The notes under the pieces are model-generated. The model did not search any database. It had not been told where the DNA came from and worked only from the letters and a program-made list of their open reading frames with translations. Positions 1 to 64,000 of a DNA stretch of 64,000 nt are shown here, piece by piece. Position 1 is the stretch's first letter. Each line of letters starts with the position of its first letter. The stretch comes from Microvirga lenta (GTDB taxonomy: Bacteria > Pseudomonadota > Alphaproteobacteria > Rhizobiales > Beijerinckiaceae): assembly GCF_020532555.1 (NCBI RefSeq), contig NZ_JAJBBR010000009.1, positions 186,001 to 250,000 on the forward strand. Direction: 5' to 3'. A program made the position numbers and the translations under genes.

Positions 1-25
1 TTGCATCATCCGATTTGGGATCACC

Positions 26-316
26 ATGAAGAAGTTCGTCCTCGCCCTGGCCGTGATGGCATCCGCAAGCGCAGTCCAGGCGCAGCCACGGCCCTTCACG
101 CCGCGCATGCCGTGCGGCCAGATCCAGCAGACCGTCTTCGCGAGCGGCGCCGTGGTGCTGAGCACCGGTGCCAACACCTACGACCGCTACGTCCGCGACC
201 GCAGCTTCTGCCAGATCAACGAGTTCATCGAGGCCGCCTGGGTGCCTGCCCAGGACACGCCGCAATGCCCGGTCTATCGGTGCACGGACGACGATCCGTT
301 CCTGTTCGGCGATTGA
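26..316 (+). CDS. small secreted protein, unknown function
   Basis: A 96-residue protein starting with MKKFVLALAVMASASAVQAQ, a clear Sec signal peptide with a likely cleavage after AQA/VQAQ. The mature part is about 76 residues, has four cysteines (CGQI, SFCQI, PQCPVYRC) that could form two disulfides, and ends in an acidic tail. The export and oxidised fold are inferred from this pattern. I do not recognise a family. It lies just before the cobalamin riboswitch and is probably an independent transcription unit. The start is the ATG that opens the signal peptide; the sequence upstream is too short to judge the promoter. Confidence 0.72.
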   Translation: MKKFVLALAVMASASAVQAQPRPFTPRMPCGQIQQTVFASGAVVLSTGANTYDRYVRDRSFCQINEFIEAAWVPAQDTPQCPVYRCTDDDPFLFGD

Positions 317-500
317 ACGGCGGATCCACGGTTCCGCATTGAAGCACCGGAACGGCTCTCCGCTCCTGGAACGGCCGCGCTTTGGCCCATGCGCGGCCTC
401 CTCGTCTGAGAACGACCCGTTAACGATGCTGCCGATTGCGTGGTGGACAAGCTCCACAATCTATTGACGCGCAGAGGCCTCTCCCCACCATATGTAGCTG

Positions 501-680
501 TCGAATGTCTTCGGATTCGCTATCCGAAGCGAAGAGGGAAATCGGTGCGCCGTCAGGCAAGGCCGATGCTGCCCCCGCAACTGTAAGCGGCGAGCCTTCG
601 TCGAACACGCCACTGGTGATCAAGGTCACTGGGAAGGCTGGCGAAGGCGATGATCCGCGAGCCAGGAGACCTGCATTCGA
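501..680 (+). promoter_or_regulatory. cobalamin (AdoCbl) riboswitch upstream of nrdAB
   Basis: The aptamer core is visible in order: a closing P1 stem (501-508 pairs with 673-680, seven Watson-Crick pairs plus one G-U), the GGGAA/GGTG block around 536-548, the conserved GCCCCCGCAACTGTAAGCGG segment at 570-589, CACTGG and GGGAAGGC at about 610-640, and the B12 box AGCCAGGAGACC at 660-671. Downstream, 698-806 has GC-rich hairpins (for example CGGGGTGCCCCG near 702-713) that could form the expression platform. No U-run follows, so control of translation start is more likely than transcription termination. The stretch 317-500 before it has no gene that I can support. Confidence 0.93.
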
Positions 681-806
681 CAGTCGATCACGTTCCTCGG
701 GCGGGGTGCCCCGTTGGATCGCTCACCTGTCGTGGCGGGTTTCGTCCGCCGTTCCTCAGGCCTGCGCGTTCCTCGGCCCAAGCCCCCAACAACATGGGGT
801 TTGCCG

Positions 807-3683
807 ATGTCTCTTCTTCATTCCGAAACCGTCGCCGGGTCGCCGCTGCCCGTCACATCGGCCGCCCATGCGGCTGTGAGCGCCGAGCCCGGCTACCGGG
901 TCATCCGCCGCAACGGCGCCGTGACGCCATTCGATCCGTCCAAGATCGCCGTCGCCCTGACCAAGGCGTTCCTGGCCGTCGAAGGCAGTTCCGCCGCCGC
1001 GTCCCGGCGCATCCACGAGATCGTGGAGGGGCTGACCCGGCAGATCGTCGACGCCCTCGTCCGCCGGGGCGATCACGGTCGTGCCTTCCACATCGAGGAG
1101 GTCCAGGACCAGGTGGAACTGGCCCTCATGCGCGGCGAGCACCACAAGGTCGCCCGCGCCTATGTGCTCTACCGGGAAGAACGGGCGAAGGCCCGCGCCA
1201 CGGAGGTGCAGGCCGCGCCGTCCGTGCAGACGAGCCTGCGCGTCAAGACCGAGGACGGGCAGCTCGTCCCCCTCGACGCCGCGCGCCTGACCCGCGTGGT
1301 GGAGGAGGCCTGCGCCGGCCTCGCCGACGTGTCGGCAGAGCGCATCCTGGCGGAGACCCAGCGCAATCTCTATGACGGCATCGCCATCGACGAACTCGCC
1401 CTGGCGCCGATCCTCGCGGCGCGCACCCTGATCGAGACCGAGCCCAATTACAGCCAGGTGAGCGCGCGCCTCCTCCTCGACATGCTGCGCCGGGAGGCCC
1501 TGAGCTTCGTCCATGGCCGCGCCGAGCAGGCCCGGCAGACCGAGATGGGCGAGCGCTACGGCGAGTATTTCGCGGCCTTCGTCAGCAAGGGCATCGAGGT
1601 CCAGCTGCTCGATCCCGAGCTGGCGCGCTTCGACCTCGCGCGTCTCGGCGCGGCCCTGAAGCCGGAGCGGGACTTGAACTTCCAGTTCCTGGGGCTGCAG
1701 ACCCTCTACGACCGCTATTTCCTGCAGACGAAGGGGATCCGCTTCGAGCTGCCGCAGGCTTTCTTCATGCGCGTCGCCATGGGGCTGGCGCTTCGCGAGA
1801 TCGACCGGGAGGCGAGGGCGATCGAGTTCTACGACCTGCTCTCGACATTCGACTTCATGTGCTCCACGCCGACCCTGTTCAATTCCGGCACGCTGCGTCC
1901 GCAGCTTTCGTCCTGCTTCCTGACGAGCGTGCCCGACGATCTCGACGGCATCTTCAAGTCGGTCAAGGACAACGCGCTGCTCGCCAAGTATTCCGGCGGC
2001 CTCGGCAACGACTGGACCCGCGTGCGGGGCCTGGGCGCCCACATCAAGGGCACCAACGGCGAGTCGCAAGGCGTGGTGCCGTTCCTGAAGGTGGCGAACG
2101 ACACCGCGATTGCGGTGAACCAGGGCGGTAAGCGAAAGGGTGCGGTCTGCGCCTATCTGGAAACCTGGCACATCGACATCGAGGAGTTCCTCGACCTTCG
2201 CAAGAACACCGGCGACGACCGTCGCCGCACCCACGACATGAACACGGCCAACTGGGTGCCGGACCTGTTCATGCAGCGGGTGGAGGCCAACGGCGAATGG
2301 ACCCTGTTCTCGCCGGACGAGGCGCCGGATCTGCACGATCTCTACGGCCCCGCTTTCGCGGCGGCCTACGAGGCCTACGAGGCGAAGGCCGAGCGCGGCG
2401 AGATCAAGGTGTTCAAGCGCCTGCGCGCGGCCGATCTCTGGCGACGCATGCTGACCATGCTGTTCGAGACCGGGCATCCCTGGATCACATTCAAGGACCC
2501 GTGCAACATCCGCTCGCCCCAGGGCCATGCGGGCGTCGTCCACTCGTCCAACCTCTGCACGGAAATCACCCTCAACACCTCCGACGACGAGGTGGCCGTG
2601 TGCAATCTCGGCTCCGTCAACCTCGCCAATCATCTCGGCGAGAACGGCCTCGACCTGCCGCGGCTGGAGCGCACGGTCCGCACCGCGGTGCGGATGCTCG
2701 ACAACGTGATCGACATCAACTTCTACACGATCCCCGAGGCGCGCCGCTCCAACCTGCGCCACCGGCCGGTGGGCCTGGGCCTCATGGGCTTCCAGGATGC
2801 GCTCCAGCATCTGCGCATCGCCATCGCGTCCAACGAGGCGGTGCGCTTCGCCGATACAAGCATGGAGGCGATCAGCTATTACGCGATCTCGGCCTCGTCC
2901 GATCTCGCTGCCGAGCGCGGGCGCTATCCCACCTTCGACGGCTCGCTCTGGAGCAGGGGGATTCTCCCCATCGACTCGGTGGAGCTCCTCGCCGAGGCCC
3001 GGGACGGGCTCGATCTCGACCGCTCCTCGACCCTCGACTGGAGCGCCCTGCGCGAACGGGTGCGCAGCGTGGGAATGCGCAACTCCAACGTCATGGCCAT
3101 CGCGCCGACCGCGACGATCTCCAACATCTGCGGCGTGGCGCAATCCATCGAGCCCGCCTACCGGAACCTCTACGTGAAGGCGAACATGTCCGGCGACTTC
3201 ACGGTGGTGAACCCGGCCCTCGTGCGCGACCTCAAGGCGCGCGGGCTGTGGGACGAGGTCATGATCAGCGACCTCAAGTATTTCGACGGCAGCCTGGGGA
3301 ACATCGACCGGGTTCCGGACGACCTGAAGGCACTCTATGCCACGGCCTTCGAGATCGACTCGTCCTGGCTGATCGAGGCGGCGGCGCGGCGCCAGAAATG
3401 GATCGACCAGGCGCAGTCGCTCAACCTCTACATCGCCAATCCGAGCGGCCGGAAGCTCGACGCGCTCTACCGGCTGGCCTGGAAGCGCGGCCTCAAGACC
3501 ACCTATTACCTGCGCTCCATGGGCGCGACGCATGTGGAGAAATCCACCCTCAAGGGCACGGACGGAAAGCTCAACGCGGTCTCGGTCGCGCCGCTCGCAT
3601 CCGCACCCCGGCCGATCGAGGTTCCGGCTGCCGCGCCGATGGCCTGCTCCATCGACGATCCCACCTGCGAAGCCTGCCAGTAA
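807..3683 (+). CDS. nrdA: ribonucleoside-diphosphate reductase, alpha subunit (class I, NrdAz/class Ic type)
   Basis: Reduces ribonucleotides to deoxyribonucleotides together with the adjacent NrdB. The 958-residue protein has two N-terminal ATP-cone domains (about residues 25-140 and 145-235), so allosteric dATP control is likely, then the 10-stranded barrel. Catalytic residues are in place: Cys370 (SSCFL), N582-x-C584-x-E586 (NLCTE), Cys599 (VAVCNLG), the stacked tyrosine pair Y900-Y901 for radical transfer, and C-terminal redox cysteines C954 and C957 (CEACQ). I chose ATG 807, which has GGGG about eight bases upstream; an in-frame TTG at 714 would add 31 residues that overlap the riboswitch expression platform. 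It lies 26 bases before nrdB in one operon controlled by the riboswitch. Confidence 0.95.
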
Positions 3684-3709
3684 CTCCCGCGTATCGAAGG
3701 ACGACAACA

Positions 3710-4834
3710 ATGCTCGATTGGTCCGAACCAACCTCCGGCCGCACCTCGCCGATCCTGACCGGCCGGAACCTCACGCCCGCCGATGCCACCGGCCTCGGAG
3801 AAATCGACCGCGGCGGCGGGCGCGTGAGCGTCGACGACAAGGCGATGATCAACTGCCGCGCCGACGTGAACCAGCTCCTGCCCTTCAAGTACCGCTGGGC
3901 GTGGGAGAAATATCTCGCCGGCTGCAACAATCACTGGATGCCGACCGAGGTGTCCATGCAGGCGGATATCGCCCTGTGGAAGTCGCGGGACGGGCTCACC
4001 GAGGACGAGCGGCGGGCGGTGAAGCGCAATCTCGGCTTCTTCGCGGCGTCCGAATCCCTCGTCGCCAACAACATCGTGCTGGCGATCTACCGCCACCTCA
4101 CCAACCCGGAATGCCGGCAATACCTGCTGCGGCAGGCCTTCGAGGAGGCGGTGCACACGCACACCTTCCAGTACATCGTGGAAAGCCTCGGCCTCGACGA
4201 AGGCGAGCTCTTCAACATGTACCGGGAGGTGCCTTCGATCACCGACAAGGCGGCCTGGGCGCTCAACTACACGCAGAGCCTCGCGGATCCGTCGTTCCAG
4301 ACCGGCACGCCGGAGGCCGACCGCGCCTTCGTGCGCGATCTCATCGCCTTCTACGTGGTGTTCGAGGGAATGTGGTTCTACACGGGCTTCGCGCAGATCC
4401 TGTCGCTCGGCCGGCGCAACAAGATGGTCGGCATCGCCGAGCAGTACCAGTACATCCTGCGCGACGAATCCATCCACCTCAACTTCGGCATCGACGTGAT
4501 CAACCAGATCAAGGCGGAGAACCCGCATGTCTGGACGAGCGCCTTCCAGGAGGAGGTGCGCACCATGCTGCGCGAGGCGGCCGAGCTCGAGGCGGCCTAC
4601 GGGCGGGACACCATGCCCCGCGGCTTCCTGGGGCTCAACGCGGCCTCGTGCGAGCAGTACATGCACTTCATCGCCAACCGCCGCTGCGCGCAGCTCGGGC
4701 TCGCGCCCGTCTTCCCGGAAACGGAGAACCCGTTCCCGTGGATGTCCGAGGCGATGGACCTCAAGAAGGAGAAGAACTTCTTCGAGACCCGGGTGATCGA
4801 ATACCAGAACGGCGGCGCGCTGAGCTGGGACTAG
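3710..4834 (+). CDS. nrdB: ribonucleoside-diphosphate reductase, beta subunit, class Ic (Phe in place of radical Tyr)
   Basis: Radical-generating R2 subunit of 374 residues, partner of NrdA. The metal ligands can be placed from their spacing: E115 (SESLVANN), E146 and H149 (EEAVH), E219 (FEGMWFY), E253 and H256 (RDESIH). The position four residues after H149, where class Ia enzymes carry the radical Tyr, is F153 (HTHTF). The first ligand is Glu rather than Asp. Both traits and the local sequence match the class Ic enzyme of Chlamydia trachomatis, which uses a Mn(IV)/Fe(III) cofactor instead of a tyrosyl radical. The metal content here is an inference from these residues. The ATG at 3710 has GAAGGA upstream. 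Confidence 0.95.
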
Positions 4835-4906
4835 GACGAGCCGAGCCGTCGGGGCCGGGCTCGAAACCCGGCCTCCGGCGGCTGCGGCGCCGAACGGGGA
4901 AACGCG

Positions 4907-5050
4907 TCACTCGATCAGCGTCAGGACCACGGATGCGACGTTCATGGCGGCCAGAGTGCCGATCAGGGCGGGGATGAAGGGAAAACGGCACCGGTTCAGG
5001 TCGGTGCTCTCCGAAATATCCGGAACGCGATGAAAGCGAAGAGGACTCAT
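4907..5050 (-). CDS. 47-residue small membrane peptide, unknown
   Basis: A short frame of 47 codons plus stop on the minus strand. It has an exact Shine-Dalgarno core, GGAGGA (complement of 5058-5063), seven bases before the ATG. The N-terminal half is polar (MSPLRFHRVPDISES), and the C-terminal half is a hydrophobic stretch (FIPALIGTLAAMNVASVVL) long enough for one membrane span. It converges on nrdB. No family is recognised. The ribosome binding site and the hydrophobic segment are what support it; it could still be a chance frame. Confidence 0.5.
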   Translation of the reverse strand: MSPLRFHRVPDISESTDLNRCRFPFIPALIGTLAAMNVASVVLTLIE

Positions 5051-5246
5051 TGTTCGTTCCTCCAGACAGGATCACTAAAAGAATGGGGGGAGATTGGACC
5101 CGCCGAGCCGTTCGCGAGGTGCCAAATCGCACCTGACGATCAGGGGAGACGGCCTCATTTCAGCCGTTCACGGGCCGTTCAATCGTCGGGACCGATTTTC
5201 CAGGAGCCCGGCAGGGCGGTCCGTCCGGATCGAGGAGAAGAACTTC

Positions 5247-5531
5247 ATGATGTCTCGTTGCGTTCGCGTCGTTCCCATCGCTCTTGTCCTGACAGCCGGC
5301 GCCCTCGGCGGGTGCACCGCCACCGCCGATGTGTCCTATGGCGAGTATCAGTTCGGCCCCGGCTACGAAGCCGAGCGGGTCTACGAGCGCCGTGTCTATG
5401 CGGACACGGACAGGGGCTTCGGAAGCGAGGAGTGCCGAGGCGTGGCGCGGCGGGGCGTCGATCCGTACGGGAATATGGTCGTCACGGATACGCAGGTCTG
5501 CGACGAGGCGGCCCCCGATCCCGTGTTCTGA
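5247..5531 (+). CDS. small lipoprotein, unknown function
   Basis: A 94-residue protein. The N-terminal signal peptide ends in a lipobox (LGGC, Cys at about residue 24), so it should be lipidated and membrane anchored in the periplasm. The mature part is rich in Tyr, Glu and Arg (SYGEYQFGP, AERVYERRVY) and keeps two further cysteines. The start is the first of two adjacent ATGs behind an AGGAGAAG ribosome binding site. It converges on the coiled-coil gene at 5570-5809, and no function can be assigned. Confidence 0.8.
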   Translation: MMSRCVRVVPIALVLTAGALGGCTATADVSYGEYQFGPGYEAERVYERRVYADTDRGFGSEECRGVARRGVDPYGNMVVTDTQVCDEAAPDPVF

Positions 5532-5569
5532 CGTTCCGGTCCGGGATTTCCGCCTGCGAGGGAAGGCGT

Positions 5570-5809
5570 TCAGTGCCGGGTCGCCTGCTTGTCCATCTGA
5601 AGCAGCTGTCCTTCGATGGCCCTCATCCGCGTCATCAGCCGGTCGAGCTGCGCGAGATAGGCCTTCTCGTCCTGTGCCGCCTGCTCGACGAGGTCGGCTG
5701 ACTTGCTGTGCTGGATGCGGTGCATGGCATCGGCCAACTGACGGTCCAGGAGCGACATGCGCTGCTCCAGGTTTCGAAGTTCCTGACGAAGTTGCTGCTC
5801 CTTGAACAC
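5570..5809 (-). CDS. small coiled-coil protein, unknown
   Basis: A 79-residue, nearly all-helical, highly charged protein with heptad-like leucines (LRQELRNLEQRMSLLDRQL) and no hydrophobic span. It is probably a cytoplasmic coiled coil. The listed start is a GTG with a weak ribosome binding site. A second possible start, ATG 5758, has GGAG six bases upstream and would give a 62-residue protein. The heptad pattern continues upstream of that ATG, which favours the longer form. It is divergent from the nepR-like gene at 5994, across about 180 bases that hold no clear promoter motif. Confidence 0.65.
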   Translation of the reverse strand: MFKEQQLRQELRNLEQRMSLLDRQLADAMHRIQHSKSADLVEQAAQDEKAYLAQLDRLMTRMRAIEGQLLQMDKQATRH

Positions 5810-5993
5810 CGCTGAAAGTCCGTGAAAACCCCGTTGCCGACAAGCTGGAGTTTAACTGAAAGTTCCGGCAACTCCCACATGAAAAACCAATTTATCTGCG
5901 GCCAAGCTGAAACTCAGCTCCTGGGGTCCCGTTCAATAACGACACATTTGTAACGACGTGGGCCGTTTGAGGTCTCGCGACTGGGACCTTCCG

Positions 5994-6218
5994 ATGACTG
6001 TCAGAAGCCATAACGGCTCAGAGCCGGACAGCGAGCGCATTGCAGTTCTCGACATCACCGACCCGGTGCTTTCCGGCATGATCGGGTCGCGCCTGCGCGC
6101 CATGTATGACGATCTTCTCAACGAACCGGTTCCCGAGCGCCTTCTCGAAGTGCTGCAGCGCTGTGACCGGTCCAGCAATCCCCCACCGGAAAGAGGAGAG
6201 TTGCGGAATGGGACGTAG
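5994..6218 (+). CDS. NepR-like anti-sigma factor
   Basis: A 74-residue protein whose centre (LRAMYDDLLNEPVPERLLEVL) is the signature of NepR, the anti-sigma factor that binds EcfG in the alphaproteobacterial general stress response and is titrated away by phosphorylated PhyR. It is neither next to a PhyR (sigma-like plus receiver) nor next to an ecfG gene. Instead it overlaps by 11 bases the start of a stand-alone receiver gene. It may therefore be a second, divergent NepR copy. An in-frame GTG at 5958 would add 12 residues. The N-terminal 30 residues and the C-terminal tail look disordered, as in known NepR proteins. Confidence 0.8.
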   Translation: MTVRSHNGSEPDSERIAVLDITDPVLSGMIGSRLRAMYDDLLNEPVPERLLEVLQRCDRSSNPPPERGELRNGT

Positions 6219-6606
6219 TATCAAACCCGCACGCGTTGCGTTGATCGTCGAGGACGACGTCGAGGTTCGCGAACTGGCGGCCGCCCTTCTCGAGGAGACC
6301 GATCTTCAGGTCACCGAAGCGTCCAGCGCCGAGGAGGCCCTGGATTATCTGCGCCACCATGCGGAAGACGTCGCATTCCTGTTCGCCGATGTCCGCCTGC
6401 CTTGCCTGATGAACGGCGTGGACCTGGCGCGCACGGTGCGCCTGAAATGGCCCTGGGTCAGGACGGTTCTCACCTCCGGGCAGCCTCTGGCGGACACGTC
6501 CGAGGACATGCCCCGCGATGTCCGCTTCATGCCGAAGCCCTGGAGGGCCCTGGAGGTTCTCATGGAGGCCGAGCGGGCCGCGCAGGCCGGCAGCAGGCTT
6601 TCGTAG
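6208..6606 (+). CDS. single-domain response regulator
   Basis: A 132-residue receiver domain with no output domain. Seen: the acidic pair in VEDDVE, phosphoacceptor D61 (FADVRLP), T89 (LTSG) and K110 (MPKPW). Such proteins either relay phosphate between kinases and PhyR-like regulators or act by protein contact. The start ATG follows GAGGAG and lies inside the end of the NepR-like gene, so the two are translationally coupled. This pairing suggests that the receiver acts in the general stress pathway. The role is inferred from context only. Confidence 0.88.
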   Translation: MGRSIKPARVALIVEDDVEVRELAAALLEETDLQVTEASSAEEALDYLRHHAEDVAFLFADVRLPCLMNGVDLARTVRLKWPWVRTVLTSGQPLADTSEDMPRDVRFMPKPWRALEVLMEAERAAQAGSRLS

Positions 6607-6689
6607 GCAGAAAGATAGATCGGGTCAGCGGCGCAGGGCGGGCCTCCGGCCTCTCCCTGTTGCCTTTGACGGCCGCTTCATCCGGCCGG

Positions 6690-8960
6690 TCACGTCCTCG
6701 CGGATGGACGGGCGCGCATGTCGCTCGCCATCAGGCCCGCGATCCTGTCCTCCGGCAGGGCCTTGGCGAACAGGTGGCCCTGCAGCTCCATGCATCCCGT
6801 GGTTTCCAGGAACCGCCTCTGGTCCTCCGTCTCCACGCCCTCGGCCGTCACGGTCAGGCCGATCGTCTGGCCGAGGGTCGTAATGGCCTTGATGATGGCG
6901 GCCGAGTCCGCGTCGGCGGTGTGGCCCAGATGCTGCACGAAGGAACGGTCGATCTTGATCTTGTCGACCTCGTAGCGGCGCAGATAGCTCAGGCTCGAAT
7001 GCCCACTTCCGAAATCGTCGAGCGCGATCCGAAAGCCGGAGCTGCGCAGCTTCCGGAGCGCATCGCGGGTCAGCTTGTCCCCCAGCAGCACGTTTTCGGT
7101 CACTTCCAGCTCGATCTTCCGCGGGTCGGCCCCGCACTCGCGGACGATCTTCACGATGCGTTCCGCAAATCCGTTGGAGCGGAACTGGGCGGGGGACAGG
7201 TTGATGGCGATGAACAGGTTGGGCCAGCGCTTGGAGGTCGCGCAGACGTGCCGCAGCACCATGTCCCCCAGAGGGACGATCAGCCCCGTATCCTCCGCGA
7301 TGGGCAGGAACTGATCCGGCGCGATCAGCCCCCGCGTCGGGTGCTGCCACCGGATCAGCGCCTCGAGACCGATCACCGGCCGGCCGGCGGCAGCCACCTG
7401 GGGCTGATAATGGACCTTCAGGGAATCGCCGGTCTCCAGCGCCTCGCGCAGTTCCTCCTCGATCGTGGCACGCCGCTTCACGTCCTCGTCCATGCAGAGT
7501 TCGAAATAGCGATGGCAGCCCCGCCCGTCGTTCTTGGCATGATAAAGCGCGATGTCGGCTTTCCGGAGCAGGTCGATGCGGTCGACGCCCTCGTCCGGCA
7601 TCATGACGATTCCGATGCTGACGCCCACGAAGGCCTGGCTGCCGAGCAGGTCGAAGGGCTGATGGACCGCATCGAAGATGCGTGAGCACAGGACCTCGAC
7701 ATCGGTTCTGCCGCCGATGTCGAACAGGAGGATGGCGAACTCGTCGCCGCCGAGGCGGGCCACCGTGTCGTGGGTGCGGACCAAACCGGACAACCTGCCG
7801 GCGAGCTCGCGAATGAGGTTGTCGCCGGCCTGATGCCCGAGGGTGTCGTTGACGTTCTTGAAGCGGTCGAGATCGAGCATCAGGAGAGCGGATTTCTCGC
7901 CGCCGGCGCTGCGGGACAGGGCCCGGTCGAGGCGATCGTCGAACAGGGCCCGGTTGGGCAGCCCGGTCAGCACATCGTGGAAGGCGAGGTGCTGGGCATG
8001 GGCCTCGCTCGCGCGAAGCTCGACCACCGTGGATTCCAGCCGCGCCATGGAGGAACGCAGCGAGCGGACGAGCCAGCCCATCACGACGATCATGAGGGCG
8101 CAGACGAGCGCGGTGCTGGGCCCGATCACCTTCAGGATCTTCGAGCCGGGCAATTCCGGCTTCCAGATGAAGTACCCGATGGTATCGCCGTAGTCGGATT
8201 TGAGCGGAACGGAGACCTCGCCGGGCCGGGGCAGGTTGGAGGACGAAAAGTGCAGGCCCTCGATCAGGTTGCGTTCGGCCAGCTGCTTGGGAAACGTGTC
8301 GTCGAGAAAGCGGACGCTGACGAGGAGAGGCTCGGTGCCGGGTTCCTGCGGAATGTCATCCGATTCCCTCACGATCTTCATCACGCTCACGGCGGCGGGG
8401 CGCCCGAGCAGCTGAATCACGTGAGCGTCGTGGACCGCTTTGCCCGTCGTGAGATAGGAGCTGCCCGCTCGCTCGTGACCGTGCCCTCCATGCTCATCCG
8501 CGGTTTGGCGAATGTCGCGGATAAAGCTGTTCAGGCTGGGGCGAATGAGACCGAACTCGCTGACGGGAACGCGCTCCCCGCCGATCATCGCGTCGACCGG
8601 CTCATTCCGCTCGTTCAGGATATAGACCTGATCCTGGCCGAAGGTGCGATGCAGCCAGATGCCCATATTGGCATCCAGCCAGTCGAAATCGAGCTGCGGT
8701 TCGCGAAGCTTCTCCACCGCATCGTCCCAGACCGCCACCATCTCCTGCTGTTGCGCCAGCTCGCTGACGACGGCCTGAATGCTGCGCTCCGTCGTGCGGA
8801 TCTGCCGCTCGACGGAAACGTCGTTGCTCTGGCGCACGGCCCAGAACAGGGAGAAGGCGGCCAGAACGATTGCAACCAGCGTGACGAGGCCGACCGGCAG
8901 TAGAATCCTTGTGGGAGAACGCCACCCGGGACGGGTGGTCGAATAAACCTGGCGTAACAC
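6690..8960 (-). CDS. membrane CHASE4-GGDEF-EAL cyclic-di-GMP protein
   Basis: A 756-residue bifunctional c-di-GMP enzyme. Order: an N-terminal membrane span (about 19-41), a periplasmic sensor of about 230 residues of CHASE4 type (contains QQEMVAVWDDAVEKL), a second span near 278-300, then GGDEF (LGGDEFA near residue 402, catalytic motif intact) and EAL (GLEALIRW near 531, intact). Either or both activities are possible. The DxLTGLPNR and KIDRSFV signatures are also present. It is transcribed alone, convergent with the receiver gene. The periplasmic ligand cannot be read from the sequence. Confidence 0.95.
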   Translation of the reverse strand: MLRQVYSTTRPGWRSPTRILLPVGLVTLVAIVLAAFSLFWAVRQSNDVSVERQIRTTERSIQAVVSELAQQQEMVAVWDDAVEKLREPQLDFDWLDANMGIWLHRTFGQDQVYILNERNEPVDAMIGGERVPVSEFGLIRPSLNSFIRDIRQTADEHGGHGHERAGSSYLTTGKAVHDAHVIQLLGRPAAVSVMKIVRESDDIPQEPGTEPLLVSVRFLDDTFPKQLAERNLIEGLHFSSSNLPRPGEVSVPLKSDYGDTIGYFIWKPELPGSKILKVIGPSTALVCALMIVVMGWLVRSLRSSMARLESTVVELRASEAHAQHLAFHDVLTGLPNRALFDDRLDRALSRSAGGEKSALLMLDLDRFKNVNDTLGHQAGDNLIRELAGRLSGLVRTHDTVARLGGDEFAILLFDIGGRTDVEVLCSRIFDAVHQPFDLLGSQAFVGVSIGIVMMPDEGVDRIDLLRKADIALYHAKNDGRGCHRYFELCMDEDVKRRATIEEELREALETGDSLKVHYQPQVAAAGRPVIGLEALIRWQHPTRGLIAPDQFLPIAEDTGLIVPLGDMVLRHVCATSKRWPNLFIAINLSPAQFRSNGFAERIVKIVRECGADPRKIELEVTENVLLGDKLTRDALRKLRSSGFRIALDDFGSGHSSLSYLRRYEVDKIKIDRSFVQHLGHTADADSAAIIKAITTLGQTIGLTVTAEGVETEDQRRFLETTGCMELQGHLFAKALPEDRIAGLMASDMRARPSART

Positions 8961-9303
8961 TGGAGCCCCGCAGCAATTAGTGTTTTCCCTGTTCTACCGG
9001 CAGAGAATTAACAATTGTTGTTTTGCTTGGATCTTCATAGGTCTTCTTGGCTTCCGCCTAGTTTTGAGAAGGGTGGCCGCAGGGGAATGTCCCGGGTCCT
9101 GTTCCTCCAGAGCTGTTGCCGTGGGCTCCTCCCGCCGCGACAACACCTTGGTGATGCGGGTTTTTCCGGTCCGCCCATAAGCCTTGGGACAGCAGCTCCG
9201 ACGTTGGCATCGCCGGGGCAAGTAATCGCAAGAAGCGCTCGTCATCATTTGAGGGATAGACTTGGCTCGAAAGGCGGAGCCTCAACTTAGCCGTACCGGC
9301 GAA
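8961..9303. other. intergenic region upstream of the GGDEF-EAL gene
   Basis: About 340 bases without a supportable gene. It has an AT-rich patch at 8974-9022 with the perfect palindrome AACAATTGTT near 9009-9018, which may be part of the promoter or an operator for the minus-strand gene that starts at 8960. The rest is GC-rich and shows nothing clear. Confidence 0.4.
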
Positions 9304-9328
9304 GGAACGAACCCCGACCCTGGCCGTT
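9304..9328 (+). promoter_or_regulatory. EcfG-type (general stress) promoter
   Basis: GGAAC at 9304-9308, 16 bases, then CGTT at 9325-9328. This fits the GGAAC-N16/17-CGTT consensus of the alphaproteobacterial stress sigma factor EcfG. The -10 element lies 33 bases before the ATG of the 24-residue membrane peptide at 9362, a usual distance. Confidence 0.75.
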
Positions 9329-9361
9329 GGGCTCAGGTGTTCACTGTTGGAGACTATCGTC

Positions 9362-9436
9362 ATGAACAACATCATCTGGATTATCGGAGCCATTGTCGTC
9401 GTCCTTGCGATCCTTTCGTTCCTCGGATTGAGGTAA
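9362..9436 (+). CDS. 24-residue single-span membrane peptide
   Basis: A tiny frame coding for MNNIIWIIGAIVVVLAILSF followed by LGLR. It is almost one hydrophobic helix with a basic C-terminus, so a single-span inner-membrane peptide. From memory, very similar 24-25-residue peptides are frequent in rhizobia and relatives; their function is unknown to me. GGAG stands about nine bases before the ATG, and an EcfG-type promoter is placed just upstream, so expression under general stress is likely. It is too short for most gene finders. Confidence 0.7.
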   Translation: MNNIIWIIGAIVVVLAILSFLGLR

Positions 9437-9654
9437 CGGTCCGGACAAGCAGGCAGGAGCCTGGTTCCGGTAGAGATCCTCACGGCGACAGGTCACCGTC
9501 TCGGAAGGGGCGGTGTCCCCCGTCTCACGGCGGCCCGCCGAGGGCTCGGGTGACCACGGACCTGCCTTGAAATCGGCACCGCTCGGAAGCGTCGGGGTAG
9601 CGTCTGGAGCGGATGCGTTCCTGTTTTTCCACCTCGCCTCCCACGGATCGAGTG

Positions 9655-10617
9655 ATGGAAAACCTCCTCCGTATTTTGCCGTCCAGTCCTCCATCGACGC
9701 TGATGCGGTACGGACTGACCACGGTCATCGTCCTCGTCTTCTTCCTGATCCGTCTCGGCCTCCCGTTGGGCGGCGGATATCCGTTCCTGATCTTCTTCCC
9801 GGCCGTCTTTCTTTCGTCGATCCTGTTCGACCGCGGCTCCGGCTTCCTGGCGACCTTCCTCACCACGGTCCTGGCGGTCTACTTCTTCATCGAGCCGCGC
9901 TACACCCTCGTTCCGCCGGTCGAGCAGGTTCCTCCCCTCGTTCTCTACGTGCTCATCAGCTGCGGCATCGCCGTGCTCAGCGAAGCCTTGCGCCGGGCGC
10001 TCGAACGGGCACAGAGGGCCGAGCGCGAGAAGGATCTCCTGTTCCAGGAGCTGGCGCACCGGACCAAGAACAACCTGCAGATCATCGCCTCCGTGCTGGC
10101 CCTCCAGGCCCGGAGCGTCGAGGATCCCGAGGTCAAGCGGATCTTCGACGCCGCCGTCACCCGCGTCAGGGTCATCGCCAATGCCCATTCCCAGCTTCAG
10201 CCGAGCGGCGACAGATCCATGGTGGACATGCGGTCCTATCTCGGCGATCTCTGCCGGGATCTCGGCGACAGCCTGCGCGATGTCAGGCCCGTGGCCGTGA
10301 GGGTCGAGGCCGATCCCATTGAGCTGAGCACCGAAACCGCCGTGCCGATCGGCCTCATCGTGAACGAGCTCGTCACGAACGCCTTCAAGTATGCATTCCC
10401 GGACAGTCAGGATGGGGTGGTCATCGTCACCTTCCGCCGAAGCGAACCCGGCACCATCATGCTCGTGGTGGAGGATAACGGCGTCGGGTGCCCCCTAGAG
10501 GTCAAGGAAGGGCTCGGTTCCCGCCTTGTCCGGCTGCTGGTCCAGCAGGTCGGCGGCACCATTGCTCGCGAGGCGGGAAATCCCGGCTGCCGGGTTGTGG
10601 CATCGATCTCCGTCTGA
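9655..10617 (+). CDS. membrane histidine kinase, DUF4118 + HisKA_2 + HATPase_c
   Basis: A 320-residue kinase. Residues about 10-110 hold several membrane spans of the DUF4118 (KdpD-like) type. The phosphorylation site is H135 in ELAHRTKNNLQ, the HisKA_2 form. An N-box (NELVTNAFKYAF) and a G-box (VEDNGVG) follow. HisKA_2/HWE kinases often feed PhyR-like regulators in this order of bacteria, and the NepR-like and receiver genes are 3 kb away. The start is uncertain: ATG 9655 is listed, GTG 9652 is equally possible, and an upstream in-frame ATG at 9613 would add 14 residues. No receiver is encoded next to it. Confidence 0.9.
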   Translation: MENLLRILPSSPPSTLMRYGLTTVIVLVFFLIRLGLPLGGGYPFLIFFPAVFLSSILFDRGSGFLATFLTTVLAVYFFIEPRYTLVPPVEQVPPLVLYVLISCGIAVLSEALRRALERAQRAEREKDLLFQELAHRTKNNLQIIASVLALQARSVEDPEVKRIFDAAVTRVRVIANAHSQLQPSGDRSMVDMRSYLGDLCRDLGDSLRDVRPVAVRVEADPIELSTETAVPIGLIVNELVTNAFKYAFPDSQDGVVIVTFRRSEPGTIMLVVEDNGVGCPLEVKEGLGSRLVRLLVQQVGGTIAREAGNPGCRVVASISV

Positions 10618-10914
10618 TCGCCGGAGATGGTGCTTGTCGGGAGGAGCGGGTCGCGTGGGGGAGAGGTATCCGACCTATGGACGAATATGTAATTTTATAA
10701 TATAGGAGATGAAATGGCGCCTGCCGGAAAGTGGTTTGTTTCCTGAGAACCTTGTCCTCCTACGTTGCAGCGCAATAATCCCTTTTGCATAACGGGAATG
10801 TGATTGAGCTACCTCTTTCGTTTATTTCGCGACTGAGCTTGGCTGTTTTAACGTTTCTATCAGGCTTTGGTATTAAAGTTTCATCTTGGTTGCGTGGACT
10901 TGTCAGGGGGGACA
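10618..10914. other. AT-rich intergenic region
   Basis: About 300 bases that are clearly richer in A+T than the rest of the window (for example ATGTAATTTTATAATATAGG at 10687-10706). It probably holds the promoter of the gene at 10915. Two very short frames (7 and 10 codons) occur but lack support. Confidence 0.4.
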
Positions 10915-11337
10915 ATGACGGAAGAAGAAGTTGAAGCCGTTGCCGAGGAGCTCGCGAAGATCGGCGGCGTGTCCTGGTATCCGGGCCGCACCCCTGGCCC
11001 ACTCCTGAGGGTTGTGAGCGAGCGCTACAAGGATCGGGCACGGGTCGCCATCGCCGCCTTGGAGCGGATCCGGGCCAGCAAGGCAGAGGCCGTGCCGTCG
11101 CAAGGCCCGGCCGCGGGACCTGCGGCCTTGGGTGCGGACGAAGATCCGGGGGACCGGCTCCGGGTCGGGGCCATCGTCGTCTACCGGCCGCCATCGGAGA
11201 AGAGAGCCATCCCCTGCCGCGTGGAGAGGATCGAGGACGGGCGTGCCTATCTCGTGCCGTGCCAGCGCCCCGATGTGGGCTGGGTCTCCATCGACGGGCT
11301 GGTGCCGCTTCAGGGAGAGGACGCTTTCAAGGAATAA
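10915..11337 (+). CDS. hypothetical protein, 140 residues
   Basis: A soluble, charged protein with no signal peptide. The N-terminal 60 residues (MTEEEVEAVAEELAKI, then ERYKDRARVAIAALERIRAS) look helical. An Ala/Gly/Pro-rich linker follows, and the C-terminal 60 residues (RVGAIVVYRPPSEKRAIPC, then VGWVSIDGLVPL) look like a small beta barrel. The start is the ATG behind GGGGGGAC. An in-frame ATG at 10867 has no ribosome binding site. No family is recognised. The AT-rich leader suggests a separately regulated gene. Confidence 0.7.
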   Translation: MTEEEVEAVAEELAKIGGVSWYPGRTPGPLLRVVSERYKDRARVAIAALERIRASKAEAVPSQGPAAGPAALGADEDPGDRLRVGAIVVYRPPSEKRAIPCRVERIEDGRAYLVPCQRPDVGWVSIDGLVPLQGEDAFKE

Positions 11338-11434
11338 CGTCCCGGGCATTACCAAGCTTTAATCTTACGCGCCTTTACTTGCTGAAGGGGGATGGCTAGC
11401 AACGAGTCGAGGCTGTCTGTGTTGTGGGTTCCAG

Positions 11435-11662
11435 ATGCGGTGCTTCTTTCACCTTGTAAGCGATTTCGACGCTATCCTGGACGACACCGGCATTGAGGTT
11501 CCCGATCTCGAGACGGCGAAGTTCGAAGCGATGAAGGCCATCCGGGAGCTGCGCCAGGAGCTGGTGGGAGCATCCGAGGAATGGCGCGGCTGGCGGCTCG
11601 ACATCGTCTGCCCTCAGGGAACCCTCCTTTATTCGTTCGATCTCAATACGCCGCCCCACTAG
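11435..11662 (+). CDS. DUF6894 family protein
   Basis: A 75-residue protein with the family opening MRCFFHL and the pattern of a polar loop, a helix with an Ala/Glu-rich face (LETAKFEAMKAIREL) and a final strand pair (LDIVCPQGTLLYSFDL). Proteins of this kind are numerous in Methylobacteriaceae and Bradyrhizobiaceae and often lie beside signalling genes. Their molecular role is unknown. Another copy is at 12361, with a receiver gene between them. Confidence 0.8.
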   Translation: MRCFFHLVSDFDAILDDTGIEVPDLETAKFEAMKAIRELRQELVGASEEWRGWRLDIVCPQGTLLYSFDLNTPPH

Positions 11663-11817
11663 GGCACGCAGGATGCGCGAGCCGCTCGGCCGGAGCGAAA
11701 TCCGGGCCATCCTTGGCCCACAGGGCCGCCGCTGCGACAATAAGGAGCCCGTGCCGAGGTAGATGGTTCACATCTGAACGAGTAAGACGACACTCCCTGT
11801 CTCACCGATCCCCGTCA

Positions 11818-12228
11818 ATGCCCATGAATCCGGTTGCACCTCTGGACTCCCAGGCTTCTGCAGGCCGTCAGCACCCCGTCGCCCTCATCGTCGAGGACGA
11901 GATGCTGGTCCGCATGGTTCTCGTCGATACGCTGATGGACGACGGTTTCGAGGTGATCGAGGCCACCAGCGCGGACGAGGCGCTGCTCGCGCTCAACCGC
12001 CGGGACGATGTGGATCTGGTCATCAGCGACGTGGAGATGCCGGGCTCGATCAACGGCTTCACGCTCGCCCGGCGCGTCGCCGAGGAGCGTCCGAACATCG
12101 GCATCATCATCGTGTCGGGGCGTGCCAGTCCGCAACAGGGCGACCTTCCCGAAGGCGCGAACTTCATCGCCAAGCCCTTCTATCCCGACACCGTCCTCAC
12201 GACCGCGAATGCGATGATCGGGCGCTAG
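11818..12228 (+). CDS. single-domain response regulator
   Basis: A 136-residue receiver domain without output domain. Phosphoacceptor D71 sits in VISDVEMPG, the acidic pair in VEDEMLV, the Ser in IIVSGRA and the Lys in IAKPF. The start is one of two close ATGs (11818 or 11824), neither with a strong ribosome binding site. It lies between two DUF6894 genes and 0.5 kb before an HWE kinase, a plausible phospho-donor. It resembles the receiver at 6208 only in the fold, not in detail. Confidence 0.88.
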   Translation: MPMNPVAPLDSQASAGRQHPVALIVEDEMLVRMVLVDTLMDDGFEVIEATSADEALLALNRRDDVDLVISDVEMPGSINGFTLARRVAEERPNIGIIIVSGRASPQQGDLPEGANFIAKPFYPDTVLTTANAMIGR

Positions 12229-12360
12229 ATCCCTCACAATCCGAGAGTGGCCGCCATCTGTGGCCCTGGACGTGAGAGCCGGTCCCGATGCCCCGACGGC
12301 ATCGCTGCGGAGGGCGTCCGCTGCGGCTCCCTCCAGATCAAGAAGCTAAAAGGTAGATAG

Positions 12361-12615
12361 ATGCCCCGTTACTATTTCCGTCTCTGGCGCGGGTTCAAAT
12401 GCGAGGAGGACCCCGAGGGAATGGAGCTGAGCGACGTCCATGCCGCGCAGGCGGAGGCGTCGCGGGTCATCCAGGAGCTGCTGCAGGATTGGAGCGACGG
12501 CGATCCCGAACCCCTCGACAGGATGTCCTTCGAGATCGTCGACGAGAAGGGGCGGACGCTCCTGACGGTGCCGTTCGCCCGCCGGCAAGGGGCCAAGATG
12601 CCGAGTGAAGCGTAG
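12361..12615 (+). CDS. DUF6894 family protein
   Basis: An 84-residue protein, a second DUF6894 member in this district: MPRYYFRLWRG opening, acidic loop (CEEDPEGMEL), helix (AAQAEASRVIQELLQD) and a final strand pair (FEIVDEKGRTLLTVPF). A basic tail follows. It has modest similarity to the copy at 11435, enough for a shared family but not a recent duplication. It stands just before the HWE kinase gene and could be co-transcribed with it. Confidence 0.82.
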   Translation: MPRYYFRLWRGFKCEEDPEGMELSDVHAAQAEASRVIQELLQDWSDGDPEPLDRMSFEIVDEKGRTLLTVPFARRQGAKMPSEA

Positions 12616-12723
12616 GGCTGCCATGCGCAGGGCGGCTTCCAGGAGCGATCGAAGGATGATCGCGGCCGCAACACCTCCGGTGCCCTGGACAAAGCGCTGT
12701 TTTGCTGTGACTGATGGGCGGCC

Positions 12724-13650
12724 ATGACAATCCTGCTGCCCTTGGGAATTGATGGGAATTCCCGACTGATCGATCTCGCACAGCTTACTGTCGAGAATGC
12801 CGCCGATTCCATCTTCGTGATGGACGTGGAAGGGCGTACGGTTTTCGCCAATCCGGCCGCGGAACGCACCTTCGGCTGGTCGAGAGAGGAACTCGTCGGC
12901 AAAATTCTTCACGACGTCGTGCACCACCACTATCCCGATGGGCGGCCCTTTCCCATGATGGAATGTCCTCTCGGACAGGTGTTCCAGGCCCAAAGGCGGC
13001 TGGAGAAGCACGAGGACGTGTTCTTCCACCGCGATGGCACGCCGATCCATGTGGCCTGTTCCAACGCGCCCGTGATGCGGAACGGCGAGATGGTGGGCGC
13101 CGTGCTGATCGCGGTGGACATTACGGAGCGCAAGCGCGGCGAGGAGCGTCAGCGGCTGCTGACGAACGAGCTGAACCATCGTGTGAAGAACACCCTGGCG
13201 ACCGTGCAGGCCATCGTGTCCCAGACCTTGCGCAGCTCTCCGTCCAAGGACGATGCCCAGATCGCCGTCGAGCAACGCCTGAAGGCGCTCGCACGCGCTC
13301 ACGACGTGCTCACCCGCGAACATTGGCAAGGCGCAGGTCTTCATGACATCGTGGCCCTCGCCATCGCCATGGCCCTCCAGGAACTCGCGACGAACGCGAC
13401 GAAATACGGCGCTCTTTCCAGCGCGGAGGGCGAGGTGCACCTGACCTGGTCCGTGACCGAAACATCGGGGGCGCCACGTCTCCAGCTCCAGTGGGAGGAG
13501 AGGGGCGGCCCGCCCGTGAGCCCGCCGCTCACCCGCGGCTTCGGCACCCGCCTGATCGAGCGAAGCCTCGCCCATGATCTCGATGGAAGTGCCGATATCG
13601 ACTTCGCCCCGACCGGCGTCGTCTGCCGGTTCGAGGCTCCGCTGGGCTAG
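12724..13650 (+). CDS. PAS-HWE histidine kinase with shortened catalytic domain
   Basis: A 308-residue cytoplasmic kinase. A PAS domain covers about residues 18-140. The H-box has H152 (NELNHRVKNTL). The N-box starts at E220 (ELATNATKYGAL), and the HWE signature is W257-E258-E259. The G-box region is GFGTRLIERSL. The distance from H152 to the N-box is only 68 residues, whereas typical HWE kinases have about 105-110. The segment missing is the one that forms the first strands of the HATPase domain: LHDIVA runs straight into AIAMALQELATN. Whether the protein still binds ATP is open. It lies near a receiver gene (11818), a possible partner. Confidence 0.88.
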   Translation: MTILLPLGIDGNSRLIDLAQLTVENAADSIFVMDVEGRTVFANPAAERTFGWSREELVGKILHDVVHHHYPDGRPFPMMECPLGQVFQAQRRLEKHEDVFFHRDGTPIHVACSNAPVMRNGEMVGAVLIAVDITERKRGEERQRLLTNELNHRVKNTLATVQAIVSQTLRSSPSKDDAQIAVEQRLKALARAHDVLTREHWQGAGLHDIVALAIAMALQELATNATKYGALSSAEGEVHLTWSVTETSGAPRLQLQWEERGGPPVSPPLTRGFGTRLIERSLAHDLDGSADIDFAPTGVVCRFEAPLG

Positions 13651-13741
13651 CAAGCGGTTTCAAGACCGGTGAGGCCGCAACAGGTTGTCCGGGCTGGCCC
13701 CTGGCTGGCAATCGCCCAGGATGCCTGCCCTCGCGCGAGCC

Positions 13742-13945
13742 TCATTGACCTGGAGGCACATGGGCTCGGCGCTTGCCGATATCGCCCCGTTTGCGACGGT
13801 CGTTCTTGGGCTGCTCGTTACCACCCGGCGGATTGGGTCCCTCGCTCTTTTGGGGAAGGGCGCGGTCGGGTGGATTGCTGCCGGGCCCGTGCTTGGTTTG
13901 GCCTGTTCGGCTTTCAGAGCCGTCGCTCCGGTCCTTGGGCATCAT
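13742..13945 (-). CDS. small disordered hydrophilic protein, probable stress protein
   Basis: A 67-residue frame with a highly hydrophilic, disorder-prone composition: many Pro, Gly, Lys, Arg and Asn (KHGPGSNPPDRALPQK, GNEQPKNDRRKRGD). About two thirds of third codon positions are G or C, lower than in neighbouring genes. Two ATG codons stand in tandem with AGGT five bases upstream. An EcfG-like promoter lies 37 bases before the start, which is the main argument that the frame is real. Function unknown; similar small hydrophilic proteins are common in stress regulons. Confidence 0.5.
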   Translation of the reverse strand: MMPKDRSDGSESRTGQTKHGPGSNPPDRALPQKSEGPNPPGGNEQPKNDRRKRGDIGKRRAHVPPGQ

Positions 13946-13981
13946 GGCACCTACCCGTTTCCCTGGTTGGCCGCATGGAAC

Positions 13982-14006
13982 AACCGGACCCAGGGGTGGT
14001 GGTTCC
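13982..14006 (-). promoter_or_regulatory. EcfG-like promoter (GGAAC-N16-GGTT)
   Basis: On the minus strand, GGAAC (complement of 14002-14006), 16 bases, then GGTT (complement of 13982-13985). The -35 is exact and the -10 has one change from CGTT. It points at the small disordered protein that starts at 13945. Confidence 0.5.
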
Positions 14007-14023
14007 GAAGGTTCGGACGAACC

Positions 14024-14308
14024 TCAAGGGCGAGGGTTGGACCGTTCAGCGGTGAGCCGCGGAAGCTCGTCGGTCATCCATGCGACCATCTCATGGTTCG
14101 TCTTCAGATGGTTCGGCATGGGGATGAACGCGCCGCCCGAGTCATAGACCGAAGGCCGGTCCCCGGTGCCTGTGACCGGATCAAGCGCCGTAGGCATGAC
14201 CCTTCGAGGCGTCGGGAACCTATGGCGGGTCCACATGAAGCGAAGCCCGAAGGCTCCGGTAAGAACCGCAAGGGGCAGCAGGAGAAGGAGTTCGAAGTCT
14301 ATGACCAC
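14024..14308 (-). CDS. small membrane-anchored protein, unknown
   Basis: A 94-residue protein. The N-terminal hydrophobic stretch (FELLLLLPLAVLTGAFGL) should form one membrane span, and a soluble basic-then-acidic tail of about 70 residues follows (ends in DELPRLTAERSNPRP). It starts with GTG, with GAGAGGA eight bases upstream. Its stop lies 18 bases before the EcfG-like promoter of the downstream minus-strand gene. No family recognised. Confidence 0.62.
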   Translation of the reverse strand: MVIDFELLLLLPLAVLTGAFGLRFMWTRHRFPTPRRVMPTALDPVTGTGDRPSVYDSGGAFIPMPNHLKTNHEMVAWMTDELPRLTAERSNPRP

Positions 14309-14490
14309 GGTCAGGGTCCTCTCGAAAGCCGTCTGGCCTCAGGTCACCCCAGGATCATGGCCTCTGTGAGGAATTGCGGGCAGGGCGGCGCGTCCGCCGC
14401 CGCCCGAACTGTAACACCTTTGCAGCCAAGGTTTGCTTAAGGTTAAGACCTTGCCCCTTAGGCTCGGGCCTCAAATGCAAAGGAGCCTTG

Positions 14491-14610
14491 ATGATGCGGA
14501 CCCTCAAACTCTCGCTTGCCCTGCTGGTGTCGGCGTTCGTTCTGGCGCCGTTCCTGATCGTGTCGGCCTATGCGGCGACAGTCCTGGCCTCGGCCTTCCT
14601 GCTCTCGTAG
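14491..14610 (+). CDS. 39-residue hydrophobic membrane peptide
   Basis: A short frame, MMRTLKLSLALLVSAFVLAP and on, with a strong AAAGGAG ribosome binding site a few bases before tandem ATG codons. It is basic at the N-terminus and hydrophobic over about 32 residues, with a possible cleavage site after AYA, so either a short membrane peptide or a signal peptide with almost no mature part. It is convergent with tRNA-Leu. Function unknown. Confidence 0.6.
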   Translation: MMRTLKLSLALLVSAFVLAPFLIVSAYAATVLASAFLLS

Positions 14611-14748
14611 GACCGCAGCCTGCCAGGAATCGTTCGGCGGCCGAGCCGTTGGAGGTTCGGGCTTCCATCCGCCGCGAAGGATGAACCCTCAAGGGAGAGC
14701 CTTGCAGCGTAAGGAAGCTACCGGCCTGCAAGAAAGATCCATCGTGAA

Positions 14749-14834
14749 TGGTGCGGACGACGGGGGTCGAACCCGTACGGGCAAAGCCCGAGGGATTTTA
14801 AGTCCCTTGCGTCTACCAGTTTCGCCACGTCCGC
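14749..14834 (-). tRNA. tRNA-Leu (UAA)
   Basis: An 86-base tRNA with an encoded CCA end. The acceptor stem GCGGACG pairs with CGTCCGC, the anticodon loop has TAA (reads UUA), and a long variable arm (CTCGGGCTTTGCCCG) and the T-arm GGGTTCGACCC are present. The discriminator base is A. Confidence 0.96.
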
Positions 14835-14886
14835 TTCACGAGGACGGTTACCGGGCCGGGGCGCGAAGCGCAAGCCTGACGGGAGA

Positions 14887-16074
14887 TCAGGCCGGGGGCC
14901 GGTAGCCGTAGAGCCAGGAATAGCGCTCGGTCATTCCCTGCGGGCCGAGCCGGCGCATGACGAGGTTGCGCCCGAACGCAATCGGACCGCGCGCATGATA
15001 GACGCGCCCGTTCTGCCGGGCGGCCTTCTGGACCCGCTGCGCGCGCTCCAGACGATCCGCCTCGTAGCGGGCCAGGGCCTGCGGCGGCGATTCGGGCGTC
15101 TGGTCCAGGCGGGCCGCGAGGGCGGCCGCGTCCTCGATGGCGAGCGCGGCGCCCTGCGCGAGGAAGGGCAGAACCGGGTGGCCGGCATCGCCCAGGAGGG
15201 CGATGCGTCCTGCCGCGAGGCGCTGCACCGGATGGTCGAAGAGCGACCAGCGCAGCCACTGATCGGGCTGCGCCAGGAGTTGCCGCAGGGCAGGGGCCGC
15301 CGAGGCGTAGCCGGCCAGCAGGTCCCGGCCGTCGCCGGGATCGGCCCAGCCCTCGACAGGGTCGGCGGTCCTTTGGATCGCCACCACGTTGATCAGCTTT
15401 CCGCCTGCGATGGGGTAGTGCACCACGTGGCTGCGCGGGCCGAGCCAGAGGCCGGTCTCATCGCCGGCCAGCGCGGCGGGCGCCTTGGCCCGTTCGAGGG
15501 TCGTACGCCAGGCGACGTAGCCCCGGAAGGTTGGGGGCTTTCCGTCGCCGAGCGCGCGGCGCACCTTCGACCAGATTCCGTCGGCTCCGACCACGAGGTC
15601 GAAGGCGCCGGTCTCGCGGGCGCCCTTCGCCGTCACCGTCGTGAGGGTGGGGCGGCCCGCATCCTCGCGCACGTCCTCGACCATGCGGCCCATGACCAGG
15701 CGGATGGACGGCAGCGAACGCACCGCGTCGAGAAGGATCGTCTGCAGGTCGGCCCGGTGCGCCACCCAGTAAGGGGCGCCGAAGCGCTCGCGCATGAAGG
15801 GGCCGAGGGCGACCTGCCCGATCTCGCGGCCGCTTTTGACGTCGCGCACCACCACGCGCTGCGGCTCCGTCACGACCCGCCGCAGGGCGGGGCCGAGGCC
15901 GAGATCGACCAGGACGCGGCTGGCATTGGGAGAGAGCTGAAGGCCCGCGCCGACCTCGCTGAAGCCGGGCCGCCGCTCGATCAGGGTGACGGCATGGCCT
16001 TGACGGGCGAGCACCAGGGCCGCGGTCAGGCCGCCGATTCCGGCGCCGACGACAGCAATCGAAAGTCCCGACAC
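14887..16074 (-). CDS. FAD-dependent monooxygenase (salicylate hydroxylase-like)
   Basis: A 395-residue flavoprotein of the PHBH family. The N-terminal dinucleotide fold is VVGAGIGGLTAAL, a central DG motif is VVGADGIWSKVR, and the FAD-ribityl motif is ALLGDAGHPVLPFLAQGAA. It resembles salicylate 1-monooxygenase and 3-hydroxybenzoate 6-hydroxylase. The exact aromatic substrate cannot be read from sequence. It starts one base after the stop of the zf-CHCC gene, so the two form an operon. No ring-cleavage gene is nearby, which makes a dedicated aromatic pathway here unlikely. Confidence 0.9.
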   Translation of the reverse strand: MSGLSIAVVGAGIGGLTAALVLARQGHAVTLIERRPGFSEVGAGLQLSPNASRVLVDLGLGPALRRVVTEPQRVVVRDVKSGREIGQVALGPFMRERFGAPYWVAHRADLQTILLDAVRSLPSIRLVMGRMVEDVREDAGRPTLTTVTAKGARETGAFDLVVGADGIWSKVRRALGDGKPPTFRGYVAWRTTLERAKAPAALAGDETGLWLGPRSHVVHYPIAGGKLINVVAIQRTADPVEGWADPGDGRDLLAGYASAAPALRQLLAQPDQWLRWSLFDHPVQRLAAGRIALLGDAGHPVLPFLAQGAALAIEDAAALAARLDQTPESPPQALARYEADRLERAQRVQKAARQNGRVYHARGPIAFGRNLVMRRLGPQGMTERYSWLYGYRPPA

Positions 16075-16075
16075 C

Positions 16076-16339
16076 TCAGCGCGAGGCGGGATCGGTGGCG
16101 AAGTCCGGCTCCCAGACGCATTCCGCCGGGCGGGCCTCGTCGGCCTTCAGCGATGCGTCGTATTTGAACAGGGTCGAGCAATAGGAGCAGATGGTCTCGC
16201 TGTCATAGCCCATGTCGATGAAGACATGCGGATGATCGAACGGGGGCAGGGCGCCGATGCACATGAACTCCTTCGAGCCCACATGAATGACGGGAACGCC
16301 CGGCTGATTGTGGAAATGCGGAGTGCCTTTGTCGGCCAT
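16076..16339 (-). CDS. zinc-finger domain protein, zf-CHCC (NDUFS6-like)
   Basis: An 87-residue protein with the C-x-n-H-x-n-C-x2-C arrangement (MCIGAL, HVFIDMGYD, ICSYCSTLFKY) of the zf-CHCC family, to which the complex I accessory subunit NDUFS6 belongs. In alphaproteobacteria such proteins are thought to be linked to respiratory complex I or Fe-S chemistry. The start ATG 16339 fits the family; an upstream in-frame extension to 16450 does not. It is the first gene of a two-gene operon with the FAD monooxygenase. Confidence 0.88.
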   Translation of the reverse strand: MADKGTPHFHNQPGVPVIHVGSKEFMCIGALPPFDHPHVFIDMGYDSETICSYCSTLFKYDASLKADEARPAECVWEPDFATDPASR

Positions 16340-16571
16340 GGTCGTCGCTCGCGAGCTATGGAATTTGCGCGCACCATAATGTCCGATGCGCCATGCGCCT
16401 AGAGCTAATTCGCGCGATGCAGCGCCGCTTCGGCGGGGATTCGTCGGCAAAACAAGGACATGGGCCGGGATCCCCGGCAGGGCGTCCGGCCGGTTGCGAT
16501 TGCTTCCGGACCCAAGGGTGGCTTAGGGTGCGCCGAACTCCAACCCTCCGTTTTCCATCCATTCCGGTCCA

Positions 16572-17336
16572 ATGCGCTTCTTCAACTCCAACGGCGTCAG
16601 CATCGCCTATATCGATGTCATGCCGGACGAGGGTCATGGCGACCCGATCCTCCTCATCCACGGCTTCGCGTCGAACCACGCGGTGAACTGGGTCAACACC
16701 CTCTGGGTGAAGACGCTGACCAAGGCCGGATACCGCGTCGTCGCCTTCGACAACAGGGGGCACGGGGAGAGCGAGAAAATCTACGATCCCGCCGCGTACA
16801 ACTCCTTCGTCATGGCGGAGGATGCCCGGCGCCTTCTCGACCATCTCGGGATCGAGAAGGCCGACGTGATGGGCTATTCCATGGGCGCGCGGATCACCGC
16901 CCACATGGCCCTTGCCGCGCCCGAGCGGATGCGCTCCGCGCTTCTGGGCGGATTGGGCATTCATCTGGTCGACGGCGTCGGCCTGCCCCTCGGCATCGCC
17001 GATGCGATGGAGGTGCCGTCCCTCGACGACCTGACGGATCCGATGCAGCGCATGTTCCGCGCCTTCGCCGAGCAGACGAGGAGCGACCTCAAGGCCCTCG
17101 CCGCCTGCATCCGCGGAACCCGGCAGTCGCTCACCGAGGACCAGGTCGCCTCGATCACGCTCCCGACGCTGGTTTCCGTCGGCACGAAGGACGATGTTGC
17201 CGGTTCCGGCCATGAGCTCGTGAAGCTGATGCCGAATGCGACCGCCCTCGACATTCCCGGGCGGGACCACAATCTTGCCGTCGGCGACCGGACGCACAAG
17301 CAGGGCGTGTTGGAGTTCCTGTCCCGCCGGCCGTGA
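16572..17336 (+). CDS. alpha/beta hydrolase
   Basis: A 254-residue alpha/beta-hydrolase. The oxyanion region is LLIHGFASN, the nucleophile elbow is GYSMGAR (Ser), the strand-4 loop is FDNRGHGES, and the acid and histidine are probably in VGTKDD and GRDHNLAV. It is similar to 3-oxoadipate enol-lactonase and esterase lines, but no substrate can be given. It is divergent from the zf-CHCC operon over 230 bases and is not linked to other catabolic genes. Confidence 0.88.
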   Translation: MRFFNSNGVSIAYIDVMPDEGHGDPILLIHGFASNHAVNWVNTLWVKTLTKAGYRVVAFDNRGHGESEKIYDPAAYNSFVMAEDARRLLDHLGIEKADVMGYSMGARITAHMALAAPERMRSALLGGLGIHLVDGVGLPLGIADAMEVPSLDDLTDPMQRMFRAFAEQTRSDLKALAACIRGTRQSLTEDQVASITLPTLVSVGTKDDVAGSGHELVKLMPNATALDIPGRDHNLAVGDRTHKQGVLEFLSRRP

Positions 17337-17507
17337 GTGCGCCGTGACGAAAAGGCGAGGCGGCGGAAGCGCTTGCGGCCCGGCCCTGCCGTCCGGGATC
17401 AGGCCGCAGGGGAACGGGCCAGTCCCGATGCGCCGTTTCAAGGCCGGGCGCCAACCCGTTGATTTGGCTCTTCATCCGTCCGGATCAGGTTGCTTCAGGA
17501 GAATCGT

Positions 17508-17999
17508 ATGACCCGTCTCGACAGCGCCATCAGGAGATTGACGGCACAACGCGATCTGCTGGACTGGGCCAGCCGGGAGATTGCTCCCGCAGGGCTGGTT
17601 CTGGAGGTCGGCCTCGGCAACGGCAGGACCTACGATCACCTGCGCTCCCGGCTTCCGGGGCGCGAGATCTACGTTTTCGAGCGTTCGCCCGCTGCCCATC
17701 CCGACTGCATGCCTCCGGAAGAAAAGCTCATCGTCGGCGACGTGTTCGAGACGCTGCCGTCGTTCACGCAGCGCTTCGGGGAGGGGGTGGCCGCGTTGAT
17801 CCATATCGATATCGGGACCGGCGACGAGACGCGGAACCGCGAGGTCGCGAGGCGCCTGTCTCCGCTCCTCGAATCGCTGCTGCAGCCGGGAGGGCTTCTC
17901 CTCGGCGACAGGGCCTTCGACCTGCCGAGCTGCACCGACATCTCGTCCGAGATCGGCGTGGCGCAGGGGCGCTACTTCGTCTATCGCCGGGATGCCTAG
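17508..17999 (+). CDS. class I SAM-dependent methyltransferase
   Basis: A 163-residue protein. The glycine-rich SAM loop is VLEVGLGNGRTYDHL, an acidic residue ends strand 2 (YVFERSPA), and motif IV is LIHIDIGTGD. A GG turn after QPGGLLLGD completes the Rossmann core. Substrate unknown. The start ATG has CAGGAG eight bases before it; an upstream in-frame start at 17490 is less likely. It ends next to a bidirectional terminator shared with the PRC-barrel gene. Confidence 0.82.
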   Translation: MTRLDSAIRRLTAQRDLLDWASREIAPAGLVLEVGLGNGRTYDHLRSRLPGREIYVFERSPAAHPDCMPPEEKLIVGDVFETLPSFTQRFGEGVAALIHIDIGTGDETRNREVARRLSPLLESLLQPGGLLLGDRAFDLPSCTDISSEIGVAQGRYFVYRRDA

Positions 18000-18009
18000 G
18001 GCAAAGGAA

Positions 18010-18033
18010 AAGGGCCGCTTCGGCGCGGCCCTT
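18010..18033. terminator. bidirectional intrinsic terminator
   Basis: A 9-bp GC-rich stem (18010-18018 with 18025-18033) around the loop TTCGGC, between the convergent methyltransferase and PRC-barrel genes. On the minus strand it is followed by a T-rich tract (TTTTCCTTT); on the plus strand the tract is weak. Confidence 0.75.
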
Positions 18034-18056
18034 CCCGGGAGTGGGGCAGAGACGAC

Positions 18057-18533
18057 TTACTCGTTCACCTCGCCGATGGCGGGCTCGTTCCCGATGGCGC
18101 CCGTGGCGACCGGCTCGTCCTCGTACAGGGAGACCCGAGCCCCGTAATCGTCGTCCAGCGCCGTGTAGCCGGCCATGCCGTCCTGCCATTCCGGCAGGGC
18201 CTCCAGCTCGGCCTCGGTGACGCCGGGCAGGACGAGGGCATTGTCACGCCAGTACATGCGGCTCAGATCGACCATCCGCTTCTCCTCGCCGATGTCGAGG
18301 AAGCCGCCGAATTCCATCACGGCGAAGAGGTTCCCGTTCGGACCGCGAACCACATCCTCGATCTCGCCGAGTTCCTCGCCTTCGATGCTCACCACCTCGG
18401 TATCCTCGAGCTCGATCACGTCGATATCCCGGAAGCCGGCCGGATCGGCGGCGGTAGCGACGGGATTCGAGACCTGAGCCACGGCCGGTCCTGCCAGAAG
18501 GGCAAGTACAGCAACGCTCGTCAGAAGACGCAT
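18057..18533 (-). CDS. periplasmic PRC-barrel domain protein
   Basis: A 158-residue secreted protein. The signal peptide is MRLLTSVAVLALLAGPAVAQ. The mature part is strongly acidic and carries a PRC-barrel (residues about 35-100: SIEGEELGEIEDVVRGPNGN, then VMEFGGFLDIGEEKRMVDL). Exported PRC-barrel proteins are common in Methylobacteriaceae, and their role is not established. The start has a GGAGGAGA ribosome binding site. It is the only gene on its transcript, bounded by a terminator. Confidence 0.88.
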   Translation of the reverse strand: MRLLTSVAVLALLAGPAVAQVSNPVATAADPAGFRDIDVIELEDTEVVSIEGEELGEIEDVVRGPNGNLFAVMEFGGFLDIGEEKRMVDLSRMYWRDNALVLPGVTEAELEALPEWQDGMAGYTALDDDYGARVSLYEDEPVATGAIGNEPAIGEVNE

Positions 18534-18814
18534 TCTCTCCTCCTATGCTCGATTCGATCGGCACGGCGGTAACCGCGCGCAGACCGTTTCCATATGGGGA
18601 CTAATGGTCGTCCCGAGCGGTCGTTCCCGAGACGATCCGAGGATCGTCGGCGTGGGAGTCGAGTTGTCAGTACGGTAAGCGACAATGCAAAAGTCGCCTT
18701 CCCTGTGAAACAGTGGAAACTGTACTCCATGACAGGGCGTGAGCTCGGGATGAGTATTTCGAAGCACGCGAAAAGATCATTCTCGTCTCTCCGCAATGCT
18801 TCGCCTGCGGTCCG
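18534..18814. other. intergenic region
   Basis: About 280 bases between the start of the PRC-barrel gene and the stop of the crotonase gene. It must hold the promoter of the PRC-barrel gene. A weak EcfG-like pair (GGAAC-N16-CATT, minus strand, 18603-18627) is present but far from the start. No gene is supported. Confidence 0.35.
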
Positions 18815-19615
18815 TCACCGCCCCTTGAACACGGGCGCGCGCTTCTCCAGAAAGGCGTTCCGGCCTTCCGCCGCATCCGCGCTGTCGAAACAGAGATCGG
18901 CGAGCGCCACCGGATCCGTGTCCGGCGCGGCGATGCCCACGGAGCGGTCGATCGCCGCCTTCGCGGCCCTGATGGTCAGCGGTGCGTTCTCCGCGATCTG
19001 CCGGACCAGGGACAGGGTGGCGGTTTCGAGATCCGCATCCGGCACGACCCGTTGGACGACGCCCAGACGCTCGGCCTCGGCGGCGCCGATCCGGCGCGCG
19101 GTATAGAACAGGTCCCGCGCGGCCGGGGCTCCGACGGCCGCGGTGACGATCCTCATCGCGCCCGGCGGGTATGCGATGCCGAGCCGCGCGGCCGGAATGC
19201 CGAAGACCGCATTGTCCGCCGCGATGCGCAGGTCGCAGGAGAGGGCGAGGCCGAAGCCGCCTCCCAGGCAGAAGCTGCGGATCATGGCGATGACGGGTTT
19301 CGAGCATCGCGCCACGGCCCAGAAGGCGGCCTCGTTCTCGGCCTCGTAGAGGCGCCCGCCTTCGGCGTCGGCCCTTAAGGTGGCGAACTCCCCGATATCC
19401 GCGCCGGACGCGAAGGCGTGTGCCCCCGCGCCGCGCAGGATGACCGCCCGGACCCGCTCGTCCTGGTCGAGCGCGCTGAAGATCGGCGGCAGGGCCTTCC
19501 ACATCTCGAGGTCGAAGGCGTTGTGCTTGGAGGGGTTGTCGACGGCGACCGTCGCGACGGAATCGTCCAGGGAAACCGCGAGCTTGGGCGTGGGCGACGA
19601 AAAAAAGACACTCAT
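18815..19615 (-). CDS. enoyl-CoA hydratase/isomerase family (crotonase fold), atypical active site
   Basis: A 266-residue crotonase-fold protein. The first oxyanion segment is AFASGADIGEF and the second is CLGGGFGLALSCDL, so a thioester oxyanion hole is present. The two glutamates of true enoyl-CoA hydratases are not seen at the expected positions: the segment reads FGIPAARLGIAYPPGA, with Ala where the first Glu should be. It may therefore act as an isomerase, lyase or hydrolase on an acyl-CoA rather than as a hydratase. It is transcribed alone and divergent from cysE. Confidence 0.88.
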   Translation of the reverse strand: MSVFFSSPTPKLAVSLDDSVATVAVDNPSKHNAFDLEMWKALPPIFSALDQDERVRAVILRGAGAHAFASGADIGEFATLRADAEGGRLYEAENEAAFWAVARCSKPVIAMIRSFCLGGGFGLALSCDLRIAADNAVFGIPAARLGIAYPPGAMRIVTAAVGAPAARDLFYTARRIGAAEAERLGVVQRVVPDADLETATLSLVRQIAENAPLTIRAAKAAIDRSVGIAAPDTDPVALADLCFDSADAAEGRNAFLEKRAPVFKGR

Positions 19616-19697
19616 GGGGCGTGTGATCTAGGGTAAAGGGCGGGGACTTCTTATCTCATCCATGTTCATTCGGCCTCGGGCCGGCAGGGAGACCGTC

Positions 19698-20528
19698 ATG
19701 GCGCAGACCAAAATGAAGCCTGGAGCACCGGAACTGGTCGCTGGAACCGTGGATCCTCTATGGGATCGGCTGCGGCAGGAGGCGGAGATCATCCTGCACG
19801 ACGAGCCTGCCCTGGCAAGCTTCATCCACGGCGCCATTCTCCAGCAGCCGAGCCTCGAAGCCGCCGTGATCCATCGGGTCGCCTGCCGCCTGGGTCATCC
19901 CGCCGTCGCCGCCGACATCGTCGAGCAGACCTTCCTGGAGGCGGTCGAGCGCGACCCGGCCATCGGAGCGGCTTTCCGGGCGGATATCAGCGCCGTCCTC
20001 GACCGCGATCCGGCCACGAACCGGGTCGTCGAGCCCGTGCTCTACTTCAAGGGTTTCCACGCGATTCAGACTCACCGGCTGGCCCATTGGCTGTGGCGCC
20101 ACGACCGGCAGGATTTCGCGCTCTACCTGCAGAGCCGCTCGTCCGAGGTGTTCCAGACCGACATTCACCCGGCCGCCCGAATCGGCCGCGGAATCTTCCT
20201 CGACCATGCCACCGGCCTGGTGGTCGGCTCGACGGCGGTCATCGAGGACAACGTCTCCATGCTCCAGGACGTGACGCTCGGCGGCACCGGGAAGGAGCGG
20301 GGAGACCGCCATCCCAAGATCCGTCACGGGGTGCTGATCGGGGCCGGAGCGAAGATCCTCGGCAATATCGAGATCGGCCACTGCGCCCGCATCGCCGCCG
20401 GCTCGGTGGTGCTCAAGCCCGTGCCCCACAATGCCACGGTCGCCGGCGTTCCGGCCAAGGTCGTCGGCTCCGCCGGGTGCCCGGAGCCGTTCCGCTCCAT
20501 GGATCACTTCCTGTCCGAGGGGATCTAA
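19698..20528 (+). CDS. cysE: serine O-acetyltransferase
   Basis: Makes O-acetylserine from serine and acetyl-CoA, the first step of cysteine synthesis. 276 residues: an N-terminal helical domain (to about residue 150), then a left-handed beta-helix with hexapeptide repeats (IHPAARIGRGIFLDHATGLV; VIGED-like turns; LIGAGAKILGNIEIG). The catalytic His is in FLDHATG and a second His in DRHPKIR. The start ATG 19698 has AGGGA seven bases upstream. The C-terminus (FLSEGI) ends in Ile, as needed for docking with O-acetylserine sulfhydrylase CysK. It is not in an operon with cysK here. Confidence 0.95.
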   Translation: MAQTKMKPGAPELVAGTVDPLWDRLRQEAEIILHDEPALASFIHGAILQQPSLEAAVIHRVACRLGHPAVAADIVEQTFLEAVERDPAIGAAFRADISAVLDRDPATNRVVEPVLYFKGFHAIQTHRLAHWLWRHDRQDFALYLQSRSSEVFQTDIHPAARIGRGIFLDHATGLVVGSTAVIEDNVSMLQDVTLGGTGKERGDRHPKIRHGVLIGAGAKILGNIEIGHCARIAAGSVVLKPVPHNATVAGVPAKVVGSAGCPEPFRSMDHFLSEGI

Positions 20529-20595
20529 CGGCGCTTGCTCACGTTGGCCCGGCGTGGCAAGTGCAGCATCCTTGAAAACGAAGAAAGGGTTCGTG

Positions 20596-20808
20596 GTGGA
20601 TAAATCGGAGATGGCGAAGGTCGAGCGGTACATGCGCCAGACTTTTGCAAACCACTCGATTCGCGTGGTCGGTCGCCCGAAGAAGACCGATTCGGCAGAG
20701 GTCTATATCGGCGAGGAGTTCGTGGGCGTCCTGTTCGTCGACGACGAGGACGGGGATCGCTCCTACAACTTCACCATGGCGATCCTCGACACGGATCTGG
20801 AAGACTGA
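20596..20808 (+). CDS. DUF3126 family protein
   Basis: A 70-residue protein with the DUF3126 pattern: MDKSEMAKVERYMRQTF, then KKTDSAEVYIGEEFVGVLF and a DDEDGDRSYNF motif. The family is small, acidic and nearly confined to alphaproteobacteria; function unknown. The start is a GTG with AAAGGG upstream. The later ATG (20611) would cut off conserved N-terminal residues. It follows cysE by 68 bases and may be co-transcribed. Confidence 0.88.
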   Translation: MDKSEMAKVERYMRQTFANHSIRVVGRPKKTDSAEVYIGEEFVGVLFVDDEDGDRSYNFTMAILDTDLED

Positions 20809-20898
20809 TCAGCCTGCCGCAGCAGAATCCTCACCCGGATCCTGCTGCCGTCGTTTCGGGGGGCGATTCGTCCCGTCAGCTCAGGAATCCAGCAAGCG

Positions 20899-21429
20899 AT
20901 GCCGATCTACAGCCTCGACGATGTCTCCCCGATTCTGCCCGAGCCGGACCGGTTCTGGATTGCGCCGGACGCCCACGTGATCGGGCGGGTCCGGCTTGGA
21001 CGGGACGTGGGGATCTGGTTCGGGTCCGTGCTTCGCGGCGACAACGAGCTGATCGACATCGGTGAGGCGACCAACATCCAGGAAGGCTCCCTCCTTCACA
21101 CGGACGAGGGGGCGCCCCTGACCGTGGGGGCGGGCTGCACCATCGGCCACCATGCGATCCTGCACGGCTGCACCATTGGCGAGAACTCCCTGATCGGGAT
21201 GGGGGCGACCGTCCTCAACCACGCGCGGATCGGCGCCAACAGCCTCGTCGGTGCCAATGCGCTGGTGACGGAAGGCAAGGAATTCCCTGACAATTCCCTC
21301 ATCGTCGGTGCTCCGGCGAAGGCCATCCGGGTGCTCGACGAGGCCGCCATCGAGCGGCTGCGCTGGTCGGCCCGTCACTATGTGGAGAATTGGAAGCGCT
21401 ACGCAAAAGGAATGCGGCGGATCGATTGA
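20899..21429 (+). CDS. gamma-carbonic anhydrase family protein
   Basis: A 176-residue left-handed beta-helix protein (YrdA/PaaY/gamma-CA type). Zinc ligands are expected from the histidines in LLHTDE and IGHHAILHG. The Arg and Asp of the trimer interface are in VLRGDNE. The C-terminal helix (RWSARHYVENWKRYAKG) is typical. Members either hydrate CO2 or bind other small ligands; the activity cannot be settled from sequence. It lies downstream of the DUF3126 gene on the same strand. Confidence 0.92.
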   Translation: MPIYSLDDVSPILPEPDRFWIAPDAHVIGRVRLGRDVGIWFGSVLRGDNELIDIGEATNIQEGSLLHTDEGAPLTVGAGCTIGHHAILHGCTIGENSLIGMGATVLNHARIGANSLVGANALVTEGKEFPDNSLIVGAPAKAIRVLDEAAIERLRWSARHYVENWKRYAKGMRRID

Positions 21430-21508
21430 CCCGCCGCCGTTTTCCGGTCGTCAGGGCCGCTTCCACCGACGTGGAGGCGGCTCCTTTCTTTTCTGAGCCA
21501 CTGAAGTC

Positions 21509-22192
21509 TCAGCGATTCGCCGTGGTGGTCGGCGAGGTGGTGATGCCGCCCAGCGAAACCCAGCCCACCGCGTTCTCGCTCTCGCGCTTCACGTAGGCGT
21601 AGCCGGTCCGGTACCAGGGAAGAACCGCCGAGGTCTTGTTGTCGAGAACGTAGTCGCCCTGGTTGGTGCGAATCATCAGGACGGCGTGACCCTCGCCGAG
21701 TTCGTCGATGACGACCGTCATGCGCATGGCGCGGCGCGGCAGCCCGCTCTCGACCAGGATGCGGCGCTTGAGAAGCTGGAAATCCTCGCAATCGCCCTGG
21801 CCGTCGTCGGGGAAGCCCCACGCATCGACGACACCCCAGTGATCCGCGTCCGTGATGGCCTTGATGCCGGAATTCACGCGCTGGTTCACGGAAACGATCG
21901 TCCTCCAGATCTGCGGCGTCAGCTGGATGATATCCGGCTCCGACACATTCACGGCGCATTCCGACGGAAAGCTGTCGCAGAATTTCACCCAGCCGAGGAT
22001 CGGCTTGGCGGATCCCAGATTCATGATCGGATTGCTCGCCACGGGGAGGGCCGCCACGGTCTGTGCCTGGGCGGCCGAGCCCAGAAACATCATGGACAGG
22101 CCGATAAATGCCGTTTTGACGAACTTGGCCGTTAAGGAAGCCTTTGCCTTACGACCGTTAAAACCTTTGTTTGCGAAATAATCCTGCTGCAT
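21509..22192 (-). CDS. transglutaminase-like cysteine peptidase (BTLCP family)
   Basis: A 227-residue exported protein of the bacterial transglutaminase-like cysteine proteinase family (DUF920). The signal sequence is preceded by an unusual polar N-terminus of about 25 residues and ends in GSAAQAQ. The catalytic triad is visible: Cys in GDCEDFQLLK, His in EGHAVLMI and Asp in YVLDNKT. The family includes LapG, which cleaves adhesins in the periplasm. No LapA or LapD gene is nearby, so that role is not shown. An EcfG-type promoter stands upstream, so stress induction is likely. Confidence 0.92.
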   Translation of the reverse strand: MQQDYFANKGFNGRKAKASLTAKFVKTAFIGLSMMFLGSAAQAQTVAALPVASNPIMNLGSAKPILGWVKFCDSFPSECAVNVSEPDIIQLTPQIWRTIVSVNQRVNSGIKAITDADHWGVVDAWGFPDDGQGDCEDFQLLKRRILVESGLPRRAMRMTVVIDELGEGHAVLMIRTNQGDYVLDNKTSAVLPWYRTGYAYVKRESENAVGWVSLGGITTSPTTTANR

Positions 22193-22272
22193 GCCCCACC
22201 AGCCGGTAATGTTCTTTTAACCAAGCTGACACGGTTGCGGGCGGGGCTCAAGTGAAAAGTAAAAGGTGAGTT

Positions 22273-22298
22273 AACGCGTCGCGGGCCCGTCTAGTTCC
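22273..22298 (-). promoter_or_regulatory. EcfG-type (general stress) promoter
   Basis: On the minus strand, GGAAC (complement of 22294-22298), 17 bases, then CGTT (complement of 22273-22276): an exact match to GGAAC-N16/17-CGTT. It lies about 80 bases before the start of the BTLCP peptidase gene. The surrounding 22193-22490 is AT-rich and has no gene. Confidence 0.75.
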
Positions 22299-22490
22299 AT
22301 TAACGTTAACGAAAAATTTACGAAGATTGATGGCTCCGGGCGTTCTTTAATCCGGCCGGGCCAAACCCTTCGAAAGCCGTTCGAAACCGGCGCGACTCGA
22401 CCCCTGTCGAGAATCAACGCTAGGTCATCCCGTCACCCTGGAACGTGGCCGATTGTGGTCTGCCGCGCAATCGGATCGTAGAACTTGTCC

Positions 22491-23312
22491 ATGCCGCCTC
22501 ACACCGACCGCCCGGCTCGCGAGCCGATCTTCAATCTCCCGACCGTCGTCGCCCTCAGCGTCGCGGCCCTGGTGGGGATCCACGCCCTCCGGCTGCTTCT
22601 GTCCGACGAGACCGACTTCACCCTCATCATCGACTGGGCCGTGATTCCCGCCCGGTGGTCGGTGGCGTTCGGCAGCGTCCAGGCCGACGAGATCGTGAAT
22701 GCCCTCCAGGGACCGGGCGGGAGCGAGGACGGGTTGTCGCCTTTCGCGGCCCTGGCCCAATACGTGCTGGCCGACGGCGAGGGGCGGCCCTGGACGGGGC
22801 TGACCTATGCCTTCCTGCACGGATCCTGGGCCCATGTCCTCATCAACTGCGTCTGGCTCGCGGCTTTCGGAACGCCGCTCGTCCGCCGCATCGGAGCAGT
22901 GCGCTTCTTCACCCTGGCGGCGGCTTCGGCCGTCGGCGGGGCGGCTGTGTACGCCTTCATGAACCCCCTGCAGATCCTGCCGATGATCGGCGCCTCGGGC
23001 GCCGTCTCGGGCATGATGGCGGCGGCTTCCTGGTTCATGTTCGCCCCGGCGGACTGGCTGCCGGAAGGCCGCCTGACCCAGCCGCACGAGAGGCTCCGGG
23101 AGGGCCTTCTCGACATGTTCCGCAACCGGCAGGTCCTGATCTTCCTCGGCGTCTGGTTCGCGGCCAACTACGTCTTCGCCTTCGTCCAGCCGCTGGGCGT
23201 CACCGATGCGAGCATCGCGTGGGAGGCGCATCTCGGCGGATTCCTGGTCGGGCTGGCCCTTTTTCCCCTGCTCGATCCTCTCCCGCCGCGGCCGGGGCGC
23301 ATCCTGGCTTGA
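22491..23312 (+). CDS. rhomboid family intramembrane serine protease
   Basis: A 273-residue membrane protein with about six or seven spans. The catalytic Ser is in GASGAVSG and the His in WEAHLGGF; the family motif HGSWAHVLIN is present. A poorly conserved insert (about residues 50-95) precedes the catalytic core. It cleaves membrane proteins within the bilayer; its substrates are unknown. The start ATG lacks a good ribosome binding site, and TTG at 22485 is an alternative. Confidence 0.92.
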   Translation: MPPHTDRPAREPIFNLPTVVALSVAALVGIHALRLLLSDETDFTLIIDWAVIPARWSVAFGSVQADEIVNALQGPGGSEDGLSPFAALAQYVLADGEGRPWTGLTYAFLHGSWAHVLINCVWLAAFGTPLVRRIGAVRFFTLAAASAVGGAAVYAFMNPLQILPMIGASGAVSGMMAAASWFMFAPADWLPEGRLTQPHERLREGLLDMFRNRQVLIFLGVWFAANYVFAFVQPLGVTDASIAWEAHLGGFLVGLALFPLLDPLPPRPGRILA

Positions 23313-23446
23313 AACCGCCGCGGTTTAGCCGGATCATCAAGAGCTGACGCAGGGTCACTATCCCGCCGTCATGGGACGTGAAACTCGTCTTCAGCCTTGC
23401 GGACGCGAAGCATGACGGCCTTCGCATCCCTGCAACGGAGGCGAAC

Positions 23447-23878
23447 ATGATCGTCAACCGCATCCTTTCCATCAAAGGCCGCGACGTCGTCGCCATCGGG
23501 CCGGACCGGAGCCTCAGCGAGGCCGCCCGGACGCTGTCCGAGAAGCGGATCGGCGCCGTTCTCGTCCGCGACGGAGACCGGCCGTTCCTCGGCATCATCT
23601 CGGAGCGCGACATCGTCAGGGCGATAGCCGCCCGAGGAGCCGCGGCTCTGGACGAGCCCGTCTCCCGCTACATGACCGAGAAGGTGGTGACCTGCACGGG
23701 CGACACCTCCATCAACGACGTGATGGAGGTCATGACCCAGGGCAAGTTCCGGCACGTTCCGGTGGTCGAGGGCGGGTCGCTGCGGGGGATCGTCTCGATC
23801 GGCGACGTGGTGAAGCTGCGGGTCGAGGAGGTCGAGGCCGAGGCTCAGGCGATCAGGGAATATATCGCCACCGCCTAG
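23447..23878 (+). CDS. CBS domain pair protein
   Basis: A 143-residue protein made of two CBS domains (about 8-60 and 75-130), with the usual IVRAIAARG and FRHVPVVEGG turns. Such stand-alone pairs bind adenine nucleotides and act as energy sensors; the partner is unknown. The ATG has CGGAGG six bases upstream. Its stop overlaps the stop region of the convergent patatin gene by four bases. Other CBS genes in the window include the longer CBS-BON protein at 35374-36750. Confidence 0.92.
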   Translation: MIVNRILSIKGRDVVAIGPDRSLSEAARTLSEKRIGAVLVRDGDRPFLGIISERDIVRAIAARGAAALDEPVSRYMTEKVVTCTGDTSINDVMEVMTQGKFRHVPVVEGGSLRGIVSIGDVVKLRVEEVEAEAQAIREYIATA

Positions 23879-24828
23879 CTCCGTACGCTCTGGGCCTCCT
23901 GCAGGATCTCCATGATGTCCGGCAGGGCGCGCTCCGTGGCCTGCCGGCCCAGGGCGATGCATTCCTGAGCGCGATGGAATTCGAACAGGCCCATCTTCGC
24001 GAGCTTGGGGGCGACCATGATGTCCGGCGGGTCGCCGGCGAGCCGGGAGCGGGCGATCCGGTCCTGGGTGATGTTGAAGGCGTCGACCATGACCGTGGCG
24101 AGGCCCGGCGCGTTGGGCTTGCGCGGTTTCTCGTCTCGCGAGGGGGAGAACAGGCCCCAGCGCCGCGGTGCGGTCTCGAGGGCCTCCTCGATCTCCTTCT
24201 CGTCGCTGGTGTCGGCGTCGTAGGACTGGATGACCGTGCCGCGGACGCGGATCTCGCCATTGAGGTTGACGCAGATCACGATGTCGGCGCCGAGAGCGCG
24301 GGCCGCGGTGATCGGGATGGGGTTGACCAGGGCGCCGTCCATGAGCCAGCGCCCGCCGATCATCACCGGGTCGAAGACGCCCGGCAGGGCATAGGAGGCG
24401 CGCATCGCCTGGACCAGCGGCCCCCGCGTGAGCCAGATTTCGTGACCGCTGGTGAGTTCGGTCGCGATGGTGCAGAACTTGATCGGGAGCGTCTCGACCC
24501 GGCGGTCCATGAGATCCTGGTCGAGAAGGCGCTGCAGCCGCCCGCCCGCGATCAGGCCGGCGCCGCTGAAATGGAAGTCGAGAAGCCCCATGACCCGCCG
24601 CTTGGTCAGGGAGAGGGCGAAGGCCTCGAGCTCGTCGAGCTTTCCGGCGGCGTAGCAGCCGCCGACCACCGCCCCGATGGAGCAGCCGGCGATGACGTCC
24701 GGCACGATTCCGGCCTCGGCCAGGACGCGCAGCACGCCGATATGGGACCAGCCCCGCGCCGCACCGCCGCCGAGGGCGAGGCCGATTTTCACCTTCGTCC
24801 GCGGGTCGCGCTCGATCGGAGCGTTCAT
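23875..24828 (-). CDS. patatin-like phospholipase (RssA type)
   Basis: A 317-residue lipid acyl hydrolase. The oxyanion loop is ALGGGAARGWSHIG, the nucleophile Ser is in GCSIGAV, and the catalytic Asp is in MDGALVNPIP. The C-terminus has the helical tail of RssA-like proteins. Phospholipase or lysophospholipase activity is expected. The start is uncertain: ATG 24828 (GGGGGA upstream) is listed, while ATG 24891 (GGAG nine bases upstream) would add a Gly-rich, probably disordered N-terminus. It is convergent with, and overlaps, the CBS gene. Confidence 0.92.
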   Translation of the reverse strand: MNAPIERDPRTKVKIGLALGGGAARGWSHIGVLRVLAEAGIVPDVIAGCSIGAVVGGCYAAGKLDELEAFALSLTKRRVMGLLDFHFSGAGLIAGGRLQRLLDQDLMDRRVETLPIKFCTIATELTSGHEIWLTRGPLVQAMRASYALPGVFDPVMIGGRWLMDGALVNPIPITAARALGADIVICVNLNGEIRVRGTVIQSYDADTSDEKEIEEALETAPRRWGLFSPSRDEKPRKPNAPGLATVMVDAFNITQDRIARSRLAGDPPDIMVAPKLAKMGLFEFHRAQECIALGRQATERALPDIMEILQEAQSVRS

Positions 24829-24988
24829 TTCCGCGATCCCCCCGCCACCGCCAGACCCGGCGCTGCGCCGGGTGATCCCGTCCCACAACATGACTGCGAA
24901 CTCCAAGGCCTCGAGCCTTCATGCCACACGCTCATGAAGACCTCATGAACAACGCCTCAGAGTTTCATTTAGGTCACGCTTGGCCAAA

Positions 24989-26146
24989 CTAAACGGTAGA
25001 GGGACGCAGAACCCTTCGGGAGAGGAGCATGATGACCACGGCGAAAAGGATCAGCACGCCGAGGGTATTGCGCAGTCCCATGAGGTCGCCGCCGAAGCCG
25101 ATGAGGGGCGGGCCGAGGAGCAGCCCCGCATAGCCCATCGTGGCCACCATCGCCACGCCCATGCTCGGCGGGATGCCTTTGGTCTCGCCCGCCGTGCTGA
25201 ACAGCACCGGCACCGCGTTCGCCAAGCCCAGGCCGACGAGAGCGAAGCCGATGGTGGCCGTGACGGGATAGGGCAGGGCCATGGCGAGCCCGAGGCCCAG
25301 CGCCGCCAGAAGGCCGCCGAGCTTGACGGTGACGGCCCGCCCGAGGCGCCGGACTACGAGGTCGCCCATGAACCGGCAGATGGTCATGGTCAGCGAGAAG
25401 GCCGCGAAGCCGGCGACCGCGGTTTCCAGGCTCGCCCCGGCGACGGTCTGGAGGTAGATCGCGGTCCAGTCGACCATGGCGCCCTCCACCAGAAGGCAGA
25501 GCAGCGTCAGCATGGCCAGCCCCATGATCTCCAGGCGGGGCAGGGCGAAGGCATGTCCCCCGCCATGCCGCTCCGTCTCGTTCAGGGTCCAGAACGAGGC
25601 GGCCAGGAACAGCAGGCCCATGGCGGCGCAGGACAGGGTCAGGGTCGAGGGGATCCCGATCCCGGCCGCGATCATCAGTCCCGAGGCCGCCGCGCCGGTC
25701 AGTCCCCCGAGGCTGAAGAAGGCGTGGAACGACGACATGATCGGCTCGCCCCAGGCGCGCTCCACCTCCGTGGCGTTGGTGTTCATGGACACGTCCATGG
25801 CCCCGTTGGAGGCTCCGGCCAGCAGGGAGGCGCCGATGAGCAGCGGCAGCCCGGGGGCGAGACCCGGAAGGAGCAGGCAGGCTGCGAACGCGAAGGCGGC
25901 GGTCAGCGTGACGTTGCGGCTGCCTGCCCGCGCCACCAGCCAGCCGACGGTGGGCATGAGCACGATGGCTCCCAGGGCGAAGGCCAGAAGGGCGAGGCTC
26001 AGCTCCCCGTCCGACAGGCCGAGGGCGGCCTTGATCCGGGGCAGCTGGGCGGCCCAGGTGCCGATGCCGAAGCCGTTGCCGAAGAAGATGGCGCTCGCGG
26101 CCACCCGCGCCGGGAGGAGGTGACGGTGTCTCATTCCCGGGGACAT
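24989..26146 (-). CDS. MFS transporter (YbjJ/FucP-like)
   Basis: A 385-residue protein with about 12 hydrophobic spans. A loop-2/3 basic motif (GWLVARAGSRNV) is recognisable, and the STAGETKGIPPS loop between spans resembles the YbjJ branch. The substrate is not known; members of this branch carry sugars or act as drug exporters. ATG 26146 is listed; ATG 26134 is an alternative. It is transcribed alone, divergent from the chromate genes. No regulator is next to it. Confidence 0.88.
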   Translation of the reverse strand: MSPGMRHRHLLPARVAASAIFFGNGFGIGTWAAQLPRIKAALGLSDGELSLALLAFALGAIVLMPTVGWLVARAGSRNVTLTAAFAFAACLLLPGLAPGLPLLIGASLLAGASNGAMDVSMNTNATEVERAWGEPIMSSFHAFFSLGGLTGAAASGLMIAAGIGIPSTLTLSCAAMGLLFLAASFWTLNETERHGGGHAFALPRLEIMGLAMLTLLCLLVEGAMVDWTAIYLQTVAGASLETAVAGFAAFSLTMTICRFMGDLVVRRLGRAVTVKLGGLLAALGLGLAMALPYPVTATIGFALVGLGLANAVPVLFSTAGETKGIPPSMGVAMVATMGYAGLLLGPPLIGFGGDLMGLRNTLGVLILFAVVIMLLSRRVLRPSTV

Positions 26147-26318
26147 AGACCGGGAGACCGGGTTTTGCACCCCGGCAATTTTCGCCGGGAGGCGGTCAGC
26201 CCTGCGTCTTGACAACTTCGGGCGAGGGGATAACCGTTCCCACCATGGGGAATGCGATCTCCCCACGAGGCGACATGCCCAAGCATCGCGTCCTATCTCT
26301 TTTTCAAGGGGACGCCCC

Positions 26319-27167
26319 ATGTCGTCAGTCAACTCCATCTCAACAGACAAGCTTGCGCGCCTCATCGGAAGGCCGGACTGCCCCGTCCTGATCGACGTGC
26401 GCACCGATGAAGACTTCGCGTGCGATCCGCGCATGGTCCCCGGGGCCGTGCGCCGGCCATGGGCTGCTGTCGCGGACTGGGCTCCCGATTATCGCGGCCG
26501 GCCCGCCATCGTCATCTGCCACAGGGGCCTCAAGCTCAGCCAGGGTGTGGCTGCCTGGCTTCGCCAAACGGGTGCGCCCGCCGACTATCTCGATGAAGGC
26601 TCCTCAGGATGGGCCCAGGCCGGGCTGCCGATGGTTCCCGAAGCCAAACTGCCTCCGCGCAACCGCGAGGGACGCACCGTCTGGGTCACGCGCTCGCGCC
26701 CCAAGATCGACCGGATCGCATGTCCCTGGCTCATCCGTCGCTTCGTCGACCGACAGGCCGTCTTTCTGTTCGTCAGCCCCTCCGCCGTCGCCGGAGTTGC
26801 CGAGCGCTTTGCCGCAACGCCCTTCGACATCGAAGGCGAGACCGTGTTCTGGAGCCACCGGGGCGAGAACTGCACGTTCGACACGATGGTCGAGGAATTC
26901 GGCCTGGCGACGGAGCCTCTCCTACGACTGGCCGCAATCGTGCGGGGCGCCGATACGGGCAGGCCCGAACTCGCCCCTGAGGCGCCCGGCCTGCTCGCCG
27001 CCTCGCTCGGATTGTCGCGCATGTATGCGGACGACCTGGAGCAGCTCGAGGCGGGAATGACCCTCTACGATGCGTTCTACCGCTGGTGCCGTGACGCGGT
27101 CGACGAGACGCATAACTGGCCGGGAACCAAGCCGCAGAGCCGGCGTCTGCTCGAGGGTTCGCGATGA
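26319..27167 (+). CDS. chrB: rhodanese-ChrB fusion, chromate resistance protein
   Basis: A 282-residue fusion. Residues about 1-105 are a rhodanese domain whose active-site Cys is in VICHRGLKLS. Residues about 115-275 match the C-terminal ChrB domain (VWVTRSRPKIDRIACPWLIRR is the typical opening; YRWCRDAV is the typical end). ChrB in other bacteria regulates or supports chromate efflux by ChrA. The N-terminal DNA-binding part of classical ChrB is absent, so this protein is unlikely to be the regulator. AAGGGG precedes the ATG. It overlaps chrA by four bases (ATGA), so they are translationally coupled. Confidence 0.88.
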   Translation: MSSVNSISTDKLARLIGRPDCPVLIDVRTDEDFACDPRMVPGAVRRPWAAVADWAPDYRGRPAIVICHRGLKLSQGVAAWLRQTGAPADYLDEGSSGWAQAGLPMVPEAKLPPRNREGRTVWVTRSRPKIDRIACPWLIRRFVDRQAVFLFVSPSAVAGVAERFAATPFDIEGETVFWSHRGENCTFDTMVEEFGLATEPLLRLAAIVRGADTGRPELAPEAPGLLAASLGLSRMYADDLEQLEAGMTLYDAFYRWCRDAVDETHNWPGTKPQSRRLLEGSR

Positions 27168-28576
27168 GTGCGTCCATTCCCACTCCCACGTGCGCGACGG
27201 AAGCGGCCCCGTCGCATGGGGTGAGCCTGCGGGAGGCTCTCAAGGTCTGGATCCGGGTTGCTTTGCTGTCCTTCGGCGGCCCGGCCGGGCAGATCGCCGT
27301 GATGCATCGCATCATCGTGGAGGAGAAGCGGTGGATCGGCGAGCACCGCTTTCTGCACGCGCTGAACTACTGCATGCTTCTGCCGGGGCCCGAGGCGCAG
27401 CAGCTTGCGACCTATATCGGCTGGCTGATGCACAGAACCCTGGGCGGCGTGATGGCGGGCGTCCTCTTCGTCCTGCCGGGCGTCGTCTCGATCATGGCGC
27501 TCAGCATCGTCTATGCGCTGTTCGGCAAGGTCGGCATCGTGTCGGCCCTGTTCTTCGGCCTCAAGGCCGCCGTCCTCGCCGTCGTGCTGCAGGCGGTTCT
27601 CCGCATCGGATCGAAGGCTCTGAAGAACCGCGTCATGGTCGTGATCGCCGTCGCCGGGTTCTGCGCGATCTTCTTCTTCGGCGTTCCGTTTCCGGCGATC
27701 ATCTTCACGGCGGGCATCATCGGGTTTCTCGCAGGACGCGCTGGCGTTCCCGCTTTCCAGGTGAGGAACGGACATGGCCCGGCGAGAGGAGGCAGGGAGG
27801 TCGCCGATGCCGAGACCCTGCTCGGGGAGGAACTGCCGGACCACGCCCGTCCGACCGTCGCCCGGGCCCTTCGGGTCTCTGCAATCTGCATGACGCTGTG
27901 GCTGGTCCCGGTGGCGCTTCTGATGGCGGGCTTGGGCTCCGGCAACGTGTTCAGCCAAATCGCCACGTTCTTCTCGACAATGGCCGTCGTCACCTTCGGA
28001 GGCGCCTATGCGGTGCTGGCCTACGTGGCGCAGCAGGCCGTGGAGAATTACGGCTGGCTCGCCCCCGGCGAGATGCTCGACGGCCTCGGCATGGCCGAGA
28101 CGACGCCCGGACCCCTCATCATGGTGCTGCAGTTCGTGGGCTTCATGGGCGCCTTCCGGGATCCCGGGGCGCTGTCGCCCCTGACGGCCGGGGTGCTCGG
28201 AGGCCTTCTCGCCACATGGGTCACCTTCGTCCCGTGCTTCCTGTTCATCTTTCTCGGTGCACCCTGGATCGAGTCCCTGCGGGGCAACCAGGCGCTGCAC
28301 GGGGCGCTTTCCGCCATTACCGCGGCAGTGGTCGGCGTCGTCCTGAACCTTGCCGTCTGGTTCGCGATTCACACGGTCTTCCGCGAGACATGGCCCGTGC
28401 GCGCTTTCGGGCTCTCCTTCGACGCCCCTGTGCTCGCGAGCGTCAACCCGTGGGCTCTCCTGCTCTCGGGAGCGGCGGTGATCGCGGTCATTCGGCTCAA
28501 GGCGGGCATGATGACGACCCTGGCGGCCAGCTCGGTTGCGGGCATCGCCCTCTATCTTGCGGGAGCGCCCCTGTAG
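27164..28576 (+). CDS. chrA: chromate transporter ChrA (CHR family, two-domain)
   Basis: A 470-residue inner-membrane chromate efflux protein of the long-chain CHR family. It has two homologous halves, each opening with an FGG motif: SFGGPAGQIA in the first and TFGGAYAVLAYV in the second. Each half also has a conserved P-G-P turn (LPGPEAQQLATYIGW and TTPGPLIMV). A polar loop of about 60 residues (HGPARGGREVADAE) separates them. It is expected to expel chromate using the proton motive force. It is translationally coupled to the rhodanese-ChrB gene. Confidence 0.93.
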   Translation: MSASIPTPTCATEAAPSHGVSLREALKVWIRVALLSFGGPAGQIAVMHRIIVEEKRWIGEHRFLHALNYCMLLPGPEAQQLATYIGWLMHRTLGGVMAGVLFVLPGVVSIMALSIVYALFGKVGIVSALFFGLKAAVLAVVLQAVLRIGSKALKNRVMVVIAVAGFCAIFFFGVPFPAIIFTAGIIGFLAGRAGVPAFQVRNGHGPARGGREVADAETLLGEELPDHARPTVARALRVSAICMTLWLVPVALLMAGLGSGNVFSQIATFFSTMAVVTFGGAYAVLAYVAQQAVENYGWLAPGEMLDGLGMAETTPGPLIMVLQFVGFMGAFRDPGALSPLTAGVLGGLLATWVTFVPCFLFIFLGAPWIESLRGNQALHGALSAITAAVVGVVLNLAVWFAIHTVFRETWPVRAFGLSFDAPVLASVNPWALLLSGAAVIAVIRLKAGMMTTLAASSVAGIALYLAGAPL

Positions 28577-28720
28577 GGACCGGCCTGCGCCGTTGCGGGT
28601 CCAGGCCAGCAGGAAGGCGCGATCCGTCCGCCGGGTGCGGGACGGGCTCTACGGCCGAAACCGGATCAAAAGAAACCGTGTCGAGTTGTCTCCAGCGAAA
28701 TGTCGCTGAGGGCGTCATCT

Positions 28721-31156
28721 ATGGCCGATCCGGCTCTGCCTCCTCCCCCGTCGGCCGTGCGGCCCGCAAGTTCTCCCGTCTTGACCGCCGGCGGCATCGT
28801 CCTTGCCATCGGGGGCCTCTATTTCGGCCGGGATATCTTCATCCCCTTCGCGCTCGCCATTCTCCTGAGCTTCGCTCTCGCGCCTCTCGTGAACTGGTTC
28901 CGGCGCCTGAAGCTGCCGCGGGTCGCAGCAGTGCTCGTTGCCGTTGCCCTTGCCTTCGTCCTCATCGGCGGGATCGGCTTCGTCGTCGGCCGTCAACTCG
29001 TGCAGCTCGCCAGCAACCTTCCGGCCTACCAGACCACCATCACGCAAAAGATCCGGTCCCTGCAGCAATCCGCGCCCGGCGGCGGCGTGGTCGAGAGAGT
29101 CACCACGACTATCGAGGATCTCGGCAAGGAGATTGCCGGCGAGGAGAAGCCCGAGGACGAGCCGGCGCAGGCGCCGGGCTCCGCGCTCGGCGCGGGGACC
29201 TTGGAGGAGCCCGTCACCGTGAGGCTGGAGCCCCCACGCCCGCGCCCGCTGGAGGTGATCCAGACCATTATCGGCCCGCTGCTGGCGCCGCTCGCCACGG
29301 CCGGCCTAGTCATCATCTTCGTGATCTTCGTGCTGCTCGAGCGGGAGGACCTGCGCGACCGTTTCATCAAGCTTGCCGGGGCGGGCGATCTCCAGAAGAG
29401 CACGCAAGCCATCAACGACGCGGCCGCGCGGGTCAGCCGCTATCTCCTGATGCAGCTCGTCGTGAACCTGACCTACGGCATTCCCATCGGCATCGCCCTC
29501 TACTTCATCGGCGTGCCCAATGCGGTGCTGTGGGGGCTGCTGGCGGCCGTGCTGCGTTTCATCCCCTATCTCGGGCCGTTCCTGGCGGCTCTCTTCCCCA
29601 TCGCCCTGGCGGTCGCGGTGGATCCGGGCTGGACCATGCTGCTGTGGGTCGTGGGGCTCTTCCTCATGGCGGAGCTCATCAGCAACAACGTGATCGAGCC
29701 GTGGCTCTACGGCTCCAGCACCGGCCTGTCGTCGCTCGCCATCATCATGGCGGCGATCTTCTGGACCAGCCTGTGGGGGCCGGTCGGGCTGTTTCTCGCA
29801 ACGCCCCTGACGGTCTGCCTCGTGGTGATCGGCCGCTACGTGCCCCAGCTCGAATTCCTCGGCGTTCTCCTCGGCAGCGATCCGGTGCTGGCGCCGGAGG
29901 AGCGCCTTTACCAGCGCCTTTTGGCGGGCAACCTGGAGGAGGCGGTGGAAATGGCCGAAGACTACGTCGACGAACGCTCCTCGCGCGAGTTCTACGACAA
30001 CGTGGCCATACCCGCTCTCCGGCTGGCGGAGAACGACCGCCAGCGCAGCACCACGGAAACGAATTACCGGCGGCTTGTCGCCGATACGGCGATCTGCGTC
30101 GTCCGGGAGATCGAGGACCACATCCGCGACAAGGACGACGAAGCGGACACGGGCGAAGGCCGGTCGGCAACAGGGGCGGCAAAGCCGTCCGCCGTCCTCT
30201 GCGTGGCGGGGCGCACGGAACTCGACCGCGCGGCGGCCGAGATGATGTCTCAGGTGCTCCATGAACGGGGCATCGGCGCCCGCGTCCTGCCGCCGATCGC
30301 CGTCAGCCAGGGAGCCCTGGGACAGCTCGACCTCCAGGGCGTGGATGTGGTGTGCCTGTCCTATCTGCACCCGCAGCCGCAGGTCTATGCGCGCTACATC
30401 TGCCGCCGCCTGCGCCGCCGGGCGCCTCATGTGAAGCTCGTCGTCTGCTGCTGGAACCCGGTCTCAGCGACCGAGCGGCCGGAGGATCCCGCGAAGCAGA
30501 TGGCGGCCGATGCGGTGTTCACCTCCCTGGAGGCCTGTCTCGACCAGATGGATGCGTGGGTCTCCCGCCCGGCCTCGCCCACCGGGGCGGCTCCGGTCAT
30601 TCAGGACGCCGAACACGAGCAACTCGCGGCGCTGGAGGAACTCGGTCTGACCTCTGTCAAGGAGCGGCAGTTCGACAGGGTGTCGAGGGAGGTCGCTCAG
30701 GCCTTCGGCACGCCCATCGCCCTCGTTTCTCTCGTCGATCAGGTCCATCGGCCCTCGAACGAGGCCGCTTCGCCCCAGGGCGGCCATGCGGATGGCCCGA
30801 ATCCTCACGGGGAATCGCTCGATGCCTACGTGATTGCGGCGAACGAGGCGCTGGTGTCCGAGGATGTGACCAAGGATCCGCGCTTTGCCGACGACCCGAT
30901 CGTGCTGGAGAAGGGAATCCGCTTCTATGCCGGGGCTCCGCTGCGCGCCTCCTCCGGAGTGGTCATCGGCTCCCTGTGCCTGATCGACACGAAGCCGCGC
31001 GAGTTTCCGGAGCCGGATCGCCAGCGGCTCCAGCAGATGGCCGACGCATTGATGGCGGACCTGGAGGGCCGGTCAAGGAAGGATGCGGATCCTTCCCCTG
31101 ACGCTGTTCCGGCGAGCCGCTCATCCGCGGAGCCTCAGGGTCACGAGGTCGGATAG
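28721..31156 (+). CDS. AI-2E/PerM transporter fused to B12-like module and GAF domain
   Basis: An 811-residue multidomain protein. Residues about 15-375 are the PerM/AI-2E transporter core with eight or so spans, split by an acidic Pro-rich loop. Residues about 390-450 ([19 protein letters not shown]) resemble the helical cap of B12-binding modules. Residues about 490-585 ([28 protein letters not shown]) resemble the B12-binding Rossmann domain, but lack the DxHxxG motif, so cobalamin binding is doubtful. Residues about 638-780 are a GAF domain. Together this looks like a regulated membrane transporter. The start is ATG 28721; ATG 28700 is possible. It overlaps hisI at the 3' end by 16 bases. 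Confidence 0.85.
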
Positions 31157-31572
31157 GTCGCTTCCGCCAATGCGAGCTTCGGCCCGTCCTCCGTAGACTC
31201 CACCTTCCGGTAGAAGCAGGATTGCCGCCCCGTGTGGCAGCAGCCGCCGTCGCCGGCGACCTTGACCTTGAGCCATAGGGCGTCCTGGTCGCAATCGACC
31301 CTCATCTCGACGACGGTCTGGATCTGGCCGCTCGTGGCGCCCTTGTGCCAGAGTTCGCCCCGCGAGCGGGACCAGTACCAGGCTTCTCCGGTCTCAAGGG
31401 TCTTCGCCAGGGCCTGCGCGTTCATGTGCGCGACCATGAGGAGTTCGCCGGTCTCGGCCTCGGTCGTGACGCAGGTGATCAGGCCGTCGGCGCCGAAACG
31501 CGGGGTGAGGGCCGCTCCTTCTTCAAGGTCGGCCTTGGAACCGGGAGCCGGGAAGGGGTGGGACGCGCACAT
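31141..31572 (-). CDS. hisI: phosphoribosyl-AMP cyclohydrolase
   Basis: Third step of histidine synthesis: opens the ring of phosphoribosyl-AMP. 143 residues. The magnesium-binding motif DCDQDALW and the zinc-binding cysteines ([15 protein letters not shown]) are present. The Trp-rich [14 protein letters not shown] loop is typical. It lacks the HisE (pyrophosphohydrolase) domain, as is usual in alphaproteobacteria. Its 3' end overlaps the end of the AI-2E fusion gene by 16 bases. It lies downstream of folE on the same strand with 55 bases between. Confidence 0.96.
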
Positions 31573-31627
31573 GGGAAACCTTCGATGGTGGGGACATGCC
31601 CTTCAGAACGCCGGACGGCGCGAAAAC

Positions 31628-32260
31628 TCAAGCCTTTCCGTGCCGCACCAGGGTCAGGAAGCGCACCTGTTCGGCAGGGTCCTTGAAGGCGCCGGTGAAT
31701 TGGGTCGTCAGGGTCATGGCTCCCGCCTTCTGCACGCCGCGCATGGACATGCACATGTGCTCGGCCTCGATCATCACGGCGACGCCGCGGGGTTCGAGCG
31801 CGGTCTCCATGGCATCGGCGATCTGGGCCGTCATGGTTTCCTGCGTCTGGAGACGCCTGGCGAAGACCTCCACCAGCCGGGCGAGCTTGGACAGGCCGAC
31901 CACGCCCTTCGTGGGATAATAGGCGATGTGGGCCATGCCGAAGAACGGCACCATGTGGTGCTCGCAATGGGAATAGAACGGGATGTCCCGCACGAGAACG
32001 ATGTCGTCGTAGCCCTCGACCTCGGCGAAGATCTTGTTCAGGACCTCGTGCGGGTCGTCCTCGTAGCCCGAGTAGAACTCCCTGAACGCCTTGGCGACGC
32101 GCTTGGGCGTCTCGCGCAGGCCCTCCAGCTGCGGATCGTCCCCCGCCCAGCGGATCAGGGTGCGGACGGCGGCTTCCGCCTCCTCCCGGCTGGGCCGGTC
32201 GCCTGGCTTGTCGGCGACTGCGGACAGGCGCGGGGACAAGGGCTTAACCACATCGTTCAT
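31628..32260 (-). CDS. folE: GTP cyclohydrolase I
   Basis: Converts GTP to dihydroneopterin triphosphate, the first step of folate synthesis. 210 residues. Zinc ligands are visible in [10 protein letters not shown] (Cys and His) and EHMCMSMRG (Cys). The catalytic His is in the same HCEHH block and the QTQE motif is present. It forms a likely operon with hisI downstream. The IscU-like gene is divergent from it across about 150 bases. Confidence 0.96.
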
Positions 32261-32411
32261 GCGGTGCCTTTCTCAACTCGTGAACTGGGGAGGCCCTAGG
32301 CCTCCGGCGTTTCCATTCCCTTTCCGCGAAAGCGCCGTCAGGAGCCCAGTCGCAGAGTTCAGTGATGTTTCCTATATATTGGCTGAGACATCCACGCGTC
32401 ATCAGGCCCAA

Positions 32412-32858
32412 ATGCTGAACGACATCTACAATCGTCGCATCCTCGAGCTCGCTGCGGACATTCCGCTCCTCGGACGGCTGCCGGAGCCCCAGGCCACTGC
32501 GACCGCGCGGTCGAAGCTCTGCGGCTCCACCGTCACGGTCGACCTCGCCCTGGACGGGGATGTGGTGACGGGCTTCGCCCATGACGTGAAGGCCTGCGCC
32601 CTCGGCCAGGCCTCCTCCTCCATCATGGGCCGGCACGTGCTGGGCTCGACCGCCGCGGAATTGCGCGAGGTCCGGGAGATCGCGAGCCGTATGCTCAGGG
32701 CCGGGGGAGAGGCCCCGGAAGGCAAGTGGGAGGACTTGAAGGTCCTCGAGCCCCTGCGGGACTACAAGGCCCGCCACCCCTCGATCATGCTCACCTTCGA
32801 TGCCGTCGTCGATGCCCTCGACCAGATCGAGGCCGGGCGGACGAAGGAGGCGGGCTAG
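32412..32858 (+). CDS. iron-sulfur cluster assembly scaffold, IscU/NifU N-terminal-like
   Basis: A 148-residue protein of the IscU fold. Two of the three cluster-ligand positions hold cysteine (KLCGST and KACALGQASS). The third, near RHPSIMLTF, does not. This variant is common in alphaproteobacteria and its exact role is unclear. It is followed two bases later by yidD, so they are coupled. The start ATG 32412 matches the usual MLNDIYN opening. Confidence 0.85.
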   Translation: MLNDIYNRRILELAADIPLLGRLPEPQATATARSKLCGSTVTVDLALDGDVVTGFAHDVKACALGQASSSIMGRHVLGSTAAELREVREIASRMLRAGGEAPEGKWEDLKVLEPLRDYKARHPSIMLTFDAVVDALDQIEAGRTKEAG

Positions 32859-32860
32859 GC

Positions 32861-33190
32861 ATGGCGAGCCCCGCTCAACGGGCAGCGCACTGGGCGATCC
32901 GAGGCTACCAGCTGACCCTGTCCGGCCTCATCGGCCGCCAGTGCCGGCACATGCCGTCCTGTTCGGAATACACCGACGAGGCGATCCAGCGGCACGGCTT
33001 CTGGGCCGGAGGCTGGATGGGCGTGTCGCGGATCTGCCGTTGCGGGCCCTTCGGCACGTCCGGGCTCGATGTGGTGCCCGAAACATTGCCCGAAGGGGCC
33101 GGCTGGTATAAGCCCTGGGCCTATGGTCGCTGGCGGGGCGTGAACGCTCCCCCGATCGTCTGCGAGGCAGTCGAACCTGACGGCGGCTGA
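32861..33190 (+). CDS. yidD: membrane protein insertion efficiency factor YidD
   Basis: A 109-residue protein with the YidD core: [22 protein letters not shown], spread over residues 14-35, then a [16 protein letters not shown] segment. The core cysteines are present. YidD is membrane-associated and helps YidC insert proteins. Usually it lies in rpmH-rnpA-yidD-yidC; here it is displaced, next to an IscU-like gene. An AAGGAGG ribosome binding site stands about ten bases before the ATG, inside the end of the previous gene. The C-terminal 35 residues are longer than in enteric YidD. Confidence 0.93.
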
Positions 33191-33266
33191 TCTCGCTCCC
33201 ATCCAACAAACCGTCGGCCCCCGCTTACCTGCTCCGTTGGCAGGAGTGAGCCAGGAGAACGCACTC

Positions 33267-35279
33267 ATGATTACCCTGACCTTTCCCGATGGCGCCCAGA
33301 AGCAGTACAGCCCCGGCACGACCGGCCGCGAGGTTGTGGAGGGCATCGCCAAGTCCCTCGCCAAGCGTACCGTCGCCATGGCTCTGGACGGCACCGTCGC
33401 CGACCTGAACGACCCCATCGCGCAGGACGCCAGGATCGAATTCCTCAATCGCGAGGACCCGCGCTCGCTGGAGCTGATCCGGCACGATTGCGCCCACGTG
33501 CTGGCCGAGGCCGTGCAGGAGCTCTTTCCGGGAACGCAGGTGACCATCGGGCCGGTGATCGAGAACGGCTTCTATTACGATTTCGCGCGCCCTGAGCCCT
33601 TCACCCCCGAGGATTTTCCCGCCATCGAGGCGAAGATGCGCGAGATCATCGCGCGCGACAAACCCTTCACCAAAGAGGTGTGGAGCCGCGACAAGGCCAA
33701 GCAGGTCTTCGCCGAAAAGGGCGAAAGCTACAAGGTCGAGCTCGTCGACGCGATCCCCGAAGGCCAGGACCTCAAGATCTATTTCCAGGGCGACTGGTTC
33801 GATCTCTGCCGCGGCCCGCACATGACCTCCACGGGCAAGATCGGCAACGCCTTCAAGCTCATGAAGGTGGCGGGCGCCTATTGGCGCGGCGACTCGAACA
33901 ACCCGATGCTGACCCGCATCTACGCCACCGCCTGGGCGAACCAGGAGGAGCTCGACGCCTATCTCAAGCAGCTCGAGGAGGCCGAGAAGCGCGACCACCG
34001 GCGGCTCGGCCGCGAGATGGACCTGTTCCATTTCCAGGAGGAAGGGCCGGGCGTCGTCTTCTGGCACGCCAAGGGCTGGACCCTGTTCCAGGAGCTGATC
34101 TCCTACATGCGCCGCCGCCTCAAGGGCGACTATCAGGAGGTCAACGCTCCGCAGATCCTCGACAAGGCCCTGTGGGAGACCTCCGGTCACTGGGGCTGGT
34201 ACCGCGAGAACATGTTCGCGACCCAGACCGAGGACGACCGCGTCTTCGCCATCAAGCCGATGAACTGCCCCGGCCACGTGCAGATCTTCAAGCACGGGCT
34301 GAAATCCTACCGCGACCTGCCGCTCAGGCTGGCGGAGTTCGGCAACGTGCACCGCTACGAGCCCTCCGGCGCCCTGCACGGGCTGATGCGCGTGCGCGGC
34401 TTCACGCAGGACGACGCCCACATCTTCTGCACGGAAGACCAGCTCGATTCCGAGTGCCTGAAGATCAACGACCTGATCCTCTCGACCTATGCCGATTTCG
34501 GCTTCGAGGAGATCGTCGTGAAGCTCTCGACCCGGCCGGAGAAGCGCGTCGGCACCGACGAGATGTGGGATCACGCCGAGGAGGTGATGACCCGCGTGCT
34601 CAAGCAGATCGAGGAGCAGTCGGGCGGACGCATCAAGACGGCGATCAACCCGGGCGAGGGCGCGTTCTACGGGCCGAAGTTCGAGTATGTGCTGCGCGAC
34701 GCCATCGGCCGCGACTGGCAGTGCGGCACGACCCAGGTCGACTTCAACCTGCCGGAGCGGTTCGGCGCGTTCTATGTCGATCAGGACGGCCAGAAGAAGA
34801 CTCCGGTCATGGTCCACCGGGCCATCTGCGGTTCCATGGAGCGCTTCACCGGCATCCTGATCGAGCACTTCGCGGGCCATTTCCCGCTCTGGCTCGCTCC
34901 GGTCCAGGTCGTGGTCGCCACCATCACCTCGGAGGGTGATGCCTACGCCACCGAGGTGGTGCGGGCCGCCGAGCGGATGGGGCTTCGGGTCGAGGCCGAC
35001 CTGCGCAACGAGAAGATCACCTACAAGGTGCGCGAGCACTCGCTCGCCAAGGTGCCGGTGCTGCTCGTGGTCGGAAAGAAGGAAGCCGCCGAAGGGACGG
35101 TGTCGATCCGCCGCCTCGGCAGCCCCGACCAGAGGACCATGACCCTCGGCGACGCGCTCAGGGCGCTCGCCGCCGAGGCGATTACGCCGGACCGCAAGCG
35201 CGCGTCCCAGGCCGCGGCGGAGCCCGAAGGCCACCTGACGCTCGACGGGCAACACGTGGTCGAGCGCACGGTGGCTTGA
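33267..35279 (+). CDS. thrS: threonyl-tRNA synthetase
   Basis: Class II aminoacyl-tRNA synthetase for threonine, 670 residues. Domain order: TGS (about 1-62), the editing domain ([12 protein letters not shown]; the HxxxH and CxxH zinc residues), the catalytic core with motif 2 ([19 protein letters not shown]) and motif 3 ([13 protein letters not shown]), and the anticodon-binding domain ([11 protein letters not shown] to VGKKEA). The MNCPGH zinc-binding segment is intact. It starts at ATG 33267 behind CAGGAGAA and ends before a strong intrinsic terminator. Confidence 0.97.
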
Positions 35280-35318
35280 TCGGCCGGAAGAGCGATCTTC
35301 CTCAGGTTTGCAAACGAG

Positions 35319-35350
35319 GATGGCCGGGGCAAGCCCCGGCCATCGCTTTT
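35319..35350 (+). terminator. intrinsic terminator of thrS
   Basis: A GC-rich stem of 11-12 bp (35319-35330 with 35333-35344) and a short loop, followed by GCTTTT. It lies 40 bases after the thrS stop and also near the stop of the convergent CBS-BON gene. Confidence 0.85.
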
Positions 35351-35373
35351 CAAGGGGACGCGTCCAAGCGGCC

Positions 35374-36750
35374 TTACGTCGTCTGGCGCTGGCGTCCCGA
35401 CCCCGAGCTGCGTCCGCCGGCAGGGGATCCGGCGCGGGAGCCTGTCTGGCCGATGCCGGGATTGCCGGTGGCGGCACCGGCATCGCCCGCTTCCGTTCCC
35501 GTCCCGTGTCCTGCCTGCTGCTGTCCGACGCGCAGGTTGTTCTGCACGTGGTTTACGCCTGAAACCGACTCGGCCAGATCCTCCGCCCGGCGCCGCTCGC
35601 CGCGGTCGCGGACGGTGCCGCTCAAGGTCACTTCGCGGTTCTCCACCGTCACCTCGATCTCGGACGCGTCGATGAGGGGATCGTCCGTCAGGCGCTCGTT
35701 GATGTCTTCCCGGATGCGGTCGTCGGAGCGCTGATAGTTGCGCGGGCCGCGGCCGCTATGCTCGCCCCGGCGGACCTCGCCGAAGCTTCCGGTGGCATCG
35801 TTGCTGAACCGGTTGTTGCCGGGGCCGCTGCCGTAGTTGCTGTGGTCGCGGCGCTCGTTCACGAGGCTCCAGGTGCGCTCGCGGTCCTGCATCCGGCGGT
35901 CGGTCTCGCTGCTGTCGTCGCCGGGACGGGCGCGCTCGCCCGTGATGGTCGAGGCGCCGTAGCGCGGGGGATGGAAGCCTCTTCCGGCGGAGCCGCGACC
36001 GGCGAATTCGTCCCCGTAATTCTGGTATCCCTCGCCGCCGTAGCCGCCGCGCATCCGGGCGTCGCGCCGCGGTTCCTGGCCCGGATAGCCGAAGGATCCG
36101 AAGGCCGCCCGCACGTCGTCCTCCTCGCGGAAGCGGAACTGGTCTCCGCCACGGGCCCGGCCGGACTGCCCGCGGCCCTCGCGCTCGCGGTAATCGTTGG
36201 GACGGTGACGCCAGTCGTCATCGTCCCCGCGCATCCGGCGCTCCAGCTCGCGGCGCTCGTCCCCGGTGAGGGGAGAAGGCCTGCGGTCCCGGGTCTGATC
36301 GGCGCGGGAGGAACTGAGCGTGCCCGTGCGGTCCGGCTCGGAGGGAATCGAAATGCGATGCAGGGCGTGGGAAGCCTGATCCTCCCGGTCGGTGGCAAGG
36401 TCGCCGAGGGCGACGATGCCGACGAGGTGCTTGTCGTGATCGACGACGGGGAGGCGGCGGATCTGGTGATCGCTCATGAGCTCGACGATGTGATCCACGT
36501 CGTCGTCGTCGAAGCACCACCACACATTGTCGGACATCACGTCGCGCACGCGGGTCGTGTCGGGCGGCAGGCCGGCCGCCGTGGCGCGCACGGTGATGTC
36601 GCGGTCGGTGATCATGCCCCGCAGCCGGCGGCCGTCGCAGACGGGCAAGACGCCGACATTCATCTCGTCCATCAGCCTCGCGGCTTCCTGGATCGTCTTG
36701 TCGGGCGCGACCACGCGCACGTTGCGTGTCATGATTTCCGAAATCTTCAT
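35374..36750 (-). CDS. CBS pair plus disordered linker plus BON domain protein
   Basis: A 458-residue protein. Residues about 1-125 are two CBS domains (MKISEIMTRNVRVV, then ITDRDITVRA and VRDVMSDNV). Residues about 130-360 are a long hydrophilic low-complexity linker rich in Arg, Gly, Asp, Tyr and Ser. Residues about 365-425 are a BON domain (DINERLTDDPLIDASEIEV, VTLSGTV). A Gly/Ser/Ala/Thr-rich tail follows. There is no signal peptide. CBS domains suggest nucleotide sensing, and BON domains in bacteria bind membranes or partners. The joining of the two through an RNA-binding-like disordered segment is unusual. GGAGGA stands six bases before the ATG. Confidence 0.9.
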   Translation of the reverse strand: MKISEIMTRNVRVVAPDKTIQEAARLMDEMNVGVLPVCDGRRLRGMITDRDITVRATAAGLPPDTTRVRDVMSDNVWWCFDDDDVDHIVELMSDHQIRRLPVVDHDKHLVGIVALGDLATDREDQASHALHRISIPSEPDRTGTLSSSRADQTRDRRPSPLTGDERRELERRMRGDDDDWRHRPNDYREREGRGQSGRARGGDQFRFREEDDVRAAFGSFGYPGQEPRRDARMRGGYGGEGYQNYGDEFAGRGSAGRGFHPPRYGASTITGERARPGDDSSETDRRMQDRERTWSLVNERRDHSNYGSGPGNNRFSNDATGSFGEVRRGEHSGRGPRNYQRSDDRIREDINERLTDDPLIDASEIEVTVENREVTLSGTVRDRGERRRAEDLAESVSGVNHVQNNLRVGQQQAGHGTGTEAGDAGAATGNPGIGQTGSRAGSPAGGRSSGSGRQRQTT

Positions 36751-36850
36751 GGGTGTCCTCCCGGTAAGGGCCACGCCATGAGAGCTCGATGTCCCTGCCC
36801 GGCGCGACCGATCGTCAGAGACCGGTCAATGCGGGGAAGGCGGAAAAGGT

Positions 36851-37735
36851 TCAGGTCGGCGGGACGACGATCTCGATATCCCGGTCGAGCCCGCTCTCGA
36901 CCGTGAAGTCGCGGGTATAGACCTTGCCCTCGTGCCGGGCGATCAGCACGTATTCGCCTTCGGCCAGGGTCACGGACGGAAAGGCGCCGATGGCCTCGCG
37001 AATCACGTCGCCGCCCGGGGTGAGCACGCTGAAGGCCGTTCCGGCGAAGGCCTCGCCGCCTTCCGTGCCGACGAGCTTCAGCGTCACCGTCGCGGCGCGG
37101 TGGTTGAGGGTCGCTTCCGTGACGCGGCCGGATTCCACCTTGAGGTCGCTGCGCATGATGGCGTTGGCGTCGCCATAGGTGGACACCACGTGATAGGTGC
37201 CCTCCGGCAGGCGGATGATGTCGTTCGCCTTGGCGTTGGCGATGACCAGGCGGCCTTCGGAGTTCTGGCCGCTGGGAACGTAGACCGTGAAGGACAGCCG
37301 GTTCGGCGCGATGGGGCTGTCGCCGACGGCGCCCTTCAGCTTGAGCGCTCCCGCGCTCACGGTCAGCCGTTCGTTCACCTGCCCCGATCGGACGCTGAGC
37401 CGCTTGGAGGCGCTCGCGAACCCGTAGGACAAATGCATGATGTAGTTGCCGGGCGGCAGGGTGAAGCCCGGTGTCGGACTGCTCGACCGGGCGACGATGG
37501 TCGGCGGGGTCGTGTCGCCCCGGTCCTCGTAGACGCGCCAGACGAGGCCGGAGCGGATCGGCTCGTTGTTGTCCGCGAAGGCGGCGCTGGCATTGACCGT
37601 GACCCGGCCTGTCGCCACCGGAGGAGGGGTCTGGGTCAGGGACGGGACGGCAGGCGTCTGGGCGACGGCGCCGGAGGCGGCGAGAAGCACCAGACAGCCG
37701 AGAAGGCGGCTCAGGGAGTTCGACAAACGCATCAT
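36851..37735 (-). CDS. secreted protein with three tandem beta-sandwich repeats
   Basis: A 294-residue protein with a signal peptide (LLGCLVLLAASGAVAQ). After a Pro-rich linker come three repeats of about 70-80 residues. Each contains a strand ending in an L-x-x-G-x-Y turn (LPPGNYIMHLSYG, LPEGTYHVVSTYG, LAEGEYVLIARHEG) followed by an L-x-V-x-SG-x-V-x-E step. This looks like carboxypeptidase-regulatory-like or related beta sandwiches. Function unknown. It overlaps the YfhO-like gene by four bases (ATGA), so the two proteins probably act together at the envelope. Confidence 0.8.
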   Translation of the reverse strand: MMRLSNSLSRLLGCLVLLAASGAVAQTPAVPSLTQTPPPVATGRVTVNASAAFADNNEPIRSGLVWRVYEDRGDTTPPTIVARSSSPTPGFTLPPGNYIMHLSYGFASASKRLSVRSGQVNERLTVSAGALKLKGAVGDSPIAPNRLSFTVYVPSGQNSEGRLVIANAKANDIIRLPEGTYHVVSTYGDANAIMRSDLKVESGRVTEATLNHRAATVTLKLVGTEGGEAFAGTAFSVLTPGGDVIREAIGAFPSVTLAEGEYVLIARHEGKVYTRDFTVESGLDRDIEIVVPPT

Positions 37736-40191
37736 TCTTGGTCGGTTCGGGATCCGGCGGCGGACCAGGGGGCGGCGGCCGTCCTGATCGCTTCCTCCTC
37801 GCTGTCCACGAGTTCGGACGCGGCCGCAACCAGATTGTCCAGGGAAAGAGGGCGAAATTCGAACTCGACGCGGTGCCGGCCTGCCGGAACCTCGACGCCG
37901 CGGAACAGGAGGTTGGCGCGCAGGAGCGGCCTGCGCTCCCCGTCGACCCGCACCTCCCAGCCCGGGTAATAGATGTCGTGGAGCACGAGAATGCCCGGCT
38001 TGCCCGTCTCGACCTCGATCACGACCGAGTTGCGCTGATAGCTGACGATGCGGGCCCGGCTTTGGGCCGGTTCGGCCGGGGACGGACCGAAGCTGGCCTT
38101 GAGCAGGGGAGCGCTCTCGTCGTCGATCAGGGCCTCCGTCTGGCGGTTGAACTCGGGCAGCTCCTCCTGATCGAGCACGGCTTCGGAATCGACCACATGC
38201 GCGTGATGCGCGACATAGGCCCGGGGGCTCGCCGTGTTCACCCGATAGATCCACATCTGGCCGGCACCGTAGACCACCTCGGCGCCCGGCAGGCGGGGGA
38301 AATGGCGCGGCAGCTTCTCGATGGGCCGGTCGAGCACCAGATATTCGAGTCCGAGCAGGCTGGCGAGACGGCACTTGTAGCCGCGGAAGGTGGCCGGGAA
38401 GGTGCGCAGGTTGGGGTCTTCCGCGTTCTCGCCGGGCCCCACGGCGCGTTCGTAATCGGCCAGGCGCAGCGGGTTGTAGCCGATGATGTCCTCGATCTGC
38501 AGCACCATCGAGGCGTTCTGCCACGGACCGCGCAGGCCGAGGATCTCGACGCGGGGGTACTCGCCGCGGGCATGCCGGCCGGCCAGTTCCTTCTTCAGGA
38601 TCCGCAGCCCCTGAAGCTGCTCCGGCGGCAGCTCGCGGAATACCGCGTAGCGTTCCGCGGGCTCCGCATTGAGGGCTGACGCCGCATGGCGCCAGACGAG
38701 TTCGGTGCCGGTCAGGGCGATGAGGGCAAGGGCGGCGGCCTCGCGCCAGCGGGAGGGGCCACTGAAGCGCTGCAGCAACACGATGCCGGCCGTGGCAGCA
38801 AGGAGGCCGATCCCGATCTCCCGCAGGGCCGCCGGGGCTTGCCCGGCCTTCACGGCGAAGACGAGGGCGCTCGCCATGGCGGCGAGGACGAGCGTGACGG
38901 CGAGGCCGGGCAGGACGAGCCGGAGGCGGCCCAACGCGGCCCTGCTCCATTGCGGGAGCCCGTCCGTGACATAGCGGTGGACCAGGTAGCCGACCGAGAA
39001 GGCGAGGGCGATGTTGATGAGGAAGGTCGCATCGGCCGGGCGGCGGTAGAGGTTCACGCCCGGCATGTAGTCGAAGATGACCTCGAATCCGGGAGTGTAG
39101 CGGCCCAGGGCGTAGAACAGGGCAATGATGCCGACGACGAGGAAGAAGCGGAATTCGCGGGCGAAGAGGCGCCCTCCGGCGATGCCGTGCCAGATGAGGA
39201 GGAGGGCCGGAAGCGTGCCGATGAACAGGTAGTTCGTGGCCCTGTCCGTCCAGGTGCCCTCCGCCAGGCTGTGCCAGTCCGGTCCCCAGTAGTCGTAGGT
39301 CCAGCGCAGGGAGCCGAAGACGTTGCCGAAGAGGATCGTCGCCAGGCTTTCGGGAGGCAGGGACCCCATGGCCGCGACCCCGTAGCCGAAGGAGGGCCGG
39401 GTCGAGGTGGCGAGGAACTGCATGGTGAGGACGACCGGCACTGCGAGGAGCGCGCCGCCGATGACGGCTATGGAGGCAAGCAGTCCGAGGCGCGACCTGA
39501 GATAGGTCAGGGGATGGGCGGCGGAGCCGATGCGGTGGGCCGCCACGGCGATCAGGGTCAGGGCGCAGAGGAAGGCGACCTGGTCGCGCCCGATGGTCAT
39601 GAACGCCGCCGTCACGGCGAACAGCGCGCCGAACCGGTAGGAGCGGCGATCCAGGGCTTCCTCCAGAAGCCAAAGGGCCAGGGGAAAGAAGCCGTAGCTG
39701 AGGATGATGCCCGTATGCTGGAGGCGCGCCGTGGCGGAGCCGCCGAGCATGAAGACGATGGCCGCCACCACCGCGCCTGCCGGATGCCAGCCGCGGCGAC
39801 GGAAGAGGGGGACGAAGGCCAGCGCTCCGGGCAGGAAATGGGCGAAGACGACCCCGTCGAAAAGCTGCATCGACGGCTCCGGCACCAGCCAGCCGAACAG
39901 CAGCATGGTGGGAGTGAACAGGAGCGACTGGGGATCGGCCGCCGAAGGATGGCCGCCGAAATGATAGGGGTTCCAGAGCGGCAGCTCGCCATGGGCGAGG
40001 GCGGCGCCGAGATAGCGGAGCGTCGGGTAGAACTGGTTCTTCGAATCCCAGGGAACCACCGAGCCGGTGAGGGGCCACACGGCCGCCGCGACGGCCCAGA
40101 TCCCGAGAATGAGCGCAAAGGCGACGATCGTCTGCTGCCTCGACCAGAAGGCGGACCCGGGGATGCCGGTTGGCGTGGTTGGTGTGTGCAT
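37732..40191 (-). CDS. large membrane protein of the YfhO/glycosyltransferase-like type
   Basis: An 819-residue protein. Residues about 1-480 hold about 12 spans with a first loop (VPWDSKNQFYPTLRYLG) typical of YfhO and GT-C-like membrane proteins. Residues about 500-790 form a periplasmic part rich in beta strands, ending in a YYPGWEVRVDG segment seen in YfhO. In Gram-positives, YfhO-like proteins glycosylate lipoteichoic acid; here the substrate is unknown, perhaps a lipid-linked sugar. The start is ATG 40191. It is the first gene of a two-gene operon. Confidence 0.88.
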   Translation of the reverse strand: MHTPTTPTGIPGSAFWSRQQTIVAFALILGIWAVAAAVWPLTGSVVPWDSKNQFYPTLRYLGAALAHGELPLWNPYHFGGHPSAADPQSLLFTPTMLLFGWLVPEPSMQLFDGVVFAHFLPGALAFVPLFRRRGWHPAGAVVAAIVFMLGGSATARLQHTGIILSYGFFPLALWLLEEALDRRSYRFGALFAVTAAFMTIGRDQVAFLCALTLIAVAAHRIGSAAHPLTYLRSRLGLLASIAVIGGALLAVPVVLTMQFLATSTRPSFGYGVAAMGSLPPESLATILFGNVFGSLRWTYDYWGPDWHSLAEGTWTDRATNYLFIGTLPALLLIWHGIAGGRLFAREFRFFLVVGIIALFYALGRYTPGFEVIFDYMPGVNLYRRPADATFLINIALAFSVGYLVHRYVTDGLPQWSRAALGRLRLVLPGLAVTLVLAAMASALVFAVKAGQAPAALREIGIGLLAATAGIVLLQRFSGPSRWREAAALALIALTGTELVWRHAASALNAEPAERYAVFRELPPEQLQGLRILKKELAGRHARGEYPRVEILGLRGPWQNASMVLQIEDIIGYNPLRLADYERAVGPGENAEDPNLRTFPATFRGYKCRLASLLGLEYLVLDRPIEKLPRHFPRLPGAEVVYGAGQMWIYRVNTASPRAYVAHHAHVVDSEAVLDQEELPEFNRQTEALIDDESAPLLKASFGPSPAEPAQSRARIVSYQRNSVVIEVETGKPGILVLHDIYYPGWEVRVDGERRPLLRANLLFRGVEVPAGRHRVEFEFRPLSLDNLVAAASELVDSEEEAIRTAAAPWSAAGSRTDQE

Positions 40192-40500
40192 CGCTGTCAA
40201 AGCGGCGCTTCGCCGGTCGGGTCGGGATGGATGCGGCGGCACGCCAGAATGCGCTGCTGCAAGGGCAGCTATGCCGTCACCGTTCACCACAGGCCGGAAA
40301 CCTGCTTGGCGTATTGCCGCACTCCCCCTATACATCCGTTGCCGGTTCTTCTCTCGCAACGGCCCCTCTTGGGACGCCCGCGCTTGCTCAAGCGCATCAA
40401 GACGGCGAGACCATGGCAAGCCTGCGCCGTCCAAGCACCGCACCCTGCGTGAGCGCCCGACACCTATTGTTCCACAATATCCAATCCGGATGAAGATCCC
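40192..40500. other. intergenic region, no gene seen
   Basis: About 310 bases between divergent genes (YfhO-like and nitroreductase). Base composition is close to that of the coding DNA around it. I see no EcfG motif, long hairpin or supportable frame. It should hold promoters for both genes. Confidence 0.35.
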
Positions 40501-41064
40501 ATGAATGAAAGCCTTTCCCGCCTTCAGCAGCGACGTTCGGTTCCCGCGCGCTGGCTGGGGGAGCCCGGGCCGAGCCCGGAGGAGGTGGAGACCCTGCTGA
40601 CGGTCGCGGCCCGGGTGCCGGACCACGGCAAGCTTGTTCCCTGGCGCTTCATCCTGATCGAGGGGGACGCCCGCCACCGGCTGGGCGACATTCTGGCGAC
40701 GGCGTTCCAGGCGGACAACCCGGACGCCGACGAGGACAAGATCGCCGCCGAGCGGGGGCGCTTCGCACAGGCGCCGCTCGTGGTCGCCGTGGTGTCCCGG
40801 GTGGTGCCGCACGCGAAGATCCCGGACTGGGAGCAGATCCTGTCGGCCGGCGCCGTCTGCATGAACCTCCTGAACGGGGCGACAGCCCTCGGTTACGGCG
40901 CCGTCTGGCTGACCGGCTGGGCCGCCTTCGACCGTCGGGTGCTCGATGCCCTCGGCCTCGCGCCGAACGAGCGGATCGCGGGCTTCATCCACATCGGAAC
41001 GACGAAGGAGCAGCCCGGCGACCGGGCGCGGCCGGACCTCGCCGATATCGTCACCCGCTTCTAG
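40501..41064 (+). CDS. nitroreductase family protein (YdjA-like)
   Basis: A 187-residue FMN-dependent oxidoreductase of the small YdjA branch. The FMN-phosphate contact is in RRSVPARWL, the PDHGKLVPWRFILIEG segment is typical, and GYGAVWLTGW is the usual C-terminal flavin loop. It acts on nitro compounds or quinones; the natural substrate is unknown. It is followed eight bases later by a flavin reductase domain gene, so the two make an operon, and the second may supply reduced flavin. Confidence 0.92.
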   Translation: MNESLSRLQQRRSVPARWLGEPGPSPEEVETLLTVAARVPDHGKLVPWRFILIEGDARHRLGDILATAFQADNPDADEDKIAAERGRFAQAPLVVAVVSRVVPHAKIPDWEQILSAGAVCMNLLNGATALGYGAVWLTGWAAFDRRVLDALGLAPNERIAGFIHIGTTKEQPGDRARPDLADIVTRF

Positions 41065-41072
41065 GCCGCACC

Positions 41073-41681
41073 ATGTTCTACGAAACCGCCGCCAACGCCC
41101 ACGGTCTTCCCCACGATCCGTTCAAGGCCCTCGTCACACCCCGCCCCATCGGCTGGATCACGGCCATGAGCGCCAAGGGCGAGATCAACCTCTCGCCTTA
41201 CTCGTTCTTCAACGCCGTCTCGGAGCGTCCGCCCATGGTGGCGTTCTCGAGCGCCGGGCGGAAGGACGCGCTCTCCTTCATCGAGGAAACGGGGGAATTC
41301 GTCTGCAACCTCGCCACCTACGATCTCCGGGAGCAGATGAACAAGACGTCCGCCCTGCTGCCGCGGGGAGAAAACGAGATGGAGCATGCGGGCCTCGCCG
41401 CCGCGCCGTCCCGCCTCGTCAAGCCGCCCCGGGTGGCGGATGCTCCGGCGGCCCTGGAGTGCAAATGGCTCCAGACCGTGCCGCTGACGCCCTTGGGCGG
41501 AGGCGAGCCGAGCTATTACCTCGTGATCGGTCAGGTAATCGGCATCCATATCGACGACCGGTTCATCGTCGAGGGCATCGTCGATACCGCCGCCATGCGC
41601 CCGATCGCCCGCTCGGGTTATCGGGACTATTTCGTCGCGACGCCTGAAACGAAGTTCTCGATCACGCGGCCGGGCGGGTAG
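41073..41681 (+). CDS. flavin reductase family protein (FMN-binding split barrel)
   Basis: A 202-residue protein with the flavin reductase fold: TPRPIGWITAMSAKGEINLS, SYSFFNAVSERPP-like, then FVCNLATYDL. These bind FMN and are often partners of monooxygenases or act alone on unknown substrates. The ORF starts eight bases after the nitroreductase stop. No substrate or partner can be named from the sequence. Confidence 0.9.
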   Translation: MFYETAANAHGLPHDPFKALVTPRPIGWITAMSAKGEINLSPYSFFNAVSERPPMVAFSSAGRKDALSFIEETGEFVCNLATYDLREQMNKTSALLPRGENEMEHAGLAAAPSRLVKPPRVADAPAALECKWLQTVPLTPLGGGEPSYYLVIGQVIGIHIDDRFIVEGIVDTAAMRPIARSGYRDYFVATPETKFSITRPGG

Positions 41682-41754
41682 ATCGAGCCTTTACCGTGGG
41701 AGCGGCTGGACCATCAGGTCCGGATGAGGCTGCGCCTGTTCAGAACATGGCGCC

Positions 41755-41930
41755 ATTTCCCTCCCCACAAGGGGGGGGAGAGCCGGACGGCGCTTCCGGC
41801 GAACTCGTAGAGACGCGAAATCCGTCGGGGAGACGAGCTGAAGCGGAGCCTCGCCTCCATTCCGACATGTCGGCGCATGGGCTATGCAGGCTGCACCACA
41901 CGAGCCCACAAGGGGGCGAGTTCGCCGCTC
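41755..41930. repeat. intergenic region with a repeated CCCACAAGGGGG element
   Basis: Two copies of CCCACAAGGGGG (near 41764 and 41905) lie in a 250-base gap without genes. The first sits in a longer imperfect inverted repeat (CCCTCCCC with GGGGGGG). Such C-rich/G-rich hairpin elements occur between genes in many rhizobia. I cannot say whether it is a dispersed repeat without the genome. Confidence 0.4.
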
Positions 41931-42804
41931 ACATTCTTCCGGCCCGCTTCAGCAGACGCTCGGCCCGCAGGAGGTGCGGACGGTCGAGCATTTCGCCACC
42001 GACGCCGACGACCCCCGCGCCCGGATTGGCCTTGAAGGCATCGACCACCGCCTGAGCCCGGCCCAGCGCCTCTTCTGAGGGCGTGAAGGCCTCGTTGATC
42101 ACCGGCACCTGCGCCGGATGAATCGCCATCTTGGCGACGAAGCCGTCGCGCCGGGCCTCCCGGCACTCGGCCGCCAAGCCGTCCATGTCGCGGAAGTTGG
42201 TGTAGACCGAGTCGATCGCGTCGACGGCTGCCGCCGCGGCGCCCAGGAGCGTCAGGGATCGGGCGATCCGGTAAGGTTCGGTGTAGGCGCCGTCGTCGCC
42301 CCGGTTCGCCTCCGCCCCGATATCGGCCGAGAGATCCTCGCCGCCCCAGGCCAGTCCCATGAGGCGGTGGCTGGCTCCGGCGAAGGTGCCGAGGGCGAAG
42401 ACCCCGAGGGCGTTCTCGGTCGCGATGGCCAGAACCCGGGTGCCGCCGTCGTCCAGGCCGAACTCCGCCTCGCGGACAGCGAGCTTCGCGCCGAGATGGG
42501 CCACGTCGGTCCCGCCGACGGTCTTCGGCAGGACGATTCCATCGGGTGCCGCCTGCATGACCCCGTCGAGATCCGCGTCTGTGAGGCCTGTCGTCAGGCC
42601 GTTCACGCGCACATAGAGGCGCGGCCGTTCGGCCTGGGTCTTCGCCTCGGAGAGGAAGGCCGCCGTGACCCGGCGGGCCTCCTCCTTCACATCGAGCGCG
42701 ACCGAATCCTCGAGGTCGATCAGGAGGGCATCCGCGCCCGAAGTCAGGCCCTTGTCGAGTTTCTTCCGGCTGTCGCCGGGCACGAACAGGAGGGACCGCA
42801 TCAT
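41929..42804 (-). CDS. CitE-like CoA ester lyase (HpcH/HpaI aldolase family)
   Basis: A 291-residue protein. It opens with RSLLFVPGDSRKKLDKG, and has LLIDLEDSVA (Mg-binding Asp/Glu region), RVNGLTTGL, VLPKTVGG, ATENALGV and AIHPAQVPVINEAF, all typical of CitE-like lyases. It may act on malyl-CoA, citramalyl-CoA or another beta-hydroxyacyl-CoA. It is preceded by a MaoC hydratase gene with a four-base overlap (ATGA), so the pair likely hydrates an enoyl-CoA and then cleaves the product, as mesaconyl-CoA hydratase and malyl-CoA lyase do. This link is inferred. Confidence 0.9.
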   Translation of the reverse strand: MMRSLLFVPGDSRKKLDKGLTSGADALLIDLEDSVALDVKEEARRVTAAFLSEAKTQAERPRLYVRVNGLTTGLTDADLDGVMQAAPDGIVLPKTVGGTDVAHLGAKLAVREAEFGLDDGGTRVLAIATENALGVFALGTFAGASHRLMGLAWGGEDLSADIGAEANRGDDGAYTEPYRIARSLTLLGAAAAAVDAIDSVYTNFRDMDGLAAECREARRDGFVAKMAIHPAQVPVINEAFTPSEEALGRAQAVVDAFKANPGAGVVGVGGEMLDRPHLLRAERLLKRAGRM

Positions 42805-43283
42805 GCGCCCCGCTTGCGCATGAAGGCCTGTCTCCGGCACTCGGCAACGAGGCTGCCGTCCTGCTTGTAGGCGCGATGAACCATCTCGACGATGCCCGCA
42901 TCGGGCCGCGACTTCGACTCGCGCTTGGCGACGACTTCCGTGGTCACATTGACCGTATCGCCTTCGAACAGGGGGGCGGGGAACTTCACGTCCGTCATGC
43001 CGAGATTGGCGATGGTGGTGCCCACCGTCGTGTCGTTCACGGAGATGCCGATCATCAGGCCGAGCGTGAACAGGGAGTTCATGAGCGGCTTGCCCCATTC
43101 CGTCTCGGTGGCGCAGAAATGCGCGTCGATATGGAGCGGCTGCGGGTTGAGGGTCATGTTGGAGAACAGCATGTTGTCCATCTGCGTCACCGTGCGGGTC
43201 AGGCGGTGCGCGATGGTCGTGCCGATGGTGAAATCCTCGAAGTAGAGGCCTCCACGAGGGTGCCTGCTGCTCTCGTCGGTCAT
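42801..43283 (-). CDS. MaoC family dehydratase (hot-dog fold)
   Basis: A 160-residue hot-dog protein. The family segments are YFEDFTIGTTIAHRLTRTVT, NPQPLHIDAHF (catalytic Asp-x4-His type motif) and FPAPLFEGDTVNV. It should hydrate or dehydrate a trans-2-enoyl-CoA. It is translationally coupled with the CitE-like lyase. The start ATG 43283 has AGGATAGGA upstream; a longer frame to 43415 is not supported by family length. No acyl-CoA dehydrogenase or mutase lies nearby. Confidence 0.88.
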   Translation of the reverse strand: MTDESSRHPRGGLYFEDFTIGTTIAHRLTRTVTQMDNMLFSNMTLNPQPLHIDAHFCATETEWGKPLMNSLFTLGLMIGISVNDTTVGTTIANLGMTDVKFPAPLFEGDTVNVTTEVVAKRESKSRPDAGIVEMVHRAYKQDGSLVAECRRQAFMRKRGA

Positions 43284-43323
43284 TGTCCTATCCTTGTCAT
43301 GAGCCAAGCGTTTGGGTGTTTCC

Positions 43324-44094
43324 TCAGCCGAACTGCTCGCGCAGGATGCGCTCGTCCAGGCTGTGGCCGGGATCGTGCAGCACCACGAGATCGACGGTCC
43401 GGTCCATCGAGACATGGACCCGAGCCACGTTCCGGAACTCCGTATGGTCGGCCACGGCGCTCACCGGGCGGTGCTCCGCCTCCAGCACGTCGATCTGGAT
43501 CTTCGCATAGTCCGGCAGCAGCGCCCCGCGCCACCGGCGGGGGCGGAAGGCGGAGATGGGGGTCAGGGCCAGGAGGGGGGCATTGAGCGGGAGAATCGGC
43601 CCGTTGATGGAAAGATTGTAGGCCGTGGACCCGGCCGGGGTCGCGACCAGGATGCCGTCGGCGATCAGTTCGTTCAGCCGCACGCGGGAATCGACGCTCA
43701 CGCGCAGCTTGGCGGTCTGGTGGGTCTGGCGCAGCATGTACACGTCGTTGATCGCCCGGGCCGTATGCGCGACGCCCTTCACGTCCCAGGCCACCATGAG
43801 CAGCGGATGGACGACGCTGCGGTGGGCGCTCTCGAGCCGGTCGAAGAGGTCGTCCTCCCTGAATTCGTTCATCAGGAAGCCGACCGTGCCCTTGTTCATG
43901 CCGTAGATCGGCTTGGCGGTGCCCATGAAGCGGTGGAGGGTCTGCAGCATCAGGCCGTCACCGCCGAGGGCGACGATCACGTCGGCCTCCTCCGGGGGGA
44001 CGTTCGCATACTGCTCCGCCAGCACCTGCAGCGCGCTCTGCGCGTCAGGCGTCGAACTCGCGACGAATGCGACTTTGTTGAAACGACGGGCCAT
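43324..44094 (-). CDS. nadK: NAD kinase
   Basis: Phosphorylates NAD to NADP. 256 residues. The conserved GGDG motif is in VALGGDGLMLQTLH, the NE/D motif in MNKGTVGFLMNEF, and the substrate loop in GILVATPAGSTAYNLSINGPI. Start and length fit the alphaproteobacterial enzyme. It is divergent from cutA, with 49 bases between the two starts, so promoters must overlap. It lies just upstream of the MaoC/CitE pair (about 40 bases) on the same strand. Confidence 0.95.
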   Translation of the reverse strand: MARRFNKVAFVASSTPDAQSALQVLAEQYANVPPEEADVIVALGGDGLMLQTLHRFMGTAKPIYGMNKGTVGFLMNEFREDDLFDRLESAHRSVVHPLLMVAWDVKGVAHTARAINDVYMLRQTHQTAKLRVSVDSRVRLNELIADGILVATPAGSTAYNLSINGPILPLNAPLLALTPISAFRPRRWRGALLPDYAKIQIDVLEAEHRPVSAVADHTEFRNVARVHVSMDRTVDLVVLHDPGHSLDERILREQFG

Positions 44095-44143
44095 GCCCCA
44101 TACCTACGTTATGCCCGAACCAGATGCGGACAAAAGGCATAGC

Positions 44144-44467
44144 ATGGAGAGCCCACTTCTCGTCTATACGACCTTTCCCGATGTGGACACTGCGCTGTCG
44201 ATAGGGGAATCGCTGGTCCGCGACAGGCTGATCGCCTGCATCAACGTCCTGCCGGGGATGCGCTCCGTCTATGCCTGGCAGGGGAAGATCGAGCGCGGGG
44301 AGGAGGCGGTCGCCATCCTCAAGACCGTGAAGAGGCTTCAGGACGATGCTGGACGGGCCCTGAAGGAAAGGCATCCCTACGAGACGCCGGTGATCTTCTT
44401 CATCGAGCCTGCGGACGTCGATGTGGACACCATTGCCTGGCTCGCGGGGGAAACGGCGGGCGACTGA
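44144..44467 (+). CDS. cutA: divalent-cation tolerance protein CutA
   Basis: A 107-residue trimeric PII-like protein. Characteristic segments: VYTTFPDVDTALSIGESLV, RLIACINVLPGMRSVYAW, KERHPYETPVIFF and a final hydrophobic-Asp-Trp (DTIAWL). Linked to copper tolerance in E. coli, but the mechanism is unclear. The ATG 44144 has AAAAGG six bases before it; ATG 44111 would add 11 residues and lacks a ribosome binding site. Confidence 0.95.
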   Translation: MESPLLVYTTFPDVDTALSIGESLVRDRLIACINVLPGMRSVYAWQGKIERGEEAVAILKTVKRLQDDAGRALKERHPYETPVIFFIEPADVDVDTIAWLAGETAGD

Positions 44468-44483
44468 GCCGCCCGCCTGACGG

Positions 44484-45473
44484 TCAGACGACCGGCATCC
44501 ACTGCACGGGCACGAAGCGGAAGCCGTTGCCCTCCTTCGCGATGTGGCCCGTGGCCGGGAAGGGGGCATGGTAGAACGCCACCTGCGCCCGCTCGCTGGC
44601 CGCCATGTCGAGCATCCTGTGGCGGGTCTGCCGGGCCTGGTCGGCATCCATGTCGAACACGGCCGCCCAATCGGGATGGCGAACGAACAGGGCCGGGTGG
44701 TTCGTGATGTCCGACATCACCATCAGTTTCCCGGGACCGGAGGAGAGCATGTAGGCCGTGTGGCCCGGGGTATGGCCATAGGCTGCGACCGAGGTCAGGC
44801 CCGGCACGATCTCCTTGTCGGCCTCATACCGTTTCACGTCGTTCGCGATCGGGCCGAACACCCGGCGCACGTTCTGGAAGGCGCCCTTCATGCCTTCCGG
44901 AGCCTGGTTCATCCGGGCGTCGTCCATCCAGAACGCCCATTCGGCGGCCGGCACCATGACCTCGGCCCGCGGGAAGACGGCCGTGCCGTCCTTCAGGCGC
45001 AGCCCGTTGATGTGATCGCCGTGGAAATGGCTGATCACCACGTTCTCGACCTGCGACGGCTCGAACCCGGCGGCACGGAAATTCTCCATCCAGAAGCCGG
45101 AGGTCGGAGCGCCCGAATCGCCGTTTCCCGTGTCGATGAGCGTCAGTCCGCCGCCGTCTCGGCGCAGGACCAGGGTGGTGAAGGTGATCGGAAGAGCATC
45201 CTCGGGGAGGAAGGCCTCCCGCATGGCTTCCTTGACCTGCGAAAGCTCCGCATTGCGGACGAAGCCTTCCAGAGGACGGCGGGCGAAGCCGTCGTTGATG
45301 GCCGTGACTTCGATGTCGCCCACCTTATAGCGGTAGAAGCCCGGCGCCTGGGACGTTTCCGCGCTTTGGGACGAACCCGGCGTCGAGGGTGCGGCTTGAG
45401 CCAAGGCTTGGCCTCCGAATGGCGCTGCGGCAAGGGCAGTGCCGGCAAGAACAGTACGGCGTGTGAGGGTCAT
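44484..45473 (-). CDS. periplasmic metallo-beta-lactamase fold hydrolase (Tat-exported)
   Basis: A 329-residue protein. The N-terminus has a twin-arginine signal (TRRTVLAGTALAAAPFGGQA), so it is probably exported folded. The metal-binding motif is HFHGDH (VVISHFHGDHINGL), with further ligands in GHTPGHTAY and in SDITNHPAL. Members include lactonases and other hydrolases; the substrate is unknown. The start is ATG 45473 with GGAG seven bases upstream. It is convergent with cutA. Confidence 0.9.
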   Translation of the reverse strand: MTLTRRTVLAGTALAAAPFGGQALAQAAPSTPGSSQSAETSQAPGFYRYKVGDIEVTAINDGFARRPLEGFVRNAELSQVKEAMREAFLPEDALPITFTTLVLRRDGGGLTLIDTGNGDSGAPTSGFWMENFRAAGFEPSQVENVVISHFHGDHINGLRLKDGTAVFPRAEVMVPAAEWAFWMDDARMNQAPEGMKGAFQNVRRVFGPIANDVKRYEADKEIVPGLTSVAAYGHTPGHTAYMLSSGPGKLMVMSDITNHPALFVRHPDWAAVFDMDADQARQTRHRMLDMAASERAQVAFYHAPFPATGHIAKEGNGFRFVPVQWMPVV

Positions 45474-45539
45474 CAGGTTTCTCCCGTCAAGGACACGGGA
45501 GGCTAGAACGGCCCAGCTTGCAGACAAGAGCCGGAGCTT

Positions 45540-46379
45540 TCACAAGTCGGCGATCTCGCGGGATTTCAAGCCCTCATCGTCGAGACCGGCTCCCGACAGG
45601 TGATGGAGCGCGATGCCGCTGGTCGTCGCCACGTTCAGCGAATCGAAGCCGCCGCTCATGGGAATGGTGACGGTCCGGGTCTGTGCCAGCACGGCATCGG
45701 GCAGTCCGGGGCCCTCGGCCCCGAGAAGCAGCGCCGCCCGAGGCATGCGCTTGAGGCTCGCGAGCGTCTCCTGGCCGGAAGGAGTCAGCGAAATCGCTTC
45801 GAAGCCAGACCGCAGCAGGGCTTCGACCATGGCGGACGCCGAGGGAACACGGGTGAACGGCACGACGAGAACCCCGCCGACGGAGACACGAATCGCCTTG
45901 CGGTAGAGAGGATCGCAGGTCTGCGAATCGAGCAGCACCGCATCGGCGCCGAAAGCCGCCGCATTGCGGAAGATGCCGCCGACATTGTCGTGGTTGGCAA
46001 GGCCGACTAGGCCCACGACAAGGGCTTTCGGCGGCAGCCCCGCCAGCAGCTCGTCGACGGCCGGCAGCGGCGCCCGGCGGGCGATGGCCAGGATGCCCCT
46101 GTGGATCGGAAATCCCACGATCGCGTCCATGACCTGGCGATTCGCCGTGTAGACCGGAACCTCGGAGGGGAGGGCGGCGAGGGCCTCGGCCAGGCTCTCG
46201 ACCCGGTTCTCCGCCAGCAGGACCGATTCGAGCTGGAAACGGCGCTGCTTCAGGAGCACCCGCAGCACGACCTCTCCCTCGGCGACGAAGCGGTTCTCCC
46301 GCCCGACGAGATCGCGCTCGCGCACTGCGCGGTAGGGTTCGATTCGCGGGTCGTCAGGGTCGGAGATGATGATCGGCAT
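45540..46379 (-). CDS. SpoU/TrmH family RNA 2'-O-methyltransferase
   Basis: A 279-residue SPOUT methyltransferase. An N-terminal substrate-binding part (FVAEGEVVLRVLLKQRRF) precedes the knot domain with the family motifs NVGGIFRNAAAFGAD, LLLGAEGPGLP and SLNVATTSGIALHHLS. The target (tRNA or rRNA) is not clear; the presence of an N-terminal L30e-like part suggests an rRNA or tRNA enzyme. A second SpoU gene, rlmB, lies at 49331, and the two are clearly different. The listed ATG 46379 is the most likely start. Confidence 0.9.
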   Translation of the reverse strand: MPIIISDPDDPRIEPYRAVRERDLVGRENRFVAEGEVVLRVLLKQRRFQLESVLLAENRVESLAEALAALPSEVPVYTANRQVMDAIVGFPIHRGILAIARRAPLPAVDELLAGLPPKALVVGLVGLANHDNVGGIFRNAAAFGADAVLLDSQTCDPLYRKAIRVSVGGVLVVPFTRVPSASAMVEALLRSGFEAISLTPSGQETLASLKRMPRAALLLGAEGPGLPDAVLAQTRTVTIPMSGGFDSLNVATTSGIALHHLSGAGLDDEGLKSREIADL

Positions 46380-46450
46380 CGGCTTTTTCGCGTTGGAGAT
46401 CGCCCCGCAACCGTACGGCGGCACCCTCTGCATGACCGCATCCCTGGCGC

Positions 46451-46475
46451 GGAACAACCACTTTGTATGCCGGTT
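46451..46475 (+). promoter_or_regulatory. EcfG-like promoter (GGAAC-N16-GGTT)
   Basis: GGAAC at 46451-46455, 16 bases, then GGTT at 46472-46475. The -35 is exact, the -10 differs from CGTT by one base. It is 54 bases upstream of the 53-residue membrane protein gene at 46530. Confidence 0.5.
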
Positions 46476-46529
46476 AGCCCTGCAGAATGTGAGCTCTGCG
46501 TTACGCAGATCCTCAGCAGGAGAGGTCTG

Positions 46530-46691
46530 ATGGAAGGTTATTTATGGGCGTTGGTGATCGTGTGCGGGCCGATTCTGCTCGGCGCCGCCATCTTCCTGTT
46601 CGGCAAGCGCCGAGGCGGTCTGAGCCGGACCGAACAGAGGGTGTCCGAACAGGGGGCGCGGGAAAACTGGGGGAAGGAAGAGATCCACTGA
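46530..46691 (+). CDS. 53-residue single-span membrane protein
   Basis: A small protein with a first hydrophobic span (MEGYLWALVIVCGPILLGAA), then a basic stop (FGKRRGG) and a hydrophilic tail ending in EEIH. AGGAGAGG stands just upstream of the ATG. An EcfG-like promoter precedes it. Related small membrane proteins with this opening are, to my memory, frequent in Methylobacteriaceae and rhizobia; their role is unknown. Confidence 0.72.
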   Translation: MEGYLWALVIVCGPILLGAAIFLFGKRRGGLSRTEQRVSEQGARENWGKEEIH

Positions 46692-46759
46692 AGCGGCCCC
46701 CAGTGCCGCCAGGACCAAGAGGCGTTCCGGGCTTCCGCCAAGTCGCAGGCTGGCGGGAA

Positions 46760-46835
46760 TGGTGCCGGTTGCGGGACTCGAACTCGCGACCTACCGCTTA
46801 CAAGGCGGTTGCTCTACCAACTGAGCTAAACCGGC
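46760..46835 (-). tRNA. tRNA-Thr (UGU)
   Basis: A 76-base tRNA with encoded CCA. The acceptor stem GCCGGTT pairs with AACCGGC. The anticodon loop CTTGTAA holds TGT (Thr). D-arm TTTAGCTCAGTTGGTAGAGC and T-arm GAGTTCGAGTC are standard. Confidence 0.96.
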
Positions 46836-46980
46836 ATCGTCCTGTCTGCCTGTTGAGGTATCAGCGCGAGGCACAGGAAGCAAGTTCCCTTCAAATGTAA
46901 AAATTAAGTGTCTTTTCGCACCGCAACCATCCTCGAATTCTGGAATTATCTGCACAATGATGATCAAGGAGTTCGGTGAT

Positions 46981-47307
46981 ATGGGTGCCCTAAGGGTCTC
47001 AAATACAAAGGAGAATCGCTCTCCGGCCGGCAGATGGGGGCTTTTTGCCGCAATCTGCCTGGTAGGAGGCCTTTCCTTGACTGCGGAGCCGGCATTCGCC
47101 GCCCGCGGTGCGGATGCCGGCGCTGCCAAGAACGCTCGCGCACAGGTGACCACGCTCGCTTCGAAGGATCTTGCGTCAAAGGATCCGGAGACGACATCGT
47201 CGATCACGGAGACCGCGAGCGAGGACCTCAACTGCGCCCGTTCCCGCAAGCGTCTGTGGGTCGAGGGCGAAGGCTGGATCGTGCGCCGGGTCACCACCTG
47301 CTACTGA
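46981..47307 (+). CDS. small secreted protein, unknown
   Basis: A 108-residue protein with a signal peptide that has a polar N-terminal stretch (MGALRVSNTKENRSPAGRW) before the hydrophobic core and a likely cleavage after AFA. The mature part has an Ala/Ser/Thr-rich region and a C-terminal segment with two cysteines (NCARSRKRLWVEGEGWIVRR, then VTTCY) that may form a disulfide. I chose ATG 46981 because AAGGAG stands nine bases upstream; ATG 46957 lacks such a site. It ends before a strong bidirectional terminator. Confidence 0.75.
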   Translation: MGALRVSNTKENRSPAGRWGLFAAICLVGGLSLTAEPAFAARGADAGAAKNARAQVTTLASKDLASKDPETTSSITETASEDLNCARSRKRLWVEGEGWIVRRVTTCY

Positions 47308-47329
47308 GGTTTCCCGAGCCTCGAAACGA

Positions 47330-47361
47330 AAAGCCCCGCCTCGCGGCGGGGCTTTCCTTTT
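47330..47361. terminator. bidirectional intrinsic terminator
   Basis: An 11-bp stem (47330-47340 with 47345-47355) with a TCGC loop and a T-rich tract after it (CCTTTT). It serves the small secreted protein and probably the convergent MHS transporter as well, since the minus-strand side is also T-rich. Confidence 0.85.
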
Positions 47362-47378
47362 GTGGGAGACGGGAAGGC

Positions 47379-49091
47379 TTACTTCGCCGGGCCCTCGTAG
47401 GTCATGATGTCACGATCCTTGGTTTCCGGCACGAAGAGCAGGCCGACCACGAAGGTCACCATGGCGATCACGATCGGATACCAGAGGCCGTAGTAGATGT
47501 CGCCGGTGGCCGCCACCATGGCGAAGGCCGTCGGAGGCAGCAGACCGCCGAACCAGCCGTTGGCGATGTGGTAGGGCAGCGACATGGCCGTGTAGCGGAT
47601 GCGGGTCGGGAAGAACTCGACCAGGGCCGCGGCGATCGGGCCGTACACCATCGTGACGTAGAGCACGAGGATGGTCAGGATCGCGATGGCCTTCAGGGCC
47701 TGGGCGCTGCCGAGGGCGCTGAAGAAGCCGCTGAGCTTCAGGATGCTCGAATCGCCCGCCTTCGGATAGCCGGCCTGTGCCGCAGCACTGGCGAAGCCGG
47801 TGATGTTGGCCGCGACCGCCGGGGCCAGCGGAGCATCCGTGCCGTTGAAGGTGACCCTCGTCGGCGTGCCGGCCGGAGCTGGAGCAAGCTCGTACTTGAT
47901 GGCGGCGCGAGCGAGAGCCACGCGGGCCACGTCGCAGGGCGAGGTGAAGTCGCGGATGCCGACCGGGTCGAACACCGAGCCGCAGGTGGCGGGATCGGCG
48001 ACAACCTGGACCTTCACGGTCTCCAGCGCCTGGGTCATGTTGGGGCTGACGACGTTGGTGAGCATGCCGAACAGCGGGAAGTAGGTGATCGCCGCGATCA
48101 GGCAGCCGCCGAGGATGATCGGCTTGCGGCCGACGCGGTCGGACAGGGCGCCGAAGAACACGAAGCCGCCCGTGCCCAGGATCAACGACCAGGCGATCAG
48201 CACGTTGGAGGTGAGGAGGTCGACCTTCAGGATGCTCTGGAGGAAGAACAGGGCATAGAACTGACCCGTGTACCACACCACGGCCTGACCGATGGCGAGG
48301 CCCACAAGGGCGATGAGCACCATCTTCACGTTCGCCCACTGGCCGAAGGCCTCCTTGAGCGGAGCCTTGGACTGGGTGCCCTCTTCCTTCATCTTCTTGA
48401 AGGCCGGCGATTCCTGCATCTGGAGACGAATCCAGACCGAGATGCCGAGAAGCACCACGGAGAGCAGGAACGGAATGCGCCAGCCGGCGATGGCCCAGCC
48501 TTCACCCGTCTGGAAGCCGGCTTCGCCCATCCAGGTGCGAAGGGTGAGAATCACCACCAGGGAGAGCAGCAGACCGACGGTCGCCGTGATCTGAATGAAG
48601 CTGGTGTAGAAGCCGCGACGCCCGACCGGGGCATGCTCGGCCACGTACACGGCAGCGCCGCCGTACTCGCCGCCCAGCGCCAGGCCCTGGAGCATGCGCA
48701 GCGCGATCAGGATCACCGGGGCAATCCAGCCGATCTGGGCATAGCTGGGCAGCAGGCCGACCAGGAAGGTCGAGAAGCCCATGATCAGAATGGTGACCAG
48801 GAAGGTGTATTTCCGGCCCACGAGGTCGCCGATGCGGCCGAACACGATGGCGCCGAACGGGCGCACGAGGAAGCCCGCCGCGAAGGCGAGCAGCGCGAAC
48901 ACGTTACGTGTCGTCACGTCGAACGCGGAGAAGAACTGCGCGCCGATGATGGTGGCCAGTGATCCGTAGAGGTAGAAGTCGTACCATTCGAAGACGGTGC
49001 CGAGAGAGGAGGCCAGGATGACCTTCTTCTCTTCCCGCGTCATCGGGCGCACGGTGGCGGCCGAATGCGGCGTGGTTGCTGCTGTTGCCAT
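47379..49091 (-). CDS. MHS-family MFS transporter
   Basis: A 570-residue protein with about 12 spans and the metabolite:H+ symporter motifs (GTVFEWYDFYLYGSLA, FGRIGDLVGRKYTF, GALSDRVGRKPIIL). It is longer than ProP or ShiA because of an insert of about 100 residues in a periplasmic loop (roughly 355-455), which has two cysteines (PATCGSVF and SPCDVARV), possibly a disulfide. The substrate is unknown; relatives carry dicarboxylates, shikimate or betaine. The start ATG 49091 has AAGGA upstream. It is followed by the terminator at 47330. Confidence 0.9.
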   Translation of the reverse strand: MATAATTPHSAATVRPMTREEKKVILASSLGTVFEWYDFYLYGSLATIIGAQFFSAFDVTTRNVFALLAFAAGFLVRPFGAIVFGRIGDLVGRKYTFLVTILIMGFSTFLVGLLPSYAQIGWIAPVILIALRMLQGLALGGEYGGAAVYVAEHAPVGRRGFYTSFIQITATVGLLLSLVVILTLRTWMGEAGFQTGEGWAIAGWRIPFLLSVVLLGISVWIRLQMQESPAFKKMKEEGTQSKAPLKEAFGQWANVKMVLIALVGLAIGQAVVWYTGQFYALFFLQSILKVDLLTSNVLIAWSLILGTGGFVFFGALSDRVGRKPIILGGCLIAAITYFPLFGMLTNVVSPNMTQALETVKVQVVADPATCGSVFDPVGIRDFTSPCDVARVALARAAIKYELAPAPAGTPTRVTFNGTDAPLAPAVAANITGFASAAAQAGYPKAGDSSILKLSGFFSALGSAQALKAIAILTILVLYVTMVYGPIAAALVEFFPTRIRYTAMSLPYHIANGWFGGLLPPTAFAMVAATGDIYYGLWYPIVIAMVTFVVGLLFVPETKDRDIMTYEGPAK

Positions 49092-49330
49092 AGGGTTTCC
49101 TTCCAATATCGCGTCGCCCGGTCATCCGGGTTCTTGGTCCAGGCCGCTGCCGCGGGTCTGGGCCGAGGTCATCAGGGCCGCACGGGGCGGCCGTGAATCT
49201 TGCGCCATGGAAGGCTAGCGCGGGCGCTGCTCGCCACAATTGCCAATTGGTATTTGAGACTTCCGTCTAAGACGCCTCGACAGAAGTGCCGAAGTACCAA
49301 CCGGCGTAAGAACTTGAAGCCCGGCCCGCT

Positions 49331-50155
49331 TTACTTTCCCCCGCCGGCCGCGACGGCTTTGGTCACAGCATAGAGCGAGATGGCGGCGGCGTTGGAGACG
49401 TTGAGGCTCTTGATTTCCCCAGGCATGTCGAGCCGGCCGATGATATCGCAGCATTCGCGGGTCCTCTGGCGCAGGCCCTTGCCCTCGGAACCCAGCACCA
49501 GCACGACCGGGCTGCGGAGCTGCAGCTCGTCGAGATTCGCCTCGCCCGACGAATCGAGTCCGATGCGCTGGAAGCCGCGCTCGCCGAGCGCGATCAGGGA
49601 ATCGGCCAGGTTGCGCACGATCATGAAGGGGACGTGCTCGAGGCCGCCGGAGGCCGATTTCGCCAGCACCCCCGTCGCGGCCGGGCTGTGGCGGGCCGTG
49701 GTGATGATGGCCTCCACCCCGAAGGCGGCCGCCGTGCGGACGATGGCGCCGACATTGTGCGGGTCGGTGATCTGGTCGAGGGCCAGGACCACCCGCTCGC
49801 CGCTCAAGGTCTCCAGGGTGGGCGAGGGCAGGGGATCGGCCTCGAGGTAAAGCCCCTGATGGACCGCGTCGGGCTCCACGAGCACACTGATGTCGTGCGG
49901 CCGGACGATTTCCGGCTCGATCGGCAGGGGGGCGTTCAACTCCTCGTTCAGCCGCGTTGCCGAGTTTTCCGTCGCCAGCAGGCGCCGGAAGCTGCGCTTT
50001 CCGTTCCGAAGGGCCTCCACGACCGGGTGCCACCCGTAGAGGATCGTGGTCTCCACGTCGGAGGAGAAGCGCCTCGGCTGGCTCTCGCGGCGGCCCGGCT
50101 TTCCAGAGGGGCGCTGGAATCTCGGCTTTCGGGACTGGAAGGGGCGGTCGCTCAT
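49331..50155 (-). CDS. rlmB: 23S rRNA (guanosine-2'-O-)-methyltransferase RlmB
   Basis: A 274-residue SpoU enzyme that methylates G2251 of 23S rRNA in E. coli. It has an N-terminal basic tail (about residues 1-34, rich in Arg, Ser and Pro), an L30e-like substrate domain (ILYGWHPVVEALRN) and the SPOUT knot (DPHNVGAIVRTAAAFG, LGSEGKGLRQ, SLNVSNAAAISLY). It is divergent from the tRNA-Tyr promoter. The basic N-terminal tail is longer than in enteric RlmB and may add RNA contacts. Confidence 0.93.
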   Translation of the reverse strand: MSDRPFQSRKPRFQRPSGKPGRRESQPRRFSSDVETTILYGWHPVVEALRNGKRSFRRLLATENSATRLNEELNAPLPIEPEIVRPHDISVLVEPDAVHQGLYLEADPLPSPTLETLSGERVVLALDQITDPHNVGAIVRTAAAFGVEAIITTARHSPAATGVLAKSASGGLEHVPFMIVRNLADSLIALGERGFQRIGLDSSGEANLDELQLRSPVVLVLGSEGKGLRQRTRECCDIIGRLDMPGEIKSLNVSNAAAISLYAVTKAVAAGGGK

Positions 50156-50240
50156 GGGATCCTGATCTCACCTGTTGGATTTCGGCACATAGCACAGGCC
50201 ACGGACCTTCACGACCCGTCGCTTTCCTTGCGGTTAGGAG

Positions 50241-50269
50241 TTGACACCGGCTGTGAGGGTCACCATAAG
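50241..50269 (+). promoter_or_regulatory. sigma70-type promoter for tRNA-Tyr
   Basis: TTGACA at 50241-50246, 17 bases, then CATAAG at 50264-50269 (four of six matches to TATAAT). It lies 73 bases before the mature tRNA-Tyr end. A perfect -35 with standard spacing makes it a good candidate for the start of the tRNA-Tyr/tRNA-Gly transcript. Confidence 0.6.
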
Positions 50270-50342
50270 AACGCCCACGGCGCGCCGACGACCTGGCGAA
50301 CCGTGGACGACCTCGGCGCTCAAGCGCGTCCGGTTGGCTCAA

Positions 50343-50427
50343 GGGGGAATGTCCCGAGCGGCAAAGGGGGCGGACTGTAAATCCGCTGGCTATGCCTTCG
50401 TAGGTTCGAGTCCTACTTCCCCCACCA
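50343..50427 (+). tRNA. tRNA-Tyr (GUA)
   Basis: An 85-base tRNA with encoded CCA. The acceptor stem GGGGGAA pairs with TTCCCCC; the anticodon loop carries GTA; a long variable arm is present, as in bacterial tRNA-Tyr. The T-arm is TAGGTTCGAGTCCTA. Confidence 0.96.
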
Positions 50428-50446
50428 CCAGCCCGATGGTTGAGAC

Positions 50447-50520
50447 GCGGGTGTAGCTCAATGGTAGAGCAGCAGCCTTCCAAGCTGAATACGAGGGTTC
50501 GATTCCCTTCACCCGCTCCA
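50447..50520 (+). tRNA. tRNA-Gly (UCC)
   Basis: A 74-base tRNA with encoded CCA. The acceptor stem GCGGGTG pairs with CACCCGC; the anticodon loop CTTCCAA holds TCC. It is 19 bases after tRNA-Tyr and probably from the same transcript. The order Tyr-Gly-tuf is widely conserved. Confidence 0.96.
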
Positions 50521-50644
50521 ACCTCGCTTCCTTCTCCCCACTCTCTCCGACAGTTCCCGATTCAGGCCAAGCTTGCGGCCCAGCGCGCAGGCCGGCCTGC
50601 CTGCCTCCGGAAGCGGAGAAATCGGCGGAATGTGCAAGAGACCC

Positions 50645-50672
50645 CTTGTCGCGGGCGCGGCACTGGTATAGC
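50645..50672 (+). promoter_or_regulatory. candidate sigma70-type promoter for tuf
   Basis: CTTGTC at 50645-50650, 16 bases, then TATAGC at 50667-50672, close to the alphaproteobacterial housekeeping form (CTTGAC-N17-TATAAT). A second, weaker candidate is CTTGTC at 50706-50711 with TATTCG at 50729-50734. Either may drive tuf, which starts at 50823. Confidence 0.4.
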
Positions 50673-50822
50673 GAGGGCGCCCAATCGGTTCGATCGGGCC
50701 GCGCGCTTGTCACCGATTATATGACTCTTATTCGTAACTGGCTCTTGCGGATCCGATCAAAGAGCCCTAATGGGCGGCAGGTTTGCCGTTCAGGCAATTA
50801 GGCGTGTCAAGGACAGTAGGAC

Positions 50823-52013
<1,191 letters not shown>

Positions 52014-52021
52014 TTGAGTTC

Positions 52022-52045
52022 CAGGTGGCGGTTCGCCGCCACCTG
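52022..52045 (+). terminator. hairpin after tuf
   Basis: A perfect 10-bp stem (52022-52031 with 52036-52045) with a TTCG tetraloop, five bases after the tuf stop. There is no T-run, so it may partly stop transcription or serve as a processing or stability signal between tuf and tRNA-Trp. Confidence 0.6.
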
Positions 52046-52056
52046 TCGACCGCCGG

Positions 52057-52133
52057 AGGAGTGTAGCTCAATCGGCTAGAGCACCGGTCTCCAAAACCGG
52101 GGGTTGGGGGTTCGAGTCCCTCCACTCCTGCCA
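52057..52133 (+). tRNA. tRNA-Trp (CCA)
   Basis: A tRNA with encoded CCA. The acceptor stem AGGAGTG pairs with CACTCCT; the anticodon loop carries CCA (Trp); D-arm TAGCTCAATCGGCTAGAGCA and T-arm GGGGGTTCGAGTCCCTC are standard. It lies between tuf and secE, the usual bacterial position. Confidence 0.96.
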
Positions 52134-52295
52134 GCGGATCGACAAAGCGGGCGTTTTGCGTTAGAGAGCGCCCCGTAATCGTTTAAACAGGCGGCGCGAG
52201 GCTTGAAAAACGGCCTCGCGCCCCTTCAATTTGGGCCTGACAGTGCCCACGGAGGACGTCCGCCGCCCTTTCCGGCGAGGTGGATGTTGAGCGAA

Positions 52296-52496
52296 ATGGC
52301 GAAAACGAACCCGTTCGATTTCCTGCAGCAGGTCCGCTCGGAAGCTGCCAAGGTCACGTGGCCGACCCGTAAGGAGACCATGATCACGACCGCTATGGTC
52401 TTCGTGATGGTCGTCCTCGCCAGCGTGTTCTTCCTCGTGGTCGATCAGGTGATCGGCTGGGGAGTCCGTTCGGTTCTCCTCGGCTTTGGCGGATAA
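52296..52496 (+). CDS. secE: preprotein translocase subunit SecE
   Basis: A 66-residue single-span SecE, the short form without the extra N-terminal spans of E. coli. A cytoplasmic amphipathic helix (NPFDFLQQVRSEAAKVTWP) with the conserved VTWPTRKE motif precedes one span (ITTAMVFVMVVLASVFFLVV). It clamps SecY in the Sec translocon. ATG 52296 is the likely start; ATG 52284 would add four residues. nusG follows 12 bases later in the same operon. Confidence 0.96.
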   Translation: MAKTNPFDFLQQVRSEAAKVTWPTRKETMITTAMVFVMVVLASVFFLVVDQVIGWGVRSVLLGFGG

Positions 52497-52508
52497 GGGG
52501 CGGATGCA

Positions 52509-53042
52509 ATGACGAAGCGTTGGTATATCGTCCACGCCTACTCGAACTTCGAGAACAAGGTCGCCCAGTCGATCAAGGATCAGGCGGCGCAGCGCGGCCT
52601 GGAAGACAAGTTCGACGAGGTCATGGTGCCGACCGAGAAGGTCGTCGAGGTGCGCCGCGGCCGCAAGGTCGATACGGAGCGCAAGTTCTTCCCGGGCTAT
52701 GTCCTGGTGAAGTGCGACCTGACCGACGAGGTCTACCACCTCATCAAGAATACCCCGAAGGTGACCGGCTTCCTGGGCGCCGACAAGTCCAAGCCGGTTC
52801 CGATCCCGGATCGCGAGGCCGAGCGCATCAAGGGCCAGGTGGCCGAGGGCGTCGACCATCCGAAGCCGTCCGTCAGCTTCGAAGTGGGCGAGCAGGTCCG
52901 GGTTTCCGACGGTCCGTTCGCCTCCTTCAACGGCGTCGTCGAGGAAGTCGACGATGCCCGGGCCCGCCTCAAGGTGGCGGTGTCCATCTTCGGCCGCGCA
53001 ACACCGGTCGAGCTCGAATACGGTCAGGTCGAAAAGGTCTGA
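52509..53042 (+). CDS. nusG: transcription termination/antitermination protein NusG
   Basis: A 177-residue protein. The NGN domain (RWYIVHAYSNFENKVAQSI; MVPTEKVVEVRRGRK; FFPGYVLVKCDLTDE) is followed by a KOW domain (VSDGPFASFNGVVEEVDDARARLKV-type). It joins RNA polymerase to Rho or to the ribosome. It is in the secE-nusG operon with 12 bases between, and rplK follows after a 166-base gap that may hold a promoter. Confidence 0.98.
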   Translation: MTKRWYIVHAYSNFENKVAQSIKDQAAQRGLEDKFDEVMVPTEKVVEVRRGRKVDTERKFFPGYVLVKCDLTDEVYHLIKNTPKVTGFLGADKSKPVPIPDREAERIKGQVAEGVDHPKPSVSFEVGEQVRVSDGPFASFNGVVEEVDDARARLKVAVSIFGRATPVELEYGQVEKV

Positions 53043-53208
53043 CCGGTTGGGCGGCGCGCCCGTCGCGCCGCTCTTGGTCCCCTAGCGGGGCCTTCACCCG
53101 CGGGAGGTCTGCCCGGATGCCAGCCGGGACCAGCAGACTGCACCGCGACCTGCAACCGCCATACCGTTCGGCAGGCTCCGAGCGGGTGGTCCATTGGAAA
53201 GCAGTCCT

Positions 53209-53637
53209 ATGGCAAAGAAAATCTCGGGCTACGTTAAGCTCCAAGTGCCTGCAGGCGCAGCCAACCCGTCGCCGCCGATCGGCCCGGCGCTCGGTCAGCG
53301 CGGCCTGAACATCATGGAATTCTGCAAGGCCTTCAATGCGAAGACCTCGCAGATGGAGAAGGGCACCCCGATCCCGGTGATCATCACCGCGTATCAGGAT
53401 CGTTCCTTCACCTTCGAAATGAAGCAGCCCCCGGTCTCGTACTTCCTCAAGAAGGCCGCGAAGATCGACAAGGGATCGCAGACTCCCGGCAAGGGCGGAA
53501 CGGTCGGTCGCGTGACGCAGGACCAGATCCGCGAGATCGCCGAGAAGAAGATGGCCGATCTCAACTGCGACACCGTTGAATCCGCCATGGCCATGATCGA
53601 GGGCTCCGCGCGCTCGATGGGCATGGAAGTGGCCTAA
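53209..53637 (+). CDS. rplK: 50S ribosomal protein L11
   Basis: A 142-residue protein. The N-terminal part has the conserved [20 protein letters not shown] segment (site of thiostrepton action and of PrmA methylation); the C-terminal RNA-binding domain includes [16 protein letters not shown]. It helps to form the GTPase centre of the 50S subunit and is needed for RelA activation. rplA follows eight bases later. The L1 protein probably controls translation of this pair. Confidence 0.98.
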
Positions 53638-53644
53638 GGAGGGT

Positions 53645-54349
53645 ATGATGGCTGTTAAAGAAGGAAAGCGCATCCGCTCTGCCCGCGAAGGCATCGATGC
53701 CGCCAAGCTCTACCCGATCCAGGACGCGGTGAAGCTGATCAAGGATCGCGCCAAGGCCAAGTTCGACGAGACCATCGAGGTCTCCATGAACCTCGGCGTC
53801 GATCCCCGTCACGCCGACCAGATGGTCCGTGGCGTCTGCAACCTGCCGAACGGCTCGGGCCGTACGGTCCGCGTGGCGGTCTTCGCCCGTGGCGCCAAGG
53901 CCGACGAGGCCAAGGCGGCCGGCGCCGACGTGGTCGGAGCCGAGGACCTGTTCGAGACCGTCAACGGCGGCACGATCGACTTCGACCGCTGCATCGCCAC
54001 CCCGGACATGATGCCGCTCGTCGGCCGTCTCGGTAAGGTGCTGGGCCCGCGCGGCCTGATGCCGAACCCGAAGGTCGGCACGGTGACCATGGACGTGAAG
54101 GGTGCCGTCGAGGCCGCCAAGGGCGGCGCGGTCGAGTTCCGCGTCGAGAAGGCCGGTATCGTTCACGCCGGCATCGGCAAGGCCTCGTTCGACGAGGGCA
54201 AGCTGGTCGAGAACATCAAGGCGTTCGCTGACGCCGTGGCCAAGGCCAAGCCGGCCGGCGCCAAGGGCACCTACATCCAGCGCGTCGCGATCTCCTCGAC
54301 GATGGGCCCGGGCGTGAAGGTCGATCCTTCCTCGGTTCTCAACGGCTAA
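53645..54349 (+). CDS. rplA: 50S ribosomal protein L1
   Basis: A 234-residue protein. Typical segments: [35 protein letters not shown], and [20 protein letters not shown]. It forms the L1 stalk and, in other bacteria, represses its own operon. Two ATG codons are in tandem (53645 and 53648), both behind GGAGGG. It is followed by a strong terminator. Confidence 0.98.
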
Positions 54350-54372
54350 GCGAAGCGTCCTCGCAAGATCTG

Positions 54373-54403
54373 AAGGCCCGGCAGTTTGCTGCCGGGCCTT
54401 TTT
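54373..54403 (+). terminator. intrinsic terminator of rplKA
   Basis: A 12-bp stem (54373-54384 with 54389-54400) with a TTTG loop, followed by TTTC. It separates rplKA from the rplJL transcript. Confidence 0.9.
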
Positions 54404-55094
54404 CATGCGCCCGGGCACAACGGTGCGTCTTCGGGTCCCTGGGAGCATCGGCGGTGGGCGCCGAAGGGAGGGCGCCCTGAAGGAGCGGCATCTGCATGGG
54501 CGGGCCGAGCTTGGCGCCAACCCCGCACCGGCGGCCCATGCCCCGGTGCCGCAGGCTGAATCATACGCCCGGGCCCGGCCCCGAGACCCGGATTGTGCGG
54601 CAAGGCCTTGCAAAGCACGTTCTCAAGGCTTAGCTAAGGCTCGTCTCCAAACTTTCCGCAAGGAAAAGTCATGCAATTGCCTCTTGGCTTTTGCATCCAA
54701 ACGTCTTATGGAGACGCGTTGAGATTCTAAAAATTCGCCGAAGTCCGGTTCTGCTGGTCTTCGGCTGCGAATCCGCTCCGGAAACGGAGCGGTGACAGGC
54801 CGGCGGGCCAAGGGTCATCCTTTGGCGCGTTCCGGCTATGTCCTGTCCGAGACTGCAGGTGCCGGCTTGCCCGGTTTAATTCGAGAGGGCCTGCATAGAC
54901 GGGGAAGCCGAGTTTCTGCTCGTTAACGCGAGCGCGGACTATCGGTTCGAACCATCTCACCCGGTGCGTCTGAAAGGGCGTGATTTGGGGGACAGGGCTT
55001 GCGAGAGCGTCGTTCGAGATGCCTCGGGTGCAAGCCTGGGCCTTGAACGACAGGTGCAACCGGCGGAACTTTTCCGCCAACCGGAGAGAGCCCA
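54404..55094 (+). promoter_or_regulatory. rplJL leader region (promoter and probable L10 leader)
   Basis: A 690-base stretch without a gene that I can support. The middle part (54640-54770) is AT-richer and has a possible promoter (TTGGCT at 54684-54689, 16 bases, TTATGG). The last about 190 bases before rplJ (about 54900-55090) contain GC-rich stems such as GCGGAACTTTTCCGC and the GGAGAG ribosome binding site, and fit the place where the L10-L12 complex binds in other bacteria. The L10 binding site is inferred from position, not seen as an exact motif. Confidence 0.5.
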
Positions 55095-55613
55095 GTGGAA
55101 AGAGCAGCAAAACGCGAGCTCGTCTCGACGCTCAATGACGTGTTCAACACCACGTCAGTGGTCGTCGTCGCCCACTATGCTGGCCTCACGGTCGCCGACA
55201 TGCAGAAGCTGCGCGCGCAGATGAAGCAGGCCGGTGCCACCGTGAAGGTCGCGAAGAACCGCCTCGCCAAAATCGCTCTCGAAGGCACGGACGTCGCGTC
55301 CATCTCGGGCCTCATGAAGGGTCCGACCCTGATCGCTTATTCGAGCGATCCGGTCGCGGCGGCCAAGGTCGCAGTCGATTTCGCCAAGGGTAACGACAAG
55401 CTCGTGATCCTCGGCGGCGCAATGGGCGCGACCGCCCTGAACGTGGACGGAGTCAAGGCGCTCGCGACCTTGCCGTCCCTCGACGAACTGCGCGGTACGC
55501 TGATCGGCCTTATCCAGGCTCCGGCGACCAAGATCGCTCAGCTCAGCACTGCGCCGGCGGCGAAGCTCGCCCGCGTTTTCGGGGCCTATGCCAAGACAGG
55601 CGAAGCGGCGTGA
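55095..55613 (+). CDS. rplJ: 50S ribosomal protein L10
   Basis: A 172-residue protein with the L10 pattern ([50 protein letters not shown]). It anchors L7/L12 dimers through the C-terminal helix (ALLAQ-type region [12 protein letters not shown]). It starts with GTG, with GGAGAG upstream, a typical feature for tuned ribosomal protein synthesis. rplL follows 51 bases later. Confidence 0.98.
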
Positions 55614-55664
55614 GGCCGTAACCTCAACCATCAAACTGTTCGAACCGAACTTAAGGATCAAAAA

Positions 55665-56045
55665 ATGGCTGATCTTGCCAAGCTCGTTGACGATCTCTCG
55701 TCTCTGACCGTTCTTGAAGCTGCCGAGCTCGCGAAGATGCTCGAAGAGAAGTGGGGCGTTTCCGCTGCCGCGGCTGTGGCCGTTGCGGCCGCTCCGGGCG
55801 CTGGCGGCGGCGCTGCCGCTGCTGCCGAAGAGCAGACCGAGTTCACGGTCGTTCTCGCCTCTGCCGGCGACAAGAAGATCGAAGTGATTAAGGAAGTCCG
55901 CGGCATCACCGGCCTCGGCCTGAAGGAAGCCAAGGACCTCGTCGAAGGCGCTCCGAAGCCCGTCAAGGAAGGCGTGGCCAAGGACGAGGCCGAGAAGATC
56001 AAGGCGACCCTCGAGAAGGTCGGCGCCAAGGTCGAGCTCAAGTAA
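55665..56045 (+). CDS. rplL: 50S ribosomal protein L7/L12
   Basis: A 126-residue protein. The N-terminal dimer domain ([20 protein letters not shown]) is followed by an Ala/Gly-rich hinge and the C-terminal factor-binding domain ([20 protein letters not shown]). Present in two dimers or more per ribosome and recruits translation factors. The hinge is typical. It is followed by a leader region before rpoB. Confidence 0.98.
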
Positions 56046-56294
56046 TTTCTGCGGCCTCCATGGCCGCGGGGTTGCTCCCGGTGAAAACCGGGGTCTGAAA
56101 CACACGGTCCCAGGCAGTTTTTGCTTGGGGCCGTTGTGTCGTCAAAGAGCCCGAGAGCGCTTTGGCGGCAGCAGGGGACCGGAAAAGGTCCTGGATTTGT
56201 TGGTTTGCTGACGGTTTCACCGTCGGGCGGCTGGTCGAGCCTCCTCCAGCGGGGCGGGATGCACGATCAGCCGTGTATGAGGAACGAGGTCCAG
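56046..56294 (+). promoter_or_regulatory. rplL-rpoB intergenic leader with hairpins
   Basis: 250 bases with two clear small stems: GCGGCC/GGCCGC (56051-56067) and CCCGGT-GAAA-ACCGGG (56077-56092, GNRA tetraloop), followed by a longer imperfect hairpin at about 56101-56140 with a T-run in its loop. In other bacteria this gap attenuates transcription into rpoBC or is cut by RNase III. Which of these applies here is not known. Confidence 0.5.
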
Positions 56295-60425
<4,131 letters not shown>

Positions 60426-60454
60426 GGCGCCAGGCGCCTGAGTTTGAATGATCT

Positions 60455-60481
60455 GGCCGCGGCGGTTTTAATGCCGCGGCC
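60455..60481 (+). other. hairpin between rpoB and rpoC
   Basis: A 9-bp perfect stem (60455-60463 with 60473-60481) with a nine-base loop GGTTTTAAT. No T-run follows. It may be an mRNA stability or pausing element within the rpoBC transcript. Confidence 0.5.
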
Positions 60482-60537
60482 TCATGCAATTGCCGGCGAG
60501 GGTGCTTATCTAGCGCCCTTCAGCCCAGGAGACGGCG

Positions 60538-64000
<3,463 letters not shown>

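Follow-up and report, generated by a model that had tools for sequence, protein, structure and literature searches.

The locus at positions 5994–6606 of the 64-kb stretch of Microvirga lenta DNA analysed here (the window) raises the question of what a NepR-like anti-sigma factor does when its gene overlaps that of a single-domain receiver and lies away from ecfG and phyR. NepR paralogues are common in Rhizobiales. The role of such paralogues in general is described as mostly unknown (PMC4814048), and a recurrent partner could indicate how at least some of them are controlled.

A NepR paralogue and its receiver

The gene at 5994–6218 (forward strand) encodes 74 aa with the NepR two-helix motif, IGSRLRAMYDDLLNEPVPERLLEVL, and matches the Pfam NepR family PF18557 at E 2.9e-11 and 43.2 bits, against a curated cut-off of 25.7. 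Its nearest PDB chain is NepR 3t0y_B (E 2.5e-5), followed by 5uxx and 4qic at E about 0.1. The start ATG is common to the window gene and its two orthologues, all NepR motif residues are retained in the alignment, and the helix-1 leucine and aromatic residue, L34 and Y38, are kept in all three; the L and Y/F of LxxxY/F are reported to be required for the function of Sphingomonas melonis NepR and NepR2 (PMC6599016). Across these three genomes the gene is under constraint, with NG86 dN/dS of 0.28 and 0.44 in two pairs and saturation in the third, and identity is 42–49% for NepR versus 80–87% for the receiver. Judged by its sequence, this ORF is a true NepR paralogue, set apart from ecfG and phyR.

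The receiver gene (6208–6606, forward strand, 132 aa) begins with an ATG at 6208–6210 ahead of the nepR stop at 6216–6218, which bears out the 11-base overlap described in the initial annotation. A putative ribosome-binding site for it, AGGAG, can be read within nepR at 6194–6198 on the same strand. The claim that this receiver lacks the sigma-like domain of PhyR also holds: PF00072 (49.1 bits) is the only Pfam match to the ORF at E ≤ 1, and no sigma-like domain precedes the receiver as it would in a PhyR. Constraint on the receiver is tight (NG86 dN/dS 0.08–0.12 in three pairs from three genomes). Its phosphorylation site, E15, D16, D61, T89 and K110, is complete in all 81 aligned family members, and T89-S90-G91 is invariant among 20 aligned receivers. 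The motif PFxFATG(G/Y) of the FATGUY single-domain regulators MrrA and SdrG (PMC5964349) is absent from the window receiver, which reads TVLTSG instead, and the folds nearest to it in structure comparison are ordinary receivers. Both genes are intact, overlapping ORFs that are co-inherited in Microvirga.

The pair had been proposed as a possible second branch of the general stress pathway, or else as a phosphorelay module that would act on PhyR; the proposal presupposes further NepR, ecfG and phyR genes in the same genome. These are present. The 4.5-Mb genome, in which the window lies on contig C28, holds six NepRs above the Pfam cut-off, EcfG-type matches and, on C27, the site of the canonical set, a single clear match to PhyR (74.8 bits). 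Each of the five other NepRs (on C27, C26, C11 and, at 148 kb and 101 kb, C12) is accompanied by a sequence that matches the sigma-like family of PhyR/EcfG, 0.3–0.5 kb downstream on the same strand or, at C12:101 kb, in the same reading frame. Since EcfG adjoins or is fused to all five, and no EcfG match occurs in the 64-kb window, the window NepR stands alone among the six in having a receiver at the usual place of the sigma factor. Two of the other sites are of interest in themselves. On C26, a second nepR-ecfG set is flanked by a single-domain receiver and an HWE kinase (L009:5938–7615 and 7963–10731). On C12 near 100.6 kb (L012:7428–8237), NepR and EcfG share one frame of 269 aa, the NepR part scoring 34.5 bits, above the cut-off; modelled from its single sequence, this protein gave a poor structure (mean pLDDT 54.3). 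Methylobacterium extorquens is known to have NepR-like extensions on EcfG (PMC4814048).

The two kinases named as possible phosphodonors proved real in Pfam: a DUF4118-HisKA_2 kinase at 9613–10617 (forward strand) and a PAS-HWE kinase at 12724–13650, both with a phospho-acceptor histidine that reads H-R-x-K-N. The former is a candidate phosphodonor with a syntenic, 87% identical counterpart in M. subterranea (L229:11395–12357), whereas the HWE kinase is not syntenic there. As the genome contains 23 HWE_HK Pfam matches and the HWE kinase at 12724 lacks synteny, closeness says little, and a kinase–receiver link drawn from closeness was rejected on account of those 23 matches. A second single-domain receiver at 11827–12228 is missing, together with the HWE kinase, at the matching place in M. 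subterranea.

Conservation of the pair and its promoters in Microvirga

Relatives of the receiver at E ≤ 1e-20 occur in 40 of 48 Microvirga genomes. Among the 30 best of these receivers, 27 have a NepR within 1.5 kb according to a NepR model built in this analysis. The three exceptions (L055, L061 and L081) shrink on inspection: genome G014 carries a convergent NepR with an in-frame stop and G013 a NepR 2.2 kb off, leaving G015. In a control of 28 more distant receivers drawn from the class, a NepR within 1.5 kb was found in none.

The pair takes two layouts. In the window genome, M. subterranea and M. aerophila, nepR overlaps the receiver; elsewhere the two genes converge some 0.5 kb apart, with an ORF of 124–147 aa between them at the three loci examined. 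Convergent NepRs occur in 32/48 genomes and face the orthologous receiver in every one of the 32, across a gap of 507–2247 bases (median 541). With orthology of the receiver defined as a match at E ≤ 1e-45, a threshold set after the list had been seen and reached in 37 genomes, a NepR neighbour is present in 35, overlapping in 3 and convergent in 32; G015 and G021 have the orthologous receiver without a NepR neighbour. The 11 remaining genomes have neither a convergent NepR nor a full-length match to the window NepR. Co-occurrence of receiver and NepR over the 48 genomes gives a Fisher p of 3e-9 with shared descent ignored, orthologous loci not being independent events. The average number of NepRs, as a raw count at any genome size, is 2.4 where no receiver matched at E ≤ 1e-20 and 6.25 in the remaining genomes. 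The convergent nepR at G014:C65 and that at G032:C1 each contain one in-frame TAG inside the alignment.

A putative EcfG-like promoter, GAAAC-N16-CGTT, lies at 5909–5933 on the forward strand, 60 bases upstream of the nepR start codon. It is conserved in the two orthologues, where the -35 and -10 elements are kept and the spacer is changed, and the same holds across six aligned tandem loci. The pattern occurs twice in the window versus 1.18 matches expected, so that a lone site is within chance. For the wider comparison a relaxed form, G[GAC]AAC-N16/17-[CGT]GTT, was used, chosen after the window site had been seen; it occurs in 8.6% of random 310-base segments of these loci, the sites themselves included, and single sites therefore mean little. 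The relaxed promoter precedes tandem nepR in 8/8 cases (0.14 expected from shuffling), convergent nepR in 25/25, mostly as GCAAC-N16-CGTT (0.47 expected), and 28 of 34 non-tandem Microvirga receivers, mostly as GAAAC-N16-CGTT (0.66 expected). Canonical Microvirga phyR-nepR loci carry the strict GGAAC-N16/17-CGTT in 24/24, which indicates that Microvirga uses the published consensus; this strict form was found in none of the tandem nepR (0/8), convergent nepR or receiver sets. GCAAC is reported among the two commonest -35 forms in Sphingopyxis (PMC7083833). From these promoter patterns, the Microvirga nepR and receiver genes are likely to be made from EcfG-like promoters and to act as feedback.

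A search for a nepR relic in the leader of convergent-type receivers gave alignment z values of 1.4 to 5.7 over 30 pairs, too weak to claim one. A strict GGAAC-N16-CGTT site at 9304–9328 of the window precedes a 24-aa hydrophobic ORF at about 9362–9436; M. subterranea conserves both (L229:11087, N17), and the product is possibly a small membrane protein of the stress regulon.

Fusions and other layouts outside Microvirga

Named genomes were scanned with the receiver alignment and the best 80 loci were taken. Within 2.5 kb of the receiver, NepR was fused in frame at 14 of them, tandem at 6, convergent at 25, otherwise placed at 1 and absent at 34. All 14 fusions belong to Methylobacterium or Methylorubrum species and consist of a single chain in which about 20–25 linker residues connect a NepR-like segment to a receiver. 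A profile of 16 fusions finds a full-length, single-frame match in 90 of 111 genomes (rows counted by hand) of one genus, taken to be Methylobacterium on the strength of the named fusions, and partial matches in the other 21.

The NepR segment of the fusions is diverged, scoring 17.8–25.2 bits in six, with one of 11 scored fusions above the Pfam cut-off of 25.7. Profile comparison nonetheless supports its kinship with NepR: hhalign gives 95.8% (E 7.3e-9) against canonical NepR and 93.8% (E 1.7e-7) against the window NepR family, versus 0.2% in the control against receivers. The L and Y/F of LxxxY/F are invariant in 16/16 fused segments. In an AlphaFold model of one fusion (pTM 0.61) the receiver is confident (pLDDT >90), the NepR helices lie near 70 and the linker falls below 50; docking of NepR on the receiver is not seen in this model, and fold comparison matched the receiver part only.

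In the receiver tree, one branch unites the 14 fusions (SH-aLRT 91) and a second holds 41 Microvirga receivers (98); a third group consists of 20 stand-alone Methylobacterium receivers. Two of these last are flanked by glutamine amidotransferase-like and rpsU-like genes, named by eye. As the 34 loci of 80 without a nearby NepR include this clade of 20, the receiver can evidently work alone. A scan of 385 genomes of the class, in which at most the best 8 candidates per genome were scored, gave matches at E ≤ 1e-12 in 94, and among the matches listed the single hit spanning both parts falls in the Methylobacterium genus. Of 397 genomes from the order, just the window genome and 8 Methylobacterium-genus genomes contain relatives of the receiver at E ≤ 1e-25, and the 12 plasmid records with relatives are all below 60% identity. 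A Rhizobiales bacterium outside both Microvirga and Methylobacterium (L144) carries NepR in tandem, at 34.4 bits.

The single locus with another layout, from M. calopogonii (L131), has a NepR-like ORF overlapping the receiver, followed by nepR and ecfG. That ORF has no Pfam NepR match and was assigned from its place and motif. The whole forms a stress island within 2.5 kb (L131:1388–3731), in the order FATG-type receiver, unknown ORF, NepR-like ORF, family receiver, NepR and EcfG. In M. terricola (L156) and M. platani (L157), the receiver carries an N-terminal segment in which the second half alone of a NepR-like motif is found (in L156, SLPDRLQELV); this may be a fusion that has decayed.

Identity of the fusion with META1p2700 of M. 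extorquens was considered and not adopted: an EcfG-type promoter is reported for META1p2700, whereas the relaxed EcfG-like pattern was found in 0/14 fusions. The fusion maps to 2.65–2.93 Mb in complete Methylorubrum-like genomes, in agreement with the gene number of META1p2700. For that protein, PhyR co-immunoprecipitation was negative and overexpression gave no phenotype according to PMC4814048; should it be the fusion, the negative result with PhyR would count against a PhyR-binding role.

A proposed phosphorylation-tuned NepR and other readings

The fusion and the gene overlap support a physical coupling of NepR and receiver, and recurrent receiver pairing in two genera together with EcfG-like promoters ties this NepR gene to the general stress response; a separate branch of that response, or a transfer of phosphate from the receiver to PhyR, would go further than these findings. 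It is tempting to hypothesize that the two make up a NepR gated by phosphorylation, PhyR in mirror image, with a single chain in Methylobacterium and two overlapping or convergent genes in Microvirga; this exact form is offered tentatively. The broader proposal, that a phosphorylation-tuned NepR exerts feedback on the PhyR/NepR/EcfG switch and probably does so through PhyR, to which Sphingomonas NepR2 binds, has about an even chance of being right. Here an HWE/HisKA_2 kinase would phosphorylate the receiver, whose state would alter how freely the NepR helices bind; these helices would in turn engage the sigma-like domain of PhyR, or an EcfG, and the response would be dampened or reset. Several observations weigh against the proposal: the AlphaFold model shows no docking, EcfG-like promoters are missing from the 14 fusions and strict ones from the Microvirga genes, the receiver is found with no NepR close by at 34 of 80 loci and in G015 and G021, and one of 11 scored fusions exceeds the Pfam cut-off. 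Binding, phosphorylation and the direction of effect are steps that we infer from known parts: NepR2 of S. melonis exerts negative feedback and has PhyR as a binding partner (PMC6599016), two of three M. extorquens NepR paralogues bind PhyR and none of the three bound EcfG in two-hybrid tests (PMC4814048), and HWE/HisKA_2 kinases with single-domain receivers drive or drain the general stress pathway (PMC5964349).

The strongest alternative has the two proteins acting apart, with NepR as a plain PhyR antagonist of the NepR2 type and the receiver acting as sink or relay for phosphate from HWE kinases in the manner of LovR or MrrA; the operon would be shared since each gene supplies feedback to a single response. 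Antagonists and receivers of both kinds exist (PMC6599016, PMC5964349), most Microvirga pairs are convergent with an EcfG-like promoter for each gene, and stand-alone receivers occur in Methylobacterium; the prevalence of the one-chain fusion in that genus nevertheless favours physical coupling, and the receiver has LTSG in place of the FATG of MrrA and SdrG, which leaves separate action rather unlikely. Less probable still, and doubtful on present evidence, is an ordinary anti-sigma factor that inhibits an EcfG paralogue encoded elsewhere, the receiver substituting for PhyR and pulling NepR off sigma. The intact NepR motif, the several EcfG-type matches in the genome and the nepR-ecfG pair adjoining the receiver in M. 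calopogonii would suit it, but the receiver has no sigma-like domain with which to mimic EcfG, and the two-hybrid pattern of the M. extorquens paralogues, with PhyR bound and EcfG not (PMC4814048), points the other way. That a drifting NepR paralogue merely lies beside an unrelated receiver is highly improbable, for the fast divergence of NepR and the occurrence of each gene without the other are outweighed by co-occurrence and neighbourhood over 48 genomes, the fusion, purifying selection and the lack of NepR beside the distant receivers, counts that disfavour chance.

A phosphorylation-tuned NepR would be filed as a variant of the PhyR-NepR-EcfG partner switch, and it has several relatives. 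It resembles NepR2 of S. melonis and META2p0735 of M. extorquens in being a NepR paralogue outside the principal anti-sigma function; these are EcfG-regulated, PhyR-binding and act in negative feedback, but a receiver partner is described for neither in the parts of PMC6599016 and PMC4814048 consulted. Like PhyR, with its sigma-like domain and receiver, it links a receiver with an element of the pathway's partner switch, yet that element is a NepR-like helix pair and not a sigma mimic, so that the logic is reversed. The NepR-like N-terminal extension of M. extorquens EcfG paralogues, which blocks binding of NepR to EcfG1, is likewise a NepR-like segment fused to a pathway protein, the partner there being a sigma factor and here a receiver (PMC4814048). 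MrrA/SdrG and LovR are stand-alone receivers that HWE/HisKA_2 kinases serve in the general stress response; unlike MrrA/SdrG the window receiver has no FATG motif, and the sections of PMC5964349 consulted describe none of the three with a NepR gene or fusion. Within the open-access literature searched, subscription papers lying outside its scope, no NepR-receiver protein or operon is described, including in the portions of PMC8999054, PMC8103513 and PMC12148442 covered.

Taken together, gene order and fusion suggest a second signal wired directly into the stress response. If the phosphorylation-gated NepR is real, a second set of kinases would fix the amount of free NepR-like peptide, resetting or vetoing the general stress response. 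A conserved NepR-receiver module, testable in Methylobacterium, would give many NepR paralogues a defined input and would show that phosphorylation controls the partner switch on the anti-sigma side too.
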